A stretch of 62,701 nucleotides of DNA from Alphaproteobacteria bacterium (lineage in GTDB: Bacteria > Pseudomonadota > Alphaproteobacteria > Elsterales > Elsteraceae). This document shows positions 1 through 62,701 of this stretch, piece after piece (within the stretch, counting starts at the first letter, position 1; the number at the start of each line of letters is the position of its first letter). Below the pieces are notes generated by a model. That model was not told the DNA's origin. It saw only the letters and a program-made list of their open reading frames with translations, and made no database searches. Location of the stretch: contig JAAFIC010000008.1 of assembly GCA_013298565.1 (NCBI GenBank), forward strand, positions 1 through 62,701. The letters run 5' to 3'. The position numbers and the translations under genes are program-made.

Positions 1-2
1 TA

Positions 3-227
3 AGCGGGTTGGTTACGCTGATGGTCGATGGTCGAAAATTTCTCCTCCGTAATGGGTATGGAACCGGAAAAGAAAGCGCGCCCTGTCCAGAATGTTCAAA
101 CCTCGCGGAGTTTTGGCGGGCGGTGCGTATATCGAAAATGGTCGAGATGCGACTCGCCGATGGACGGCGCGTTCGCTTTGCGTCGGCGGGTGGCGATAAG
201 ATTCTCGGCAAAGAATTATGCCAATGA
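3..227 (+). CDS. Exported protein of unknown function, C-terminal part (window-truncated)
   Basis: The frame is open from the first bases of the window, so the N-terminus lies outside. The visible 74 or so residues contain a CPEC motif, then FWRAVR, an ADGRR stretch and a final cysteine near the C-terminus. This order (CxxC, FW, LR/VR, ADGR, C) repeats in the next gene, so the two are tandem paralogues. The stop overlaps the start region of the next gene, which suggests co-transcription. The pattern resembles the C-terminal half of many small periplasmic alphaproteobacterial proteins, but no function can be assigned. An internal TTG at 9 is a possible start, but the paralogue is longer, so truncation by the window is more likely. 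Confidence 0.6.
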   Translation, partial: SGLVTLMVDGRKFLLRNGYGTGKESAPCPECSNLAEFWRAVRISKMVEMRLADGRRVRFASAGGDKILGKELCQ

Positions 228-736
228 TGAAAACCATCTTTTCTCGGCAATTGGCCAACATTGCCTCCTGTGCTCTGCTTTTTCCGCTTTTCCCGTTTTT
301 GCTTCTGGCGTTTTCCGTCCAGGCGCGAACCCCGCCCGAGCGATGGGTGCATGAGGTTTATGAAGGTCGAGATTTATACGTGCTCGACAATCTGGCGGCT
401 CCCGTCAATGCCCTGGTTTTGGCCTGCGGTTTGGAGGGTGATGAGGATGCCCCAACCCGTATTGGTTATTTGATCGGCGGCAAGCGCCCACCGCCGAATA
501 CCCAGGTCACAATCGTTACCAGCGCTTTGCCGACGACCCATACATTTGCGGTCGATGAGGAAAGCGGCACGGAGGTCGCCTGTCGGGCGTGCGCGGAAAA
601 CTTCACCTTCTTCTGGAATTATCTGCGTCGGTCAAAAAGCGTGATCATGACGTTTGCCGATGGACGAACGGCGATCTTGCAAATGCCGAATGTCGCGAAG
701 GTTTTGCCGCCTGCTCCCTGTCCAGGGATTGATTGA
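218..736 (+). CDS. Secreted small protein of unknown function, paralogue of preceding gene
   Basis: This 172-aa protein has a clear Sec signal peptide (basic MKTIFSRQ, a long hydrophobic run rich in L and F, cleavage probably after VQA). The mature part carries PPERW near its N-terminus, then a CRAC motif, FFWNYLRRS, FADGRT and a cysteine near the end. Four cysteines in the exported part could form disulfides. Starts at 218, 224 and 227 are all possible; the first was kept. It overlaps the upstream paralogue by 10 bases and is followed by two more genes for exported proteins. The function is unknown and an enzyme motif is not visible. Confidence 0.7.
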   Translation: MPMMKTIFSRQLANIASCALLFPLFPFLLLAFSVQARTPPERWVHEVYEGRDLYVLDNLAAPVNALVLACGLEGDEDAPTRIGYLIGGKRPPPNTQVTIVTSALPTTHTFAVDEESGTEVACRACAENFTFFWNYLRRSKSVIMTFADGRTAILQMPNVAKVLPPAPCPGID

Positions 737-782
737 GGCGGCGATTTTCTGTCCAGGTTCCCTTATCGGTGAGGCTTTCAAA

Positions 783-1862
783 ATGAATGGTTTCAAATGG
801 CGGGGCTTGCTGTCGCTAGCGCTGCTGCTGATCGGCGCACCGCTTCCAGCGCAGGCCGGAATTCAGGCTCCGATGTTTTTATGCGAGCGCTTTAAAAATG
901 CGGTTGAGGGTACCGATCCCGCTACGGACACGCTGCGCTTTTTGGCCGAGCAACTTCAACGCCCGCCGGAGCGCTGGACGGGGGATGACTGGCGTGACGT
1001 GGACCAGTTCATCGATACATGCGCGGGTTATTCTTGGGGAGCCTGGACCGGGCGACGGACAAACTTTGCCGAGAAGGCGCGGAAAGAGGTGGCGGATTAT
1101 CAGCAAGCCCGCCGCGCTGCCGTCACGCAAAAAGTGATTGATGCCAAACTACCGCTGATTTTGCCGGGTAAGAGCGCAGCTCCGCCGTCCGGTCTATCCT
1201 GTCCATTGATGCAGCGGGCAGCAGTTTCCCAAGCTGAAGCGACGGGCTATTTCGAGCAGCAGTTCAATCTGCCCACCGAGCGTTGGACAGAAGCCCACTG
1301 GAAGTTGGCTTTTGCCGGGGTGCATTCCTGTCGCCGGGCTGATTTACCCGAGGAGGCAAACCGAGTCGCCGGGCGGGCGCGGGACCAGTTGATCGAACGC
1401 TACATGGTACTAGACGGTCAGCCGGCAGCCATGACCAAAGCTTTGATTTTTGCAGTTGACCGAGCCTATCAAAAGGCCGACCGGGAAAAACATCTCGCCG
1501 AGCGTGGACAGAATAACGCGCGTTTGGTCGAGGATTTTGCCGTCTTCAAAAAAGGCTTCCGCCCGGAGTGGTTGGAACATTGCTACGCCGCCATCAAGGC
1601 GGGCCTGGGCGATCCTTCCAGTTTCAAGGCTGATCCCTATTATAATCTCATCGATCCCACCAATGGCGGTGGCACGCTGACGATGCTGCAACTGGACATG
1701 ATGAAACTGTTCCAGGTCAATCTACAGCCCCCGAATGAACGCCCGCTCTTCGTTCTGGTCCGCTTCCGCGCCAAAAACAATTATGGTGCGTATCAGCTCG
1801 ATGAGAGGGAGTGCATCTATTACGTGGACAAGGGCCAAGTCTATTTTCATCGGGTGGTATGA
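783..1862 (+). CDS. Exported protein of unknown function with two internal repeats
   Basis: The 360-aa product starts with a signal peptide (MNGFKWRGLL then hydrophobic LALLLIGAPLPAQA). An upstream in-frame extension exists, but the signal peptide and a GTGAGG-like ribosome site point to the ATG at 783. Residues about 30-90 and 145-205 are diverged repeats: each has a cysteine, a PPERW or PTERW motif, a tryptophan in DDW or AHW, and a later cysteine. The C-terminal 95 residues form a separate domain starting at WLEHCYAAI, with a tyrosine-rich end. PPERW also occurs in the preceding secreted protein. No family is recognised. The last gene of the operon overlaps its stop by four bases. Confidence 0.75.
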   Translation: MNGFKWRGLLSLALLLIGAPLPAQAGIQAPMFLCERFKNAVEGTDPATDTLRFLAEQLQRPPERWTGDDWRDVDQFIDTCAGYSWGAWTGRRTNFAEKARKEVADYQQARRAAVTQKVIDAKLPLILPGKSAAPPSGLSCPLMQRAAVSQAEATGYFEQQFNLPTERWTEAHWKLAFAGVHSCRRADLPEEANRVAGRARDQLIERYMVLDGQPAAMTKALIFAVDRAYQKADREKHLAERGQNNARLVEDFAVFKKGFRPEWLEHCYAAIKAGLGDPSSFKADPYYNLIDPTNGGGTLTMLQLDMMKLFQVNLQPPNERPLFVLVRFRAKNNYGAYQLDERECIYYVDKGQVYFHRVV

Positions 1863-2197
1863 TGCGCGCCTCGATTATCAGCGTTTTGGTTTGCCTCCTG
1901 TTTCCCGGTTTTGCAATGGCTCAGGAAATCGATTATTCCAAACACACGTGTCTCAACAAAAAATTCTGGCTGGATTTCATTCAAGAGCTGAATGAGTCCC
2001 CCCTATGGGTGAACGAAACCATGCAGATCGTCGATATCAAATCGGCGCAACTGGTTTCTGCTGAAAAGCGCCGTCTGGTTTGTAAGGCTCGGGTGGTGAT
2101 TTCCGATTCAAATGGCTCAGATGATGTTCTGATGCGATTTACCTTCTTCATCGGAAACCTCGGGCATCCCATTTATGAATGGGAGTTTTTGGAGTAG
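1859..2197 (+). CDS. Small secreted protein of unknown function
   Basis: This 112-aa protein begins at an ATG that overlaps the stop of the preceding gene (ATGA), a sign of translational coupling; the next codon is also ATG. A short signal peptide (MRASIISVLVCLLFPGFAMA) is followed by a mature domain with two cysteines (HTCLNKKFW and RLVCKARV). The conserved-looking C-terminal part alternates hydrophobic and polar residues, as in a small beta-rich periplasmic fold. It closes the operon of exported proteins; the strand changes after it and the accessory element begins. The function is unknown. Confidence 0.7.
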   Translation: MMRASIISVLVCLLFPGFAMAQEIDYSKHTCLNKKFWLDFIQELNESPLWVNETMQIVDIKSAQLVSAEKRRLVCKARVVISDSNGSDDVLMRFTFFIGNLGHPIYEWEFLE

Positions 2198-2308
2198 GGG
2201 AGTTATGGCCGGTATTTGTGATTAAGAGTATCTGTCCTTATTGCTCCTATAGAATCCGGACCCAGCAATCCGATTAGTCAAGCCTATAGCGACATATTCC
2301 CTTTACCA

Positions 2309-3190
2309 TTACCGAGCGCGGAGAGGGTAAATAAGCTTCATATTCCGAATCGCTGAGGAAAGAGCTGGTGGGTAAAAAGCTCTCCTGTTCCGGATTGGTC
2401 TTATTTCCTCCCCTCTATAAGTAATCGTGTCGACCTTGAGATGTTTTGACTCTTTGCGTACGCGGCTGGAAGACTTGTTCAATCCGATATATTTACGCCA
2501 GACATAGCCTTCAAATACTGATGCATATTCTAAGTTCTTCGGACGTTGGCGAAGTTCGGCGATGATATCATGGCTCTTCAAAGGCGCGCGCGTAAGAAGT
2601 GTTTTAAGGCTATACCAGATTGGGCCGGGGATATAACCCATGTGTTCGTCAATGCATTGATCGGCGTAAGTGTAAATAACTTCCTTTGTGGTGTGATTTT
2701 TCCAAATTCCGTATTCATCTATATGTTTTTTCAGCCTGCGCTTTAGTGTGGTGATAAGATTCGGTGCATCCTTTTCCATAAGGCGTAGCATGATATTGAG
2801 ATGAGCGTTCCCATTTGAGCGAGGTTCTGGGAAGATTACCCATGAAAGAACATCTTGCAGTCGGCGTCGCATTTTAATCCGTATCGATTTAACAGCTTCA
2901 GCGGTTGCTGCCATTGTGTTTCCCCGTGGCGCGACAGACAGACATACAAGGCATTCGCCAGCCGTAAGACGTAACCACGCTTTCACGTCATCTACGGTTT
3001 TTTTCCCCTCGGAAATTAAGGCACTTTCTAAGGCGTAAGCAGAAGGATTTGTCACTGAGAACCCCAATTGGCGGCGTTGCATCCGAACTTTGCTTAGTAG
3101 TTTGGGATGCTCGATCATCGCCCATTCTGTCGGGCACCATAAGAAGCGCTTCTTAATTTCAGGTGGCTGATTCTTCAATCGACGGGCCAT
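2309..3190 (-). CDS. Accessory protein of unknown function, possibly HUH replication-like
   Basis: The 293-aa product is basic and comes from DNA with lower GC than its neighbours. I do not recognise the family. One segment (about residues 115-140) reads as a beta strand ending in FPEP followed by NAHLNIML, which recalls the strand carrying the HUH motif of rolling-circle Rep and relaxase proteins, but the second histidine would be N. A later tyrosine-containing helix (YTYADQCI, about residue 175) could match a catalytic Tyr helix. It lies downstream of an integrase and two small DNA-binding genes on the same strand, the position where small integrative elements often carry a replication gene. 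The Rep idea is inference only. Confidence 0.6.
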   Translation of the reverse strand: MARRLKNQPPEIKKRFLWCPTEWAMIEHPKLLSKVRMQRRQLGFSVTNPSAYALESALISEGKKTVDDVKAWLRLTAGECLVCLSVAPRGNTMAATAEAVKSIRIKMRRRLQDVLSWVIFPEPRSNGNAHLNIMLRLMEKDAPNLITTLKRRLKKHIDEYGIWKNHTTKEVIYTYADQCIDEHMGYIPGPIWYSLKTLLTRAPLKSHDIIAELRQRPKNLEYASVFEGYVWRKYIGLNKSSSRVRKESKHLKVDTITYRGEEIRPIRNRRAFYPPALSSAIRNMKLIYPLRAR

Positions 3191-3271
3191 TTCTCTTTCC
3201 TCGAAATCGGCTGGAAATCAGTTACTGATAGCCCGAGGCTGCGTTCGCGAGACGCAGCCTCGGTGCTGAAA

Positions 3272-3607
3272 TCACGTCGAGCTTCGACGGCGTAACCACC
3301 CAAAGGGACGAGATTTCGGTTTTGGTGCTGGACGGGAAGGGCGCGTCTTCGGGTTAAAGTAAGCGGTAACGTCGCTCACGCGATAAATAGCATTGCGTCC
3401 AACGAGCGTGTAGGGAGGCCCCATTTTCATTGACGCCAAATGCGCGAGTTTGCGCGGGGTGAGAATGGGGAAAAGATTTGCGATATCTTGTCGGCGAACT
3501 GTTTCATCCGACTCCGGCGCGGTGGACTCATTTGGCAAGGGCGGCGATTTTTCAGCATTGGTTTTTTTTGTGCGGGGCGTGTCTGAGGCGTTAATAGCGT
3601 AGTTCAT
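3272..3607 (-). CDS. Small putative DNA-binding protein of the accessory element
   Basis: The 111-aa protein has a low-complexity, Lys/Pro/Ser-rich N-terminal 40 residues and then a compact region (RRQDIANLFPILTPRK to YRVSDVTAYF) that looks like a helix-turn-helix of the excisionase/AlpA type. That region holds a helix pair followed by a short beta hairpin (YTLVGRNAIYRVSDV), the wing typical of such proteins. The C-terminus is very basic and rich in Arg and Pro. It sits between the 53-aa AlpA-like gene and the 293-aa gene, all on the minus strand. A role in control or excision of the element is likely but not shown. Confidence 0.6.
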   Translation of the reverse strand: MNYAINASDTPRTKKTNAEKSPPLPNESTAPESDETVRRQDIANLFPILTPRKLAHLASMKMGPPYTLVGRNAIYRVSDVTAYFNPKTRPSRPAPKPKSRPFGWLRRRSST

Positions 3608-3696
3608 GATTTGTTCTTTCTATGGTTAAGCATGGCCTTGGTTAAGGGCTGTCAGTTGGATGTAGGTGGAGTTTGCTCGCGAGGGCTGACGCTCGA

Positions 3697-3858
3697 TCAT
3701 TCGAGCCCCTCAGCGATGATAGCTTCGACTGATTCGGCCAGAATTCGCCTTGAGGCTCCGATGCGGACGCTTTTCAAGCGCTTATCGCGCAGCAGATTAT
3801 AAATGGTGGATCGGGATACACGGAGGCGAGCCGAAGCCTCAAGAACAGTGTACAGCAT
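3697..3858 (-). CDS. AlpA/excisionase-type helix-turn-helix protein, 53 aa
   Basis: This short gene encodes MLYTVLEASARL-RVSRSTIY-NLL, an excisionase-family (MerR-like, HTH_17) domain. The signature is visible in order: a helix with EASARL, the recognition helix VSRSTIYNLL, the RDKRLKSVRIG wing, then RRIL and a C-terminal helix. The length equals a bare domain. The ribosome site AAAGGA lies about ten bases before the ATG. A strong promoter with a palindrome lies just upstream (3904-3939). AlpA-type proteins next to P4-type integrases activate or direct excision, so this is probably the element's excisionase or regulator. Confidence 0.75.
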   Translation of the reverse strand: MLYTVLEASARLRVSRSTIYNLLRDKRLKSVRIGASRRILAESVEAIIAEGLE

Positions 3859-3903
3859 CTTGGATCATCCTTTCTTTATGTAGGGGGCAAAACACCCTCT
3901 GAT

Positions 3904-3939
3904 ATCATACCATAGTATTATATATTGAGTCAATATATA
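3904..3939 (-). promoter_or_regulatory. Promoter with embedded palindromic operator for the AlpA-like gene
   Basis: Read on the minus strand, TTGACT (3933-3928) and TATGAT (3909-3904) are spaced by 18 bases, a good housekeeping promoter pointing at the 53-aa gene. The -35 box sits inside a perfect 10-bp inverted repeat, TATATATTGA (3919-3928) and TCAATATATA (3930-3939), separated by one base. A repressor bound there would cover the -35 region. The flanking DNA is strikingly AT-rich compared with the chromosome. Confidence 0.6.
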
Positions 3940-3995
3940 TAATTTTAGCCTTTTACGGGCAGAGATCGAGAAACACACCCAGCGATACGCATGAC

Positions 3996-4021
3996 AAAAA
4001 AGCGCCCGATTAGGGGCGCTT
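3996..4021 (-). terminator. Rho-independent terminator of the integrase gene
   Basis: AGCGCCC (4001-4007) and GGGCGCT (4014-4020) form a GC-rich stem with a 6-nt loop. On the minus strand the hairpin is followed by six T residues. It lies about 50 bases beyond the integrase stop. Confidence 0.75.
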
Positions 4022-4068
4022 ATATGAGCTGCTGAATTGAAGAGATTTTCATTACGGTGCCCCCAATT

Positions 4069-5271
4069 TCATCGCCCCTTTGAGAGCCTCAGCGAGTCGA
4101 GAAAACTTGCATATGAGGTCATCATCTTTACACGTTCCTCACGAAATTCTGCTTTATCTATATAGGCCCTGCGGACGGCATTCTGTTCCTCATGCGCGAG
4201 TTGACGTTCAATCGCGTCGCGATTCCATTTGCCTGATTCGTTAAGAAAGACCGAGGCAGTTGAGCGAAAGCCGTGTGCGGTCACTTCGTCAGTGCCATAT
4301 CCCAAACGCCGATACGCAGCGTTCAGCGTGTTTTCCGAAATCGGTCGGTCGGCTGAGCGCACGGACGGAAATAGGAGTTCTCCCCGTCCGCTCAAAAGCT
4401 GAAGTTCTTGTAAAAGCGTAATCACCTGGGGCGCGAGCGGCACGAAATGGGGGCGGCGCATTTTCATGAGCGCCGCCGGTATAATCCATTCGGCTTTCTG
4501 CAAATCAAAATCTTGCCAACGGGCTGAGCGAAGTTCACCGGGGCGGACGAAAACATACGGCAGCATTTGCAGGGCGATGCGTACCACCCCGTGTCCATCA
4601 TATCCCCAGATCGCCCGCAATAACCCGCCAAGCTCTTCTTTCTCGACAATCGCCGCCCGATGCTGCACGGAGGGGCTAACGGTCACACCCTTCAAGCTCG
4701 GTGTTGGGTCATCTTTGATTTTACCCACGGTCCTCCCGCGCCGAAATACCGCCCCGATCACCTCCCGCGTCCGCCGGGCCGTTTCCAAAACGCCTCGGGC
4801 TTGTAGGGCAATCAGAACGTCGGCAATGTCGGAGATCTCAATCGTGGCGCAAGCTCTTTTGCCGAGCGCCCGACGAGGCGCTTCCAGCAACCAGCGTGCT
4901 TTGGTCAAGGTGGCGGGAGCGCGCCCTTCGCTTTCGAGGTTGGCAAGGTATTCGTCCGCAGCGTCATTGAACGTATAGGGGGCCGCCGCTGCACGCGCGC
5001 GCTCGGCTTTGAGCTGGCTCGGGTCCTGACCGTTAGCACGGGCCGCATGGGCTTCATCCCGCCGCTTGCGCGCGTCTGACAGACTGATGGCAGGATAGGC
5101 ACCGATGCTGAGCAGCCGCTCTTTGCCGTGCATCCGATATTTCAGCCGCCACAGCTTGCCCCCTGCCGGAGTGATCAGCAAAAACAGGCCGTGGCCGTCA
5201 AAGAGTTTCTGTTGCTTGTCGCTCGGCTTGGCGTTCCGCACCTGGGCGTCGGTCAAGGGTTTTTTGGCCAT
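4069..5271 (-). CDS. P4-type tyrosine recombinase (phage integrase)
   Basis: The 400-aa protein has an N-terminal DUF4102 arm-binding domain (residues 3-90, with the AKPSDKQQKLFDGHGLFLLI pattern), a core-binding domain (about 95-185) and a catalytic domain. The active-site residues are all visible: Arg243 in RPGELR, His333 and Arg336 in HGFR, His360 and the nucleophile Tyr370 in RRAY. Length and architecture match P4-family integrases, which usually integrate at the 3' ends of tRNA genes. Its start codon lies 175 bases from the 3' end of tRNA-Leu. An inverted repeat overlaps the start codon, and a terminator follows the stop. It appears intact. Confidence 0.93.
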   Translation of the reverse strand: MAKKPLTDAQVRNAKPSDKQQKLFDGHGLFLLITPAGGKLWRLKYRMHGKERLLSIGAYPAISLSDARKRRDEAHAARANGQDPSQLKAERARAAAAPYTFNDAADEYLANLESEGRAPATLTKARWLLEAPRRALGKRACATIEISDIADVLIALQARGVLETARRTREVIGAVFRRGRTVGKIKDDPTPSLKGVTVSPSVQHRAAIVEKEELGGLLRAIWGYDGHGVVRIALQMLPYVFVRPGELRSARWQDFDLQKAEWIIPAALMKMRRPHFVPLAPQVITLLQELQLLSGRGELLFPSVRSADRPISENTLNAAYRRLGYGTDEVTAHGFRSTASVFLNESGKWNRDAIERQLAHEEQNAVRRAYIDKAEFREERVKMMTSYASFLDSLRLSKGR

Positions 5272-5337
5272 TTGGGGGTATCTCAGAGGCGTGGTGGGGG
5301 TGTTCCAGAAAGGATACCCCCAAAGCTACCCCCAAAT
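5270..5337. repeat. Inverted and direct repeats at the integrase start, probable arm-type sites
   Basis: ATTTGGGGGTAT begins at 5270, across the integrase start codon. Its inverted counterpart ATACCCCCAAA lies at 5314-5324, and a further direct copy CTACCCCCAAAT at 5326-5337. P4-type integrases bind short repeated arm sites near the attachment core, often overlapping their own promoter, so these repeats are candidate arm sites that would also autoregulate the gene. Confidence 0.5.
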
Positions 5338-5446
5338 CCATCGGCTGTGTGGCATCGCCCGTGGACACTGGTGGACAGGAAACCCTAATGTTTCCGCCAT
5401 TCCAGTGTCACCCCTGGACACTCGTAACACTACTAATACAGGAATT

Positions 5447-5531
5447 TGGTGCGGGCGGTCGGAATCGAACCGACACTCCTCTCGGAACTGGATTTTGAGT
5501 CCAGCGCGTCTACCAGTTTCACCACGCCCGC
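5447..5531 (-). tRNA. tRNA-Leu(CAA)
   Basis: Read on the minus strand the gene starts GCGGGCGTGG and ends with an encoded CCA. The acceptor arms GCGGGCG and CGCCCGC pair fully. The anticodon stem CTGGA/TCCAG encloses the loop CTCAAAA, giving anticodon CAA. The T arm contains GGTTCGATTCC. A long variable arm is present, as expected for a class II leucine tRNA of 85 nt including CCA. Its 3' end faces the integrase, the usual arrangement at an integration site. Confidence 0.95.
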
Positions 5532-5635
5532 CAATGCTTCTGGCCCGTTCCAAGGTCGGAACCAAAAGCAAAAGCACCCTAGCGCCGCGTGTCGTTTCGC
5601 GCAATTCCCTTTTTTACGGATCAAGGGAGGCTTGC

Positions 5636-6172
5636 ATGGCACGCCCACAGGCGTATATCTGCTGCATGGCCTCCTATCGTTCGCGCTCCCGCCTGATGCC
5701 CCTTGTGGTGCTGGCTCCGCTCTACAGCGGGGCCGCGCTTGCGGTTGCGCTGGCGTCGCAATTTTGGGGCGCGTTGCAGCCTTGCGCTCTCTGCCTCTAT
5801 CAGCGCTGGCCGCACGCCGTGGCCTTGGGGTTGGGGATTATCGCCGTCTTGCTGGTTCGCAGCGGCCACACGCGCCCGGCGCGGTCCCTCACCTATCTTG
5901 CGGGCCTCGCCTTGCTGGCGACGGCGGGGATTGCTGCCTTCCACATGGGTGTCGAGTGGCGCTGGTGGGAGGGAACGTCCAGTTGCGGCGCGACGCTCGG
6001 GGCAGGTGTCTCGGTAGAGGCTCTCCGTGCAGCGCTACTGGCAACCCCCGTGGTGCGCTGCGACGCGGTGGCTTGGTCTTTCTTGGGGATTTCGATGGCC
6101 GGGTATAATTTTATCCTCTCTGGGCTGCTGGGGATCATCGTGTTGATCCGCACGGCCCGCAGCAAAGCGTAA
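5636..6172 (+). CDS. dsbB: Disulfide bond formation protein DsbB family
   Basis: The 178-aa membrane protein has four hydrophobic segments (about residues 20-42, 60-75, 85-105 and 148-172). The first periplasmic pair is Cys50/Cys53 in QPCALCLYQRW, the DsbB signature. The second pair is Cys117 and Cys142 in the long second periplasmic loop. DsbB reoxidises DsbA by passing electrons to ubiquinone. The start at 5636 follows a strong AAGGGAGG site; the frame is open much further upstream but runs through the tRNA. It is 15 bases upstream of coq7, so quinone biosynthesis and a quinone-using enzyme share an operon. Confidence 0.88.
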   Translation: MARPQAYICCMASYRSRSRLMPLVVLAPLYSGAALAVALASQFWGALQPCALCLYQRWPHAVALGLGIIAVLLVRSGHTRPARSLTYLAGLALLATAGIAAFHMGVEWRWWEGTSSCGATLGAGVSVEALRAALLATPVVRCDAVAWSFLGISMAGYNFILSGLLGIIVLIRTARSKA

Positions 6173-6187
6173 GGAGCTTTAAACCCG

Positions 6188-6745
6188 ATGAGTACGTCTG
6201 CGTCCTCGCTACCGCTTCCCGGTGACCTCACGCCCGAAGAAGAAATTCACCGTATGATCCGCGTTAATCATGCGGGTGAATATGGGGCGAAGCGGATTTA
6301 CGAAGGGCAGTTGGCCTTCCTGCGCCAGGGCAGTCCGCTGCGCGCCAAGATCGCGCATATGGCAGCGCAAGAGCGCGTGCATCTGGAAACCTTCGAGGCC
6401 GAACTGGTCCAGCGCCGCGTGCGCCCCACGGTGCTATTTCCGCTGTGGCACGTTGCCGGGTTCGCGCTGGGGGCCGCAACCGCGCTCATGGGCGATAAGG
6501 CCGCGATGGCCTGCACAATAGCCGTGGAAGAGGTGATCGACGCGCATTACGCCGAACAATCCAGCCGCTTGGGCGCGCGCGACGCACCCTTGAAAGCTAA
6601 AATAGATCAGTTCCGCACAGAAGAGCTAGAGCATCGCGACGTGGCTATCGCCGAAGGCGGGCGCGAGGCCGTGGCCTATCCCGTTCTGGAAGCCACCCTC
6701 AAAACCGGCTCCCGCCTCGCAATTTGGCTGGCGCAGCGGGTTTGA
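6188..6745 (+). CDS. coq7: Demethoxyubiquinone hydroxylase Coq7
   Basis: The 185-aa ferritin-like di-iron enzyme hydroxylates the C6 position of the ubiquinone ring. The two iron-binding motifs are duplicated as expected: Glu31 in NHAGEYGA, Glu62 and His65 in QERVH, then Glu114 in VEEVIDAHY and Glu146/His149 in EELEH. Length and motif spacing fit bacterial Coq7. It follows dsbB closely and ends just before a convergent-junction hairpin that also covers the zapE stop codon. Confidence 0.92.
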   Translation: MSTSASSLPLPGDLTPEEEIHRMIRVNHAGEYGAKRIYEGQLAFLRQGSPLRAKIAHMAAQERVHLETFEAELVQRRVRPTVLFPLWHVAGFALGAATALMGDKAAMACTIAVEEVIDAHYAEQSSRLGARDAPLKAKIDQFRTEELEHRDVAIAEGGREAVAYPVLEATLKTGSRLAIWLAQRV

Positions 6746-6770
6746 AGCAGCGGCAAAGCCCCTGATCTAA

Positions 6771-6810
6771 CTGTAGCAGCCTGCGTTAGGTTAGACGCAC
6801 GCTGCTACAG
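6771..6810. repeat. 40-nt hairpin, solo member of the convergent-junction repeat family
   Basis: The arms CTGTAGCAGC (6771-6780) and GCTGCTACAG (6801-6810) pair perfectly. After one mismatch the stem continues with TGCGT/ACGCA around an 8-nt loop. Total length is 40 nt, the same as the terminal hairpins of the composite elements near 18449, 39976 and 44532. All share the inner TGCGT...ACGCA block. It lies between coq7 and zapE and contains the zapE stop codon. There is no T tract on either side. Confidence 0.7.
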
Positions 6811-7982
6811 GCGACATCAGCCGTCGTCGCGGCAGGGAGCAGGCGATATTCTTCGCTCTGCATTTCGATCAAGCGGCTGGCGGTGCGCTGAAACTCAAAG
6901 GCGCCGCGCCCCTCCGGGTAAAGCTGATCGGGGAAGGCGGCAGCCCCCATCAACAGCTTGGTCTTGGCCTCATACAGCGCGTCGATGAGCGTGATGAAGC
7001 GTCGGGCTTCGTTATGGTTTTCAGGCGAGAGCAACGGCACCTGATCGAGCAAAACTGTGTGATAGCATTGGGCGATGGCGAGATAATCGGACGCGCCCAA
7101 GGCTTTGGCACAGAGATCGTTGAAACTGAAACGGGCAACGCCGCGCGCGGCTTGCGGGACTGAAACGTAACGCCCGTTCACGGCAACACGCTCCGGCTGG
7201 CCGTATTTTTCGTCGGTCAGGTCGAGGAAGGCGGCGTCGAGCGCCGCGCTCGTCTCGGGGCCAAGGGGGGCGAAATAGACCGGCTCCCCCGCGCGGCGCA
7301 GGCGGCGATAATCGCGCGGCCCGTCCAGCGACAGCACGTCCACCGTTTGCCCTAGGAGGGCGATGAAGGGTTCAAACCGGTCTCGGTGCAGCCCATCCTT
7401 ATACAGCAGCGACGGTGGGAAGTTGGAGGTGGCAACCATCACCAACCCCCGATCAAACAGAGCCTGGAACAGTCGCCCCAAAATCATGGCGTCGGCAATA
7501 TCGTTTACCACGAACTCATCAAAGCACAGCAACCACGTTTGTGCCGCCACTTCGCCCGCAACGACGACCAACGGGTCGGCCAGCCCGTTTTTATGCTCCT
7601 GGCGCAGATTATGGAGCCGATTGTGAATCTCGGCCATAAAGGCATGGAAATGCACGCGCCGCTTCTTTTGCACGGGGGCTGAGGTGAAGAAAAGATCCAT
7701 CACCATTGATTTACCGCGCCCGACCGAACCGTGAAGATACACCCCCTGCGGGCGGGCGGGGCGGCGATCCCGTTTCAGCCAACCCAGCCAGCGCGGCGGC
7801 TCGGCCCCCACTGGCACATAGCCCACAAGCTCGGCCTGCAAGACTTCCAGGCGGGTGAGAATACCGATTTGCAGCGGGTCTTCCTGCACGCGCCCGGCTT
7901 TTACCGCAGCCCGATACCGGGCCAACGGCGAGGCCGTGTTAAGACTATCGGGATCATCGTCAATCGGGGTGGTGAAGGGCAT
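6786..7982 (-). CDS. zapE: Cell division protein ZapE (AFG1-like ATPase)
   Basis: The 398-aa protein is an AFG1/ZapE-type P-loop ATPase. The Walker A motif GSVGRGKS is at residues 85-92 in VYLHGSVGRGKSMVMDLFF. A Walker B-like LLCFDEF follows near residue 155, and ATSNFPP gives the sensor region. ZapE associates with the division ring in proteobacteria and the mitochondrial relative acts in respiratory-chain quality control. Length is normal. It is convergent with coq7. A gene for an orphan solute-binding protein lies upstream on the same strand. Confidence 0.9.
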   Translation of the reverse strand: MPFTTPIDDDPDSLNTASPLARYRAAVKAGRVQEDPLQIGILTRLEVLQAELVGYVPVGAEPPRWLGWLKRDRRPARPQGVYLHGSVGRGKSMVMDLFFTSAPVQKKRRVHFHAFMAEIHNRLHNLRQEHKNGLADPLVVVAGEVAAQTWLLCFDEFVVNDIADAMILGRLFQALFDRGLVMVATSNFPPSLLYKDGLHRDRFEPFIALLGQTVDVLSLDGPRDYRRLRRAGEPVYFAPLGPETSAALDAAFLDLTDEKYGQPERVAVNGRYVSVPQAARGVARFSFNDLCAKALGASDYLAIAQCYHTVLLDQVPLLSPENHNEARRFITLIDALYEAKTKLLMGAAAFPDQLYPEGRGAFEFQRTASRLIEMQSEEYRLLPAATTADVACSSVRLT

Positions 7983-8085
7983 GGCAGGTCAGTCTAATCA
8001 CATAAAAACTAGGCAAGGCTTGCTTGTAGCGCGCCAGCGACGCAGAGGGAAGTCCGCCACCGTGCGCCGCACTGCTGCGCTGCGG

Positions 8086-8862
8086 TTAGGGATCGAGATA
8101 GCGAGCGAGATAGGGCAGAAAGGAATGGGCATCGCGCCCTTGGCGCACCGCCCGCAAAACTGCCTCGGTTTGCGGATGCTCAGGGGTTTTCGCCCCGATG
8201 AAGAGGGCCAGATGTACGGTCCCAAACGGACGTTGCGGCCAACGCTGAACCGGCAAATCTTGGCGATTGGCCTCGGCTATCAGCGCAAACGTGCTGACAA
8301 TCATCGCATCGAGCCTGCCCGCAGCCATGCGCCGCAAAGCGCTATCGATCTGAATTTCTTCCATCGGCGGCAGTTGCACCGGGGGCATGTCGATTTCATC
8401 AATACGCAGCCCGGAGATTATCCCAAGGGTGTGCAGCCCCAACAGCTTATCGGAAGTGGGGATTGATACGCCAGGGCGTGCCACCAGGACCATTGGCACG
8501 GCGAGCACCGGGAAAACGGCTGCCCCCAACGCCTGAAAGCGCGCAGCATTCGGTGCAATGATGAAATCAATCTCGCCGCGCTTAATCAACTCAAGCCCGC
8601 GTTGGAAGGAAGTGACCACCGGCGTGAGCGCGAGTTTGTGGGCGGCGGATAGGTCTTCCAACCACTCTACCGATGCGCCCTTCACCTGATCATTCTCGTA
8701 AAAAGCCCACGGATAGCTTTCGACAAGCAGGAATTTCTGAGGATCGGTAGCTTGTGCTGAACTATTTAATCCAAAGATAAGCATAAGGATTGCGAATAAA
8801 CCCTGACTTACTTGTCGGATTTTCCAGGCGCCCCGAAAAAATATTTCGATAGAGCAGATCAT
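8086..8862 (-). CDS. Periplasmic solute-binding protein, amino-acid type (SBP_bac_3-like)
   Basis: The 258-aa protein has an N-terminal signal segment (LFAILMLIFGLNSSAQA, ending near residue 39) and then a two-lobe binding-protein pattern: YPWAFYENDQVKGASVEWL near the start, a GEIDFIIAP motif near residue 115, and GRLDAMIVS in the second lobe. No ABC permease or ATPase gene is adjacent, so it may act as an orphan sensor domain or work with a distant transporter. The region downstream before the sdhB terminator is AT-richer and empty. The ligand cannot be told from sequence. Confidence 0.7.
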   Translation of the reverse strand: MICSIEIFFRGAWKIRQVSQGLFAILMLIFGLNSSAQATDPQKFLLVESYPWAFYENDQVKGASVEWLEDLSAAHKLALTPVVTSFQRGLELIKRGEIDFIIAPNAARFQALGAAVFPVLAVPMVLVARPGVSIPTSDKLLGLHTLGIISGLRIDEIDMPPVQLPPMEEIQIDSALRRMAAGRLDAMIVSTFALIAEANRQDLPVQRWPQRPFGTVHLALFIGAKTPEHPQTEAVLRAVRQGRDAHSFLPYLARYLDP

Positions 8863-8977
8863 TCCGAAAGATTAGCCTATGCTTTCTTACAATTCCCTTA
8901 ACAGCCATGTCGATTTACATGTTTTTTGTATTACAGATGTATTTCCGAAATGCCCCGTAAAAGCCGACTATCCATCA

Positions 8978-9009
8978 AAAAGCCCCGGCCAGAGCAGACC
9001 GGGGCTTTT
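8978..9009. terminator. Rho-independent terminator of the sdh operon
   Basis: AAAAGCCCCGG (8978-8988) and CCGGGGCTTTT (8999-9009) form a perfect 11-bp stem with a 10-nt loop and T/A runs at both ends. It can work on either strand, but it directly follows the sdhB stop on the minus strand. Confidence 0.85.
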
Positions 9010-9038
9010 CAAAAACATTATCCGATTGAGACGAAGGC

Positions 9039-9815
9039 TTAGGCGCGGGCCACGATCATCTTTTTAATCTCACCAATCGCCTTTGCCGGGTTCAAGCCCT
9101 TGGGGCAGGTCTTGGTGCAGTTCATGATCGTGTGGCAGCGGTAAAGGCGGAACGGATCTTCGAGGTTATCGAGTCGCTCGCCCTTATGCTCATCACGGCT
9201 ATCAGCCAGCCAGCGGTAGGCTTGCAGCAGAACGGCTGGGCCTAAGTAGCGATCGCCGTTCCACCAGTAGCTTGGGCACGAGGTGGAACAGCAGAAGCAC
9301 AGAATGCATTCCCACAGCCCATCTATCTTAGCGCGCTCTTCCACCGATTGCGTGCGCTCCTTATCGGGCGGCGGCACGGTTTCGGACTTCAGCCACGGTT
9401 CGATGGAGGCATATTGCGCGTAAGGCACCGACAGATCCGGCACGAGGTCTTTCACCACTGGCATATGCGGGAGCGGATAAACCTTTACGTCGCCCGAGAC
9501 ATCGTCGATAGGCTTCAAGCATGCCAGCGTGTTAGTGCCGTCGATATTCATCGCGCACGACCCGCAAATACCTTCCCGGCAGGAACGGCGGAACGTGACG
9601 GTCGAATCGACTTCGTTTTTAATTTTGATCAGCGCGTCCAGCACCATCGGCCCGCACTTATCGAGGTCGATCTCGTAGGTGTCGAGGCGGGGGTTCTGGC
9701 CGCTTTCAGGATCCCACCGATACAGGCGGAACCGCTTGATGCGCTTGGCCCCTTCGGCGCGGAAGGTTTTGCCTTCGCTGATCGTCGAATTGGCTGGAAG
9801 TTTGAACTGAGCCAT
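9039..9815 (-). CDS. sdhB: Succinate dehydrogenase iron-sulfur subunit
   Basis: The 258-aa subunit carries three Fe-S clusters of complex II and passes electrons from SdhA to ubiquinone. The plant-type 2Fe-2S motif is [12 protein letters not shown] with a later Cys in TLAC. The 4Fe-4S and 3Fe-4S ligands are in [12 protein letters not shown] and [14 protein letters not shown]. Length is typical. It is the last gene of sdhCDAB, separated from sdhA by 109 bases that contain a long palindrome, and it ends at a strong terminator. Confidence 0.96.
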
Positions 9816-9835
9816 TTTTACGATCCTTTTAGAGC

Positions 9836-9875
9836 ATTTTGCCGACGGGCGTCTGCACCCGACGGCAAAATGCGA
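9836..9875. repeat. Long palindrome between sdhA and sdhB
   Basis: GCATTTTGCCGACGGG (9836-9851) pairs with CCCGACGGCAAAATGC (9860-9875) with one mismatch, around an 8-nt loop. It is preceded by TTTTAGA, so it begins with the TAGAGCAT string also seen at 44533. It sits inside the sdh operon between two cistrons. It could set the sdhB/sdhA mRNA ratio by acting as a processing or stability hairpin, or be an inserted REP-like repeat. Confidence 0.65.
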
Positions 9876-9924
9876 CCAAATAAAGACGGAGAGCGGGGTT
9901 AATGTTCATTCTAGCCATCCCCCT

Positions 9925-11715
9925 CTAGTAAACGCGCGCTTTGGGCGGGAAAACTTCGGCCTCTTCGGTCAAAGTATACATATGAACTGGGCGATAGGTG
10001 AGCGACACGTTGCTCTTCTCGTCCACCCAGGCCACCGAATGCTTCATCCAGGTAACATCGTCGCGATCCGGGAAATCGTCGTGGGCATGTGCCCCCCGGC
10101 TTTCCTGGCGCGCGTCGCCCGAGACCATCGTCGCCTGGGCCTGCCCGATGAGATTATCAAGCTCCAAGGCTTCGATCAGGTCGCTGTTCCAGATCAACGA
10201 ACGGTCGGTAATGCCGAGATCGTCTAGGCCCTTAGCGAGGGCATTGACCTTCTCGACACCTTCCGAGAGCAGCTTTGTGTTACGGAACACCGCCGCATGG
10301 GCCTGCATGGTCCGTTGCAGCTTATCGCGTAAGGACGCAGTCGTGCTACCGCCCTTGGCGTTGCGAATACGGTCGAGACGTGCCAGCGCATTATCCCCGG
10401 CATTGGCAGGCAATGGCTTGTGCGGCGCGCCGGGCTTCACCACTTCGGCGGCTCTATGCGCGGCAGCCCGACCGAAAACGACAAGATCAATCAGCGAGTT
10501 GGTGCCAAGGCGGTTCGCGCCGTGGACCGACACGCAGGCCGCTTCCCCAATCGCCATCAGCCCCGGAACCACGGCGTCCGGGTTAGCCTCGGACGGGCGG
10601 ATAACTTCCGCCATATAATTGGTCGGAATACCGCCCATGTTGTAGTGAACCGTCGGCAGAACCGGGATCGGCTCCTTCGTTACTTCAACACCCGCAAAAA
10701 TCTTCGCGGTTTCGGAAATACCCGGCAAACGCTCGTGCAAGGTGGCGGGATCAAGATGCTCCAGATGCAGCATAATATGGTCGCCCGCAGGACCAACGCC
10801 GCGCCCTTCGTTGATTTCAACCGTCATCGCGCGGCTCACAACGTCGCGGCTGGCAAGGTCTTTGGCGGAGGGAGCGTAGCGCTCCATAAAGCGCTCGCCC
10901 GCAGAGTTGGTGAGATAGCCACCTTCACCGCGTGCGCCTTCGGTAATCAAGCAGCCGGAGCCGTAAATTCCCGTTGGATGGAACTGCACGAACTCCATAT
11001 CCTGAAGCGGCAGCCCGGCACGCAACACCATCGCGCTACCGTCGCCGGTGCAGGTATGGGCGGAGGTGCAGGAGAAATAGGCGCGGCCATAACCGCCCGT
11101 CGCCAACACGACCATGTGCGCGCGGAAGCGGTGAATAACGCCATCTTCCAAATTCAGCGCCATCACGCCCCGGCAGGTGCCGTCGGCATCCATAATCAGA
11201 TCAAGCGCGAAATACTCGACGAAAAACTCCGCCTTATGCTTCAGGCACTGCTGATAGAGCGTGTGCAGAATAGCGTGGCCCGTGCGGTCGGCAGCGGCAC
11301 AGGCGCGTTTCGCCATTGCTTCGCCGTAGCGCTGAGTATGGCCGCCGAAGGGGCGCTGATAAATCTTGCCATCTTCGGTTCGGCTGAACGGCACGCCAAA
11401 ATGCTCAAGCTCATACACAGCGGGAATGGCATTGCGGCACAGGTACTCAATCGCGTCTTGGTCGCCGAGCCAGTCGGAACCCTTGACGGTATCGTACATG
11501 TGGTAGCGCCAGTTATCGTCGCCCATATTCGCCAGCGCCGCCCCGATACCGCCTTGAGCGGCAACCGTGTGGGAGCGGGTTGGGAAGACTTTGGTCACGC
11601 AGGCAGTTTTTAGGCCGGCTGCGGTCATGCCTAGCGTCGCGCGCAATCCTGCACCGCCCGCCCCGACAACGACGACATCGTAGGTATGATCGACGATCTT
11701 ATAGCTCTGCACCAT
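9925..11715 (-). CDS. sdhA: Succinate dehydrogenase flavoprotein subunit
   Basis: The 596-aa catalytic subunit oxidises succinate to fumarate. The N-terminal FAD-binding motif [12 protein letters not shown] is at about residues 15-26. The covalent FAD site is the His in [10 protein letters not shown] (about residue 48). The substrate region includes [21 protein letters not shown] and the later [19 protein letters not shown]. Length and motif order are those of SdhA. Two bases separate it from sdhD. Confidence 0.97.
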
Positions 11716-11717
11716 GC

Positions 11718-12110
11718 TTAACTCCCCACCATCAGCTTCAGCACCGAAACCACACCGATGAGGCCCAGGAGACCCGCAAGGCCCCGCACGAGCACTAAGG
11801 CGACGATTTTCGGTGCTTCCTCATGCACATAATCTTCGATCACCACGGAAAGCCCCAGTTGGGCGTGGTGGAAGACCGCGATCACCAAAGCGATGAGCAG
11901 CGCACCACAGACCGGTTGCCCGGCCCAGGCCGATACCGCCGCGTGATCCGCCCCGACAAGGCTGATGATGCTGATGACAAACCAAAGCACGAGCGGGACG
12001 AGGGCCAAGGCCGTCATCCGCTGTGCCCACCAATGGGCGAACCCGCTTTTCGCCGATCCCAGGCCGCGCACGCGGCCCAGCATCGTCCGCATTCCGTTCG
12101 GTGCCGTCAT
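11718..12110 (-). CDS. sdhD: Succinate dehydrogenase membrane anchor SdhD
   Basis: The 130-aa hydrophobic protein has three membrane helices (about residues 30-55, 60-85 and 102-127). The motif [17 protein letters not shown] between helices 2 and 3 is characteristic of SdhD and includes the haem-ligand histidine and the Asp/Tyr of the quinone site. It lies between sdhC and sdhA, with spacings of 13 and 2 bases. An AAGGAAG site precedes the start. Confidence 0.93.
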
Positions 12111-12123
12111 TGCCGTCGCTTCC

Positions 12124-12507
12124 TTAAATCACGAGGCCCGCGATCCAAGCCGCGAGCGTGAGAACTGCCGTTGCCCCGAGCACGGCCATGCCGGACTTGG
12201 TAACGCTTGGCAAGCTGAACCCGTAGCCAGCATCCCAGGCGAGATGCCGTAGGCCATTGCACAGGTGGTAAAATAGCGCAATCGACCAGCCAAACAGCAG
12301 CAGTCGCCCGATCCACGATCCAATTACGGCCTGCGCCGTCGCAAACGCCGCAGGCCCGGTTGCCGCTGCCGCCAGCCAGTACAGCAGCAGCAACGTGCCG
12401 ACGGATAGGGCGACGCCCGTCATCCGATGGAGAATCGAAAGCGAATTCGTGATTTGCCAGCGGTAGATTTGCAGGTGCGGCGACAGGGGCCGTTTACGCG
12501 CATCCAT
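12124..12507 (-). CDS. sdhC: Succinate dehydrogenase cytochrome b556 subunit SdhC
   Basis: The 127-aa protein has three membrane helices and two SdhC signatures: RPLSPHLQIYRW followed by SILHRMTG near the N-terminus, and YHLCNGLRHLAWD before the last helix, which holds the haem-ligand His. I chose the ATG at 12507 because it gives the standard MDARKRPLSPH N-terminus and has AGAGGA just upstream; the frame extends 18 codons further. It is the first gene of sdhCDAB, divergent from pdxY with a 348-base shared upstream region in which I see no other gene. Confidence 0.93.
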   Translation of the reverse strand: MDARKRPLSPHLQIYRWQITNSLSILHRMTGVALSVGTLLLLYWLAAAATGPAAFATAQAVIGSWIGRLLLFGWSIALFYHLCNGLRHLAWDAGYGFSLPSVTKSGMAVLGATAVLTLAAWIAGLVI

Positions 12508-12855
12508 ATCCTCTGATCCCCTTCCCAAGAGCCGTATCTTAAAAGTCTCACATGAGACCATTATCCCGACTCTACTCCGCTCACGCTTTCTTGATACTCA
12601 GCGCGTTTAGCGAACAATTGTAATGCGATCATTACCTAGACCGAGCACCCTGCCAAGTCAACGCAGCGGCGGGACTCCTGCGTGCGTTCTTGCCGGCCTT
12701 TCGGTGCGTCAGAATGTAGCAAGAACGCCGCAGAAACCTTGGTGCTATGCGGTTTTTAGGGATCAGAAATTGCGGCTTTTTCTTGGCGTCAGCCCGGACC
12801 TGCCCTATAAACGCTTGCAATATCGTTTATTTTTATCCTTTGCCGGTGGCGCGCC

Positions 12856-13728
12856 ATGCCCGTTTTGTCGATCCAATCCTCTGTTATCCAAGGCCATGTC
12901 GGCAATAGCGCGGCCGTTTTGCCGTTGCAGGCGCTTGGGCAGGAAGTGTGGGCGCTTAATACGGTGGTGCTGTCCAATCATCCGGGGCGCGGGGCCTTTC
13001 GCGGACGTAACATTCCGCCTGACGATATTTCGGCACTGGTGGCCGGGCTTGAGGCGCGCGATTTGTTTGGGCGGTGCGAGGCGGTTTTGTCGGGTTATCT
13101 CGGCGATCCCGGCATGGGTGCGGTCGTTGCCGAAGCCATTGCCGCTGTGCGGCGGCACCATAGCAGCAGTCTCTATGTGTGCGACCCCGTGATGGGCGAT
13201 GCCGATCTTGCCCACGGCGAGGGCCTGTATGTGCGCCCGGAACTGCCGGACGTGTTCCGCGACCTGTTAGTGCCGCAGGCCGATATTCTCACACCGAACC
13301 GCTTCGAGCTGGGTATTCTGACCGGGCAATCCTTGAGCGATCTTACCGCCACCCGTGCGGCAGTGGCGGGGTTGCGGCAGCGGATGTCGGCCAGCGGGCC
13401 GCGCATCGTTTGCGTCACCTCCTACGATGGGGCGGACGTGCCGGACGATAGCATTGATACGCTGCTGGTGTGCGACGAGGGCACATTCCGCATCCGCCAG
13501 CCCCGGCTTGCCCGGCGTTTTGATGGCGCGGGCGATATTTTTACCGCCCTCTACTTGGGTTATTTCCTGCGGACGCTGAACCCGCTGAAGGCGTTGGAGC
13601 GCTCGACGGCAACAATGGTGCCGCTGCTGGCCTTGACCGAAGAGCGCGCGCTGCTGGATTTAGCCTTAACCGATGCGCTGCCGTTCCTCATTGACGCGCG
13701 CACGCGCTTCATCGCTGAACAGATTTAG
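12856..13728 (+). CDS. pdxY: Pyridoxal kinase PdxY
   Basis: The 290-aa ribokinase-family enzyme phosphorylates pyridoxal to PLP in the salvage pathway. Visible motifs are the N-terminal SSVIQGHVGNSAA, the conserved VCDPVMGD, ILTPNRFELGILTG, and the anion hole plus catalytic Asp in FDGAGDIFTALYLG near residue 230. Length matches PdxY. The start ATG at 12856 lacks a strong ribosome site. purD follows 33 bases later and may be co-transcribed. Confidence 0.9.
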   Translation: MPVLSIQSSVIQGHVGNSAAVLPLQALGQEVWALNTVVLSNHPGRGAFRGRNIPPDDISALVAGLEARDLFGRCEAVLSGYLGDPGMGAVVAEAIAAVRRHHSSSLYVCDPVMGDADLAHGEGLYVRPELPDVFRDLLVPQADILTPNRFELGILTGQSLSDLTATRAAVAGLRQRMSASGPRIVCVTSYDGADVPDDSIDTLLVCDEGTFRIRQPRLARRFDGAGDIFTALYLGYFLRTLNPLKALERSTATMVPLLALTEERALLDLALTDALPFLIDARTRFIAEQI

Positions 13729-13761
13729 ACAGAAAGAGACGCCTGTGAAGAAGATAAGCCC

Positions 13762-15030
13762 GTGAAGATTTTGGTCGTCGGTGGCGGTGGGCGGGAGCAC
13801 GCCCTGTGTTGGAAATTGGCAACGTCTCCGCACCTCACCAAACTGTTCTGCGCCCCCGGCAATCCCGGCATTGCCCTGGTGGCGGACTGCGTACCGCTGG
13901 CGGCAACCGATCGTGCGGGTATTGTTGCGTTTGCACGCCAAACTGAAATCGACTTCGTTATCGTCGGCCCGGAAGAGCCGCTGACCCTCGGCCTTGTCGA
14001 TGCGCTGGAAGCTGCGGGCATCGCCGCCTTCGGCCCATCGCAAGCTGCTGCCCAGCTTGAAGGCTCGAAGGGCTTTATGAAGGATGTCGTCGCGGCTGCC
14101 GGGGTTCCCACTGCCGCCTACGCCCGCTTCACCGAAGCCGAGGCGGCGCGCGCTTACGTTCGGCAGCAGGGTGTGCCCATCGTCGTTAAAACCGATGGGC
14201 TGGCAGCGGGCAAGGGCGTTACCGTCGCGATGACCCTCGCTGAAGCCGAAACCGCGATTAGCGAGGCGATGGACGGCGGCAAGTTCGGTGCGGCGGGCGC
14301 AGAACTGGTGATCGAAGAGTTTATGGAAGGCGAAGAGGTTAGCTTTTTCGTGCTCTGCGACGGCGTGCGTGGCCTGCCCTTGGCGGCGGCTCAAGATCAT
14401 AAGCGCGCTTTCGATGGCGATACCGGCCCGAATACGGGCGGTATGGGGGCCTATTCCCCCGCGCCGATCTTCACCCCGGCCCTGCAAGCCGAGGTGATGA
14501 CAACGATGATCCAACCGACGTTGGACGCGATGGCCGCGCGCGGTTGCCCGTTCAAAGGCATATTGTTCGCAGGGCTGATGCTAACGGCGCAAGGGCCGCG
14601 CCTGATCGAATATAACATCCGCTTCGGCGACCCCGAGTGCGAAACCCTTATGCCGCGCTTAAGCTCCGACCTGCTGCCGACGCTGTTGGCAGCGCGCAAC
14701 GGTCGCCTTGATGATGTCACCTTGCTCTGGAGCGCGGCCCCGGCGATTACCGTTATTCTGGCGGGCCAGGGCTATCCGGGCGAGCCGAAAAAGGGCGGGG
14801 TGATCGAGGGGCTTGCGGCAGCGGCAACCGTGCCGGGCGTGACCGTGTTTCACGCGGGCACTCAACACGGCGCGGCAGGGCTTCTTGCCAACGGGGGCCG
14901 CGTGCTCGCCGTTACCGCAACGGGCGAGGATTTAGCGGCGGCACGGGAGCGGGCCTACCGCGCCGTCGATCTCATCCGCTGGGACGATGGTTTCTGTCGG
15001 CGTGATATTGGCTGGCGGGCGCTGGGGTAG
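13762..15030 (+). CDS. purD: Phosphoribosylamine-glycine ligase PurD
   Basis: The 422-aa ATP-grasp enzyme makes glycinamide ribonucleotide, the second step of purine synthesis. It starts at GTG with KILVVGGGGREHALCWKL, the family's first strand and loop. The ATP-grasp core contains KTDGLAAGKGVTVA, EEFMEGEEVSFFVLCDG, DHKRAFDGDTGPNTGGMGAYSPAP and the metal-binding RFGDPECE. The length is standard. Confidence 0.96.
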   Translation: MKILVVGGGGREHALCWKLATSPHLTKLFCAPGNPGIALVADCVPLAATDRAGIVAFARQTEIDFVIVGPEEPLTLGLVDALEAAGIAAFGPSQAAAQLEGSKGFMKDVVAAAGVPTAAYARFTEAEAARAYVRQQGVPIVVKTDGLAAGKGVTVAMTLAEAETAISEAMDGGKFGAAGAELVIEEFMEGEEVSFFVLCDGVRGLPLAAAQDHKRAFDGDTGPNTGGMGAYSPAPIFTPALQAEVMTTMIQPTLDAMAARGCPFKGILFAGLMLTAQGPRLIEYNIRFGDPECETLMPRLSSDLLPTLLAARNGRLDDVTLLWSAAPAITVILAGQGYPGEPKKGGVIEGLAAAATVPGVTVFHAGTQHGAAGLLANGGRVLAVTATGEDLAAARERAYRAVDLIRWDDGFCRRDIGWRALG

Positions 15031-15064
15031 CTCTTTTCCCGGTACAAGCGCTATACTTCGGCCC

Positions 15065-15268
15065 ATGCAGGTCCGAATTGCCAACTATCCCGAACTCCGA
15101 AAACTCTGTTGGAACCGCCCGCCCGAGGCGGTTTTGGACGGGGCGGACGCGCTTGCGCTCTACGAGCGTAACTGGCGGCATGTCGATCCTGAGGCCTTGG
15201 GGGCGGAGGAGCGCGGGTTGATCCAAGCGCTCGCCACGCGCTACGGCGGCGGGGTGTTGAATGTTTAA
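15065..15268 (+). CDS. Small partner (putative antitoxin) of an AbiEii-type nucleotidyltransferase
   Basis: The 67-aa protein (MQVRIANYPELRKLCWNRPP..., with LYERNWRHVD and YGGGVLNV near the end) has no catalytic motif. Small proteins with this WNRP/LYERNWR pattern often sit directly upstream of AbiEii-like nucleotidyltransferases. It overlaps the next gene by eight bases, so translation is coupled. It is probably the antitoxin or a specificity partner; this is inferred from arrangement rather than sequence. The true start is chosen as the ATG at 15065; the frame is open into the purD 3' end. Confidence 0.65.
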   Translation: MQVRIANYPELRKLCWNRPPEAVLDGADALALYERNWRHVDPEALGAEERGLIQALATRYGGGVLNV

Positions 15269-15944
15269 GCGCCCGCATCACCAAGCAATTGCGACGGTTC
15301 TTCGGGCGCTGGATGCTGATTTTCTGGAAGAGGCGGCGTGTTTTTTTGGCGGCGGTACGGCGATTACTTTGTTGTTGGGCGAGTATCGTGAGTCCGTCGA
15401 TATTGATTTTCTCTGCGCCTCGCAAGACGGATACCGGTTGTTGCGAAACCGTATCGTTGAGCAAATCGCGCCAATTTTTACGCAATCCATTCAGCAAATC
15501 GGCCATGTTCGGCGCGACCAATACGGCATTCGCACCCGCGTGGCCGTCTGTGAAAGCACGATCAAGTTCGAGATTATTCGGGAGGCGCGGATTCCGTTAT
15601 CCGGCACACGCCACGCGCTTTTAGGTGTGCCGACGCTTGATCCCGTTAGCCTGTATGCGTCTAAACTCCTGGCAAATGCCGATCGCGGGCTGGATACCAG
15701 CACTCTCAGCCGTGACGCGATTGATCTTGCGATGATGATTAGGGAGTGGGGGCCAATCCCGTCGCAGGCTTGGGATTTAGCGCGCGCCGCCTATGGCAAC
15801 CATCTGCTCACGGCCTTTAGCGCCAGCGTGATGCGGCTCCAAGATCAACCCTATCTAGCGTCTTGCCTGCACGGTATGGCGATGGACTCAGCGGACGCAC
15901 CCGCGATTGCCGAGGCGCTGGTGCGGCAAACTCTTTTGCCCTGA
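15261..15944 (+). CDS. AbiEii/AbiGii-type nucleotidyltransferase, putative toxin
   Basis: The 227-aa protein has the nucleotidyltransferase signature of the AbiEii/AbiGii (PF08843-like) family: FFGGGTAITLLL at residues 28-39, followed by RESVDIDF, with metal-binding Asp47 and Asp49. Members transfer nucleotides to targets such as tRNA and act as toxins or abortive-infection effectors. The motif is intact, so activity is plausible. It overlaps its 67-aa upstream partner and lies between purD and a DUF815 ATPase gene. Functional assignment is by family and context. Confidence 0.75.
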   Translation: MFKRPHHQAIATVLRALDADFLEEAACFFGGGTAITLLLGEYRESVDIDFLCASQDGYRLLRNRIVEQIAPIFTQSIQQIGHVRRDQYGIRTRVAVCESTIKFEIIREARIPLSGTRHALLGVPTLDPVSLYASKLLANADRGLDTSTLSRDAIDLAMMIREWGPIPSQAWDLARAAYGNHLLTAFSASVMRLQDQPYLASCLHGMAMDSADAPAIAEALVRQTLLP

Positions 15945-15955
15945 TCGTCTGAAAC

Positions 15956-15973
15956 ATATCCGACATCGGATAT
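15956..15973. promoter_or_regulatory. Perfect 8-bp palindrome downstream of the nucleotidyltransferase
   Basis: ATATCCGA (15956-15963) and TCGGATAT (15966-15973) are perfect inverted repeats with a 2-base centre. They lie between the nucleotidyltransferase stop and the DUF815 gene. With so short a loop it is more likely a protein-binding site than a terminator, possibly an operator for the downstream gene. Confidence 0.35.
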
Positions 15974-16034
15974 TGCCGCTGGACAATCGCCGAGAGGGGC
16001 GTTTGACTGTATTTTTTCTGGAGAAAGCCGCGCA

Positions 16035-16913
16035 ATGACCGAAAATCCGGCCCTGCTCACGCACCTAACCCGCATTGCCGAGGCGCTGGAGCGGTTAGCG
16101 CCCGCGCCGACGCCGGAGTTCGATCTTGCAGCAGCCGATGCGTTCGTGTGGCACGCCGACCGGGGCTGGCTAGAGCCAGTGCCGTCGGTGGCGCGGGTGG
16201 AAATTGCGCTGTTGCAGGGCATCGGGCATTCTAAAGACGCGCTGGTTGCGAATACAGAACGGTTTGCGCGCGGCCTGCCTGCCAATAATGCCCTGCTGTG
16301 GGGCGCGCGCGGCATGGGCAAGAGTAGCCTGGTGAAAGCCGTTCACGCGGCGATCAACGCTGCGGCCCCCGCCAATCCGGCCCAGCGTTTGGCGTTGATC
16401 GAAATTCACCGCGAGGATATTCCGTCGCTGCCCGCGCTGCTCTCGGTGTTGCGCGGGCAAACCCGGCGCTGCCTGCTGTTTTGCGACGATCTGTCGTTCG
16501 ATGCGGGGGACACGACCTATAAATCGCTGAAGGCGATTCTGGATGGTGGCATCGAGGGTCGGCCTGAAAACGTGCTGCTCTATGCCACCTCCAACCGCCG
16601 TCACATCCTATCCCGCGAGATGATCGAAAACGAGCGCTCGACGGCAATTCACGCAGGCGAAGCTGTGGAAGAAAAGGTTTCGCTGTCGGATCGGTTCGGT
16701 CTGTGGCTAGGGTTCCACGCCTGCGATCAGGAAACCTATCTGGCGATGGTCACGGGCTATGCCGCCCACTTCGGCTTGCCCTACCCGCCGGAGGCTTTGC
16801 GGGCGGAGGCGCTGGAATGGGCGATCACGCGCGGCGCACGCTCGGGCCGCACTGCCTGGCATTATATCCAAGATTTGGCTGGGCGTTTGGGACTAGAAAT
16901 GAGACTCACATGA
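16035..16913 (+). CDS. DUF815-family AAA+ ATPase
   Basis: The 292-aa protein belongs to the DUF815 family of P-loop ATPases. The Walker A motif is GARGMGKSS (about residue 95, in NNALLWGARGMGKSSLVKAV). LLFCDDLSFD gives Walker B, and LLYATSNRRHIL is the sensor region. The family is widespread in alphaproteobacteria and its cellular role is not settled. A GGAGAAAG site precedes the start. The MATE gene begins inside its stop codon (ATGA overlap), so the two are co-translated. Confidence 0.85.
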   Translation: MTENPALLTHLTRIAEALERLAPAPTPEFDLAAADAFVWHADRGWLEPVPSVARVEIALLQGIGHSKDALVANTERFARGLPANNALLWGARGMGKSSLVKAVHAAINAAAPANPAQRLALIEIHREDIPSLPALLSVLRGQTRRCLLFCDDLSFDAGDTTYKSLKAILDGGIEGRPENVLLYATSNRRHILSREMIENERSTAIHAGEAVEEKVSLSDRFGLWLGFHACDQETYLAMVTGYAAHFGLPYPPEALRAEALEWAITRGARSGRTAWHYIQDLAGRLGLEMRLT

Positions 16914-18310
16914 CAAAAGGCGCTTCGGCGGCGGCGTGGCGTACAGAAGGCTGGGCCATGCTGGTTCTGGCCGGGCCGGTGGCGCTTGGGCAACTGCTGC
17001 AAATGGGCATGAACCTGACCGACATGCTGGTCATCGGCCATTTGGGGAAGGAGCCGCTGGCGGCAGCGGCGCTCGCGCAAGGGCTGTGGGTGTTCTTCTG
17101 GTTCTTCGGCATGGGCCTTGCCACTGTTACCGCGCCCATGCTGGCGCAGGCCCAGGGCGAGGGCGATACGGCGGGGCAAGCGCGGATTCTGCGGCAGGGC
17201 TTGGGGCTGAATACTGTCATTGGCTTGGGGATTGCCCTCTTCCTGGGGTTCTCGGAAACGCTCCTGCTCTGGCTGGGGCAAGCGCCCGCGCTGGCCAAGG
17301 AAGCCGCCCATTACCTCGATGCCTTGCGCTGGTCGATCCCGCCGCTGTTGCTGATGACGGTGGTTCGTAATCTGCTTGTCACGTACCACAAGGCCAACCT
17401 GTCGCTAGTCTTTGCGGCGGGGGCGTTTGGGGTGAACGCGGTGCTGGATTTACTGCTGGTTTTCGGCGGGCAGAGCATTGGCCTGCCGTGGATTCCGGCC
17501 TTCGGTCTGATCGGTGCAGGGATTGCCACGGCCACGGGGTGCTGGCTGATGGTGGCGGCCATGCTGATCTATATCACCACGCAAGCACCCTTTGCGGCGC
17601 TGTGGAAAGCGGGCGGCGCGTGGCGGCCCGAGGCAGCGTTGTGGCGGCGGATGCTGACGCTCGGTCTGCCGATTTCGATTACGATGGTGATGGAAGTGGG
17701 GCTTTTTGCCATCGCCGGGATAATGATGGGTTGGCTGGGGACCGACGCACTGGCCGCCCACCAGATCGCCATTCTTCTGGCTTCCCTTACCTTTATGGTG
17801 CCTTGGGGTATTTCCCAAGCCGCGACAGTGCGGATTGCGGCGGCGGTTGGGCGCGGCGAGCCGGAGGCTGCGGCACGGGCGGGCTGGGTGGCGCAGGGCA
17901 TGGGGCTTGCCGTCATGGGATCAGCGGCGGTGATTCTCTGGCTGATACCCTATCCGCTGGCGCGGCAGTTTCTGGATGCCGAAGCAGCGGCGAATGTGGC
18001 CGTGCTGGAGTTGGCCGTAACCTATCTTACCATCGCCGCCCTGTTTCAACTGTTCGACGGAATGCAGGTGATCGGCACGGCCAGCCTGCGCGGCCTATCA
18101 GACACCCGCGTGCCGATGCTGTTTGCCGTGTTCGGTTATTGGGGCGTGGGGCTGACCACCAGCTATCTGCTAGGCTTCGTGCTGGATTGGAAAGGCGTCG
18201 GTGTGTGGATCGGCCTTGCTTTGGGCCTTGCCACGGTCTCGTTCCTCATGGTCTGGCGCTTCCGGGCGTTGACACAGGGCACCGGGCGGGCGCTTCCGCA
18301 GCCAATTTAG
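16910..18310 (+). CDS. MATE-family multidrug/Na+ antiporter
   Basis: The 466-aa membrane protein has twelve predicted helices in two homologous halves. The N-terminal pattern GPVALGQLLQMGMNLTDMLVIGHLG and the mirrored QIAILLASLTFMVPWGISQAATVRI in the second half are typical of the NorM/MATE exporter family, which uses Na+ or H+ gradients to export cationic compounds. The start ATG overlaps the stop of the DUF815 gene. A terminator follows, and then a composite hairpin element separates it from upp on the other strand. Confidence 0.9.
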   Translation: MTKGASAAAWRTEGWAMLVLAGPVALGQLLQMGMNLTDMLVIGHLGKEPLAAAALAQGLWVFFWFFGMGLATVTAPMLAQAQGEGDTAGQARILRQGLGLNTVIGLGIALFLGFSETLLLWLGQAPALAKEAAHYLDALRWSIPPLLLMTVVRNLLVTYHKANLSLVFAAGAFGVNAVLDLLLVFGGQSIGLPWIPAFGLIGAGIATATGCWLMVAAMLIYITTQAPFAALWKAGGAWRPEAALWRRMLTLGLPISITMVMEVGLFAIAGIMMGWLGTDALAAHQIAILLASLTFMVPWGISQAATVRIAAAVGRGEPEAAARAGWVAQGMGLAVMGSAAVILWLIPYPLARQFLDAEAAANVAVLELAVTYLTIAALFQLFDGMQVIGTASLRGLSDTRVPMLFAVFGYWGVGLTTSYLLGFVLDWKGVGVWIGLALGLATVSFLMVWRFRALTQGTGRALPQPI

Positions 18311-18317
18311 CCATAGG

Positions 18318-18350
18318 AAGGGCCGCCCGTTCCACCGAGTGGCCCTTTTA
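18318..18350 (+). terminator. Terminator of the MATE gene
   Basis: AAGGGCC (18318-18324) pairs with GGCCCTT (18341-18347), followed by TTT. It lies seven bases after the MATE stop. It abuts the composite hairpin element, so this junction carries both a classical terminator and the repeat. Confidence 0.65.
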
Positions 18351-18488
18351 GAGCCGCGCGCCTTAACTCTGGCGCGGCTCTATAAGCCGCCATTGCGGCG
18401 GCGGCCAAGGGCACGGATGCGCCCGCCCGGCGAGGGCTAAAAAATAACCTATAGCGTCGTGCGTCTAATTTAACGCACGACGCTATAG
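18349..18488. repeat. Composite hairpin element, copy 1 (MATE/upp junction)
   Basis: The element reads, in order: hairpin A with arms AGAGCCGCGC (18350-18359) and GCGCGGCTCT (18372-18381); hairpin B GCCGCC-ATTGC-GGCGGC; hairpin C GGGCAC-GGAT-GCGCCC with one mismatch; the string GGCGAGGGCTAAAA; and a 40-nt hairpin D (18449-18488) with a perfect 16-bp stem CTATAGCGTCGTGCGT and an 8-nt loop. Copies 2 (39976-40114, inverted) and 3 (44404-44571) are nearly identical through A-C. It ends two bases from the upp stop. Confidence 0.85.
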
Positions 18489-18489
18489 C

Positions 18490-19176
18490 TCAGTGATCCT
18501 TGGTGCCGAACAATCTATCGCCCGCATCGCCAAGGCCGGGGACGATATAAGCGTGCTCATTCAAATGGCTGTCGAGCGCGGCGGCATAGACCGGCACGTC
18601 GGGGTAGTTGGCATTGAACACGCGCATTCCCTCCGGCACGGCCACCAGCGCCATAAAGCGGATATTCTCGCGCGGCACATTATTCTTCAGCAGCACATCG
18701 ACGGCGTGAACGGCGGAGTTACCGGTGGCCAGCATCGGATCGGCCAGAATAAACATGCGCCCGCCGGGGGTGGGCAGGCGAATAAGATATTCCACCGGCT
18801 TCTTGGTTTGCGGATCGCGGTACAAGCCGATATGGCCCTGGCGCGCGGAGGGGACCAAATCCAGCAGCCCTTCGACCATACCGAGGCCCGCGCGCAGGAT
18901 GGAAACCACGGCCACCTTCTTCCCCGCAATCACCGGCGCGTCCATGTCTTCAATCGGCGTGGTGATGCGCTCTAAGGTCAGCGGCAGGTCGCGGGTGATC
19001 TCATAGCCCATCAACAACGAGATTTCGTGCAGCAACTGCCGAAACCGCACGGTCGAGGTGGCCGCATCGCGCATATGCGAGAGTTTATGCTGGATCAGCG
19101 GGTGCTTCAGCACGCGCAGGTTTGGAAACTCCAGTTCGCGCGGATCGGTGTCGGACTCTGCTGAAGCGTGGGCCAC
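18490..19176 (-). CDS. upp: Uracil phosphoribosyltransferase Upp
   Basis: The 228-aa enzyme converts uracil and PRPP to UMP in salvage. N-terminal hallmarks [15 protein letters not shown] and [17 protein letters not shown] are present. The PRPP-binding loop is [19 protein letters not shown] near residue 145, and the C-terminal DAGDRLFGT closes the uracil site. The N-terminus is about 15 residues longer than in many homologues, so a later start is possible. Convergent with the MATE gene across a composite hairpin element. Confidence 0.93.
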
Positions 19177-19250
19177 GCCTTCCCCCTCTCATAAACGATA
19201 GCGGCGGCATCTTAGCGGCCCCTATCGAGGGACGCCAGTTGGCGCGCAGT

Positions 19251-19287
19251 AAAAAACCCCGCTGGGCGATCCCTGCGGGGTTTTTTT
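19251..19287. terminator. Strong terminator downstream of rpmB
   Basis: The arms AAAAAACCCCGC (19251-19262) and GCGGGGTTTTTT (19275-19286) form a perfect stem around a 12-nt loop, with T/A runs on both sides. It follows the rpmB stop on the minus strand by about 20 bases. Confidence 0.85.
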
Positions 19288-19308
19288 CGTCGAAGCTAAC
19301 CGTGGCGC

Positions 19309-19605
19309 TTAGGCGGCAACCTTAGCGGCGGTCGCCTTCTCGATCTGCTTCTTCAAACGCAACACATCGCCGGTGAGTTCCGACGAGCGGGCCTTACCGA
19401 GGTAGGCATCGAGGCCGCCTGCGTGCTCGATGGAGCGGATGGCATTCGTCGAGAGGCGCATACGCACCACACGCCCCAGGGTGTCGCTGGTCAGCGAGGC
19501 AACCTGAAGGTTCGGCAAATACCGCCGACGCGACTTATTGTTGGCGTGGCTGACATTGTTGCCAGTGAGCACACCTTTGCCGGTGACGGCGCACCGTCTC
19601 GCCAT
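19309..19605 (-). CDS. rpmB: 50S ribosomal protein L28
   Basis: The 98-aa basic protein starts MARRCAVTGKGVLTGNNVSHANNKSRRR-type, the universal L28 signature, followed by RRYLPNLQ and VRMRLSTNAIRSIEHAGG. The length is typical of alphaproteobacterial L28. It is monocistronic with its own terminator, between upp and the DHH phosphoesterase gene. Confidence 0.97.
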   Translation of the reverse strand: MARRCAVTGKGVLTGNNVSHANNKSRRRYLPNLQVASLTSDTLGRVVRMRLSTNAIRSIEHAGGLDAYLGKARSSELTGDVLRLKKQIEKATAAKVAA

Positions 19606-19746
19606 GACCGTATCCCCTATATGTAACGGTTAATCCTGAACAACTGTCCCGAAAACCCGAAGGCCCTCGGAACGGCCTGAGAGACGGCGTGTATAGGCAG
19701 CGCCGGGTTAAGCGTCAAGCGAAAAGCGTTGATTGGACTCGGGGTT

Positions 19747-20688
19747 TTAGCCTTCGTCGTTTTCGCTCGCCTGCATGTCGGGCAGCAGTTCGGCAATGAT
19801 GGCCTCAACCCGCTCAGGCGGCACTTGGCAGGTGCCTGCCGCTGAATGCCCGCCGCCGCCATAGCGCAGCATCAGCGAGCCGATATTGACCGTGGAGGTA
19901 CGATCGAAGATGGATTTGCCGCACGCCAGCACCACGTTCTGCTTTTCCCGGCCCCACATCACGTGCATCGAAATCAACGAAGACGGGTACATGGCGTAAA
20001 TGAAAAAGCGGTTGCCTGCAAAAACCTGCTCTTCCTCGCGCAGGTCAAGCACGACCACATTGCCTTCGATCCGGCCAATGCGCTCCAACTGCAACTTAAA
20101 CCGCGTTTGCTGCTCTTGGTACATCGCCACGCGCTCTTGCACGTCGGGGTCGGCAATGACCGGGGCAAGCGCGCCCGTCCGCAGCATTTCCATCAGCTTC
20201 ATCATCAGATCGTAATTGGAAATGCGGAAATCGCGAAAGCGCCCCAGGCCCGTACGGCTATCCATCATGAAGGACAGCAGAGTCCAGCCTTCGGCATCCA
20301 GCACTTCATCGAGGGTCCAATCGGCGCTATCGGCGCGGTCCACGGCGAACATCATCTCATCGAGGCTCTCGGGGAAATGATCGGCCCCGCCATAGTGCCG
20401 CCAGACAACGCGGGCGGCAGAGGGCGCATCAGCATCAATCACCACGCCGTCTTGCTCGCCCTTGCGCTCCAGTTCGGACGAGTGATGATCGAACGTCAGG
20501 GCAGCCCCCGGCACATGGGGCAGGTTACAAATAATATCCCGGCCGGTTACGGGGACTTTACCGTCTTGCATATCCTTGGGGTGGACGAACAAAACATCGT
20601 CGATCAGATCGAGTTCCCTCAGCAGCGCGCCGCACACCAACCCATCGAAATCGCTGCGCGTAATCAGTCGATACTTACCATCGGCCAT
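19747..20688 (-). CDS. DHH-family phosphoesterase
   Basis: The 313-aa protein has the DHH domain motifs in order: RSDFDGLVCGALL with Asp13 and Asp15, a DRADSADW region, and the family-naming DHHSSE near residue 68. The C-terminal DHHA1-type glycine motif GGGGHSAAGTCQV lies near residue 285. Such enzymes hydrolyse short oligonucleotides, polyphosphates or cyclic dinucleotides; the exact substrate cannot be read here. The gene stands alone between mltA and rpmB on the same strand. Confidence 0.82.
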   Translation of the reverse strand: MADGKYRLITRSDFDGLVCGALLRELDLIDDVLFVHPKDMQDGKVPVTGRDIICNLPHVPGAALTFDHHSSELERKGEQDGVVIDADAPSAARVVWRHYGGADHFPESLDEMMFAVDRADSADWTLDEVLDAEGWTLLSFMMDSRTGLGRFRDFRISNYDLMMKLMEMLRTGALAPVIADPDVQERVAMYQEQQTRFKLQLERIGRIEGNVVVLDLREEEQVFAGNRFFIYAMYPSSLISMHVMWGREKQNVVLACGKSIFDRTSTVNIGSLMLRYGGGGHSAAGTCQVPPERVEAIIAELLPDMQASENDEG

Positions 20689-20785
20689 GTTTTTCTCCCG
20701 GCTTCCGAAAATCCTTAAAACTGGGGCGATGGTTGGTCAGATACGCTTGAAATGCAAGTGAAGAGGCCGTGTTAATCTCAAGAAG

Positions 20786-22015
20786 TCAGCCAACAGGGGC
20801 GGCGCCGCGTGGCAGCAGCAGAAAGTAGCGGCCTTTGGCCTTCATCCGCCCGGCACGATCAGCGGCAACATCGCCATAACCCCAAAACAAATCGCCGCGC
20901 ACGGGGCCGCGAATAGCGCCGCCGGTATCTTGCGCCACGACGAGGCGGCGCACCGGCCCGGTCTTGCTACCCTCGCCGGGAACATCCTCCAACTCCAGCC
21001 ACACGGGCGCGCCCAAGGGCATAAAGCTGGGATCAATGGCAAGCGAGCGGCCCGGCGTAAGCGCCACGCCCTGCGCCCCCAGTGGCCCGTCGCCCGAAAG
21101 CTCCCGGAAAAACACGAAGGAGGGATTGGTGTTCATCACCTCTGCCGCCTCTTTCGGGTTGGCACTCAGCCATGCCCGAATGCTCTGCATCGAGACTTCA
21201 TCACGCGGGATCGCGCCCCTGTCGGCCAGCACGCGGCCAATCGGCACATAGGCTTGCCCGTTCTGGGAGGCGAAACCGACGCGCATCACTTGCCCATCGG
21301 GCAGAATCACGCGGCCCGAGCCTTGGATTTGCAGAAAGAACGCATCAATGGGATCATCGACCCACACGAGTTCCAACCCGCGCCCGCGCAAACTGCCTGC
21401 TTCAATCGCCTTGCGGTCGGCATAGGGGCGCAAGCGGCCTTCAACGACCCGGCCTGCAATCCGCTGGCCACGCCAATCGGCCCGCCAATCAACCAGGTCT
21501 ACGGAAATCAGGTCTTCGGGGCGGCGGTAGAGCGGAGTTTGAAAAACGCCGCCAGCCCGGCGCGCGCCGCGCAACTCGGCCTCGTAATAGCCCGTAAACA
21601 GCCCCTGCCGCCCGTCCCGCCCGCTCACCTCGAAAGGTTGGAAATGGCTTTCCAGCGCTTGTTTGAGGGCGGGTGTCGTGCTGGCCTGAGCAATGGCAGT
21701 GCAACCCACGCGCCAGTCCGCAACTTTGCCGCCCTGCCCATTAGGGCCAACGGGGCGGGTATCGTCTTGCCCTGTCAGCCGATCACAACTGCGCGTCAGT
21801 GCAGGCTTTGCCGCCAACAAATCATCCTGCGACCAGTCGGCAAGATCGCTGAATTTCGCGGGCTTCAAAACCACTTGATCGGGGAGCGACGGCTCGGTGG
21901 TGCCCGTCGCAGGGCCGCGCGTCCCAATGTCGCCGCAGGCCGATAGCAGCAGGAGTGCGCTGACCGCCAGGGGGGCCAAGACGCGAGGCAGGAGAGAGGC
22001 CGAAAAGAAAACCAT
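20786..22015 (-). CDS. mltA: Membrane-bound lytic murein transglycosylase A, lipoprotein
   Basis: The product (409 aa from the ATG at 22015) cleaves peptidoglycan glycan strands with formation of anhydro ends. A lipoprotein signal is visible: a hydrophobic run ending in the lipobox LLLSACG at about residues 22-28. The MltA domain follows, with FTGYYEAELRGA, RADWRGQRIAGRV, IQGSGRV and, in the 3D domain, DPSFMPLGAPVWLE and VVAQDTGGAIRGPVRGDLFWGYG with catalytic-type Asp residues. A frame extension to a TTG at 22087 exists but adds no signal-like sequence. It lies just downstream of the Tim44-like gene, a frequent alphaproteobacterial pair. Confidence 0.9.
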   Translation of the reverse strand: MVFFSASLLPRVLAPLAVSALLLLSACGDIGTRGPATGTTEPSLPDQVVLKPAKFSDLADWSQDDLLAAKPALTRSCDRLTGQDDTRPVGPNGQGGKVADWRVGCTAIAQASTTPALKQALESHFQPFEVSGRDGRQGLFTGYYEAELRGARRAGGVFQTPLYRRPEDLISVDLVDWRADWRGQRIAGRVVEGRLRPYADRKAIEAGSLRGRGLELVWVDDPIDAFFLQIQGSGRVILPDGQVMRVGFASQNGQAYVPIGRVLADRGAIPRDEVSMQSIRAWLSANPKEAAEVMNTNPSFVFFRELSGDGPLGAQGVALTPGRSLAIDPSFMPLGAPVWLELEDVPGEGSKTGPVRRLVVAQDTGGAIRGPVRGDLFWGYGDVAADRAGRMKAKGRYFLLLPRGAAPVG

Positions 22016-22104
22016 CAGAGGATCAACCGGCGGGCACGAGGGAGAAAACCTAGCACCCCGCCTGCGTGCGAAGAGAGAAGGGGCCAAGAGAAAGAGGGGG
22101 GGGG

Positions 22105-22722
22105 TTAGACGACGCCCGCGCGGGTTTGGCTCAACTGCCAGTTCGGGTCTTGGCTTTGCACATCGCGGCGGAAGGTCCAGATATCGCTAATTTCGCCGCC
22201 GCCAACCTGTTCCGAGATAAAGCGCACTGTAACCAAGGCAATCGGCCCATCCATCCGCACATCGGTAAGATCGGCGGCGATGATGCGAACCAGTGGAACC
22301 GGCTCCGGCGCGCCGCGCTGCTGGATAGCCGCTTGGAAATCGCGGAAAACGCTCTCGCTCAGCAGCGGGCGCAGCGCCTCGGTACTGCCATCGGCATAGG
22401 CTTGCACGATCATCTCATACGCGCCGCGCGCGCCGCCGAGGAAGGAGACTTCCTCGAAATTTCCATCGAACTGGCTGAGTTCTTCAATCCCCTCCGCCAA
22501 GGAACGCGGCTCATCCACGGGGCGTTGCGCGCGCGGGGCGGGCGTGGGGAAAGGCAGAATTTTGCCAGGGCCGCTCATAATGTCGGCCTGGTCGGCGTCG
22601 GCAGTGCGTTCTAGCGGGTTGGCCCGTGGGCGTTCGTCCCCCGTGCGCTGGCCGAGCACGGACAGCAAGCGGTACAACAAAAACGCGGCGATCACCGCAA
22701 ACAGAACGATGGATTCCAGCAC
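22105..22722 (-). CDS. Tim44-like domain protein (TimA type)
   Basis: The 205-aa protein starts with one membrane segment (LESIVLFAVIAAFLLYRLLSVLG), then a proline-rich linker, then a Tim44-like domain from about residue 75 (FLGGARGAYEMIVQAYADGS, then ALRPLLSESVFRDFQAAI, and a beta-rich end with RFISEQVGGGEISDIWTFRRD). In alphaproteobacteria this membrane protein is found beside secB and mltA and is related to the mitochondrial import motor subunit Tim44. It is divergent from the phosphatase-secB genes. Confidence 0.88.
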   Translation of the reverse strand: MLESIVLFAVIAAFLLYRLLSVLGQRTGDERPRANPLERTADADQADIMSGPGKILPFPTPAPRAQRPVDEPRSLAEGIEELSQFDGNFEEVSFLGGARGAYEMIVQAYADGSTEALRPLLSESVFRDFQAAIQQRGAPEPVPLVRIIAADLTDVRMDGPIALVTVRFISEQVGGGEISDIWTFRRDVQSQDPNWQLSQTRAGVV

Positions 22723-22912
22723 GAGGCACCCTCGATTCCAACAGTTGGGTAGAAAATTCCTCGTTCCTACATAGGCCCGCCCCTCTCAAAGGGCAAGCGG
22801 CCCGTTTGGGCGGAGCGCAAAATCTTGCGCCTTGAGCGCTGCTGCGACTAGCCCTTGCGCCTTCGGCCCTCTATTCTAACCCTATGAGACTTAAAGGGGA
22901 GCCGATTTCATC

Positions 22913-23470
22913 ATGCTGATGGTCCGTCACGGACAGTCGGAGTTCAACGCGCATTTTAACCTAACGCGCCGTGATCCGGGCATCCGCGATCCCGATTTGA
23001 CCGACGAAGGGCGGGCGCAAGCCCGGATCGCCGCAAAAATCATCGCCGATCATGGCAGCGTTCGCGAAATCTGGTCGAGTCCTTATCGGCGCGCGTTGCA
23101 GACTGCTGAGATTATCGCCGAGCATCTGCGCGGGCAAATCCACACGGTAACCCCGCTGGTGGGGGAGCGCGCGGCGTATTTCTGCGACTATGGCAGCGCT
23201 CCGCAGGTGTTGCACGAGAGTTTTCCGCACCTCCGCTTCGATCACCTCGCTCCGCAATGGTGGCCGGATCACGAGGAGCCAGTGAGCGCCCTACACCTCC
23301 GGGCCGAGCGCTTCGTGGCCGAAACCGCCGCGCATACGGCGCGCGACGGTTTGTTGATCGTCTCGCATTGGGGCTTCATTCAGGCTGTAACCGGCTTGCC
23401 CGTGGGCAATTGTTCGGTCGTGAAAGTTCCCGCCAATCCCAGCGCCGCCACGGTTGTACACGCAACCTGA
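22913..23470 (+). CDS. Histidine phosphatase family protein
   Basis: The 185-aa protein has the phosphoglycerate-mutase-like RHG motif at its start (MLMVRHGQSEFN, His6), the SSPYRRALQTAEII arginine motif at about residues 58-71, and the second catalytic histidine in IVSHWGFIQAV near residue 150. All catalytic residues are present. The substrate is unknown; such enzymes dephosphorylate small molecules or proteins. It lies 62 bases upstream of secB, probably in the same transcript. Confidence 0.88.
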   Translation: MLMVRHGQSEFNAHFNLTRRDPGIRDPDLTDEGRAQARIAAKIIADHGSVREIWSSPYRRALQTAEIIAEHLRGQIHTVTPLVGERAAYFCDYGSAPQVLHESFPHLRFDHLAPQWWPDHEEPVSALHLRAERFVAETAAHTARDGLLIVSHWGFIQAVTGLPVGNCSVVKVPANPSAATVVHAT

Positions 23471-23532
23471 GCCGTGCTACGGGAGCCTTACGCCTCGGCT
23501 GGGGCGACCTTATTCCATAGGATACACAAGAG

Positions 23533-24024
23533 ATGAGCGACGAAAACCAAACCAACGGTCAAGGCAGCGATCAGACTGAGGCCGCGCCGATTACCATTAA
23601 TGTTCAATATGTGAAGGATCTATCCTTCGAGAACCCCAACGCCCCTGCAAGCCTAGTGCAGCAAAGCGCGCCGGACGTGGAACTGCGCGTCGATGTTGGC
23701 GCGCGCCAGTTGGGGCCGAACCTGTTTGAAGTGCTGCTCAGCATCAACGCCAGCGCCAAGCATGACGACGATGTGGCCTTCTTGGTGGAATGCGCCTACG
23801 CGGGCGTCGTAACGCTGAATGTGCCGGACGAGCATTTGCAGCCCGTGCTGCTGATCGAAGTGCCGCGCCTGCTGTTCCCCTTCGCCCGTAGCATCGTGGC
23901 GAATGCCGTGCGCGACGGCGGCTTCCCGCCGCTCATGGTGCAACCCATCGACTTCCTCGACCTCTTCCGCCGCCGCATGGCCGCAGCGCAAGCCGAACAG
24001 GACGAAACGGTGGGGACGGCGTAA
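23533..24024 (+). CDS. secB: Protein-export chaperone SecB
   Basis: The 163-aa cytosolic chaperone holds precursor proteins unfolded and delivers them to SecA. Family signatures include INVQYVKDLSFENPNAP at residues 20-36, VDVGARQLGPNLFEVLLSINASAK, VECAYAGVV, and the C-terminal LLFPFARSIVANAVRDGGFPPLMVQPIDF. The gene is full length and its last 85 bases occur again, degraded, at 24837-24910 beyond a toxin-antitoxin pair. Its original terminator is probably the one at 24916-24953. Confidence 0.97.
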   Translation: MSDENQTNGQGSDQTEAAPITINVQYVKDLSFENPNAPASLVQQSAPDVELRVDVGARQLGPNLFEVLLSINASAKHDDDVAFLVECAYAGVVTLNVPDEHLQPVLLIEVPRLLFPFARSIVANAVRDGGFPPLMVQPIDFLDLFRRRMAAAQAEQDETVGTA

Positions 24025-24025
24025 A
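23941..24025 (+). repeat. secB 3' end, intact copy of a direct repeat
   Basis: These 85 bases (from CAACCCATCGACTTCCTCGA to the stop codon plus one A) encode the SecB C-terminus. A degenerate direct copy occurs at 24837-24910. The PemK-type toxin-antitoxin genes lie between the two copies. Confidence 0.85.
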
Positions 24026-24043
24026 GGTTGACGGGGTGATCAT

Positions 24044-24073
24044 TTTTACGTAATTTACGCTATATACGTAAAA
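24044..24073 (+). promoter_or_regulatory. Palindromic operator/promoter of the PemK-type module
   Basis: TTTTACGTA (24044-24052) and TACGTAAAA (24065-24073) are perfect inverted repeats 10 bases upstream of the antitoxin start. The centre contains ATTTACGCTATA, and TATATA at 24061-24066 could act as a -10 box. Antitoxins of this type usually repress their own promoter at such a site. Confidence 0.6.
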
Positions 24074-24083
24074 GGAAAACCCC

Positions 24084-24329
24084 ATGACCAGCCCCGTTCC
24101 AGCGTCGGAGTTCTCGCGCAATTTCGGTCGCTATCAGGATCAAGCCATGACCGGCGTCGTCCGCGTCTCCAGTCATGGCCGGATTGTCGGCGGCTTCCTC
24201 TCCCCGGCTGAACTGGACCGCTATGAGCGGCTGAAGCGGCGGGAGCGTGGGGTGATGGTCGTCGGGACGCTCTCTGATGATGTTGTCGCGGATATCACGG
24301 CGGCAGAATACGGTGCCGCCGCCGGATGA
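24084..24329 (+). CDS. Phd/YefM-like antitoxin
   Basis: The 81-aa protein begins SPVPASEFSRNFGRYQDQA, then VVRVSSHGRIVGGFLSPAEL, the beta-strand pattern of Phd/YefM antitoxins (EFSRNF helix, V.V..HGR..GG.LSP). The C-terminal part (after residue 50) would be the toxin-neutralising tail. The start codon lies downstream of a palindromic operator, and its stop overlaps the toxin start (ATGA). The module lies between two copies of the secB 3' end. Confidence 0.78.
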   Translation: MTSPVPASEFSRNFGRYQDQAMTGVVRVSSHGRIVGGFLSPAELDRYERLKRRERGVMVVGTLSDDVVADITAAEYGAAAG

Positions 24330-24760
24330 CCCTGCCCGTTCCCAGGCCGGGCCTCGTCATCCGCTACGGTTTTTTATGGAGCCATGAAGCGGCGCGGGGA
24401 CAGACGGAAGCCGCAAAAGATCGTCCCTGTGCCGTTATCGTCGCGGTCCGCAAGACCCCGGAGGGCGATCTACGCACCATCGTTGCGCCCATCACCCATA
24501 AGCCGCCGGACGATCCGGCAGCCTCCATCGAACTGCCCGCCCCCTTATGCCGAACACTCGGGCTTGAGGGCGGTCGGCACTGGCTACGCTTCGATGAGCT
24601 GAATGGGTTTGCATGGCCAGGCTTTGACCTGCGCCCGTTACCCGGCACGGAGGGTCAGTATGACTATGGGATGCTGCCCCGCGACCTGTTCGAGACCGTG
24701 CGGCGCGCCATCCTCCAACGTCAACAGGCCCAGCGCGGAACAATCCTGCCGCGCGACTGA
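24326..24760 (+). CDS. PemK/MazF-like toxin
   Basis: The 144-aa protein begins PVPRPGLVIRYGFLWSHEAARGQ and contains KDRPCAVIVAV and TIVAPITHKPP, the strand pattern of the PemK/MazF mRNA-interferase fold (G..IRY..L, RP..V..., ..v.PIT...). The N-terminal insert WSHEAARGQTEAAKD is typical of the longer alphaproteobacterial PemK-like group. Coupled to the upstream antitoxin by a four-base overlap. RNase activity is inferred from family resemblance. Confidence 0.68.
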   Translation: MTLPVPRPGLVIRYGFLWSHEAARGQTEAAKDRPCAVIVAVRKTPEGDLRTIVAPITHKPPDDPAASIELPAPLCRTLGLEGGRHWLRFDELNGFAWPGFDLRPLPGTEGQYDYGMLPRDLFETVRRAILQRQQAQRGTILPRD

Positions 24761-24836
24761 AGGGCAGAGAGACTCTATGCGGCCTTAGCAAGAGCGATAG
24801 CGAACAGCACACCAAGAGCTTGGCGGAAACAGGGTC

Positions 24837-24910
24837 CAACCCATCGACTTCCTCGGCCTCTTCTGCCGCCGCGCAAGCCAAACAGGAAGAAACGGTGGGG
24901 ACGGCGTAAA
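24837..24910 (+). repeat. Degenerate second copy of the secB 3' end
   Basis: The 74 bases match the last 85 bases of secB (23941-24025), including the stop codon, with an 11-base deletion and four substitutions. Both copies end in GAAACGGTGGGGACGGCGTAAA-type sequence (last 22 bases the same in order). After this copy comes a strong terminator that fits secB, so the intervening 0.8 kb appears to have been inserted at the end of secB. Confidence 0.85.
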
Positions 24911-24915
24911 ACGAA

Positions 24916-24953
24916 AAACCCCGCCCTGGGGAATGAGCCTCGGGGCGGGGTTT
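24916..24953. terminator. Bidirectional terminator, probably the original secB terminator
   Basis: AAACCCCGCCC (24916-24926) pairs with GGGCGGGGTTT (24943-24953), with A and T runs outside. It is now used by the toxin-antitoxin transcript and by the convergent minus-strand gene ending at 24960. Confidence 0.82.
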
Positions 24954-24959
24954 GCAATT

Positions 24960-25358
24960 TTAAGATAATTGCCGGAGCCTTCCGGGATAGGCATCCCAAA
25001 ATGGATGATGGGCTTGGGCCATATGAGCAGCAGACAAAATTGCTATATCGCTACTGCAGAAAGGTGCAATATCGGGCCAATCATAGCTCGTTACATCTAT
25101 CCGCATCGCATCTTTAAGATTATCTGGCATTCTGTGTGACAGGCACCCTGGTCCTGGTTCCCCCGTTTGTGCATTCACGGCGCATATCTGAAGTGAAGGA
25201 AGGTTATTGATGCCACAGTAAACTTGTATAATATATAAAAACAACCTGGCCGAAAGTGGATTTGTGCCTACTATCGCCGCAAGGTCACCATATGTAGTTT
25301 TAGTATTGTTACGGGCGCAATTCACGATGGTTGGCCAAATCTGAATGGCTCTTTCCAT
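24960..25358 (-). CDS. AT-rich gene with TYGDLA motif, alkyltransferase-like DNA-binding relative
   Basis: The 132-aa protein contains TTYGDLAAIVG at residues 21-31, followed by an RLFLYIIQVYC segment, LPSLQICAVNAQTGEPGPG and FWDAYPG near the end. The TYG.LA..VG block and the LP.L...VN..TG.PG block recall the winged-helix part of alkyltransferase-like (MGMT/ATL) proteins, without a PCHR active site. Related small proteins are often seen near restriction or HNH genes. The GC content is well below that of neighbours, suggesting transfer. Function unknown. Confidence 0.6.
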   Translation of the reverse strand: MERAIQIWPTIVNCARNNTKTTYGDLAAIVGTNPLSARLFLYIIQVYCGINNLPSLQICAVNAQTGEPGPGCLSHRMPDNLKDAMRIDVTSYDWPDIAPFCSSDIAILSAAHMAQAHHPFWDAYPGRLRQLS

Positions 25359-25449
25359 TTATAGTTCCCAATCCATTTATACGCCTTTCGTTGTTCATGA
25401 AGATAAATAGCTAAAATTATTCCTAAGTAATTTTGATACCGTCCCGCAT

Positions 25450-25836
25450 CTACCCCCGTTTCCCCTTCCACGCCTGCCCCGCTTCGATATACGCTAGATA
25501 GCTGCCGTAACGGCGCACGAGGCGGGCGTAGGGGGTGGCGCAGGGGGTGGGGTCGGGGGGATTGGCGTCGCAGGCGGCGGCTTTGCCGTGGGCGGCGTGG
25601 ATGTCTGGCTCGCTCATCGGGCGTAGGGCGGCGGTATAGGCTTCCTGGCTGCCGTAGAAGCGGGCGAGATCGGCATAGACTTGCGCGCAACCGGGCGCTG
25701 CGGGCGTTTGCGCGTCGCACTGCGCGCCCAAACGGTGCAAGCCGTCGAGTTCCAGCGAATAGGGCAGTTTCACGGCTTGGGCACCGGCCTGCGGGGCAGC
25801 GAGTGCCAGACCGGCCAGGAGAAATAAGGCTCGCAT
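25450..25836 (-). CDS. Secreted protein with two Cys-rich repeats, unknown function
   Basis: The 128-aa protein has a clear signal peptide (MRALFLLAGLALAAPQAGAQA). Two repeats follow: CDAQTPAAPGCAQVYADLARFYGS at about residues 40-63 (motif C...P..C...YA.L.R.YGS) and CDANPPDPTPCATPYARLVRRYGS at about 89-112. Each ends in a tyrosine-containing SxxAY motif. The four cysteines probably form one disulfide per repeat. No family is recognised. Confidence 0.65.
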   Translation of the reverse strand: MRALFLLAGLALAAPQAGAQAVKLPYSLELDGLHRLGAQCDAQTPAAPGCAQVYADLARFYGSQEAYTAALRPMSEPDIHAAHGKAAACDANPPDPTPCATPYARLVRRYGSYLAYIEAGQAWKGKRG

Positions 25837-25991
25837 CGTCTCTCTCCGAAAAAACCCCTCGCGCCAAAAGAGGAAGCCGTGTGCGCGAGGGGAGAAGTGT
25901 CTTCAACAAGACGACCCCAAACTCCCCCAAACCGCCCCCTTCCCACAATTCAGCCTCCCGATCTAAACCCTCCCGCCGAAAGGTTTAGTCT

Positions 25992-26007
25992 TAGATCGCT
26001 TGATCTA
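25992..26007. repeat. 16-bp palindrome, left of an inverted pair flanking the histidine kinase gene
   Basis: TAGATCGCTTGATCTA lies 37 bases upstream of the kinase start. Its reverse complement matches the site at 27782-27797 with one mismatch, and each site is itself nearly palindromic (TAGATC...GATCTA). Either a pair of operators or remnants of terminal inverted repeats. Confidence 0.5.
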
Positions 26008-26043
26008 ATCCCCTTGGCGCGGCGCTTGCGGTACGGTGGTGGG

Positions 26044-27857
26044 ATGAAAACGGCATTCTCGACACCGCCCGCGCACGCGCGGTTTAACCTTCCGGCCTAT
26101 CTTGGCTGGGGCGCACTTTATTTGGCGCTGTATTGGGGAGTGTTGAAGACCGCGCCCACGTTTAACCTGTCGCCGCTCGCCAGCATTTGGTTTCTCCCGG
26201 CGGGGCTGAATTTAGCGCTGCTCGTGCGCTTCGGGCCGCGCTATTGGCCGTGGATGGCGCTGGGGTTGGTGCTGGCGTTTATCGAGTTCAAGCCGCCGGG
26301 GGTGAGCTATGCCGCCTTCGCCACGCCGCGCGCTTATCTGTGGCCCATCGCCGTACTGGTAAACCCGGGCATGGCGGCACTGATCCGGCGGTTTGCCGGG
26401 GCCGCGAGTTTGGACTGGGGGCTGCGGTCGGTCGTCGCGTTTCTGGCGATTATCACTGGGGGGCGTTTCTGCTCACTCTCACGATTCTGTCGATTTATCT
26501 AGCGTTGGGCCGCCCGTTTGCGGGGTCGTTCTGGACCATCGTGCTGTTTCGCTGGATCGGCGACATGATCGGCATTCTGGTGCTCGTGCCGCTGCTCTTG
26601 CTGCCGCTGGCGTGGCCGCGCCTGAATGTGCGCGCGGCGGCGGATGCCGGGATCGTGCTGGCGGGCGTCGGTCTCTTGTACCTGCTGGCGAAAACCGTGC
26701 CGGACAGCGTGATCGTTCCCTGGGTGCTGGGGGCCGTGCCGATGCTGGCAGTGCGCGGCGGAATGCTCGGGGCCGTTGTAGCAGTGCCGGTGATTGCCAC
26801 CGCTATCGTGCTGCTGTGGCTGCGTGCGCTCCCTTTCGACCGGCTGTGGGAGTTGCAGTTCTTCCTGATTTTTCTCAGCGGGATTGGCCTCCTCATGGCC
26901 GGCGCGATGACCGATCAACGCCGCGCGGCGCTAACCCTGCTAACGGCGCAGCAGCGCCGGGCCGACCGCGACCGCCGCCACATCGACCATTTGCAGGCGG
27001 AAACCACGCGCTTCGTCGCGGCCCTCGCCCATGATCTGCGGCATCCGGTAGAGGCGATTCGGCTGTTGGCGCAACCGCTCGCGCAAGAATCGCCGCCCGT
27101 GCGCGCCACGGCGGGGCTGATTTTGGAAGCGGTGCAGACCAGCCGCCATCTGCTCGATCATCTGTTGGATGGCGCGCGCTTAGACCGCGACGTTGCCCAC
27201 GGCAGCATCACGCGCATCGAAGCCGCCGCGCTGTTGCGGCAGGTGGGGCAGCTGCTGCTGCCGTTTGCGGCGCAAGAAGGGGTGCGCCTTGCGCTGGTCC
27301 CCTCCCGCGCGGTGTTTTTGGGCGATCCAACCCTGGCCTATCGGCTGCGGGTGAACCTGGGGCTGAACGCGCTGCGCTCGGCAGCGCTGGCGGATCGGTC
27401 GCGCCGGGTGGTCATCGGAATGCGTCGGCAGGGCGAGACGATCGTGTTGACCGTGGCCGATAGCGGCGCGGGGTTGCAGCAGGGGTTCGTGCAAAGATTG
27501 CTCGGTAGGCAACGATTGCTCGGCGGGCAGGGGGCCGAACCGCCGCTGCTGGAACGCCAAATTGATGGCCTCGGTCTCGGGTTGGGGTTGGTGCGGCGGA
27601 TTGCCGATAGCCTCGGCATCGGCTTGCGCGTGCGGGTTGGGCCAACGGGCGGCACTCGGATCGAGAGCCTATGGCCCGCAGCCCGCCCGTTCGCCTTGCC
27701 CGTGGAAACCGTGGGCCTCGCGCTGAAACCCAGCCTCGCCCGCAGTCTGCTCGTCGAAACCCTCGGCCAAAGCGGGGCCTATAGATCAAGTGATCTAGGG
27801 GGTTTGGGCCATCGCTTCAGCAATAGCATGGGCTTTCGGGTCGGCTTCGGCGCGTAG
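26044..27857 (+). pseudogene. MASE1-domain sensor histidine kinase, frameshifted
   Basis: The first frame (26044 to about 26460) encodes the start of a MASE1 membrane sensor: FNLPAYLGWGALYLALYW, APTFNLSPLASIWFLPAGLNLALL. The second frame continues GAFLLTLTILSIYLALGRPF, FRWIGDMIGILVLVPLLLLPL, then a coiled region, an H-box-like ALAHDLRHPVEAIRLL and an ATPase domain with VADSGAGL and GLGLGLVRRIADSLG. The frames join at a run of six G at 26458-26463; a seventh G would restore one reading frame of about 605 codons. This may be a real lesion, slippage-controlled expression or a sequencing error. The 3' end overlaps paiB. Confidence 0.75.
27782..27797. repeat. 16-bp palindrome, right of the inverted pair
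   Basis: TAGATCAAGTGATCTA matches the reverse complement of the site at 25992-26007 at 15 of 16 positions. It overlaps the 3' end of the kinase reading frame and the stop codon of paiB. Confidence 0.5.
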
Positions 27858-28430
27858 GCCGGTGATCACGCCCGCGATGTCGGTCGCCGAACGGTTTTGA
27901 GAGAGTTTCTGTTTGCCGATGATCGCCGTGATCGGCAGCTTGAAGGCGGTGATGCCCTTCAGCAGAGCGGCAATATAGCTTTCCGGCGCATCGCCCATCG
28001 ACCACGGCTCGGCACGGCCCGTCTCGAATTTGGCGGTGAGGCGGGCGAGGAGCGCGCGCGCCGCCTCAGGCTCGGTCATCGGCTCGGCCTGGCCGACGCA
28101 ATCGACGGCGCTATAATTCCACGTCGGCACCGCCTTGCCGTGGTCGCGCTTGCTGGGATACCAGCCGGGGGAAATATAGGCGTCTGGCCCCTGGAATACG
28201 GCCCGCGATGGCCCTGTGAACACCGCGTTTCCGTGTGGGTTGGGTTTGGCGAAATGGCCGTAGAGCGTGCCCTTATCGCCCTCATTCGGCACCACGATCA
28301 GTGGCAGCGGCGTCGCCAAAGGGGCACCGCCCGCCGCATCCGCTGTGACAATCAGCGCAAACGGGTGCGCGTCGATGAAAGCGTGTAGCGCCGCTAGATC
28401 GGTTTCGGCGAAGGCAGGGGGCGTGTACAT
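27795..28430 (-). CDS. paiB: PaiB-like FMN-binding regulator
   Basis: The 211-aa protein has the PaiB/FMN-binding split-barrel pattern: MYTPPAFAETDLAALHAFI, ATPLPLIV, LYGHFAKPNPH, FQGPDAYISPGWYPSK and VPTWNYSAVDC. PaiB-like proteins bind flavin and were named as negative regulators of sporulation and protease genes in Bacillus; in proteobacteria they may simply be flavin-dependent oxidoreductases. The ATG at 28430 is preceded by GAGG at suitable distance. Downstream of azlCD on the same strand; its stop overlaps the 3' end of the frameshifted kinase. Confidence 0.87.
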   Translation of the reverse strand: MYTPPAFAETDLAALHAFIDAHPFALIVTADAAGGAPLATPLPLIVVPNEGDKGTLYGHFAKPNPHGNAVFTGPSRAVFQGPDAYISPGWYPSKRDHGKAVPTWNYSAVDCVGQAEPMTEPEAARALLARLTAKFETGRAEPWSMGDAPESYIAALLKGITAFKLPITAIIGKQKLSQNRSATDIAGVITGLRAEADPKAHAIAEAMAQTP

Positions 28431-28446
28431 AGCGGTCATCCTCAGG

Positions 28447-28779
28447 CTAAAAACCCAATAGCTTAAGACTGACCGTCGCCGCGACGGCAAGGATTAACGC
28501 GACCGCCAATTGCCCTGTTAAGCGCATACCAAGATAAGCGGCGGCGGCCCCTGCCCATTCCGGGGGGCCACCCTTCAACAAAGCCGGAACCACCAGGGCC
28601 ACGAACATCGCCCCCGGCAGGTGATGCAAGAAAGCATCGAGAAACGGCGTTGGGCGCAAGAAGCGCACCATGAGAATCCCGCCTGCGCGCACGGCGAACG
28701 TGGCAGCCCCCATCGCCAGGAAGGCGATGAGCGTTGCGGTATCAACGCGGAGCATGTCCGCCAGCGTGGGGAAATTCAT
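28447..28779 (-). CDS. azlD: AzlD-family branched-chain amino acid transport protein
   Basis: The 110-aa protein has four short membrane helices. The motif AATFAVRAGGILMVRFL and the HLPGAMFVALVVPALL stretch are typical of AzlD. With AzlC it forms a small exporter of branched-chain or related amino acids. The start overlaps the azlC stop by four bases (ATGA). Confidence 0.85.
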   Translation of the reverse strand: MNFPTLADMLRVDTATLIAFLAMGAATFAVRAGGILMVRFLRPTPFLDAFLHHLPGAMFVALVVPALLKGGPPEWAGAAAAYLGMRLTGQLAVALILAVAATVSLKLLGF

Positions 28780-29489
28780 GCTACGGCTCCTTTGTGTGCT
28801 TTAAGACTATCGCGCCCCGCCCCCGCGAGCGCCCCAACCAGCCCACCGATAAGAATATACCAAGCGCCCGGCAGCGTGAGGCTGGCGATCCCGGCGCTGG
28901 CAGCGGCGGCACCCCAGGGCAGAAAATCGGCGCGGCTGCGGTAAAGCCCGTGCAGTAAGGACACGAAGACGGCAGTGCCGACGATCCCGAGGCCCAAGGC
29001 TTGCGGATCAGGCACAAGGCCGCCTGCAAACCACCCAATGCCGCCACTCACGGACCAGAAGCAATACAGGCAGGCAGCAGCCCCTACGTAATAACTGGCG
29101 CGCACGAAGGCCGCGTGTGGCCCGCGCAGGGCCTGGATCGTCACCGCCCAGTTTTCGTCGGCATTGAAGGCGGACGCGGCAAGCGCGCGCGGCAACCCCA
29201 GCGGTAACAGCAGGTCTTTTAGAGCGGCAGTTTGCAGCAGATAGCGCAGGTTGAGAATCATCACCGACAGCGCCAGAACGGCCACGGCGGGCGGCTGAGT
29301 CCAAAGCTCCAACGCGAGCAATTGGCTAGAGCCTGCAAAAACGATCAGGCTCATCAGCACGGTTTCGGCCACGCTCAGGCCCTTGCCTGCGGCCAGCAGC
29401 CCATAGACCAGCCCAAACACCACCACGCTCAACGCGAGCGGTAAGCAGGCCATAAAGCCTGCCCGAAACCCTAAAATTGGCGAAGACAC
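28776..29489 (-). CDS. azlC: AzlC-family amino acid exporter
   Basis: The 237-aa membrane protein begins FRAGFMACLPLALSVVVFGLVYG, with SLIVFAGSSQLLALELW near residue 50, the AzlC/YgaZ signature, and NLRYLLQTAAL later. It has about six helices. It pairs with the downstream AzlD. A 109-base gap separates it from the DUF1150 gene upstream. Confidence 0.88.
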   Translation of the reverse strand: MSSPILGFRAGFMACLPLALSVVVFGLVYGLLAAGKGLSVAETVLMSLIVFAGSSQLLALELWTQPPAVAVLALSVMILNLRYLLQTAALKDLLLPLGLPRALAASAFNADENWAVTIQALRGPHAAFVRASYYVGAAACLYCFWSVSGGIGWFAGGLVPDPQALGLGIVGTAVFVSLLHGLYRSRADFLPWGAAAASAGIASLTLPGAWYILIGGLVGALAGAGRDSLKAHKGAVA

Positions 29490-29598
29490 AGAAACCCCCT
29501 CATACGCTCGCGCCGATCAACAGGACCGGCACAGACAGCTAGGCTAGGGGGTTGGCAGACGTGGGGTCTTGAACGAAATTGCGCCTAACACGGCGTTA

Positions 29599-29814
29599 TC
29601 AATGTGCGTCCACTGGCTCCAAATCATTCTGCTTGATCGCAGCCAGGGCAAGATCGCGGCTGGTGGCAATGGCCATCGCCGTACCGTCGGCCCCGAAGAT
29701 GCCGTAGGCGGGTTGGCCGTCATGAATAACCGGCTTCACATAGGCGACACCGCCGGAACCAAGTGCGGCAAAATCGCTGGGAGTGAAATTAGTGGGGCGC
29801 TGCATGAACACCAT
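29599..29814 (-). CDS. DUF1150-family protein
   Basis: The 71-aa protein (from MVFMQRPTNFTP) carries the family pattern DFAALGSGGVAYVKPV and YGIFGADGTAMAIATSRDLA. DUF1150 proteins follow hsp20 genes in many alphaproteobacteria, as here. The role is unknown but the conserved link suggests heat-shock function. Start chosen at the ATG at 29814 with AAAGGA upstream; the longer frame begins within a hairpin. Confidence 0.82.
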   Translation of the reverse strand: MVFMQRPTNFTPSDFAALGSGGVAYVKPVIHDGQPAYGIFGADGTAMAIATSRDLALAAIKQNDLEPVDAH

Positions 29815-29837
29815 AGTGTCGTCCTTTCTTCTCTGGC

Positions 29838-29877
29838 CTTTCGGGCGAGCCTGCCCTTGGCCCAACTCGCCCGAAAG
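29838..29877 (-). repeat. 12-bp-stem hairpin in the leader of the DUF1150 gene
   Basis: CTTTCGGGCGAG (29838-29849) and CTCGCCCGAAAG (29866-29877) pair perfectly. There is no adjacent T run on the minus strand. A second inverted repeat with GGGGG/CCCCC arms lies at about 29902-29927. These structures lie between hsp20 and DUF1150 and could act as attenuator or mRNA-processing signals. Confidence 0.55.
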
Positions 29878-29995
29878 TATTATCGGCCCAATATCACCTG
29901 ACGCGGGGGGCTTTGTCCCCCACGCCAGATCACTGTGACGGGGAAATCCTTAAAGAGAGCTTACGGCCTGCGTAACAAACGCCGCGCCAGCGCGG

Positions 29996-30451
29996 CTATT
30001 CGGGAGCGACATCCAGAGTGGGCGCTTTCGGTGCGGCTTTCGGCGGGGTCTTAATTTCCACGGTCCGCACGGTCACTTCTGGGAGGGGCCGATGTAGATC
30101 GACGTTCAAGAGGCCATTATCTATCTCGGCCCCAATCACTTCAATGCCTTCCACCAGCACAAACGTGCGTTGAAACTGTCGCGCGGCAATGCCCCGGTGC
30201 AGAAAAACGCGGTTGGAATCGTCTTGCTGACGGCCCCGGATGACGAGTTGGTTATTCTCGATCTGGATCGACAAATCCTCGCGGCGGAAACCGGCAACCG
30301 CCAAGGTAATCCGCAACCGATCTTCGCCCGTTTGCTCGATATTATAGGGCGGATAGCCCTCATTGGCCCCCTTGGCGATCCGGTCGAGCGTGCGCTCGAC
30401 GTGTTCAAATCCCAAGAGAAACGGCGAGTGAAGCACCGAAACGCGCGTCAT
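29996..30451 (-). CDS. Small heat-shock protein Hsp20 (IbpA type)
   Basis: The 151-aa chaperone has the alpha-crystallin domain: YNIEQTGEDRLRITLAVAGFRREDLSI at residues 38-64, then ENNQLVIRGRQ and RGIAARQFQRTFVLVEGIEV, with the C-terminal GLLNVDLHRPLPE that holds the dimer groove partner. It binds unfolding proteins during stress. DUF1150 follows downstream. I do not see a confident heat-shock promoter in the 196 bases upstream. Confidence 0.92.
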   Translation of the reverse strand: MTRVSVLHSPFLLGFEHVERTLDRIAKGANEGYPPYNIEQTGEDRLRITLAVAGFRREDLSIQIENNQLVIRGRQQDDSNRVFLHRGIAARQFQRTFVLVEGIEVIGAEIDNGLLNVDLHRPLPEVTVRTVEIKTPPKAAPKAPTLDVAPE

Positions 30452-30647
30452 GGAATCCCTTCTCCTTCAGATAAAGCGAGCGGGTGTTAGCCCTCCAACC
30501 CGTCAAACGGCATTGGGAGGCATTGATTAGCCCATTCTACATGGCACTTGGCGCGCGGTTCATCAAGAGTAGCGACATCAGTGCCGGTAGGGAGCTTGCA
30601 TAAAATAGCATATTTGTTATTTTTAAGGTGACTTCAGAAGATATGCC

Positions 30648-30908
30648 GTGAAGCTTGAGCACAAAATGGCCCCTCTATCCCATGTGGCTTTCACCGCTTC
30701 CCTACTCGCCGACCCGGAGATAAAGGCGGAGTATGAGCAGCTAGAGCCGGAGGAAATGCCAAGGCTCGACGCGCTTCTCACCGCCCGGCACGAGGCAGGA
30801 TTGCGGTTGGATCAAACCTTGGTTTCAGGCAGTCCCTCCCCGTCGTTGGCAACCCTCAACCGTTATGCCCGCGCTTTAGGAAAACGGCTAGAGGTGCGGT
30901 TGGTTTAA
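30648..30908 (+). pseudogene. XRE-type antitoxin remnant lacking its helix-turn-helix
   Basis: The 86-aa reading frame starts as many HigA/XRE antitoxins do (ASLLADPEIKAEYEQLEPEEMPRLDALLTARHEAGLRL) and ends like them (SPSLATLNRYARALGKRLEVRL). The usual central part with TQ..VA..MG..Q..V.RLE is missing: the sequence jumps from RHEAGLRLDQ to SGSPSPSL. About 15-20 residues, the whole recognition helix, appear deleted in frame. No toxin gene is next to it. The start is a GTG at 30648 or the ATG at 30666. Probably a non-functional remnant. Confidence 0.5.
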
Positions 30909-30910
30909 CC

Positions 30911-31246
30911 TCAGGCGACATCCTTCCCCAAACCAAAGAACCGCTGAATGCTTGCGTTAATGATCGCCATCGTGTCTGGGGTCAACTTTCCAAAGACGCT
31001 ACCAACTTTTGCGCGTGGAACCGTCATTGCCCGATCAATCATGACCTGTGAGGGCTTCCGCAAGCCATTCTCGGTATCAGGCTGAACGATAATACGGATC
31101 AGGTTCGCCTCATGAACGTCGCTGGTGAGTTGCAAGACCGTGACGGAAGGAAGCTCGGCAAAGGCATTGTCTTGAATGACCAGCGCCGGGCGCGGCTTAC
31201 CGTAGTCGCCGCTGACGGAAATCGTTATCAAATCACCACGCTTCAT
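30911..31246 (-). CDS. MazF/PemK-type mRNA interferase toxin
   Basis: The 111-aa protein begins MKRGDLITISVSGDYGKPRPALVIQ, the MazF/PemK signature (RGD, KPRPALV), followed by TVLQLTSD and later GLRKPSQVMIDRAMTVPRAKVG, with the conserved Ser-Gln-Val and Asp. These toxins cut mRNA at short sites. Length and motifs are intact. Its start overlaps the antitoxin stop by four bases. It is convergent with the XRE remnant, only two bases apart. Confidence 0.88.
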   Translation of the reverse strand: MKRGDLITISVSGDYGKPRPALVIQDNAFAELPSVTVLQLTSDVHEANLIRIIVQPDTENGLRKPSQVMIDRAMTVPRAKVGSVFGKLTPDTMAIINASIQRFFGLGKDVA

Positions 31247-31545
31247 GCCTGGGTCTCGTTAGAAAATAAATCCGCATCGAACAAGGCTTCTAACTCCTGG
31301 AGCGATCGGGCCTCGTCACTCAGGGGATCGCGCGCACGTTCGGCCACAGCAAGCGATTGCCGCCGCGCTTCGGCCTCGAAGGCGCGTCGCTTCTGTCGCG
31401 CCACATATCCGCGCATAAACTCCCGCAAAACCTGTGCCGCTGGCTTATGCTCCGCCTCGGTGGCTTGTGTGAAGGCTGCCTTCAAAGCGGAATCAATCCG
31501 AAAATTGAATGTTTCCCCCTTGGGGAGATGATTGAGGTGGGGCAT
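31243..31545 (-). CDS. Antitoxin of the MazF-type pair (ribbon-helix-helix-like)
   Basis: The 100-aa protein begins MPHLNHLPKGETFNFRIDSALKAAFTQATEAEHKPAAQVLREFMRGYVARQKRRA, which fits a ribbon-helix-helix: a strand with FNFRIDSALK, helix 1, and helix 2 starting at PAAQVLREF. The acidic C-terminal 45 residues would wrap the toxin. A palindromic operator lies just upstream (31563-31585). Coupled to the toxin gene by an ATGA overlap. Confidence 0.8.
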   Translation of the reverse strand: MPHLNHLPKGETFNFRIDSALKAAFTQATEAEHKPAAQVLREFMRGYVARQKRRAFEAEARRQSLAVAERARDPLSDEARSLQELEALFDADLFSNETQA

Positions 31546-31562
31546 GGCCGGCTCCTACGCTG

Positions 31563-31585
31563 TTGCATATACAATGTACGTGCAA
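31563..31585 (-). promoter_or_regulatory. Palindromic operator upstream of the MazF-type antitoxin
   Basis: TTGCA (31563-31567) and TGCAA (31581-31585) frame an imperfect palindrome containing TATACAATGTACG. It lies 17 bases upstream of the antitoxin start, overlapping the likely promoter, as expected for autoregulation. Confidence 0.5.
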
Positions 31586-31601
31586 TAAGAGCGATGTTCA
31601 A

Positions 31602-32285
31602 TCACTCTGCGCCCTTCCCCCCATACCGACAAAATTCAACCACCGGGCACCGAAAACACTCTGGTTTGCGGGCTTTGCAGATATAGCGCCCGTGCAGAAT
31701 GAGCCAATGATGGGCGTGGAGTAGCCAGCGTTTTGGGATGCGCTTCAGCAGCCCTTCTTCCACGGCCAGCGGGGTTGCGCCGGGGGCAAGGCCCGTGCGG
31801 TTGCCGAGGCGAAAGATGTGCGTATCGACCGCCATAGTTGGTTGCCCGAAGAAGACGTTCAGCACCACATTGGCCGTTTTGCGGCCCACGCCGGGTAGCG
31901 CTTCTAGGGCTTCCCGCGTGCCGGGAACCGCGCTGGCGTGGTTGGCGATCAACTGCTGACTGAGCGCCAGCACATTCTTGGCCTTGGCGTTGAACAAACC
32001 GATGGTTTTGATGTGATCGCGAATACCTGCTTCCCCCAAAGCTACCATTGCCTCCGGTGTGGCCGCTGCCGCGAACAGACCGCGCGTGGCTTTATTCACC
32101 GACACGTCGGTTGCTTGAGCCGACAGCACGACGGCAACCAGCAGCGTGAAAGCGCTTGTGAACTCAAGCTCGGTTTTCGGTTCCGGGTTGCCAGCCGCGA
32201 GGGTCGCGAAAAACCCTTCGATGGCGGCTTTCGGCATTTTTGGGGACTGGATTTTTTGGGAGGCGGGATGTTGGAGGTCGGCCAT
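31602..32285 (-). CDS. nth: Endonuclease III
   Basis: The 227-aa DNA glycosylase/AP lyase repairs oxidised pyrimidines. The helix-hairpin-helix LEALPGVGRKTANVVLNV contains the catalytic Lys, and AVDTHIFRLGNR the catalytic Asp. The C-terminal 4Fe-4S cluster ligands are spaced C-x6-C-x2-C-x5-C (CKARKPECFRCPVVEFC). The start at 32285 has GAGGA five bases upstream; the frame extends eight codons further. Divergent from the DUF2244 gene. Confidence 0.95.
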   Translation of the reverse strand: MADLQHPASQKIQSPKMPKAAIEGFFATLAAGNPEPKTELEFTSAFTLLVAVVLSAQATDVSVNKATRGLFAAAATPEAMVALGEAGIRDHIKTIGLFNAKAKNVLALSQQLIANHASAVPGTREALEALPGVGRKTANVVLNVFFGQPTMAVDTHIFRLGNRTGLAPGATPLAVEEGLLKRIPKRWLLHAHHWLILHGRYICKARKPECFRCPVVEFCRYGGKGAE

Positions 32286-32350
32286 CGTATCCTCGGGCGG
32301 CAGCGGCAAGCGTTGACTTTGCCGGTCTGCGGCGCAAGATCAAGTTTATC

Positions 32351-32863
32351 GTGACGCAAGCCCCGCTCTTCGCCCCCGATGGCCCCGAAACCATACCCGA
32401 CGCCGGACCCGTGCTGTTCGATGCCGAATTGCGCCCGCACCGCTCGCTTTCGGTAAAAGGGTTCCGCGTGCTGATGGCGGCGGTGATCTGCGTGAACCTG
32501 ATTGCGGGCGGGGCCGTGTTCGTGGCGGGGGCCTGGCCGGTGATCGGCTTTATGGGTGTGGATGTGCTGCTGATCTATGCCGCGTTTCGCGCATCCTACC
32601 GCGCGGCGCGGCGCTGCGAGAAGCTGCGCCTTACCGCCGATTGGCTAACGATCCAGCGCATTGATCCGAAAGGCCGAGGGCAAACCGAAACCTTGCGCCC
32701 CCATTGGCTGCGGGTAGAGTTGGAAGAACCCGTAGCCCCCTCTACCCCGCTCACGCTGTGGAGCCACGGGCGCGGAACGCAGGTGGGCAGTTTTCTGCCC
32801 CCTGCCGAGCGGGAACGGCTGGCGGGGGCATTGCGGGCGGCACTCACTTCTTTGAACTTATAG
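32351..32863 (+). CDS. DUF2244 integral membrane protein
   Basis: The product (170 aa from the GTG at 32351) has FDAELRPHRSLSVKGFRVLMAAV at about residues 20-42, which marks DUF2244, two adjacent membrane helices (about 37-78), and a C-terminal cytoplasmic domain with RLTADWLTIQRID and LRPHWLRVELEE. The family is found in alphaproteobacteria near nth, as here, and has no defined role. The start is uncertain because no strong ribosome site is visible. It converges with the AT-rich Abi gene, four bases apart. Confidence 0.82.
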   Translation: MTQAPLFAPDGPETIPDAGPVLFDAELRPHRSLSVKGFRVLMAAVICVNLIAGGAVFVAGAWPVIGFMGVDVLLIYAAFRASYRAARRCEKLRLTADWLTIQRIDPKGRGQTETLRPHWLRVELEEPVAPSTPLTLWSHGRGTQVGSFLPPAERERLAGALRAALTSLNL

Positions 32864-32867
32864 CGCC

Positions 32868-33665
32868 CTATTGAAGCATGTCGCTCAGTATGTCCGCGTC
32901 ATTTTTTAATGAAGCAATGTTTTTAGATAGTAATATTTTTAATATTCCATCGTATGTTTCCGGATTTTCATTCAGAAAATTAGAGCATATAAACTCCATA
33001 GATTCGATTAATTTTGTTAATCTATTGCCATATATAGGTTCATGATGCGCGACTCTATTTCTGGATTGATAGATTATTTCAAGGTGAGCGCCGACAATTG
33101 ATCTGTCAATCGATTTGTTAGGAAAAATCTTCCTTAAGCACCTCTTCCATAAGGTTGCTTCGTAATCGTCTGATAAAAGCCTTTTCCAAAAGAAAATTGT
33201 CATTTGAGCAATCACTTGGTCGTTTGTAATTATAATTCCCTCTTGCCTGAGCTTTACTTTCTTTATGTGGTTAGGATTGCTTGATAAGATATTGTGCAAT
33301 ACATTGATATCCAGCGCTATTTTCTGACGAGATTTCATTTTGCTATATAGTGCTTTTTGAGCTGCCTTTTTCGCATACTTTATTTTTTCCTCTTCTGATT
33401 TTTTCCAATGCAATCCCGATATTGGTTTTATGAGCCAATCTTTTGAATTAAACGTGTTTTCAATTTTGTTTGATATTGCGTTTCTTAAAAAAATCTCTAT
33501 TAAACTAATTATTGGCATAATTCCGGCAGAAATTGTCATTGTTTGTGCATGTATTGTTATTAATTTAATATCATCTCTTTGTGCGTTTCTGAAAACTGAT
33601 AATCTCTCCAGAGAAAGCAGTTCAATGACTTGGGCAATCTCATTTTCTTGCAGACGTATTGACAT
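32868..33665 (-). CDS. Abi-like protein with HEPN-type motif, horizontally acquired
   Basis: The 265-aa protein comes from DNA far more AT-rich than the rest of the window. An N-terminal LSLERLSVFRNAQ and SLIEIFLRNAI segment is followed by a Lys-rich middle, TIFFWKRLLSDDYEATLWKRCL, and then SRNRVAHHEPIYG near residue 212. R-x4-H in NRVAHH with a preceding helix is the pattern of HEPN RNase domains in Abi-family (Abi_2/AbiD/F-like) abortive-infection proteins. The gene stands alone between DUF2244 and a response regulator. A defence role is a family-based inference. Confidence 0.75.
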   Translation of the reverse strand: MSIRLQENEIAQVIELLSLERLSVFRNAQRDDIKLITIHAQTMTISAGIMPIISLIEIFLRNAISNKIENTFNSKDWLIKPISGLHWKKSEEEKIKYAKKAAQKALYSKMKSRQKIALDINVLHNILSSNPNHIKKVKLRQEGIIITNDQVIAQMTIFFWKRLLSDDYEATLWKRCLRKIFPNKSIDRSIVGAHLEIIYQSRNRVAHHEPIYGNRLTKLIESMEFICSNFLNENPETYDGILKILLSKNIASLKNDADILSDMLQ

Positions 33666-33749
33666 TCGTCGATAAATCCATCATGTTGAAGATGCAACGT
33701 TGGGGATATGTGGGCAGCTTGGTTTTCCGTAGCGCACACCTGACGCACA

Positions 33750-33777
33750 GAAGGAGCGTCTTTTGAGGCGCTCCTTC
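33750..33777. terminator. Terminator hairpin downstream of the response regulator gene
   Basis: GAAGGAGCG (33750-33758) pairs with CGCTCCTTC (33769-33777). A T run (33781-33785) lies on the plus side, A residues on the other. It is the only strong hairpin in the AT-rich gap between the Abi gene and the response regulator and probably ends the latter's transcript. Confidence 0.55.
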
Positions 33778-33832
33778 ACTGTTTTTATAAACTATTCGGT
33801 TTATTTTTGCTACTATAAATAAGTAATATATC

Positions 33833-34885
33833 TTAGTGCGTTACCATCAATCGGTCGCGCGCGCGCTCTAGGCTGGTGATGAGGTCTTTGCCCATCTGCC
33901 CGCCTTCGCCTTTAATCTTCTCGCGGATCACGGCATTGATGCCGTCGATATGAGTGCGGATAAGTTCAAACAACTGGTCGCTGGCTTCAGAAATATCCAG
34001 CGTGCATTCATATAAAGACCGCCCGAAGACCGTAATTAGCGGGTAGCCGAAGGTTGAGCCTTGGCCACGCAGATCATGGGCGATCTTGTTGATGCTTTGG
34101 ATCGGAATAATCCGTTTGCGCGGGTCCAGCGCGCGGCCCGAACGGTGGGCCTCGTAAAGTTGCTGGATCGAGCCGCGCACCCAATCCGAATAATCTTCTT
34201 CCATTCGGTCCAACTGCTGTTCGGCCTGGTGCAGCAAGCTGGGGTCGATCACGAGCGGCCCCCGCCCGATGCCCGCGATTTTCTCGCGTAAGCGGTTCGG
34301 CAACTTGAATACGAAGGCTTTAGCATTCGGGTTGACCGAGCGTAAGCGCGAGCCACTGTAGAGGATTTCCAGGTCTTTCTCGGTGGCAATCCGGCGGTCA
34401 ACATCATTATAGGGCCGCACTTGGCGGCGTCGGTCGGGGCCGAAATAGTCGCGCGTATAGATAAAAGGGCGCGGCGCATCAATGGCAGAAATCATATGAT
34501 TAGCGACGGCTTTGACCGAAAACGGTTTGGCTAGAAACTCCGTCACGCCCAAATCGCGCACTTCGCGTACTTTATCGCCGTCAGCGGCCCCAGAAATCAT
34601 GACGAAGGGGATGAAACGATCTGGCGAATCTTCGCTCTGGCGCACCCAGCGCAGCACCATCGGGCCATTAATCGGCGACATGATGTAATCGCAGATAATG
34701 AGATCGGGCACCAATGCTTGCGCGGCGGCGACATTCTTGCCGATAGAGCGCAGGTGCGTAATCGCCGCCCCGCCTTCGTCCATCGCCACAATCCGGCCCA
34801 CTTTGAGCGCGCGCAAAATCTCTGCCAGCATCCCTCGGAAAAAAGGGCTGTCTTCGATAATCAGCACGCTCAGGCGCTCGAACAC
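33833..34885 (-). CDS. Response regulator with REC domain and HPt-like C-terminal domain
   Basis: The 350-aa protein starts with a receiver domain: LIIEDSPFFRGML with acidic residues 11-12, phospho-acceptor Asp66 in LIICDYIMSP, and the conserved Lys in FLAKPFS near residue 118. A linker with DYFGPDRRRQ (about 148) follows. The C-terminal region contains INKIAHDLRGQGSTFGYPLI near residue 268, resembling the histidine phosphotransfer motif (HxLKG.S...G). No DNA-binding domain is seen, so it may act in a phosphorelay. No cognate kinase gene is adjacent. Confidence 0.82.
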   Translation of the reverse strand: MFERLSVLIIEDSPFFRGMLAEILRALKVGRIVAMDEGGAAITHLRSIGKNVAAAQALVPDLIICDYIMSPINGPMVLRWVRQSEDSPDRFIPFVMISGAADGDKVREVRDLGVTEFLAKPFSVKAVANHMISAIDAPRPFIYTRDYFGPDRRRQVRPYNDVDRRIATEKDLEILYSGSRLRSVNPNAKAFVFKLPNRLREKIAGIGRGPLVIDPSLLHQAEQQLDRMEEDYSDWVRGSIQQLYEAHRSGRALDPRKRIIPIQSINKIAHDLRGQGSTFGYPLITVFGRSLYECTLDISEASDQLFELIRTHIDGINAVIREKIKGEGGQMGKDLITSLERARDRLMVTH

Positions 34886-35132
34886 GGGTATCCTCCGTCA
34901 AGTGAAGCAGCATTCAGCAGCTTGGGCGTACTATAATGCCCATAAAAGTCAACCTAAAATGCTTGCAAAAATGCGCGGCTGTGATGCTGCTGACGAAGTT
35001 CGTTTCAGCCTTGGAGGCGCGCGGGGCCGTTGCCGGAACGGTTTTGCCTGCCTATAACAGCCGCTGCCCGCCTTAGGTGATGTCCTAGGGCATTAGGGCG
35101 ATCATGCTCTTGAAGACGCAAAAGGATTTCGG

Positions 35133-36107
35133 ATGACCCGGACCCCGGCACAGGGCACTTGTTTGTTGCGCGATTTAACCTCTCTGCCGGAACGCCTGCG
35201 GGGCGGGGCGGTGGCGGTTGGTAATTTTGATGGGGTCCATGTGGGCCACCGTGCAGTGATCGCGGCGGCGCAGGCTGTTGCCGAGGCGCAGGGGCTACCG
35301 CTGCTGGCGCTCACCTTCGAGCCGCACCCACGCAGCCTATTCGCCCATCTCAACGGCCAAAGCGCGCCCGCCCCCTTTCGCCTAACGCCGGGCATGACGA
35401 AGATCAAAGCGCTGGCGGAGTTAGGGGTAGCGGCGGTTCTCTCCTTACGCTTCACGCCGGAGTTCGCCCAACAAACGCCAGATGAGTTCATTCAGCGCGT
35501 GCTTATTGATGGGCTGGGCGTGCGCCATGTCGCCATTGGGCATGATTTTTGTTTTGGGCGCGGACGGGCCGGGAACGCTGTTACCTTAAGCGCGGCAGGT
35601 TCGTTCACGGTTTCTGCGCTGCCCCCGCAACGCCGGGCCAAGGAAGATGGGGCGGGGGAGGCGTTTGCCTCGACCCTGATCCGCGACCATTTGCGGGCGG
35701 GCCGAGTGGAAGAGGCGGCGGCGCTGCTCGGGCGACCGTTTACGATCACGGGCCGAGTGCGTCATGGCGATAAGCGCGGGCGAACCCTTGGGTTCCCCAC
35801 GGCAAACATCGACTTAGGCGAGTATCTGCGCCCGGCCTTCGGCGTTTATGCGGTTACGGTGGAAGCCGATGGGCAGGGCTATCGCGGCGTCGCCAACCTC
35901 GGGCGGCGGCCCACTGTGGCGGGGCAGGCCGAGTGGTTAGAAGTGCATCTATTTGATTTTGCGGGCGATCTTTATGGCCGCAAGCTCACGGTGGCCTTGC
36001 GCCATTTCCTGCGGCCAGAACAGAAATTCGATGGGCTGACGGCGCTCACTCGCCAGATTAGCCTCGATGTTGACGCGGCTCGCGACAAGCTGGCGGCGTT
36101 CTGCTAA
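35133..36107 (+). CDS. ribF: Bifunctional riboflavin kinase/FAD synthetase
   Basis: The 324-aa enzyme converts riboflavin to FMN and FAD. The N-terminal adenylyltransferase domain has AVGNFDGVHVGHRAVIAAA (residues 29-47) and LTFEPHPRSLF. The C-terminal kinase domain has GRVRHGDKRGRTLGFPTANI with the metal-binding PTAN. Length and order are standard. I looked for an FMN riboswitch in the 246-base upstream gap and saw none. The stop codon directly abuts the pyrF start. Confidence 0.95.
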   Translation: MTRTPAQGTCLLRDLTSLPERLRGGAVAVGNFDGVHVGHRAVIAAAQAVAEAQGLPLLALTFEPHPRSLFAHLNGQSAPAPFRLTPGMTKIKALAELGVAAVLSLRFTPEFAQQTPDEFIQRVLIDGLGVRHVAIGHDFCFGRGRAGNAVTLSAAGSFTVSALPPQRRAKEDGAGEAFASTLIRDHLRAGRVEEAAALLGRPFTITGRVRHGDKRGRTLGFPTANIDLGEYLRPAFGVYAVTVEADGQGYRGVANLGRRPTVAGQAEWLEVHLFDFAGDLYGRKLTVALRHFLRPEQKFDGLTALTRQISLDVDAARDKLAAFC

Positions 36108-36875
36108 ATGAATGGTCCTATGACCACCCTAAAACCCGCGCCGGTGTACGGCGCAAGCACTCAGGCCGCACAACTCTATTGTGCTCTGGATACCATTGAC
36201 CTCGCCCAAGCCCGTTTGTGGGCCGGGCAGGTGGCGGGACATGTGGATGGCGTGAAGCTGGGATTAGAGTTTTTTCTGGCCCACGGCCCTGCCGGTGTGC
36301 GCGCTATTCAAGGCGTTGGCCTGCCGATTTTCCTCGATTTGAAACTGCACGATATTCCGAATACAGTTGCAAGCGCTGTGCGTGCTGTAGCCGGGTTGGG
36401 GGTTGCAGTGATGACGGTCCACGCCAGCGGCGGCAGTGCCATGCTGCGGGCGGCCGTTGAGAGCGCTCGGGAAACAGCGGCGAAAGCAGGGGTTCCCGTG
36501 CCCAGTATCGTCGGTGTTACCGTGCTAACCAGCTTGGCGGATGAGGATTTGCAGCAAACTGGCCAACTCGGTCCCCTGCCCGATCAGGTCGTGCGCTTGG
36601 CGCAGCTTGCGGTTGCAAGTGGTTTGGCCGGGGTGGTTTCGTCGGCGAAGGAAGCGGCGTTGCTCCGCGCCCGCTTGGGGCCGAAGCCGCTGTTGGTCGT
36701 CCCCGGTATTCGCCCGACCTGGGCTGACGCGGGCGACCAAAAACGAATCGTGACACCGGGGGAAGCTGTGCGTTTGGGTGGCAACTTGTTGGTGGTTGGA
36801 CGCCCGATTACCGCCGCGCGCGACCCGGCAGACGCTGCCCGCCGGGTGCGCGAAGACATGATGGCATCGGCGTAA
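36108..36875 (+). CDS. pyrF: Orotidine 5'-phosphate decarboxylase
   Basis: The 255-aa TIM-barrel enzyme makes UMP. It has YCALDTIDLAQA near the start, VDGVKLGLEFF, and the catalytic DLKLHDIPNTV (Asp-Lys-x-x-Asp), then VVPGIRP and VVGRPITAARDP of the phosphate site. The start directly follows the ribF stop; an ATG four codons later (36120) is an alternative. In many relatives the genes before accD are trpF-trpB-trpA; here pyrF occupies that place. Confidence 0.94.
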   Translation: MNGPMTTLKPAPVYGASTQAAQLYCALDTIDLAQARLWAGQVAGHVDGVKLGLEFFLAHGPAGVRAIQGVGLPIFLDLKLHDIPNTVASAVRAVAGLGVAVMTVHASGGSAMLRAAVESARETAAKAGVPVPSIVGVTVLTSLADEDLQQTGQLGPLPDQVVRLAQLAVASGLAGVVSSAKEAALLRARLGPKPLLVVPGIRPTWADAGDQKRIVTPGEAVRLGGNLLVVGRPITAARDPADAARRVREDMMASA

Positions 36876-36933
36876 TGCGCCTAACGGGAAATGGTATCGG
36901 CACGATGTGCCGACAGAGAGGAGCTTTAGGGAT

Positions 36934-37851
36934 ATGAATTGGCTAACCAATTTCGTCCGTCCGAAAATTCGCGCGCTGGTCAGTCGGGGTGCCGAGCTTC
37001 CCGATAATCTATGGGTCAAGTGCGACAAGTGCGGCACGATGATTTTCCACCGGGAGCTTGAAGCCTCGCTGCATGTGTGCAGCCAATGCGGCAATCACAT
37101 GCGGATCGACACGGCCAAACGCCTGTCGTTGATGCTGGACGAAGGCTTCATCAAACTGGAAATGCCGAAACCCATCGTCGATCCGCTAAAGTTCCGTGAT
37201 AAGGAGCGTTATACGGATCGCCTCAAGCGCTCCCACGCCAAAACCACCGAGCCGGATGCAATTTCCTCCGCAGCGGGGACCATTGGTGGGGTTCCGGCGG
37301 TCGTGTCGGTATTGGATTTCGGCTTCATGGGCGGCTCGATGGGGATTGGCGTCGGGGATGGGTTCGTTGCTGCCGCGCGCGAAGCCGTCGCCCGCAAAGC
37401 CGCCTTTATCGCTGTCACCGCTTCCGGCGGCGCGCGGATGCAGGAGGGCATTCTGTCGCTCATGCAACTGCCACGCACGACGATTGCGGTGCAGATGGTG
37501 AAGGAAGCCGGGCTGCCCTATATCGTGTTGCTAACCGATCCTACTACGGGCGGCGTTTCCGCCTCGTTTGCTATGCTGGGCGACGTGCATCTGGCCGAAC
37601 CGGGGGCCTATATCGCCTTTGCGGGCGCGCGTGTGATCGAGAGCACCGTGCGTGAAAAACTGCCGGAAGGCTTCCAGCGCGCCGAATATCTGCTGGAGCA
37701 CGGAATGCTGGATACAGTGGTAACGCGCGCCGAGTTGCGCGGCACGCTCGCAAAGATTTTGCGCCTACTGATGCGGGCCGCGCCGCTGCCTGCGCTCGAA
37801 TCCTCCGCTCCCCTGTCTCCCCCCCTGTCTCCTCCCCTCTCTGCGGCCTAA
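36934..37851 (+). CDS. accD: Acetyl-CoA carboxylase carboxyltransferase subunit beta
   Basis: The 305-aa subunit joins AccA to form malonyl-CoA. The N-terminal zinc ribbon has CDKCGTMIFHRELEASLHVCSQCG, with four cysteines. The crotonase-like core includes GGSMGIGVGDGF, ASGGARMQEG and LTDPTTGGVSASFAMLGD. The ATG at 36934 gives the usual MNWLTNFVRPKI start and has AGGAG upstream; the frame begins nine codons earlier. The last 15 residues are a Pro/Ser/Leu repeat (three similar SPPLSPPL units) from a short DNA tandem repeat. folC follows 16 bases later. Confidence 0.95.
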   Translation: MNWLTNFVRPKIRALVSRGAELPDNLWVKCDKCGTMIFHRELEASLHVCSQCGNHMRIDTAKRLSLMLDEGFIKLEMPKPIVDPLKFRDKERYTDRLKRSHAKTTEPDAISSAAGTIGGVPAVVSVLDFGFMGGSMGIGVGDGFVAAAREAVARKAAFIAVTASGGARMQEGILSLMQLPRTTIAVQMVKEAGLPYIVLLTDPTTGGVSASFAMLGDVHLAEPGAYIAFAGARVIESTVREKLPEGFQRAEYLLEHGMLDTVVTRAELRGTLAKILRLLMRAAPLPALESSAPLSPPLSPPLSAA

Positions 37852-37867
37852 GCGGGAGACCCCGGCG

Positions 37868-39184
37868 ATGACGGAACCTGCGGAACGCTGCCTCGACGTG
37901 CTAAAGCGGTTGCAAACGCTCCATCCCAAAGTGATTGATCTCTCGTTGGGGCGGATGCAAACCCTGCTGGATAAACTCGGCAACCCCGAACAAAGCCTGC
38001 CGCCCGTCGTGCATGTGGCAGGCACGAATGGCAAAGGCTCGTTGGTCGCTTATCTAAAATCTATTTTCCAAGCCTCGGGTTACAAGCCGCACGCTTATAT
38101 TTCGCCGCATCTGGTGCGCTTTAACGAGCGTATTAACCTGGCGGGGAACACGATCTCCGACGATGCGCTAAACGCCGTGCTGGAACGGGTGGAAGCCGCC
38201 AATGATGGCGCGCCAATTACGTTTTTCGAGATTACGACGGCAGTGGCCTTTGTTGCCTTCTCGCAATATCCCGCCGATGTGCTGCTGCTCGAAGTTGGGC
38301 TTGGCGGGCGGCTGGATGCCACCAATGTCATTCCCCCGCCCCTATTGGCTGCAATAACGCCCATCTCGCTCGATCATCAATACTATCTGGGAGATACGCT
38401 GGAAGCGATTGCCGGGGAAAAAGCTGGGATTATTAAAGAAGGCGTTACAGTCGTGAGCGGGCCGCAAAGCCCAGAAGCCCTATCAGTGATTGATTTGCGC
38501 GCGGCCTCGGTCGGGGCATCCGTCCTGGCGAACGGGCGCACGTGGACGGCGACGGCTTGCCCGGAAGGGTTGCGCTATCAGGACGATATTGGCACGCTGA
38601 TTTTGCCTAAACCCGGCCTATTCGGCGCGCATCAGATCGACAACGCTGGGACGGCGGTGGCCTGCGCGCTGCAACTCCGCAAGCGCTTCCAAAAGATAAC
38701 TGCCGTCTCGCTCGCCGAGGGCCTGCGCAGGGTGACGCATCCCGCCCGGATGCAACGCCTGATTACTGGCCCGCTGGTCGATGTACTGCCGGACACCTGC
38801 GAGCTTTGGCTCGACGGTGGCCATAATCCTGGTGCGGGCGAAGCCATAGCGGCGGTATTGCGCGAATGGCGCGACAGGCCCCTATTCCTTGTGGTTGGAA
38901 TGCTTGATTCCAAAGACCCGCGCGGCTTTTTGGCACCGTTGCAGCCGTTCGCGAAAGCCATTCGCACGGTCATCATCCCCGAAGAAGCTAACTCGATCCC
39001 GGCGGATCGGCTGGCGGCGATTGCCCAGGATGTTGGTTTTGCCAACGCCGCCTCGGTCGATTCAGTCTTTGAAGGCTTGCGCGATGTGGCCGATCAAGCA
39101 ATGGGCGCGCGGGTGCTGATTTGCGGCTCGCTCTATCTGGCCGGACGGGTGCTGACCGAAAACCACTGCCCCCCGACGGATTAA
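37868..39184 (+). CDS. folC: Folylpolyglutamate synthase/dihydrofolate synthase
   Basis: The 438-aa Mur-ligase-family enzyme adds glutamate to folates. The P-loop VAGTNGKGSLVAYL is at about residues 47-60, with ISPHLVRFNERI, LEVGLGGRLDATN, the carbamylated-Lys region EKAGIIKEGV, and DGGHNPGAG of the C-terminal domain. Length is typical. The accD-folC pairing is conserved across proteobacteria. Confidence 0.95.
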   Translation: MTEPAERCLDVLKRLQTLHPKVIDLSLGRMQTLLDKLGNPEQSLPPVVHVAGTNGKGSLVAYLKSIFQASGYKPHAYISPHLVRFNERINLAGNTISDDALNAVLERVEAANDGAPITFFEITTAVAFVAFSQYPADVLLLEVGLGGRLDATNVIPPPLLAAITPISLDHQYYLGDTLEAIAGEKAGIIKEGVTVVSGPQSPEALSVIDLRAASVGASVLANGRTWTATACPEGLRYQDDIGTLILPKPGLFGAHQIDNAGTAVACALQLRKRFQKITAVSLAEGLRRVTHPARMQRLITGPLVDVLPDTCELWLDGGHNPGAGEAIAAVLREWRDRPLFLVVGMLDSKDPRGFLAPLQPFAKAIRTVIIPEEANSIPADRLAAIAQDVGFANAASVDSVFEGLRDVADQAMGARVLICGSLYLAGRVLTENHCPPTD

Positions 39185-39205
39185 AGCGTTTTCCAGGAGA
39201 GTGCC

Positions 39206-39979
39206 ATGACCATGACAGTCCCCGTGGTGTTTTCCCCCGTGGTGTTTTTGCACGGCCTTGGTTTGGATGGGCGCTGCTGGACGCCGCAGATCGAAGCCTT
39301 ACGCGCCCAAGGTATCGCGTGCCACGCTTGGACGATGCCGGGTCATGCCAGCGCGCCTTGGGACGGGCAGCCACTGAGTTTTGCCGGTTTGGCCACGGGT
39401 CTTCTCGATTTTCTGGATACACATAAAATAGACACAGCGCATCTGGTCGGGCATTCGATGGGCGGCATGCTGGCGCTGGAGGTGGCGGCGACCGCGCCGC
39501 AGCGCTGCCGCTCGCTCACCTTAATCGGCAGTGCCGCCCTCTTCGGCAGTGCCGATGGCAGCTTTCAGCGCGCTTTTCTGGCGGAACGCTTAGGGCCGCT
39601 CGATGCAGGGCAGCGCCTAGCCGGTCTTGCTCCAGCGCTGGTGGCAGACCTCTGCCTGCCAACGACCCCGCCAGACGTGATGTCGGAGTGTGTGGAGGCA
39701 ATGGCGATGATGGATGAAGCCGCTTACCGCGCCGCGCTCGCGTGCCTCGTCACCTTCGACCGGCGCGCGGCTTTGGCGGTGCTTCCCATGCCCGTGCTCT
39801 GCCTTGCAGGCGAGCGCGACCGCCAAGCGCCGCCGCAGGGGGTGGAGCGCATGGCGGGGAAGATTCCGGGCGCGCGGTTCTTATGTATCCAAGACGCGGC
39901 GCATCTGATGATGCTGGAAGCGCCGGGGGCCGTTACTCAGGCAATCCGTGATTTTGCGGCTGAGATAAAGTCAGCCTAG
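39206..39979 (+). CDS. Alpha/beta hydrolase
   Basis: The 257-aa protein has the alpha/beta-hydrolase fold: oxyanion-hole VVFLHGLGLDGRCW at the N-terminus, nucleophile Ser in LVGHSMGGML near residue 82, acidic residue in CLAGERDRQAPP, and the catalytic His in DAAHLMMLEAP near residue 232. The substrate is not evident; similarity to lactone or ester hydrolases such as 3-oxoadipate enol-lactonase is general. It is the last gene of the ribF-pyrF-accD-folC run. Its TAG stop lies inside composite hairpin element 2. Confidence 0.82.
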   Translation: MTMTVPVVFSPVVFLHGLGLDGRCWTPQIEALRAQGIACHAWTMPGHASAPWDGQPLSFAGLATGLLDFLDTHKIDTAHLVGHSMGGMLALEVAATAPQRCRSLTLIGSAALFGSADGSFQRAFLAERLGPLDAGQRLAGLAPALVADLCLPTTPPDVMSECVEAMAMMDEAAYRAALACLVTFDRRAALAVLPMPVLCLAGERDRQAPPQGVERMAGKIPGARFLCIQDAAHLMMLEAPGAVTQAIRDFAAEIKSA

Positions 39980-40114
39980 AGCATCGTGCGTCAACGATGA
40001 CGCAAGACGCTCTAGTTTTCTTTTAGCCCTCGCCGGGCGGGCGCATCCGCGCCCTTGGCCGCCGCCTCAATGGCGGCTTATAGAGCCGCGCCAGAGTTAA
40101 GGCGCGCAGCTCTA
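39976..40114. repeat. Composite hairpin element, copy 2, inverted (hydrolase/phzF junction)
   Basis: Relative to copy 1 the order is reversed. The 40-nt hairpin comes first (39976-40015; arms CTAGAGCATCGTGCGTCA and TGACGCAAGACGCTCTAG with two mismatches), then TTTTAGCCCTCGCC, then GGGCGC/GCGCCC, GCCGCC/GGCGGC and the AGAGCCGCGC-type hairpins in reverse complement. The two ends overlap the stop codons of both flanking genes: TAG of the hydrolase at 39977-39979 and the phzF stop at 40112-40114. Confidence 0.85.
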
Positions 40115-41005
40115 AACCTGCATCATCCCTTCTAGCACAAACACAACAGCCCCGCCCAGAAGCGTGCGGGTGCCGGTATCTTCCACGAAAAGCTCGCCGC
40201 GCCGGGCGCTCAGTTGGCGGGCACGGAGTTTACTCTTGCCCAAGCGCGCCGCCCAATAGGGCGTAAGGATACAGTGGAGCGACCCGGTTACAGGGTCTTC
40301 GGTGATGCCTGCTTTCGGCGCGAACATGCGGCTGACAAAATCCACATCGCCATGATCGCCACGGGCGATGGCCGTCATCGAAACTTCATTCGTCTCGGTC
40401 CAGCCTGCCGCCGTGCCTGCCGCCGTGAGCGACACTGAGCGGTGATTGATAGCGGCGACTTTCGTCAGATCCGGTTGGGCGTGTTCGACCGTTGCAGCAT
40501 CCCGCACGAGGGCGACCAGCCGGTATGCGGCGGTTGGACTGCACAGCAAAGCGAGCACTTCTACGCCGAGTGCATCCGCCACTTGCGCCAACAGCGCCAT
40601 ATCGTCGATGACATCCGGCACATCGCGGGGGAAATCCAGCCGATAGCCGGGGGTTCCATCGGGAAGAGCGATTTTATCCACATACAGCGGGCCGCTGAGG
40701 CTGTGAAAGGTGACGCGGTTGGCGCTCGGCTCCAACCGCTCCAGCACCACCGCAGCACTGGCGAGGGTGGCGTGCCCGCAAAGCTGCACTTCAAGCGCGG
40801 GAGTAAACCAGCGAATATCATACTCCACCACAGGGCCGGGGCGGCGCTGGATGAAGGCAGTTTCCGACAGGTTGTTTTCGGCGGCAATCGCCTGCATCAG
40901 TGCCGCTGGCAGCGGCTCCGTCAGCGGCATGACGGCGGCGGGGTTACCGCGAAACCGCTCAGTCGTGAAAGCATCGAGTTGATAGAACGGCAGCAACAGG
41001 CTCAT
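40112..41005 (-). CDS. PhzF-family isomerase/epimerase-like protein
   Basis: The 297-aa protein has the PhzF fold signatures: YQLDAFTTERFRGNPAAVMPL at the N-terminus, AAENNLSETAFI with the catalytic-type Glu near residue 46, WFTPALEVQLCGHATLA, and the C-terminal mirror RMFAPKAGITEDPVTGSLHC. Members isomerise phenazine precursors or act on unknown small substrates. No phenazine genes are nearby, so it is a generic family member. It is translationally coupled to the upstream GNAT gene (ATGA overlap). Confidence 0.87.
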   Translation of the reverse strand: MSLLLPFYQLDAFTTERFRGNPAAVMPLTEPLPAALMQAIAAENNLSETAFIQRRPGPVVEYDIRWFTPALEVQLCGHATLASAAVVLERLEPSANRVTFHSLSGPLYVDKIALPDGTPGYRLDFPRDVPDVIDDMALLAQVADALGVEVLALLCSPTAAYRLVALVRDAATVEHAQPDLTKVAAINHRSVSLTAAGTAAGWTETNEVSMTAIARGDHGDVDFVSRMFAPKAGITEDPVTGSLHCILTPYWAARLGKSKLRARQLSARRGELFVEDTGTRTLLGGAVVFVLEGMMQV

Positions 41006-41613
41006 GCGGGGATCTTTCCATCAGGGTATACTTGCGCTTCAAGCCGGGCTTTCACGGCGGGCCACTCTTCGGGTAGAATCGAAAACACGACCGAGTGGCG
41101 AAAGCTGCCGTCGCTCATAATCATGTGGTTCCGCAAAATCCCCTCTTCGATGCCGCCCAGGGCCGCAATCGCTGTGCGAGACTGCTGATTGAGGTGGTGG
41201 GTTTTAAGCTCTACCCGAATGCACCCAAGCGTCTCGAAGGCATAGCGCAGCATGAGATATTTCGCCTCGCGGTTGGCCCCGCTGCGCTGGTGGCTCGGCA
41301 CCAGGAACGTCCAGCCGATTTCCACACGCTTATGGGCGGCATCGATATTGCCGAAACGAGTGGAGCCGATGGGCAGACCGGTGTCGCGGTCGAGCGTGCA
41401 GAAGGGAACAGCGGTTTTCGCCGCCGCCATATTTTCTGCGATCTTCAGAAACTCCGGCACCGCTGCGGCATCCTGCGCCGGAAGCCCGCTGAAATAGCGA
41501 AACACGGGCGCAGTGCCGATAGCGGTTTGCAGGCCGGGGCCGTGGGCGACGGTCAAGGGCACCAGAGTCACACGCTGCCCGGTGAGGGTTACGGGGGAAA
41601 GATTCAAGCTCAT
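41002..41613 (-). CDS. GNAT-family N-acetyltransferase (RimJ/RimL-like)
   Basis: The 203-aa protein has LTGQRVTLVPLTVAH at the start, GSTRFGNIDAAHKRVEIGWTFLVPSHQRSGANREAKYLMLRYAF in the middle and GCIRVELKTHHLNQQSRTAIAALGG, the acetyl-CoA loop and dimer motif of the GNAT subgroup that includes ribosomal-protein acetyltransferases. The start ATG at 41613 was chosen because the upstream extension overlaps alaX in another frame. It lies between alaX and phzF in one operon. Confidence 0.85.
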   Translation of the reverse strand: MSLNLSPVTLTGQRVTLVPLTVAHGPGLQTAIGTAPVFRYFSGLPAQDAAAVPEFLKIAENMAAAKTAVPFCTLDRDTGLPIGSTRFGNIDAAHKRVEIGWTFLVPSHQRSGANREAKYLMLRYAFETLGCIRVELKTHHLNQQSRTAIAALGGIEEGILRNHMIMSDGSFRHSVVFSILPEEWPAVKARLEAQVYPDGKIPA

Positions 41614-41620
41614 GCCCTTC

Positions 41621-42364
41621 TCATGCCTCGACGAAGGCGAGAACCACGCGGCGGTTCCGTTTGCCCTTGTTTTCGATTTTATCGACCCGCACCGGGCCAA
41701 TCTCGCTCGTGCGCGCCACATGAGTGCCGCCGCAGGGTTGCAGATCGACGCCGGGAATATCTATCAGCCGCACGCGGCCTGCCCCGCGCGGTGGTTGCAC
41801 CGACATGGTTTTGACGAGGCCGGGGTTTTCCTCCAACTCCGCATCGGTAATCCAGCGCTGGCCCACCCGGTGATCGGCAGCGATGAGGGTGTTCAGTTGG
41901 CTTTCAATCGCGTCTTTATCGAGCACCAGTTCGCCGATGTCGAAATCCAAGCGGCCTTTATCCTCATTCACTTGCCCGCCCGTCACGCCTGCGGGGATGA
42001 CCGAGGACAGCAGATGCAAACAGGTGTGCATCCGCATCAACCGATGACGGCGCGGCCAATCGAGACGCAGCGTGACGGCATCGCCGACGGAAAACGCCGG
42101 GGCCACGTCGGTATGGTGAACAATCGCGTTCGGATGCGAGCCTTTGCGCGTGTCCATAATCCGCGTTTCTGCCCCACTGGGGGAGACAATCACCCCCGTA
42201 TCGCCCGGCTGGCCGCCCCCCGTGGGGTAAAACAGCGTGCGATCCAGCAGAATTTCGATGCCTTTTTCCGTTTCAGTGACGGCGAGAACCACCGCGCCCG
42301 CTTCGGTTTGATAGGCGTCAGCGCGGAACAGATCCTCGGTGGGTGGGGCGATTGTCTCGGTCAT
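41621..42364 (-). CDS. Alanyl-tRNA editing protein AlaX
   Basis: The 247-aa trans-editing hydrolase removes serine or glycine wrongly attached to tRNA-Ala. The N-terminal TLFYPTGGGQPGDTG (residues 43-57) and the zinc ligands His113 and His117 in RMHTCLHLLS, and Cys210/His214 in QPCGGTHV, match the AlaX-L type. A longer frame exists but the ATG at 42364 with AGGAG upstream gives the normal N-terminus. First gene of the alaX-GNAT-phzF operon. Confidence 0.9.
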   Translation of the reverse strand: MTETIAPPTEDLFRADAYQTEAGAVVLAVTETEKGIEILLDRTLFYPTGGGQPGDTGVIVSPSGAETRIMDTRKGSHPNAIVHHTDVAPAFSVGDAVTLRLDWPRRHRLMRMHTCLHLLSSVIPAGVTGGQVNEDKGRLDFDIGELVLDKDAIESQLNTLIAADHRVGQRWITDAELEENPGLVKTMSVQPPRGAGRVRLIDIPGVDLQPCGGTHVARTSEIGPVRVDKIENKGKRNRRVVLAFVEA

Positions 42365-42458
42365 GGATGCACGCTCCTGCGGCAGAAGAGAGGGGCGGCG
42401 CGACGTTAGCCAGCGCTGCGACCATACGGGCCACAGCGCGGGGCGATGGCGCGCCGGA

Positions 42459-42731
42459 TCAGGCCCAATTAGGAAAGCGCACATTCTCCCCCTCCCGCAA
42501 GCGGCTTTGCCCCTTTAAGTCCTTCAAGCCAATATCGTGGCGCAGATAATCGGGAATCTCGCGGGCCTGGCGGCGCAGACGCGCGGCCCGATTGGCAGTC
42601 CCCAGGGCCAGAAACGGCATGGCGAGCAGACGGAGGACTTTGGCGAAAACGGTTGCGGGCGACGAAGCGGGCATGTCTTTGGCGCAGCAAACGGCGTCGG
42701 CGAGGGAGATATAAACCATTTTATGGGCCAT
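42459..42731 (-). CDS. DUF1127 (YjiS-like) small protein
   Basis: The 90-aa protein ends with RRQAREIPDYLRHDIGLKDL, the arginine-rich DUF1127 motif (R..R.....L...LRDIGL). The first 50 residues are hydrophobic or unordered. DUF1127 proteins in alphaproteobacteria bind RNA or affect phosphate and carbon metabolism, and are often strongly regulated. It is transcribed divergently from the MocR gene, sharing a repeat-rich regulatory region. Confidence 0.75.
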   Translation of the reverse strand: MAHKMVYISLADAVCCAKDMPASSPATVFAKVLRLLAMPFLALGTANRAARLRRQAREIPDYLRHDIGLKDLKGQSRLREGENVRFPNWA

Positions 42732-42805
42732 TGTCTGTCTCCTTACGGGTACAATTAGCGGTAAGTGTCTCTATCTCGGTCTGTTTTCAGGGCTATGTCG
42801 AGATT

Positions 42806-42890
42806 AAAATTGTTCTGATGACAAAATTGTTTGATAGAATTTAACAACAATAAGAAAAATTGTCTTTCTTAAAGGGGGACAATGACGCTC
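42806..42890. promoter_or_regulatory. Repeated AAAATTGT boxes in the DUF1127/MocR intergenic region
   Basis: AAAATTGT occurs at 42806-42813, 42823-42830 and 42856-42863. Starts are 17 and 33 bases apart, so the boxes are roughly in phase on the helix. Inverted ACAAT strings occur at 42847-42851 and 42879-42883, and the second box is part of the palindrome ACAAAATTGT. MocR proteins bind direct repeats of this sort in their own promoters, so this is a candidate operator. Confidence 0.5.
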
Positions 42891-42936
42891 GACAGGTCGC
42901 GCTCCCCGCGCTAAACTGCGGTTATAAGGAGATGCT

Positions 42937-44406
42937 ATGACCGCTTTGCTCGATGCTCCCGCCCGCAACGCTGGCCCATTGGCCCCCGCCCGTTCGGGGG
43001 ATAGCTGGATACCGGACCTAAGCCGCTTTAACGGGCCGCGCTATAAGGCGATTGCCGATGCGCTGGCAGCGGACATCGAGCAAAACCGCCTCCCCTCCGG
43101 CACGCGGCTACCAACGCACCGCGATCTTGCGTACCGGCTGAAGGTGACGGTCGGCACGGTCACGCGGGCCTATTCCGAGGCGGAAAAGCGCGGTTTGATT
43201 GGGGGGGAAGTTGGGCGCGGAACCTTTGTGCGGCCCCGGTTGGAGCCAGTTACCGCGCAAGCCCTGAACCCGGCAGACGATTTGATCGACCTAGCCATAA
43301 ATGTGTCTGCCAATAACGTGGGGAGCGAGGCCGAGTCCCTAAGCCGAACGCTGACAGATATTAGCCTGAGCGGGGCAGTTCAGCCGTTTTTATCTTATCA
43401 GCCGCACCTTGGGATGCCCGCGCATCGGGCGGCGATGGCGCAGTTTATCGCCCGGCCTGGGTTTACGCCGGAGCCTGAAACCGTGTTCCTCACCTCCGGC
43501 GCGCAGCACGCGCTGCTGATGGCGCTATCGGCGGTGGCGGCACCGGGCGATACTATTGCCTGTGATACGCTCACGTATGGCGGGCTGAAATCGGCAGCGC
43601 GGCTCATGCACCTTCGCACCAAGGGCCTCCCCTCGGACGAAGCCGGGATTGTGCCGGAAGCCTTCGAGGCCGCCTGCCGCGAAGGGTTGGTAAAGGCGCT
43701 TTACTGTATGCCGACCATACAAAACCCAACGGCGATTATCTGGAGCGCGACACGCCGGGCGGAAATTGCCGCCCTCGCCCAGCGCTACCGCGTGGCAATT
43801 TTGGAAGATGATGTCTATGGGTTTCTCGTGCCCGAAGCCCCCTTGCCCCTGCACGCCTATGCCCCCGATCAGGTCTATTATCTCAGTTCAACGTCGAAAA
43901 GCCTCGCGGCGGGCCTGCGGATTGGCGCGCTGGTTGCCCCCGGCGATGCGGCGGCACGGATTGCCAGCGGTGTTCGCACAACAGTGTGGATGGCACCGCC
44001 ACTGATGGCCGAAATCGTTCGCCGTTGGGTAGAAGATGGGACAGCGCAGCGACTGATCGAAGAAAAGCGGATCGAAGGTACCGCCCGTCAAGCCCTGGCC
44101 CGCCAGGCGCTTGGTGCTTACGGCCTAATCCCGCGCGCCTGTCATCCGAATGCCTATCATATGTGGCTCGATCTGCCGGAAGGCTGGCGTGACGATGTGT
44201 TGCTGCCCGCCGCCCGCCGCGAGGGCGTGATCCTCTCCCCCACGTCGGCCTTCTGCGTCGGGCGCACAGTGAGCGACGGCGTCCGCGTCGCCCTTGGCAC
44301 GCCGCGCAGCCGGGCGGATGTCGTGCGGGGGTTCGATATTCTAGGGCGACTATTAGGCGCGAACCGCAAGGCGGCAGATTTAGCGGTGGAAGAGAGTGTG
44401 ATCTAG
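42937..44406 (+). CDS. MocR-type regulator (GntR HTH fused to aminotransferase fold)
   Basis: The 489-aa protein starts with a GntR winged helix at about residues 30-100 (YKAIADALAADIEQNRLPSGTRLPTHRDLAYRLKVTVGTVTRAY), then a fold-type I aminotransferase domain: TSGAQHALLMAL, YCMPTIQNPTAI, ILEDDVYGF and the PLP-lysine in SSTSKSLAAGLRIG near residue 325. MocR proteins sense amino-acid or PLP-derived ligands. The neighbouring DUF1127 gene and repeated boxes suggest autoregulation. Its TAG stop lies at the edge of composite element 3. Confidence 0.9.
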   Translation: MTALLDAPARNAGPLAPARSGDSWIPDLSRFNGPRYKAIADALAADIEQNRLPSGTRLPTHRDLAYRLKVTVGTVTRAYSEAEKRGLIGGEVGRGTFVRPRLEPVTAQALNPADDLIDLAINVSANNVGSEAESLSRTLTDISLSGAVQPFLSYQPHLGMPAHRAAMAQFIARPGFTPEPETVFLTSGAQHALLMALSAVAAPGDTIACDTLTYGGLKSAARLMHLRTKGLPSDEAGIVPEAFEAACREGLVKALYCMPTIQNPTAIIWSATRRAEIAALAQRYRVAILEDDVYGFLVPEAPLPLHAYAPDQVYYLSSTSKSLAAGLRIGALVAPGDAAARIASGVRTTVWMAPPLMAEIVRRWVEDGTAQRLIEEKRIEGTARQALARQALGAYGLIPRACHPNAYHMWLDLPEGWRDDVLLPAARREGVILSPTSAFCVGRTVSDGVRVALGTPRSRADVVRGFDILGRLLGANRKAADLAVEESVI

Positions 44407-44571
44407 GGCCGCGCGCCTTAACTCTGGCGCGGCTCTAGAAGCCGCCATTGAGGCGGCGGCCAAGGGCGCGGATGCGCCCGGCCAAGCGCTTGGCGCGTCA
44501 AACGCACCTGGCGGCGAGGGCTAAAATAAAGCTAGAGCATCGTGCGTCATAGTTGACGCACGATGCTCTAA
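44404..44571. repeat. Composite hairpin element, copy 3 (MocR/sdaA junction)
   Basis: Same orientation as copy 1. The first hairpin (GGGCCGCGC/GCGCGGCTCT), GCCGCC-ATTGA-GGCGGC, and GGGCGC-GGAT-GCGCCC are followed by an extra segment of about 30 bases (44480-44511) containing the palindrome CCAAGCGCTTGG, then GGCGAGGGCTAAAA. The terminal hairpin (44533-44570) has a perfect 17-bp stem TAGAGCATCGTGCGTCA and a 4-base loop. The sdaA stop codon (44568-44570) lies in the stem, and the MocR stop is at the left edge. Confidence 0.85.
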
Positions 44572-45947
44572 CACGCCACCACATTCACCGCGAGACCGCC
44601 TTGAGCGGTTTCCTTATATTTCGTCATCATATCATGCCCGGTTTGGCGCATGGTTTCGATGACCTGATCGAGCGAAACGCGGTGAGTGCCGTCGCCTTGC
44701 AGGGCCAGAGCGGCGGCGTTGATCGCTTTGACCGCCCCCATCGCGTTGCGCTCGATACAAGGAATTTGCACGAGGCCGCCGATAGGATCGCAGGTTAGCC
44801 CCAGATTATGCTCCATCCCGATTTCAGCCGCATTTTCGATCTGGGCATTGCTCCCCCCGAGGGCGGCGGCAAGCCCGGCGGCGGCCATCGAACAGGCAAC
44901 GCCCACTTCCCCCTGGCACCCAACCTCTGCCCCTGAAATCGAGGCGCGGGTTTTGAACAGGCTGCCAATGGCGGTAGCCGTCAGCAGAAACTCGAAGATT
45001 TTCTGTTCGTCGGAGCCTTCAGGCCAACAATCGACGAAATAATGCAGCACCGCAGGAACCAACCCCGCCGCCCCATTCGTCGGCGCGGTAACGACGCGGC
45101 CCCCGCAGGCGTTCTCCTCGTTCACGGCAATCGCATACAAGCTGGCGCGCTCGAACGACAGCGTGGGCGACGGCTGATTGGCGGCAAGGCTGCGCTGCAT
45201 CGCCCGGTAGAGGCCAGGGGCGCGGCGTTTAACGCGCAAGCCGCCCGGCAACTGGCCTTCGGTGGCAAGGCCGCGCTGTGTGCAGGCGCGCATAGCCTCC
45301 CACACGGCGCGCAAGTGCTCCTCCACATCGGCGCGCGGACGTTGCGCGACCTCGTTCGCCATGACCATTTGCGCGATGGTGAGGCCAAACGTCATGCCCA
45401 TGCCTAAGAGTTCCGACCCCGACTTGAACGGAAACGGCAAAATCGGCCCTGGCGTTTGCCCGGCGCGCTCAAACTCTTCCTCATCCAGAATAAACCCGCC
45501 GCCAACCGAATAGGAAATCCGCGTTAGCAAGGCCCCCCCTGCCGCATCGAAAGCAGTGAAGCGCATCCCGTTAGTGTGGCGGGGCAGCGTATCCAGCATC
45601 TGAAACAGCAAATCGGTCGCTTGGACGAAGCCGATCTCGAAGGCTCCCGCCAGCGCCAAACGCTGTTCAGTAGCGATCTGCTGCACCAAAGGCTGCACAC
45701 GATCCGGCTCAATCCGATCTGGCAGATGCCCGGACAACCCCAAAATCACGGCAGTATCGGTGGCATGGCCGCGCCCGGTAAGAGCGAGCGAGCCGAAAAG
45801 CTCGGTTTGCACGCGCGCAACACGCGGCAGCAGCCCCGCTTGCGCTAACGCCTCGCCGAAGCGATACGCGGCTTTCATCGGCCCAACGGTGTGAGAACTG
45901 GACGGACCAAGGCCGATCTTGAACAGATCAAAGAGGCTAACGCTCAT
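44568..45947 (-). CDS. sdaA: L-serine ammonia-lyase (iron-sulfur type)
   Basis: The 459-aa enzyme deaminates serine to pyruvate. It begins [24 protein letters not shown], the bacterial SdaA signature. The C-terminal domain has the 4Fe-4S ligands in [28 protein letters not shown] and [18 protein letters not shown]. It contains all four expected cysteines. Its start overlaps the olsA stop by four bases, so serine breakdown is translationally coupled to ornithine lipid synthesis genes here. Confidence 0.94.
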
Positions 45948-46795
45948 TGGGGAACCGCGACAGTTGAGGATGATGAGGGAGGGGCGGGCACAAAGGGCGT
46001 GCGGCCCGAGAGAGCGGCGGCTAGGCTATCGGAAATTGCATGTTCGCAGTGCGCGGCCAGGGCTTTCCGGCTGCGAAGCTCGGCCAGGGTTACGGGCGGA
46101 TGAAAGGTGATCGCGGCAGTAATCTTGCCCAGGCCCGCCAGTCGCAGCAGGTGCGGCCCCATATCCATATCGCCGTACCAGGCCAGGAACGGGCGCAAAG
46201 CCCGGCCCATGGGAATGCCGTTAATCATTGTGTAGGCGATGGAGACTGGCTGCACCCGCAACGGCCCCTGCCCGCTGTCAATCGCCGCCACGCTGAATAG
46301 CGCGCTTTTGAAGGGGAGCACACGGTTGCCGTCGCTGCTGGTGCCTTCGGGAAACAAAATGAGATTGTCGCCCGCGTGCAGGCGCACGGCGATGTCGTTG
46401 CGCTGGGTCTCTGTGGAGCCGCGTTTGCGGTCCACAAATACAGTGCGCTGAAGTTTCGCCAATAGGCCAAACAGAGGCCAAGTACCAACCTCGGTTTTCG
46501 CAACGAAACTGCCGGGAATCAGCGCGCCCAGCAGGCTTATATCAATGTACCCGCCGTGATTGGCAACAAACAGTGTTGGGTTCTGCAAGCAACGCTCTCC
46601 CCGCACCTCGACCTGGACCCCCAGTATCCGCAAACAGCGGCGGTGATACCAGAGCGGGAAGCGCGTTTGCGCCGACGCGCCTAAAGCGACGGCGATACTC
46701 TGCACGGGTAGGCACAGCAGCGTAAAACCGACATAGACCAGCAGTCGCGCCACCGCGAGGGGAAGGGAGCCGATGCCCGCCATCATGTCGTTCAT
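45944..46795 (-). CDS. olsA: Lyso-ornithine lipid/1-acylglycerol-phosphate acyltransferase
   Basis: The 283-aa membrane-associated protein is a PlsC-family acyltransferase. The HX4D catalytic motif is in ANHGGYIDISL near residue 97, and the substrate motif FPEGTSSDG lies near 167. An N-terminal hydrophobic segment anchors it. Because it directly follows an olsB-like gene, it most likely adds the second acyl chain to lyso-ornithine lipid. The start ATG at 46795 begins MNDMMAGIG; the frame runs 24 codons further into olsB. Confidence 0.85.
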   Translation of the reverse strand: MNDMMAGIGSLPLAVARLLVYVGFTLLCLPVQSIAVALGASAQTRFPLWYHRRCLRILGVQVEVRGERCLQNPTLFVANHGGYIDISLLGALIPGSFVAKTEVGTWPLFGLLAKLQRTVFVDRKRGSTETQRNDIAVRLHAGDNLILFPEGTSSDGNRVLPFKSALFSVAAIDSGQGPLRVQPVSIAYTMINGIPMGRALRPFLAWYGDMDMGPHLLRLAGLGKITAAITFHPPVTLAELRSRKALAAHCEHAISDSLAAALSGRTPFVPAPPSSSSTVAVPQ

Positions 46796-46811
46796 GGCTG
46801 CCCCATCGTGC

Positions 46812-47705
46812 TTATGCCACCCCGGCGATCTCGTCGCCCGCGCTGTCGCCCGCGCCGGAGATCGCACCGCCGGTCGTGCGGCTATAATGATTCAGATATT
46901 TTTCGGTGATGAGATCGGTTTTTACCAGAATACACACATCAACCGTATTGAATTGAGCATCAATCACCGCGCCATCGCCGATGAAACCGCCCAAGCGCAG
47001 ATAGCCTTTGATGAGCGGCGGCAGATCGGCCAGGGCGCGTTTCATATCCACCGCCTCTTTTGGCATCCTGTCCAAGCCGACATAACGACCGTGCACCGCG
47101 CGCGCGCGCAACGCTTCTGGGGCAAGATGGTAGTGATGCAGATAGGAGAGCGGTAGCGCGTGCGCGTCGGGATCGACCCCCGGCAGGCTGGCGCAGCCGA
47201 ACATCAGCGTAATATCGTGATGGAAAACGTAAGACGCGATGCCGCGCCACAGCAACTGCATCGTTGGGCGCGTGCGATAGCGCGTATCGACACAGCTTCG
47301 GCCCAACTCCAGCAGGTTGCCGCTTAAACTCAGCAGCGGGCTAATATCAAACTCGTAGCGCGTGTAGAAACCACCGCAGGCATCGGCTGCCGATTTGCGA
47401 ATCAGCCGATAGGTGCCGACAACGGCATCGGCCCCAACGCCCAACGCATGATCGAGCACCAGCAGGTGATCGCAAGTGGCGTCATACGCATCGACATCGC
47501 GTTGAGCGGCCAGAGTGGCGCTATCGGGCTTGGCCTGCATTTCATCGTAAAAAATGCGATACCGGAGTGCTTGCGCGGCATCTAACTCCGCCGCCGATTC
47601 GGCCAGACGAACCTCCAGAGTCCCGGTCTTTAAGTCGCCCGCCAAGCGATGCGGGGTTAACCCGCCCGCCAAGCGATGTGTGACCAGTTCAAGCTCGTGG
47701 CCCAT
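46812..47705 (-). CDS. olsB: L-ornithine N-acyltransferase OlsB
   Basis: The 297-aa GNAT-like enzyme attaches a 3-hydroxyacyl chain to ornithine. Typical stretches are AQALRYRIFYDEM, DATCDHLLVLD, VVGTYRLIR, LLELGRSCVDTRYRTRPTMQLLWRGIASYV and PPLIKGYLRLGGFIGDGAVIDAQFNTVDVCILV. The start at 47705 has GAAAGG about twelve bases upstream; a TTG three codons earlier would overlap the fur stop. It sits in a run fur-olsB-olsA-sdaA, with spacing of only five bases from fur. Confidence 0.88.
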   Translation of the reverse strand: MGHELELVTHRLAGGLTPHRLAGDLKTGTLEVRLAESAAELDAAQALRYRIFYDEMQAKPDSATLAAQRDVDAYDATCDHLLVLDHALGVGADAVVGTYRLIRKSAADACGGFYTRYEFDISPLLSLSGNLLELGRSCVDTRYRTRPTMQLLWRGIASYVFHHDITLMFGCASLPGVDPDAHALPLSYLHHYHLAPEALRARAVHGRYVGLDRMPKEAVDMKRALADLPPLIKGYLRLGGFIGDGAVIDAQFNTVDVCILVKTDLITEKYLNHYSRTTGGAISGAGDSAGDEIAGVA

Positions 47706-47710
47706 CTCGA

Positions 47711-48154
47711 TCAAGTACCTTTCCCCGGTTCCGGCTTATCGAGCCGAACCCCATAGAGTTCCAGACGATGATCGACCAGCCGATAGCCCAAAGTTTCAGC
47801 TATCTTCCGCTGTAAATCTTCAATGTCGCTGTTCTGAAATTCGATCACAGCACCAGAATCGACATCAATCAAATGATCGTGATGCTCCTCGGGCAGCTCT
47901 TCATAGCGCGCCCGGCCATCGCCGAAATCATGGCGTTCCAAAATGTTCGCTTCTTCAAGCAAGCGCACCGTTCGATAGACCGTGGCAATAGAAATGCGTG
48001 GATCGAGGCTGGTAGCGCGCCGGTACAGCATCTCCACATCGGGATGATCCGATGCGTCAGACAGAACTCGGGCGATGATGCGCCGCTGTTCGGTCATCTT
48101 CAGCCCTTTATCAATGCACAAGCGCTCAAGGCGCGAGAGTGTCTCCTGTGGCAC
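47711..48154 (-). CDS. Fur-family metal-responsive repressor (Fur or Mur)
   Basis: The 147-aa protein has the Fur winged helix (KGLKMTEQRRIIARVLSDASDHPDVEMLYRRA, then ISIATVYRTVRLLEEANILERHDFGDGRARYE) and the metal-binding HHDHLIDVDSGAVIEF. The C-terminal CxxC zinc site of classical Fur is absent, as in alphaproteobacterial Mur/Fur proteins that respond to manganese or iron. Start is a GTG with GGAGGG upstream. Directly upstream of olsB, which could place the lipid genes on a fur transcript. Confidence 0.9.
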   Translation of the reverse strand: MPQETLSRLERLCIDKGLKMTEQRRIIARVLSDASDHPDVEMLYRRATSLDPRISIATVYRTVRLLEEANILERHDFGDGRARYEELPEEHHDHLIDVDSGAVIEFQNSDIEDLQRKIAETLGYRLVDHRLELYGVRLDKPEPGKGT

Positions 48155-48258
48155 GGAAAAGCCCTCCTCACTCGCCTTCTTATACCCGAAAAGATCGGGC
48201 GCACACAGCTACCTTATGGCAACCGATTAAATAGCAGCCCATCGGCCTGAAAAACGAC

Positions 48259-48277
48259 ATCCCCTCGGGATTTTTTT
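48259..48277 (+). terminator. Plus-strand terminator without an annotated gene upstream
   Basis: ATCCC (48259-48263) and GGGAT (48267-48271) form a short stem with a 3-base loop, followed by seven T residues on the plus strand. No plus-strand gene precedes it for several kb; the flanking genes fur and mucR are on the minus strand. It may end a small RNA encoded between them. Confidence 0.4.
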
Positions 48278-48325
48278 CTCATCAGGCAGGGTTAAGCGTA
48301 CCCCAGAGCCTATAATCTTATAACA

Positions 48326-48359
48326 ACAAGGGCGGAAGGATTTCTCCTGCCGCCCTTGT
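48326..48359 (-). terminator. Hairpin downstream of mucR
   Basis: ACAAGGGCGG (48326-48335) and CCGCCCTTGT (48350-48359) pair over 10 bp with a 14-base loop. It lies 32 bases beyond the mucR stop. On the minus strand it is followed by TGTTATAAG, without a long T run. Confidence 0.65.
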
Positions 48360-48391
48360 CATTCTACTTGATCGCTAGAAAATAGCTAAGC

Positions 48392-48811
48392 CTACTTGGC
48401 CAAACCGCGCCGCGAGCGCGTGCCGAGACCAATTTGCTTGGCCAACGAGCTACGCTGCGTTGCATAATTCGGTGCCACCATCGGATAATCGCTAGCGAGA
48501 TCCCAGCGTTCCCGATATTGGTCCGGCGTCATGTTGAAAGCCGTTTTCAGATGACGCTTGAGCATCTTCAGTTTTTTGCCGTCTTCAAGACAGATAATGT
48601 AATCGGGCGTGACCGATTTCTTTATGGGCACTGCCGGAATCGGCTTCTCTGGAACCACTTCAATAGGTGTCCCCAGATTGGTTAGTGCGCCATAGACTTG
48701 ACGGATAAGACCCGGCAAATCCCCAACAGGCACGGAGTTATTGGATAAGTAGGCCGCAACCACGTTCGTGGTCAGCGTGGTAAGGTCTCGTGAAGTGCTG
48801 TCGTCCGACAT
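48392..48811 (-). CDS. mucR: MucR/Ros-family transcriptional regulator
   Basis: The 139-aa protein has the MucR/Ros C-terminal DNA-binding region: VTPDYIICLEDGKKLKMLKRHLKTAFNMTPDQYRERWDLASDYPMVAPNYA-type order, starting near residue 68. The first metal ligand Cys and the Asp of the zinc-finger position (CLEDG), with two His-type positions, are consistent with zinc-lacking MucR variants such as Ml proteins. It acts as a global H-NS-like regulator in alphaproteobacteria. A strong promoter lies upstream (48846-48874). Confidence 0.92.
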   Translation of the reverse strand: MSDDSTSRDLTTLTTNVVAAYLSNNSVPVGDLPGLIRQVYGALTNLGTPIEVVPEKPIPAVPIKKSVTPDYIICLEDGKKLKMLKRHLKTAFNMTPDQYRERWDLASDYPMVAPNYATQRSSLAKQIGLGTRSRRGLAK

Positions 48812-48845
48812 TGCTATCTATTCCATGTCGCTTAATACTGCGTAC

Positions 48846-48874
48846 TGTATAGAGCGCCTTGATCGGGGTTGCAA
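48846..48874 (-). promoter_or_regulatory. mucR promoter
   Basis: On the minus strand TTGCAA (48874-48869) and TATACA (48851-48846) are separated by exactly 17 bases, close to the housekeeping consensus. The leader to the mucR ATG would be about 30 bases. AT-rich runs lie just upstream, where MucR could bind to autoregulate. Confidence 0.6.
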
Positions 48875-48950
48875 TCTTTTTACAAGTCCACCGCTTAAAA
48901 AATTCAATGCAACGCCTTAAAACAAATTTCTTTAAGATAACAACTGTTAA

Positions 48951-49448
48951 TCAGCCGAGCAAATCACGGCGCATCACCAACGCCGCCTCCCGCGATCCAT
49001 CCAAGTGGGCATAATAATCCTTACGCTTGCCGACCTGCTGAAATCCGAATGATGCATATAATGAGGTAGCGGGTTTATTGCTTTCGGCAACTTCTAAAAA
49101 CAACACATGGCCACCTAAGACCGCGAGGCGCGCGCAAACACCTGATAGTAAGAGCTTTCCTACGCCGCGCTGGCGCGCTTCCCGCAAAACACCCAAGGTT
49201 AGAATCTCGCCTTCACCCACCGTAATGCGGCAGAGGGCGAAGCCCAACGGGCGCTCCCGCCAATCCAGCGCGAGAAAGCCGAAAACGCCGCCCGCCTGCA
49301 TAAGATCGAGAAAGGTTTGCGGTCGCCATCCTGCCTCGAAACACGCGCCGTGCAAGGCCGAGAGGAGGGGAACATGCGCCACCCCAAGATCGACCAAACG
49401 CGGCGGCAGCGGCGGTGTACTGCCTGCGGTCACAAAGCGGGCTGGCAT
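48951..49448 (-). CDS. rimI: Ribosomal-protein-alanine N-acetyltransferase RimI
   Basis: The 165-aa GNAT enzyme acetylates the N-terminus of S18. It has LHGACFEAGWRPQTFLDLM, GFALCRITVGEGEILTLGV, and the acetyl-CoA loop REARQRGVGKLLLSGV, followed by LFLEVAESNKPATSLYASFGFQQVGKRKDYY. The start ATG at 49448 lies 19 bases inside the tsaB 3' end, so the two overlap. The tsaB-rimI pair is conserved in alphaproteobacteria. Confidence 0.9.
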   Translation of the reverse strand: MPARFVTAGSTPPLPPRLVDLGVAHVPLLSALHGACFEAGWRPQTFLDLMQAGGVFGFLALDWRERPLGFALCRITVGEGEILTLGVLREARQRGVGKLLLSGVCARLAVLGGHVLFLEVAESNKPATSLYASFGFQQVGKRKDYYAHLDGSREAALVMRRDLLG

Positions 49449-50191
49449 GAAGAGGGCCGGAGGTGAGCGAGAATACCGCCGCCCTTCGGAATAGCAGCGT
49501 CGGGCGGGCGCAGATATAGGGGCGATGCCGGGGGCAGACCGCCACCCGCCGCCTGGGCCACTGCCCAAACAGTACAGGCGTAACGCGCGAGGGCCGCAAT
49601 CGCAGGCGGACCGCTTGGCACGCGCTCCAACGCCAAACCGTCCAGAGCGGGAAGCCCGGCAGCATCGCCGGTTACGTGCAGCAGGCCGGGCCGTTCTATC
49701 AGCAAGCGTTCGGCTAAGGCGCGCACGGCGTCTGGGGCAAGTACCTGCGGCTCCATCAGCGCCCCCCCTGCCGCATCGACGGCCTGAACGAACACGTCTT
49801 GGCGCTTAGTCTCTAACAAAATCAGCACTGTCTCGGGCAGAGGCGCACCATTGAGAGCGAGTTCGGCGGCAAGGGTTGCAAAAGTAGCCGCAAAACTGCC
49901 GATGCCGAACACGGGCCGCCCTGTTGCAAGCCCAATCCCGCGCGCGGCCGCCAACCCCAATCTAATGCCAGTAAACGAGCCGGGGCCGACAGTGGCCGCA
50001 ATCGCCAGGAGATCGGGATAGGCCACGCCTGCCGCGCGCTGAACTGCGGCGATGATTGGCAGCAGGGCTTCCACCTGTCCGCGCGGCATGAGGCGGCTAT
50101 CGGCATTGAGCAGCACCCCTGTTTCAAGCGCGACGATTCCGACCGAAACCGCAGCCGCGCTACAGTCGAGTACCAACACTGCCCCCATCAT
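49430..50191 (-). CDS. tsaB: tRNA threonylcarbamoyladenosine biosynthesis protein TsaB
   Basis: The 253-aa ASKHA-fold protein supports TsaD in making t6A in tRNA. It begins GAVLVLDCSAAAVSVGIVA, has LLPIIAAVQRAAG and the key TVGPGSFTGIRLGLAAARGI near residue 65. A C-terminal PPDAAIPKGG follows the usual PLYLR motif. Two adjacent ATGs (50191 and 50188) both fit the GGAGG site. It overlaps rimI. Confidence 0.92.
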   Translation of the reverse strand: MMGAVLVLDCSAAAVSVGIVALETGVLLNADSRLMPRGQVEALLPIIAAVQRAAGVAYPDLLAIAATVGPGSFTGIRLGLAAARGIGLATGRPVFGIGSFAATFATLAAELALNGAPLPETVLILLETKRQDVFVQAVDAAGGALMEPQVLAPDAVRALAERLLIERPGLLHVTGDAAGLPALDGLALERVPSGPPAIAALARYACTVWAVAQAAGGGLPPASPLYLRPPDAAIPKGGGILAHLRPSSCQPAL

Positions 50192-50275
50192 GCTCTGCCC
50201 TCCCACGCGGCAGTATGGCGGGGCGCGCGGCGCGGTGCTATCACCAGGAAGAACGAGATAAAGGGAAACATTGGA

Positions 50276-50836
50276 ATGTCCTTGGTCCGCATAACGCCTG
50301 ATCTCTACCCCGTAGACATTGCCCTCGCCTATGCGACCGCCGAGAATGTTACCGGGCGGCCAATTTATGCTGCCGCCCCCTGCTATTTGCACAAGGATGC
50401 CGCTGCGGCCCTGGCACGCGCCTGCGCCCTAGCAGCGCCGCATGGGCTAAGGTTTCGTCTCTTTGATGCCTTCCGCCCGCCGGAAGCGCAATGGGTTCTG
50501 TGGAACCACGCCCCAAATTCCGATTTTGTTGCCGATCCGCGCAAAGGCTCGCCTCATTCGCGCGGCGTGGCCATTGATCTGACGTTGATTGATGCAGAGG
50601 GCAGAGCACTCGATATGGGGACGCCGTTCGATGATTTTACCGAGCGTTCCCACCATGCCCGCACGGATATCAGCCTTGATGCTCAGCGCAATCGGTTGCT
50701 GCTGCTCGGGCTTATGTCGGCGGCGGGGTGGGATTTTTATTCAAAAGAATGGTGGCATTATCAACTCTTTAACCCTCGCAGCTATCCACTCATTAGCGAT
50801 AGCGCCCTACCAGATCGGATGATGCTGCCAGGCTGA
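50276..50836 (+). CDS. ddpX: D-alanyl-D-alanine dipeptidase (VanX/DdpX family)
   Basis: The 186-aa zinc peptidase has Arg67 in DAFRPPEAQ, zinc ligands His94 and Asp101 in SPHSRGVAIDLTL, and catalytic Glu158 with ligand His161 in EWWHYQL. All metal and catalytic residues are intact. It splits D-Ala-D-Ala, usually in peptidoglycan recycling or starvation. There are no van resistance genes nearby, so a housekeeping role is likely. No signal peptide, so it is cytoplasmic. Confidence 0.9.
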   Translation: MSLVRITPDLYPVDIALAYATAENVTGRPIYAAAPCYLHKDAAAALARACALAAPHGLRFRLFDAFRPPEAQWVLWNHAPNSDFVADPRKGSPHSRGVAIDLTLIDAEGRALDMGTPFDDFTERSHHARTDISLDAQRNRLLLLGLMSAAGWDFYSKEWWHYQLFNPRSYPLISDSALPDRMMLPG

Positions 50837-50897
50837 CTTAAGGCGCGGGACTGGACAAACCGGGGGAGGGCCTCCAAGTTTGTCCTTGGGGGAGATA

Positions 50898-51992
50898 ATG
50901 GGTTCTACGAATAGAGCGATTGCGCGGCGAAGCTTCTGGCTTCGGAAGCGCTTCTGGCGTCGTGCAGTACTGTGGGCGGCCTTTAGTTTTGCGCCGATCC
51001 TACCTGGGGCCGTGCAAGCCCAAACCGGAATTGATGCAACATTGCCGCGCGCGGTTATTCTCAGCTACAGCCGCATCGGCGACGATTCAGGCGCGACCGG
51101 CTCCAACATCTCGGTGGAAAATTTTGAAGCGCATCTGGCGGAACTCCGCAGCGGCGAGTTCACGGTGCTGCCAGTCCCCGAGATTATTGCGGCCTTGCGC
51201 GCCAACCGCCCGCTGCCCGATCGCACTGTCGGTATTCTGTTCGATGAACCCCATAGCTCAATCTACACGCAGGCATGGCCGCGCCTGCGCGCCGCCCGCT
51301 TGCCCGCAACCCTGTTCGTTGCTACCGATACCGTTGACAGGGCAGGGCCAGACACGCTGTCCTGGTCCGAAATTCGCGATATGGCGGGCGAAGGGCTGGA
51401 GCTTGGCAATCAAACCGCATCCTACCCGCATCTGTTAAGCATCGAGCGTGCCTATTTCCTGGGGCAAATCGCCCGCGCGGCCGACCGGATTCGCGGGGAG
51501 ACGGGCCGAAAGCCCCGGCTGTTTGCTTATCCTTTCGGCGAGCACGACGCCCCTACCCGCGCGCTCGTGGCAGCAGAAGGCTATGAGGCGGCGTTTGCCC
51601 AGCAGTCCGGCGTTGCCCACGCCCGGCTAGACCCCTACGCGCTGCCGCGTTTCGCGATGAACGATCCCTTCGCTTCAGTCGAGCGCCTGCGCCTCGCTAT
51701 GCAAGCGCTGCCCTTGCTGGTATCGGACATTACCCCGACCGATATGGCGCTCGATAGCACAACGCCCGCCATCGGCTTTACGCTCGATCCGATGATGGGC
51801 GGAAATGCCGTGCAAAACCTCGCCTGTTTCGTCTCCGGTATTGGCCGCGCCGATGTGCAGGAGTTGGGGGAGCGCCGCGTGGAAGTGCGCTTGCGGGAAG
51901 CGCTCCCCTCCGGTCGGTCGCGCGTGAATTGCACGCTGCCTGCCGGCGACGGGCGCTGGCGCTGGTTTGGGCTTCAGTTCGTCGCGCCCTAA
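50898..51992 (+). CDS. Polysaccharide deacetylase-fold protein with substituted metal ligands
   Basis: The 364-aa protein (ATG at 50898 after GGGGGAG) has a signal anchor (RAVLWAAFSFAPILPGAVQAQ) and a NodB-type domain. The family's TFDDG is here ILFDEPH, and the H(S/T)xxH ligand motif (usually GNHTYSHP) is GNQTASYPHL, so both ligand histidines are replaced by Gln and Tyr. The third motif FAYPFGEHDAPTRALVAAEGYEAAF is conserved. Structure kept but catalysis probably lost or changed. It resembles the N-terminal domain of PgaB-like proteins only in general layout. A C-terminal domain of about 110 residues has two cysteines. Confidence 0.78.
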   Translation: MGSTNRAIARRSFWLRKRFWRRAVLWAAFSFAPILPGAVQAQTGIDATLPRAVILSYSRIGDDSGATGSNISVENFEAHLAELRSGEFTVLPVPEIIAALRANRPLPDRTVGILFDEPHSSIYTQAWPRLRAARLPATLFVATDTVDRAGPDTLSWSEIRDMAGEGLELGNQTASYPHLLSIERAYFLGQIARAADRIRGETGRKPRLFAYPFGEHDAPTRALVAAEGYEAAFAQQSGVAHARLDPYALPRFAMNDPFASVERLRLAMQALPLLVSDITPTDMALDSTTPAIGFTLDPMMGGNAVQNLACFVSGIGRADVQELGERRVEVRLREALPSGRSRVNCTLPAGDGRWRWFGLQFVAP

Positions 51993-52122
51993 CCCGCTCT
52001 ATCTTCTAAAAAGACGGTTATGCTGACCTATCTTGAGTCAAAAAAGAGTCGTAATTCGGCTGCGACATCCTATATCCTGGAGTCCGAAGAAGTATGTTTA
52101 GTAGATTGACAGGAGACACAGA

Positions 52123-52344
52123 ATGATTGTCCCACCGATCAATCCGGTTGCCGTCGCCTTGGCAGGTGCCGCACAGGCCAAACCGCAACCGGCAACGCCG
52201 CCCACCGCCGCGCAAACCCAACGCGCGATGAAGCCCGCTCCCAAGGGCGAGCAAACCCGCACCCGCGACAAGCGCGACCGCGAGGGCGAGCGCGAGGTGG
52301 ATTTGGGCCAGCAGCAGCGGCACTCGCTTGATTTGAGTGTGTGA
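52123..52344 (+). CDS. Small basic/proline-rich protein of unknown function
   Basis: The 73-aa product starts MIVPPINPVAVALAG, then a Pro/Ala/Gln-rich stretch, a charged block TRTRDKRDREGEREVD and ends LDLSV. An AGGAGA site lies at the right distance. The composition suggests disorder. I do not recognise a family. The lone position and the good ribosome site support expression, but the coding call is moderate. Confidence 0.5.
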   Translation: MIVPPINPVAVALAGAAQAKPQPATPPTAAQTQRAMKPAPKGEQTRTRDKRDREGEREVDLGQQQRHSLDLSV

Positions 52345-52676
52345 GAGGCCCAGGCACTCTTTAGGGCCAATCCCGAGCGGGTGGAATCACCCGCGACGAC
52401 GTATTTTCTAAACAAAACAACAGATTAGAGCCTTTATTGTGAGCGAAAAATGCTCTAATAAAAGGGCCCCTCAGAGCCGTCAGCAGCCCCTTGAGTGCGC
52501 TCGTGACTGTATTGCCTCACATACCTATAGATTTATCTAAGTTATCATTGATAATTTAATCTTAATCGCCCTAAAAACTGCCCTATTGATTCTGTCACCA
52601 CCAAGTCACAGCACTCCCCTATCTTATGTCGTAGTAACTTGTTAACATATGCTCTGTCGTTGTGATGGAGAGACTT
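52345..52676. other. 332-base gap without genes, with two palindromes
   Basis: No convincing reading frame is present. Two inverted repeats are visible: GCGGGTG (52377-52383) with CACCCGC (52388-52394), and ATTAGAGC (52424-52431) with GCTCTAAT (52452-52459). The rest is AT-rich, with GATTTATCTAAGTTATC and TTAACATATGCTCTG before the next gene, where its promoter probably lies. Confidence 0.6.
52365..52394 (+). repeat. 30-bp repeat, first copy
   Basis: GGCCAATCCCGAGCGGGTGG followed by AATCACCC resembles the sequence at 53099-53127 (GAGCAAATCCCGAGCAGGCG then GGATCACCC) in the same orientation. The two copies lie before and after the small membrane protein gene 52677-53099. Confidence 0.55.
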
Positions 52677-53099
52677 ATGACCGAATTTTCCTTCTCCTCT
52701 GGCGCGAATACCCACAGCGATCACCCAGACTATACGATTGAAGCCCGGATTGATGGGGAGTGGGTCGCGCAACAGGAAGCCCGCAGCTTGGAAACGGCGC
52801 TCCTGCAAGTACGGAAGCTCGTTCCGACAATGGGGGCGAAAAACGTCCGTATTGTCAGCGAGGCCGAGAACGGCAAGCGCCGTCTTTATTCAGTACAATA
52901 TCAGCCGCCCGCTGTATCGTCTCGCCTCCGTGCATCCCCCGCCTTGGGCAATCGCATCGCCAACCTGCGCGGCGCACCGATGGGGCCTGCGGTTGCGAAG
53001 ATGATGCTGCTGGTTGTTTTGGGTGCTGCCTGCGGCATGGTCGGCGTGATCGTGTTCCAGCTTCTCCACATGATCGACGGGCTTGTTGTCGGACTCTAG
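52677..53099 (+). CDS. Tail-anchored small membrane protein, unknown function
   Basis: The 140-aa protein (MTEFSFSSGANTHSDHPDYTIEARIDGEWVAQQ...) has a soluble N-terminal domain of about 85 residues with a beta-rich start, then one membrane helix at about 112-134 (AKMMLLVVLGAACGMVGVIVFQLLH). It has no signal peptide, so the soluble part is cytoplasmic. A GGAGAG site precedes the ATG at 52677. No family is recognised. Its 3' end runs into a short hairpin repeat before the sco gene on the other strand. Confidence 0.65.
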   Translation: MTEFSFSSGANTHSDHPDYTIEARIDGEWVAQQEARSLETALLQVRKLVPTMGAKNVRIVSEAENGKRRLYSVQYQPPAVSSRLRASPALGNRIANLRGAPMGPAVAKMMLLVVLGAACGMVGVIVFQLLHMIDGLVVGL

Positions 53100-53127
53100 A
53101 GCAAATCCCGAGCAGGCGGGATCACCC
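53096..53127 (+). repeat. 30-bp repeat, second copy, at a convergent gene junction
   Basis: CTAGAGCAAATCCCGAGCAG followed by GCGGGATCACCC; ATCCCG (53105-53110) and CGGGAT (53117-53122) form a small hairpin. It covers the stop of the membrane protein gene and the stop of sco. It starts with CTAGAGCA, like the hairpins at 39976 and 44532. Confidence 0.55.
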
Positions 53128-53781
53128 TTTGAGGGCTTTGCGGATACCTGCCGCAATATCTTCGGGCTTACTGTCGTGCGTGTAATGGGCTTTATAGTGA
53201 CCATCGCGTCCCATGATGAAAATGATCGACGAGTGATCCATCAAATATTCGGCTTGGTCTTTGGTCTGGTCCGACTTGCGATAATAAACGCGGTAGGCTT
53301 TCGCGGCGGTCGCGATTTGCTCAGGAGAACCTGTCAGGCCAATTATCTGAGCGTGAAACTGCGCCACATATTCTTTTAAGACCGCGCTGGTGTCGCGAGC
53401 CGGATCAATCGTGATGAACAGCGGCGCAATCTCTGCCCGCTCCGCTTCGGTGAGCACGTCCAACCCTTCGGCGAGGCGCTGGAGGCCGGTCGGGCAAACA
53501 TCCGGGCAGAAGGTATACCCGAAATACACCAGCAGCAGCTTTCCGGCAAACTCAGCATTGGTGCGGGTTTTGCCATCGTGATCGACTAAGGTGAAGGCCC
53601 CGCCCACTAACGGCGCGCCAGTACTGCGGCCTTCCTGGGCGGTGCCGATGGAGCGATCCGAGGTGAGCAAGGCCGCAATCACGCCAATCCCTGCCACCAC
53701 CACCAGCGCGGCGGCGACAATGAACAGGCGCAACCCGGCAGGCATGGCGGCAAAGCCGCTGGGAGTCTTCCGGTCGGTCAT
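53122..53781 (-). CDS. SCO1/SenC copper chaperone for cytochrome oxidase
   Basis: The 219-aa membrane-anchored protein (anchor at about residues 18-38) delivers copper to the CuA site of cytochrome c oxidase. The thioredoxin-like domain has the copper ligands Cys92 and Cys96 in FGYTFCPDVCPTGL and His183 in YLMDHSSIIFIM, all present. LFITIDPARDT is also typical. It lies upstream of no oxidase gene here; a small wHTH gene and a peroxiredoxin gene precede it on the same strand, 11 bases from the former. Confidence 0.92.
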   Translation of the reverse strand: MTDRKTPSGFAAMPAGLRLFIVAAALVVVAGIGVIAALLTSDRSIGTAQEGRSTGAPLVGGAFTLVDHDGKTRTNAEFAGKLLLVYFGYTFCPDVCPTGLQRLAEGLDVLTEAERAEIAPLFITIDPARDTSAVLKEYVAQFHAQIIGLTGSPEQIATAAKAYRVYYRKSDQTKDQAEYLMDHSSIIFIMGRDGHYKAHYTHDSKPEDIAAGIRKALKG

Positions 53782-53792
53782 TCCGTTTTCCT

Positions 53793-54056
53793 CTATCCGT
53801 CTAATCTTCGGCTTAGGTCCAGAACCTCGCGGCCCGTCGCGGTCAGCCGATGCAGCGCATCATTACTCTCGGCCCCAGGCATAGCGACTTCGACCAGATC
53901 ATGCCCGCGCAATTCGCGCAGGCTTGACCGGACTTGCCACAAGGGCATCCCTGTTTGTGCCGCGAGGGCGGGGGCCGTGCCCGCTGCCGTCTCTAGCGCC
54001 GTAAGCAGTGCGTGGGCGGTTTGGGCCAAGGTGCCATCGGGATTGAGGCACGGCAT
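53793..54056 (-). CDS. Small winged-helix putative regulator
   Basis: The 87-aa protein has a helical first part (LAQTAHALLTALETA), a helix-turn-helix like AALAAQTGMPLWQVRSSLRELRGHDLVEVA and a wing/C-terminal RLTATGREVLDLSRRL. This is the pattern of MarR/ArsR-like winged-helix domains that end in LT..G. Its ATG overlaps the peroxiredoxin stop by one base, so it is co-translated with it. It may sense oxidative stress or be a bystander; the ligand is unknown. Confidence 0.65.
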   Translation of the reverse strand: MPCLNPDGTLAQTAHALLTALETAAGTAPALAAQTGMPLWQVRSSLRELRGHDLVEVAMPGAESNDALHRLTATGREVLDLSRRLDG

Positions 54057-54688
54057 TAGGGGGTTAGGCGAACCTGAAGGAACCAATCCGCACCAGGACT
54101 GCGTATCGCCGCACCTTCAAGCGTGCGCGGGGCCGGTTCCAGCAGTGGCTCGCCCGGCTGCCAGTTGGCGGGGGCGGCGGCTTGCGCGGCGGCGGTTGTG
54201 GTGAGGGCAGTAACGAGGCGCACCACTTCCTCGATATTGCGGCCCACGATCATCGGGTAATAGATCATAGCCCGGACGATACCGTCCGGGTCGAGCACGA
54301 ACAGGCAGCGGCTGGCTTCCGTGCTACTTTCGCCGGGCATCAACATGCCATAGCGCGCGGCAACCGCGCGGTCGTGATCGGCGAGCACGGGAAAGGCAAT
54401 AGCGGTGCCGAAGTGCGCTTCAATGGTCCGCAGCCATGCGATATGGCTATAGACGCTATCAATGGAAAGGCCGAGCAACTGGCAGTTCAGCGCGCTCAGG
54501 CGCTCGGCAGCCCCGGCGAGGGCGATAAATTCAGTCGTGCAAACCGGCGTGAAATCCGCCGGATGCGAGAAGAGCACAAGCCACGATCCGCGAAAATCGC
54601 TTAAGGCTAAACGCCCGTGCGTGCTGTCCGCCTCGAAATCGGGCGCGGCCTCCCCCAAGCGGGGCAGGTTTATCGGCACGTCGGACAT
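54056..54688 (-). CDS. Peroxiredoxin (Prx6, 1-Cys type)
   Basis: The 210-aa peroxidase begins INLPRLGEAAPDFEADSTHG and has the peroxidatic Cys50 in SHPADFTPVCTTEF, followed by LLGLSIDSVYSHIAWLRTIE and FPVLADHDRAVAARYGML. The extended C-terminal region of about 60 residues (WQPGEPLLEPAP) is typical of Prx6. The start at 54688 has GGAGAG upstream; the frame is open into the kinase gene. It overlaps the small regulator gene downstream. Confidence 0.88.
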   Translation of the reverse strand: MSDVPINLPRLGEAAPDFEADSTHGRLALSDFRGSWLVLFSHPADFTPVCTTEFIALAGAAERLSALNCQLLGLSIDSVYSHIAWLRTIEAHFGTAIAFPVLADHDRAVAARYGMLMPGESSTEASRCLFVLDPDGIVRAMIYYPMIVGRNIEEVVRLVTALTTTAAAQAAAPANWQPGEPLLEPAPRTLEGAAIRSPGADWFLQVRLTP

Positions 54689-54759
54689 CAGAAACTCTCC
54701 AGGGCCTAGCATTTTTGGCATTGCGATACAGCCGTTAGCGCGGACGAACAAATTATGCT

Positions 54760-56871
54760 CTAGGAGGGCTTGGGATGATTTGCCTCTTCCACGGTCGCTG
54801 GATTGGGAAACCAAGCGCGCACCACTGTACCGGAACCAACTTCGCTTTCAAGCGTCAGGCTGCCGTTATGACCATCGAGCAAGCCGCGCACGATCGACAA
54901 CCCTAGGCCCGTACCGCCGTCTGTCGTGGTTTGAGCGGCCTCCACCTGCACAAAAGGTTGCAGAATGGCGTCTTGCAGTTCAAGCGGAATGCCGATGCCG
55001 TTATCGCGCACCGTAAGGGTAACGCCGCTGCCATCGGGTGCAAGGGTGGCGCGAATCAAAATAGTGCCGCGCCCGCCTTCCGGGGGGCGCGTGAATTTAA
55101 CGGCGTTCGTGAGCAAATTAAGCAGAATTTGCCGCAACGCCCGCTCATCTGCGTAAATCACCAACCCTGGGGGAATTTTGACGACGAGATCGACGCGGGC
55201 TTTTTCGGCGCGCGGCGCCAGCAGCGTGACCGCTTCTTGCACGGGGGCTTCCACCGGCACCCAGGTTGGCTGCAAATCGTAGCGCCCGGCTTCGATCTTG
55301 GCGATATCGAGAATATCGGCAATCAAATCGAGCAGGTAGCGCCCGGACGATTGAATTGCGCGCAGATACTCCAGATGCTTCGGCGCAACGGCCCCGAAGT
55401 AACCCCCAATCAGCGCATCGGAAAAACCAATGATCGCGTTCAGCGGTGTCCGAAGCTCGTGGCTCATATTAGCGAGAAAGGCCGATTTAGCCCGGTTTGC
55501 CTGCTCGGCATCATCCTTAGCCTGGGCGAAGGCGTTGGCAGTGCGGATCAGGTCGCTAACGTCCGTGTAAGTTGAGAGAGACCAGCCGCTTGTTAGCGGC
55601 TCGTGGCGGCATTCCACATGAGTGCCATTGCTGAGTTGACGAATGAACTGAAGCCGCTGTCCCTTCTCCAAACTCTCCAGACGCGCCTGGATATGCTCCG
55701 CATCGACCATTGGCCCCAAGCGGCCCATTTGCGCCGCCATTGCATAAAGATCAGGCAACGTGAGATTGAGGTAAGACCGATCCCGGTCATAGTCAAAAAT
55801 GTCGAGATAACGCCGATTGTAGAGCAGAATCCGGCCTTCGGCATCGAACATTACGAGGCCCTGATTCATGTGCGCCAGCGCCGCTTCCAGTTTGTCATTA
55901 CTGGCGCGCAAGGCCGTTTCTTGGAAATCCAGCCGCCGCCGATTGCGCTCCACCCGCGTTAACTGCCCTAGCAGCGCCAGCCCCAAGATCAGCACAACCG
56001 CCGAAGCAGCATAGGCAATGATCCAAGCATTGCCCGCACTCTGCCGAACCGCAGCCAGTACTTCTGCTGGGCGATAGCTGACCAGCAAATCGAGGGGCGC
56101 GATCCGCAACGGTACGCGCCACAGAATTTCTTCCCTCAACGCGACACCCGACAGGGGGGCTGCGGGTAACGGCTCGTCAACCGCGCCCGCCACCATAACC
56201 AGTGCCCCAGCATCCAGTACAGGTCTGCCCGGTTTGAGGATCACCGTCGCCCGCCCGTCGGCATCCAGCAGGCCCACACGCCCGGCGTGGCCCAATAGCT
56301 CTGGCAGTTCAGGAGGCAGCAGTCGCTTTAAATCGAGCGTTACCAGAACCACCGCCTGCGCGCCGGTCGCTTCAGATTTAACCCAGCGCCCGAGCGTGAC
56401 CCGGCCTGGCCGCGCGGCCTGATTGACGGGTTCCACAGTGAAGGCAGTGTGCGCGTTGGGACGCTGATAAAGGGCCGAGTTGAGAGGATGGATAATATCC
56501 TCGCCCCAACGTCCCAGAATCTGACCGTCTGCCGCCATTACCACGGCACCGGTCGCCACATCCAGTGCGCGAATGAGCGGGACGATGTGCCGATCAAGCT
56601 CGGACGATGATTGGCCCGGATCAAGCGGCAGATCAATATAGGAGGCGATAATCTGAATGGCCTGATCGACCTGCCCAAAGGTTTGGTCGATTAAGGAGCG
56701 TAAGGACAGCGTGGTAATGTTCGTGGCGCGCGAGGTGGCCAGTTGGGCCGTTTCCTCGTTAGTACGAATATTCACCGAGGCTTGTAAAAAAACGGCGGCA
56801 ATAAACAGGAGAGTGCCGAGCACGGTTCCAGCCCGCATCAGGAAGATGCGATGGGCAGTACCGGTGTTCAT
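54760..56871 (-). CDS. PAS-domain sensor histidine kinase
   Basis: The 703-aa protein has two membrane segments (about residues 12-30 and 280-300) bounding a periplasmic dCache-like sensor of about 250 residues (TNEETAQLATSRATNITTLSLRSLIDQTF at its start). A PAS-7 domain follows (ALAHMNQGLVMFDAEGRILLYNRRYLDIF, near 335). The H box is ANMSHELRTPLNAIIGFSDA (His near 475), and the ATPase has NLLTNAVKF, DNGIGIP and GGTGLGLSIVRGLLDGH. No response regulator gene is adjacent. The start at 56871 begins MNTGTAHRIF. Confidence 0.9.
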   Translation of the reverse strand: MNTGTAHRIFLMRAGTVLGTLLFIAAVFLQASVNIRTNEETAQLATSRATNITTLSLRSLIDQTFGQVDQAIQIIASYIDLPLDPGQSSSELDRHIVPLIRALDVATGAVVMAADGQILGRWGEDIIHPLNSALYQRPNAHTAFTVEPVNQAARPGRVTLGRWVKSEATGAQAVVLVTLDLKRLLPPELPELLGHAGRVGLLDADGRATVILKPGRPVLDAGALVMVAGAVDEPLPAAPLSGVALREEILWRVPLRIAPLDLLVSYRPAEVLAAVRQSAGNAWIIAYAASAVVLILGLALLGQLTRVERNRRRLDFQETALRASNDKLEAALAHMNQGLVMFDAEGRILLYNRRYLDIFDYDRDRSYLNLTLPDLYAMAAQMGRLGPMVDAEHIQARLESLEKGQRLQFIRQLSNGTHVECRHEPLTSGWSLSTYTDVSDLIRTANAFAQAKDDAEQANRAKSAFLANMSHELRTPLNAIIGFSDALIGGYFGAVAPKHLEYLRAIQSSGRYLLDLIADILDIAKIEAGRYDLQPTWVPVEAPVQEAVTLLAPRAEKARVDLVVKIPPGLVIYADERALRQILLNLLTNAVKFTRPPEGGRGTILIRATLAPDGSGVTLTVRDNGIGIPLELQDAILQPFVQVEAAQTTTDGGTGLGLSIVRGLLDGHNGSLTLESEVGSGTVVRAWFPNPATVEEANHPKPS

Positions 56872-57048
56872 GTCGCATCCACCTCCCATCGTCTAAGCCA
56901 TCTGATTACAAACGTAACCACAAGCGTAAACGTACGAACATAAACAAACCCTTAACGGTAGCTTTTATCTTTTTGATAAGTTTTTAATTTTTCACAAATG
57001 CATCCAATAAGTTTACTCAAAACACCACGTTGGGCCACAATTTTGTGA

Positions 57049-57075
57049 AAACGGGAGCTGTTTTAGCCCCCGTTT
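57049..57075 (-). terminator. Terminator downstream of ppdK
   Basis: AAACGGGAGCT (57049-57059) pairs with AGCCCCCGTTT (57065-57075) with one wobble, around a 5-base loop. On the minus strand the hairpin is followed by TTTCAC. It lies 12 bases past the ppdK stop. Confidence 0.65.
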
Positions 57076-57087
57076 CAGACCCTAACC

Positions 57088-59787
57088 CTATAAGTTATCC
57101 TTATTAAAACTCACCGCGAGGGCCGCTTGTGCTGCCGCCAACCGTGCAATCGGAACGCGGTAGGGTGAGCAGGAGACATAATTCAGCCCTACCTTTTGGC
57201 AGAAGGCGATAGAGGCCGGATCGCCGCCATGTTCGCCGCAGATGCCAAGCTTCAAATCGGGACGGGTTTTGCGCCCGCGTTCGGCGGCGATCTGCACCAA
57301 CTCGCCCACCCCCTCTTGATCGAGCGACACGAACGGGTCTTCCTCCAAAATCCCCTGGCGCAGGTAGGATTGCAGAAAGCTGCCCGCATCGTCGCGCGAT
57401 AAGCCGAAGGTGGTTTGCGTGAGATCGTTGGTACCGAAGCTGAAGAATTCCGCCGACTCGGCAATCTTCCCGGCTTGCAAGGCGGCGCGCGGCAATTCGA
57501 TCATCGTGCCGACGAGATAGGCGAGCTTCACGCCCGACGCGGCGGAAACTTCGCCCGCCACGCGGTCGATCACCTGTTTCAGCAAATCGAGTTCCTTACG
57601 GGTCGCGACCAGGGGAATCATGATTTCCGGCTCAACCGTCGCGCCGCTGGCCTTTTCCACCTCGATCACGGCCTCGAAAACCGCCCGCGCCTGCATTTCG
57701 TAGATTTCGGGGTAGGTCACGCCCAAGCGGCACCCGCGATGCCCCAACATCGGGTTCGATTCGTGCAAGGCGGCACCCCGCGCTTTAACAAAAGCGAGAT
57801 CCTTCCCCGCCGCCGTCGCCACTTCCTGCATCTCCGCGTCTGTATGCGGCAAGAACTCGTGCAGGGGCGGATCGAGCAGGCGGATGGTAACGGGCAGGCC
57901 CGCCATAATGGTAAAAAGCTCGACGAAATCGCTGCGCTGCATCGGCAAAATCTTGGCGAGCGCGGCTCTGCGCCCGGCTTCATCATCGGCCATAATCATT
58001 TCGCGCACGGCAATGATCCGGTCGGCATCGAAGAACATATGCTCGGTGCGGCACAACCCAATGCCCTCCGCGCCAAATTCCCGCGCCGTGCGGGCATCCA
58101 GCGGGGTTTCGGCGTTGGTGCGAACCTTCATCGTGCGTTTCGCATCGGCCCACCCCATCAAGGTCGCAAAGCTGCCGGAAAGCTGCGGTTGCAGGGTTGG
58201 CACTTGCCCCACAAACACTTCGCCCGTGCTGCCATCAAGCGTGATGTAATCGCCGAGTTTAACGACAGTTCCCCGGAGCGAGAGCGTTCCGGCGACATAA
58301 TCAACGCGCACTTCCCCGGCCCCGGCAACGCAAGGGCGGCCCATACCGCGTGCCACCACTGCCGCGTGGCTGGTCATACCGCCGCGCGTTGTGAGAATGC
58401 CTTTCGCGGCGTGCATCCCGTGAATATCTTCAGGGCTGGTTTCAATGCGAACCAGAATGACGGCTTCGCCCTTGCTCGCCAAATCTTCCGCAGCATCTGC
58501 CGAAAACACCACGCGCCCACAGGCCGCCCCCGGCGAGGCAGGTAGGCCGCGTGTGAACAAATTGCGCGGCGCGTTGGGGTCCAAACGCGGATGCAGAAGC
58601 TGATCCAAGCTGCGCGGCTCGACGCGCTGAATAGCCTCTTCTTGCGTAATCAGCCCCTCGTTTGCCATATCGACGGCGATTTTGAGGGCGGCTTCCGCCG
58701 TGCGCTTGCCGCTGCGGGTTTGCAGCATGTAGAGCTTGCCCGACTGCACAGTGAACTCGATATCCTGCACATCGCGGAAATGCCGCTCCAGTTTATCGCG
58801 CACTGCTGCAAGCTCGGCGAACACCTGCGGCATGGATTCTTCCATTGCCGGAAACGTGGAATGATTGGCGAGCTTGCCCTGAACGGTAATCTGCTGCGGC
58901 GTGCGAATACCCGCCACAACATCTTCGCCCTGAGCGTTGATAAGATATTCGCCGTAAAAAATATTCTCGCCCGTGGACGGGTCGCGCGTGAAAGCAACGC
59001 CGGTGGCGCAATCCTGGCCCATATTGCCGAAAACCATCGCCTGAATATTCACAGCGGTGCCCCAGCTTTCGGGGATTTCGTGCAGGCGGCGATAGACAAT
59101 CGCGCGCTGGTTCATCCAGCTTGCGAACACTGCGCCAATCGCGCCCCAAAGCTGTTCGTGCGGGTCTTGCGGAAAATCGCGGCCAAGGGTGCGCTGCACT
59201 TCGGCCTTATAATCGGCAACGACTTCTTGCCAATCGTCTGCCGTAAGGTCGGTGTCGAGCGAATGGCCCTTTTCGTCCTTATGCCGATCCAGAATTTCCT
59301 CGAAATGGTGATGATCAATGTCGAGCACGACGTTGGAATACATCTGAATGAAGCGGCGGTAGCTGTCGTAGGCGAAACGCCCGTCACCAGAAAGCTTGGC
59401 GAGGCCCTCGACCGTGGCATCGTTCAGCCCGAGGTTAAGAACGGTATCCATCATCCCCGGCATCGAGGCGCGGGCGCCGGAGCGCACTGAGACGAGCAGC
59501 GGGTTCTTGGGGTCGCCAAAACTCTTGCCGACGATTTTTTCCACCGTCGCCAAGGCTTCGGCGGCTTGCGTTGTCAACTCGGGCGGATAGTGGCGGCCAT
59601 TGGCGTAATAATGGGTACACAGCTCGGTCGTGATCGTGAAGCCCGGCGGCACTGGCAAACCGAGATTGCTCATTTCGGCCAGGTTCGCGCCCTTGCCGCC
59701 GAGCAGATTCCGCATCCCAGAATTACCTTCCGAGCGCCCGTCGCCAAAGCCATAAACCCAACGATGCGTTACCGTCGCCTCAACCAT
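57088..59787 (-). CDS. ppdK: Pyruvate, phosphate dikinase
   Basis: The 899-aa enzyme interconverts pyruvate + ATP + Pi and PEP + AMP + PPi. The N-terminal ATP-grasp domain starts RNLLGGKGANLAEMSNLGLPVPPGFTITTE. The phosphohistidine is in TTRGGMTSHAAVVARGMGRPCVAG near residue 455. The PEP-binding TIM barrel has CRTEHMFF and the catalytic Cys in GICGEHGGDP near 830. Full length. It follows glyS by 50 bases, a common alphaproteobacterial arrangement. Confidence 0.96.
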   Translation of the reverse strand: MVEATVTHRWVYGFGDGRSEGNSGMRNLLGGKGANLAEMSNLGLPVPPGFTITTELCTHYYANGRHYPPELTTQAAEALATVEKIVGKSFGDPKNPLLVSVRSGARASMPGMMDTVLNLGLNDATVEGLAKLSGDGRFAYDSYRRFIQMYSNVVLDIDHHHFEEILDRHKDEKGHSLDTDLTADDWQEVVADYKAEVQRTLGRDFPQDPHEQLWGAIGAVFASWMNQRAIVYRRLHEIPESWGTAVNIQAMVFGNMGQDCATGVAFTRDPSTGENIFYGEYLINAQGEDVVAGIRTPQQITVQGKLANHSTFPAMEESMPQVFAELAAVRDKLERHFRDVQDIEFTVQSGKLYMLQTRSGKRTAEAALKIAVDMANEGLITQEEAIQRVEPRSLDQLLHPRLDPNAPRNLFTRGLPASPGAACGRVVFSADAAEDLASKGEAVILVRIETSPEDIHGMHAAKGILTTRGGMTSHAAVVARGMGRPCVAGAGEVRVDYVAGTLSLRGTVVKLGDYITLDGSTGEVFVGQVPTLQPQLSGSFATLMGWADAKRTMKVRTNAETPLDARTAREFGAEGIGLCRTEHMFFDADRIIAVREMIMADDEAGRRAALAKILPMQRSDFVELFTIMAGLPVTIRLLDPPLHEFLPHTDAEMQEVATAAGKDLAFVKARGAALHESNPMLGHRGCRLGVTYPEIYEMQARAVFEAVIEVEKASGATVEPEIMIPLVATRKELDLLKQVIDRVAGEVSAASGVKLAYLVGTMIELPRAALQAGKIAESAEFFSFGTNDLTQTTFGLSRDDAGSFLQSYLRQGILEEDPFVSLDQEGVGELVQIAAERGRKTRPDLKLGICGEHGGDPASIAFCQKVGLNYVSCSPYRVPIARLAAAQAALAVSFNKDNL

Positions 59788-59837
59788 CTCGTTCCCCTTA
59801 CCCCAATAAAAAGCGGACCCCGACGCGCGCGGTCGCT

Positions 59838-61991
59838 TTAGCCTTCAATCATCCCGAAATCGGCAATAGCCGCGCAGGTCTTCCGATACCGGGCCAACAG
59901 CGCCAACCGATTAGCGCGCAGGCCCCCGTCTTCCGCGTTCACTGTTACATGCGTAAAGAACGCATCAACGGGATCGCGCAGCGCGCCGAGGCGTTTCATC
60001 GCCTCCACGAACTGTTCCTCGGCCAGCAGTGTTTCCACGGCGGGCAATGCCGCTTCCAGCGCGTCGGCCAAGGCTTTTTCCTCTGCTTGGGCAAGCAGAG
60101 GGGTCGAGACGGTTTCCTGGGCGGGGCGACCGTCTTTCTTTTCTTCGATTTTCAGAATATTCGCGGCCCGGCGGAAGGCCGCCAGCATATCGGCCCCCAC
60201 GGGCGTCGCGATGAAATCGCTGAGTGCCGTCACGCGGGCGAGCAGGCGCACCACATCATCTTCGGTGCCGAGGGCAAACACGGCCTGGATAAGATCATGG
60301 CGCTGGCCTTGGTCGCGCAACGCAACTTTCAGCCTGTCAGCGAGGAACGCCAACAACGCATCGACCGTCGCAGCGGTATCTAGCTTTGCCACTTGCGCTC
60401 CGTAAAGCGATACCGCCGCTTCCAGCACCGGGCGCAGCGGCAGACGCAGGCCATTCTCGGTGATAATCCGCAGCACGCCCAACCCCGCGCGGCGCAGGGC
60501 GAACGGGTCTTTCGATCCGGTCGGCTTTTCGTCAATGGCAAAAAAACCTGCCAGCAGATCGAGCTTATCGGCGAGCGCTACGATGCGAGAGAGCGGCGCG
60601 GTCGGCACTCGGTCAGACGGGCCAAGCGGCGCGTAATGCTCGGCAATGGCTTGCGCCACCGCTTCGTCTTCCTGCTGATGGCGGGCGTAATAGCGCCCTA
60701 TCACGCCTTGCAGTTCGGGAAACTCGCCAACCATGCCGGTGGACAGATCGGCTTTGGCCAAGCGCGCCGCACGATCCGCCAACGCCGTATCCGCCCCGGT
60801 CTGCCCGGCCAGCGTTACCGCCAGTACCGCCAACCGCTCCACCCGCGCCGCGACGGTGCCGAGCTTGGCGTGGAAAACGCGGGCGGTGAGCTTTTCCGCC
60901 CAAACTTCCAGCTTTTGCTTGCGGTCCTGATCCCAAAAGAAGCGTGCGTCCGACAAGCGCGCCCGCAGCACGCGCTGATTGCCCGCGATAATCGCAGTGC
61001 CGCCATCGCGCGCCGCCATATTGGCGACGGTGATAAAGTACGGCGCAATCTTCGCGTCGCCCTCAGCCGCCTCTTGCGGGACCAGGGCGAAGTATTTCTG
61101 GTGCTCGCGCATCGAGGTGGTCAGCACTTCGGCGGGAACGGCCATAAAGGCATCATCAATACGCCCCAACAGCGGCACGGGCCATTCGACCAACCCGGCC
61201 ACTTCTTCCAGCAAACCGGCGTCGGGCTTCACGCGGCAGTTCACCGAGGCGGCGAGGCTTTCGGCTTCTGCGAGAATAAGGCGCTTGCGCTCCTCCCGGT
61301 CCAGCATCACGAAAGCCGCGCGCAGCTTGGCCTGATAGTCGGCAGCATCCGTGACGGCAATCGCGGCAGGAGCCAGGAAACGGTGCCCGTAGGTCGTGTT
61401 TCCGAACGGCAGATAGTTCAAATCGCCCGCCTCGCCCGCAGCGCGATAGCCGGGCTGCGCGCCGCCTTCGATATTGCAGCCAAGATGCAGACCGCCGGGC
61501 AGCGCTTGCCCGTCAAACAACGCCAGAATCGAGCGCAGCGGGCGCACCCAGGTTAGGCGCGTATCGCGCCAGCGCATTGATTTGGGCCATGTATAGCCAA
61601 GGATGAGCGCGCAAATCAGGTCCGGCAGCACATCGCGTGTTGGGCGGCCCTGGATATGCGAAACAGCGAACAGCACTGCGCCCTTATCGGTCGCGCGGGT
61701 CTCAAGCTGCTCGCGGCTAAGGCCGGTGGACTTAAGGAAACCCTGGATAGCGCCCGCTGGCGCATCGGCACGCGGGCCTTTGCGCTCTTCCGCGCGATCC
61801 GGCTGGGCCGTCGGCACGCCGGTGACGCTGAAGGCAACGCGGCGCGGCGTGACCCACACCGACAGGCTTTCCGGGGTCAGCCCCGCTTCGGTCAGCGATG
61901 CCGCTAAACGCTCGCGCAGCTCTTCTGCCGCCCGCGCCTGCATCCGCGCTGGGATTTCTTCGGAAAAGAGTTCGAGCAGCAAATCGGCCAT
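59838..61991 (-). CDS. glyS: Glycine-tRNA ligase beta subunit
   Basis: The 717-aa subunit pairs with GlyQ as a heterotetramer. It starts MADLLLELFSEEIPARMQARAAEELRERL, the GlyS signature, and includes GYTWPKSMRW, RWLRPLRSI-like TWVRPLRSILALFDGQ, and REHQKYFAL. The C-terminal anticodon-binding region runs to the end. The ATG at 61991 was chosen over a longer frame because of the conserved start. It lies 19 bases after glyQ. Confidence 0.95.
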   Translation of the reverse strand: MADLLLELFSEEIPARMQARAAEELRERLAASLTEAGLTPESLSVWVTPRRVAFSVTGVPTAQPDRAEERKGPRADAPAGAIQGFLKSTGLSREQLETRATDKGAVLFAVSHIQGRPTRDVLPDLICALILGYTWPKSMRWRDTRLTWVRPLRSILALFDGQALPGGLHLGCNIEGGAQPGYRAAGEAGDLNYLPFGNTTYGHRFLAPAAIAVTDAADYQAKLRAAFVMLDREERKRLILAEAESLAASVNCRVKPDAGLLEEVAGLVEWPVPLLGRIDDAFMAVPAEVLTTSMREHQKYFALVPQEAAEGDAKIAPYFITVANMAARDGGTAIIAGNQRVLRARLSDARFFWDQDRKQKLEVWAEKLTARVFHAKLGTVAARVERLAVLAVTLAGQTGADTALADRAARLAKADLSTGMVGEFPELQGVIGRYYARHQQEDEAVAQAIAEHYAPLGPSDRVPTAPLSRIVALADKLDLLAGFFAIDEKPTGSKDPFALRRAGLGVLRIITENGLRLPLRPVLEAAVSLYGAQVAKLDTAATVDALLAFLADRLKVALRDQGQRHDLIQAVFALGTEDDVVRLLARVTALSDFIATPVGADMLAAFRRAANILKIEEKKDGRPAQETVSTPLLAQAEEKALADALEAALPAVETLLAEEQFVEAMKRLGALRDPVDAFFTHVTVNAEDGGLRANRLALLARYRKTCAAIADFGMIEG

Positions 61992-62010
61992 AATCTGATC
62001 CTGACGAGAG

Positions 62011-62701
62011 TTACGCGCCGCGCCCGGCAAGCCAGCCTTCGCAACAGCCTTTGGACAGGGCGCGCACTCGGCCAATATAGGCGGCGCGTTCCGTCACCGA
62101 GATCACGCCGCGTGCATCGAGCAAGTTGAAAGTGTGGCTGGCCTTGATCGCCTGATCGTAAGCGGGCAGCGGCAAATTAAGGCCAAGCAGCTTCTGGCAT
62201 TCGGCTTCGGCTTCCGAAAAATGCCGGAACAGCACATCGGTATTGGCGTGCTCGAAATTATAAGCGCTGAACTGTTTTTCGTTCTCTAAGAACACGTCGC
62301 CATAGGTTTTGCGACCGGGGCCTTCAACGCCGTTCCAATCGAGATCATAGACGTTCTCGACGCCCTGCACATACATGGCGAGGCGTTCCAGCCCGTAGGT
62401 GAGTTCCGCACAGACGGGATTAGCCTCAATGCCGCCGACCTGCTGGAAATAGGTGAATTGAGTGACTTCCATGCCATCGCACCACACTTCCCAACCAAGG
62501 CCCCAGGCCCCCAGTGTCGGGCTTTCCCAATCGTCCTCAACGAAGCGAATGTCGTGATCGGCGGGGTCGATCCCCAGCGCCTTCAGGCTGTCCAAATACA
62601 GCGCTTGCGGGTCCAGCGGCGACGGCTTCAAGATCACTTGAAACTGATAATAATGCTGCAAACGGTTGGGGTTTTCGCCATAGCGCCCATCGGTAGGGCG
62701 G
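62011..62701 (-). CDS. glyQ: Glycine-tRNA ligase alpha subunit (5' end outside window)
   Basis: The visible 229 or so codons run off the right edge. At the edge the protein reads [20 protein letters not shown], the conserved N-terminal part of GlyQ, so about 50-60 residues are missing. Further motifs are [42 protein letters not shown] and [15 protein letters not shown], which bind glycine and ATP. The C-terminus ends near [10 protein letters not shown]. It leads the glyQ-glyS-ppdK run. Confidence 0.95.

Follow-up and report, generated by a model that had tools for sequence, protein, structure and literature searches.

Background

Restriction-modification (R-M) systems and toxin-antitoxin (TA) pairs are both addiction modules. 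How chromosomal TA modules that carry neither transposase nor integrase reach genomes and settle in them is the question addressed here. Among the closest systems described, R-M systems are reported to duplicate on the order of 100 bp of target sequence when they insert (PMC3874152, PMC3031569, PMC1643837), where Nobusato et al. 2000 (Gene 259:99) and Furuta et al. 2010 are cited as the primary sources for long target duplication. In the literature searched only R-M precedents and reviews were found for this mode of insertion, and no description of it for a TA pair. A second relevant case, as portrayed in the sections of PMC2654758 dealing with it, is the ccdO157 islet of E. coli, a lone TA pair between core genes, variable from strain to strain and free of any mobile element. 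In addition, some TA pairs are known to be under the control of SecB-type chaperones (PMC5105189, PMC6377645).

The locus studied here, in which a Phd-MazF pair lies behind the core gene secB, has features of several of these systems. It resembles the R-M insertions, as far as the cited excerpts describe them, in that a small addiction-type pair is surrounded by a direct repeat of its target of about 100 bases, in that relatives hold the empty site and in that no recombinase is linked to it; it differs in its cargo, a Phd-MazF TA pair, in its target, the 3' end of a core gene, and in the divergence of the two copies. The likeness to the ccdO157 islet stops at the duplicated gene end, of which those sections of PMC2654758 give no description. 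As with integrative elements at the 3' ends of tRNA or core genes, the end is regenerated on one side and a fragment stands on the other, but, unlike those elements, the insert is without a recombinase, measures just 0.8 kb and lies between copies with the host lineage's own changes. Finally, gene order, overlap, MazF fold and operator repeats are those of MazF/PemK-Phd type II TA modules, whereas the toxin, judged by profile scores under both the Pfam and the NCBIfam cut-offs, belongs to a divergent subfamily.

Results

The repeated secB end

The features of the locus are collected in Table 1, where positions refer to the window, that is, the whole stretch of 62,701 nucleotides analysed. Comparison was made with two genomes of the same genus, G001 and G002; the SecB protein is 86-92% identical to those of its same-genus relatives.

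Table 1. Positions of secB, the inserted module and the repeated gene end in the window
Feature	Positions	Strand	Details
secB	23533-24024	+	Intact; Pfam SecB E 1.3e-49; 3' end is repeat copy 1
Repeat copy 1	23934-24025	+	secB 3' end including the stop codon and the base after it; 92 bases
Inserted segment	24026-24829	+	804 bases; GC 0.62, secB-like; missing in both same-genus relatives
Operator-like palindromic TACGTA repeats	24043-24073		5' of the antitoxin; fold z -3.6
Putative antitoxin, 81 aa, Phd/YefM type	24084-24329	+	Pfam PhdYeFM 20.3 bits, below the curated cut-off
Putative toxin, 144 aa, MazF/PemK fold	24326-24760	+	AlphaFold model pLDDT 91.5
Repeat copy 2	24830-24910	+	Decayed secB 3' fragment, 11-base deletion; 81 bases
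Terminator hairpin, originally of secB, now behind the TA pair	24916-24953	+	-33.6 kcal/mol, z -5.2; similar one in G002

A first-pass annotation of this DNA, made from the letters alone, had described the last 85 bases of secB (23941-24025) as recurring at 24837-24910, altered by four substitutions and an 11-base deletion, directly before a strong terminator. This description is exact, the terminator behind copy 2 being a hairpin of 16 pairs. On the left side the homology goes on for another 7 bases, starting at 23934 and 24830 and adding two mismatches; in all, the match holds six substitutions and the 11-base deletion. Since the pair scores E 9.5e-20 when the whole window is compared with itself by BLAST, which reveals just one further repeat family, a distant element in three copies, the repeat is not due to chance. 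A misassembly in the simple form of an assembly chimera is unlikely, since the copies differ by those six substitutions and the deletion and lie inside a 62.7-kb contig. The three-copy element (18347-18488, 39976-40116 on the minus strand and 44404-44570) is 142-167 bases long, occurs in both orientations at 77-94% identity, ends in a palindrome of about 40 bases and looks REP- or MITE-type.

The empty site in same-genus relatives

In G001 and G002 the terminator follows within a few bases of the secB stop codon, with neither TA module nor repeat, and neither genome holds a copy of the toxin. An insertion between secB and its terminator had been proposed in the first pass, together with a comparison of the region downstream of secB in related genomes, and this comparison places the insertion there, the site being empty in both same-genus relatives. 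That the whole clade might have the module here but lack the repeat, which the first pass named as a refutation, is ruled out as far as these two relatives go. The secB of G002 is 90% identical to the present one at the DNA level and its terminator is recognisably the one now found downstream of copy 2. Collinearity of the three same-genus genomes is lost past this terminator, and the right-hand comparison stops there. Among 29 other secB loci examined, none has a repeat of the secB end.

The gene to the right of secB (right of 24960) is a different one in each of the three genomes, which marks a synteny breakpoint; by sequence reading, it encodes an ABC-type binding protein in G002 and is acetyl-CoA-synthetase-like in G001. 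In the window, the segment directly behind the terminator (24960-25440) is AT-rich, with a GC content of 0.43 against 0.60 for the window, and contains a minus-strand ORF of 132 aa with no match in Pfam, NCBIfam or PADLOC.

Ancestry and decay of the two copies

With G002 and G001 as outgroups for the polarity of changes, copies 1 and 2 have in common five or six changes and a 3-base insertion that are absent from both relatives. Beyond these, copy 2 has four private changes, all of them protein-altering, and the frameshifting 11-base deletion, while copy 1 has one or two within the alignable part. The last 88 bases of secB are 87% identical to G002, against 91% for the rest of the gene, and are not markedly more divergent. 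Since changes of this lineage are common to both copies, the duplication is younger than the split from G002, and both copies derive from the resident secB or from that of a very close strain. On the same comparison, copy 2 has decayed since the duplication and copy 1 keeps secB intact. The first-pass reading that the gene end had been carried or regenerated holds in one respect, as the end has been duplicated and secB left intact; an end carried in by the element, as in tRNA islands, is not supported, because the shared lineage-specific changes point to duplication of the resident gene. Insertion of a TA module with duplication of the resident gene end fits better than an integrating element that carries the gene end.

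The inserted module

The insert is little more than the TA pair: 17 bases precede the operator and 69 follow the toxin. No inverted repeats were found at its ends, and besides the two TA genes it contains no other, integrase or recombinase included. The Phd-PemK-like module without recombinase that the first pass had recognised between the copies is thus borne out, as an 81-aa Phd-like antitoxin followed by a 144-aa toxin whose start lies inside the antitoxin stop codon (ATGA overlap). Of the palindromic promoter ascribed to the module, the palindrome TTTTTACGTAATTTACGCTATATACGTAAAA does lie in the operator-like region, whereas a search for a sigma-70 consensus promoter found none. The toxin scores 16.2 bits against Pfam PemK, under the cut-off of 23.1. 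Its AlphaFold model gave no significant match with Foldseek alone, and in a second structural alignment matched many MazF chains with Z 10-11.8 over about 100-113 residues (Z 11.8 over 113); the toxin thus has the MazF fold. The pair may be an active TA system.

Homologues of the pair are scattered over the Alphaproteobacteria at unrelated places, some of them on plasmids; the antitoxin homologues adjoin homologous toxins and are likewise preceded by similar operator-like repeats. In the same genome the toxin subfamily occurs at three further places (C120, C7 and C51), none adjoining secB and none with flanking gene-end repeats. The source genome (G000, 3.0 Mb) is rich in TA genes, with 13 ParE-family and 4 PemK-family matches in addition to the further members of the toxin subfamily. 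A second PemK/MazF toxin gene lies in the window at 30935-31243 on the minus strand, without flanking repeats.

Gene-end repeats at other TA loci

For each of 163 alphaproteobacterial TA loci besides the secB locus, the sequence lying left of the toxin was looked for on the right-hand side in direct orientation, gene identities being assigned with Pfam and ARAGORN and gene-end duplications being sorted from paralogues by eye. Candidate repeats, 43-222 bases long and taken from a flanking chromosomal gene or from sequence near it, were found at eight of these loci. In five they comprise the 3' end of a gene: purA (L312; 77 bases, 96% identity), proB (L295; 82 bases, 94%), gatB (L276; 43 bases, 95%), transketolase (L097; 63 bases, 78%) and adenine deaminase (L121; 59 bases, 81%). 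The others are the 3' half of a tRNA-Arg gene with downstream sequence (L040; 182 bases, 79%), a gene 5' end (L139; 222 bases, 97%) and sequence downstream of a gyrase-A-type gene (L146; 88 bases, 91%). In L040 (1176-2413) a related Phd-MazF pair stands between the tRNA-Arg gene and a repeat comprising its 3' half and some 135 bases of downstream sequence, with no integrase between the tRNA-Arg copies. Empty sites were sought at L121 and L139 too; the downstream sequence of L121 is particular to that genome within its genus, and the host of L139 is the sole genome of its genus in the comparison. Nor is secB alone in this respect, as other TA modules have the same arrangement at purA, proB, gatB, transketolase and tRNA-Arg.

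No gene-end duplication was found in 136 controls, made up of 68 acetyltransferase loci, 24 secB loci and 44 off-centre positions, the last scanned with slightly stricter settings. Raw repeats (at least 40 bases, 75% identity) occur at 12 of the 163 TA loci against 1 of the 136 controls (p 0.008), with p 0.05-0.09 when the gene-centred controls alone are taken; the excess at TA loci is suggestive rather than conclusive, and the contrast modest. Several repeats were not counted as gene-end duplications, namely a three-copy hairpin repeat (L118), a weak GC-rich match (L054), tandem parDE copies (L191), paralogous genes (L277, L313) and the tandem paralogues of two GNAT loci (L242, L263). L191 belongs to the source genome itself (G000:C62:9000-14000), where a parDE-type pair is duplicated in tandem, with 92% identity over 273 bases.

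The copies are 804 bases apart at secB and about 660-1206 at the other eight loci, within a survey that detects spacings up to about 3.3 kb, and the scanning of 27 loci out to 10 kb added to the two module-sized repeats only two weaker ones, at 6-8 kb. The insertion unit seems to be the TA module itself, the module-sized spacing arguing against eroded islands.

Discussion

On balance, we consider it probable that a horizontally acquired Phd-MazF module of about 0.8 kb inserted at the secB 3' end in a single event with a target duplication of about 90 bases. The module, with little else, would have arrived horizontally and landed at the end of secB, insertion and duplication taking place together; the left copy would then complete secB, while the right copy and the original terminator would end up behind the toxin gene, the module probably borrowing that terminator. 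As the module lies on the secB strand with no terminator between them, secB transcripts may run through into it. Addiction to the antitoxin would retain the islet, leaving the second secB end, which has no use, to decay. The duplication itself could have come about through a staggered break followed by fill-in, or through template switching in repair; Ku-dependent end joining was rejected, no Ku gene being found in the source genome or six relatives. The direct repeats of 92 and 81 bases around the insert, and the single target copy without insert in G001 and G002, are those of insertion with long target duplication. Two observations are harder to reconcile with such an insertion. The L121 copies resemble each other no more than they do other species, which misfits a fresh duplication at that locus, and in five of six gene-end pairs a perfect match of 18-50 bases lies on the stop-codon side, as an attachment core would.

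The main rival is recombination at gene ends by an enzyme acting in trans: a tyrosine or similar recombinase, supplied from elsewhere or since lost, would have integrated the module with the 3' end of secB as its attachment site, regenerating the gene end as happens at tRNA genes. It keeps this place because of the stop-side identity and the L121 distal copy, which resembles an in-frame foreign orthologue, both being what an attachment site would give. Also in its favour, the repeat at secB stops one base past the stop codon, and the related pair in L040 lies between copies of a tRNA-Arg 3' end; the 22 identical bases on the stop side at secB would be given by a recent duplication as well. Nevertheless, we hold it unlikely, while still deserving of serious attention: the insert has no recombinase gene, the two secB copies have host-lineage changes in common, the 29 other secB loci examined are without the repeat, the insert always has the size of one TA module, and some seven different gene ends would each need an enzyme of their own.

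A history in two steps, in which the secB end was first duplicated locally in tandem, independently of the TA genes, and the module inserted between the copies afterwards, would explain why both carry lineage-specific changes. It is nonetheless quite improbable, since copy 1 has no terminator and the module fills the junction exactly; the TA genes would have had to hit the precise junction of two copies, tandem repeats of the secB end are absent from the 29 other loci, and the same arrangement recurs at other TA modules. Very doubtful, too, is a Campbell-type event, in which a circular donor recombines homologously with the secB end and becomes integrated, or else an illegitimate recombination assisted by homology. 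Two secB ends would indeed be left around the insert and a close strain could serve as donor, but that donor must already have held the TA genes beside a secB end, and no other remnant of it is present. A chaperone-controlled, SecB-dependent TA system (TAC), suggested by the adjacency of secB and the pair on a common strand, was rejected as having hardly any probability, since secB occupies its ancestral position, where the pair is a newcomer, and the 81-aa antitoxin has the length of homologues far from secB, with no chaperone-addiction tail.

Conclusions

Insertion of the Phd-MazF module with duplication of the resident secB end leaves, in the duplicated gene end, a dated and readable scar. 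The occurrence of similar duplicated gene ends around other TA cassettes suggests that a TA module can be a unit of movement even when it encodes no recombinase. Tentatively, and as a possibility rather than an expectation, type II TA modules in general may be regarded as mobile units, that is, bare two-gene cassettes with no recombinase of their own, which would prefer the ends of conserved genes and restore the end through a duplication of 40-220 bases. If a large survey bears out the pattern seen at secB, purA, proB, gatB and transketolase, a mode of movement so far known for R-M systems would extend to TA pairs, and such gene-end sites could be used for testing the mechanism by which TA modules move.
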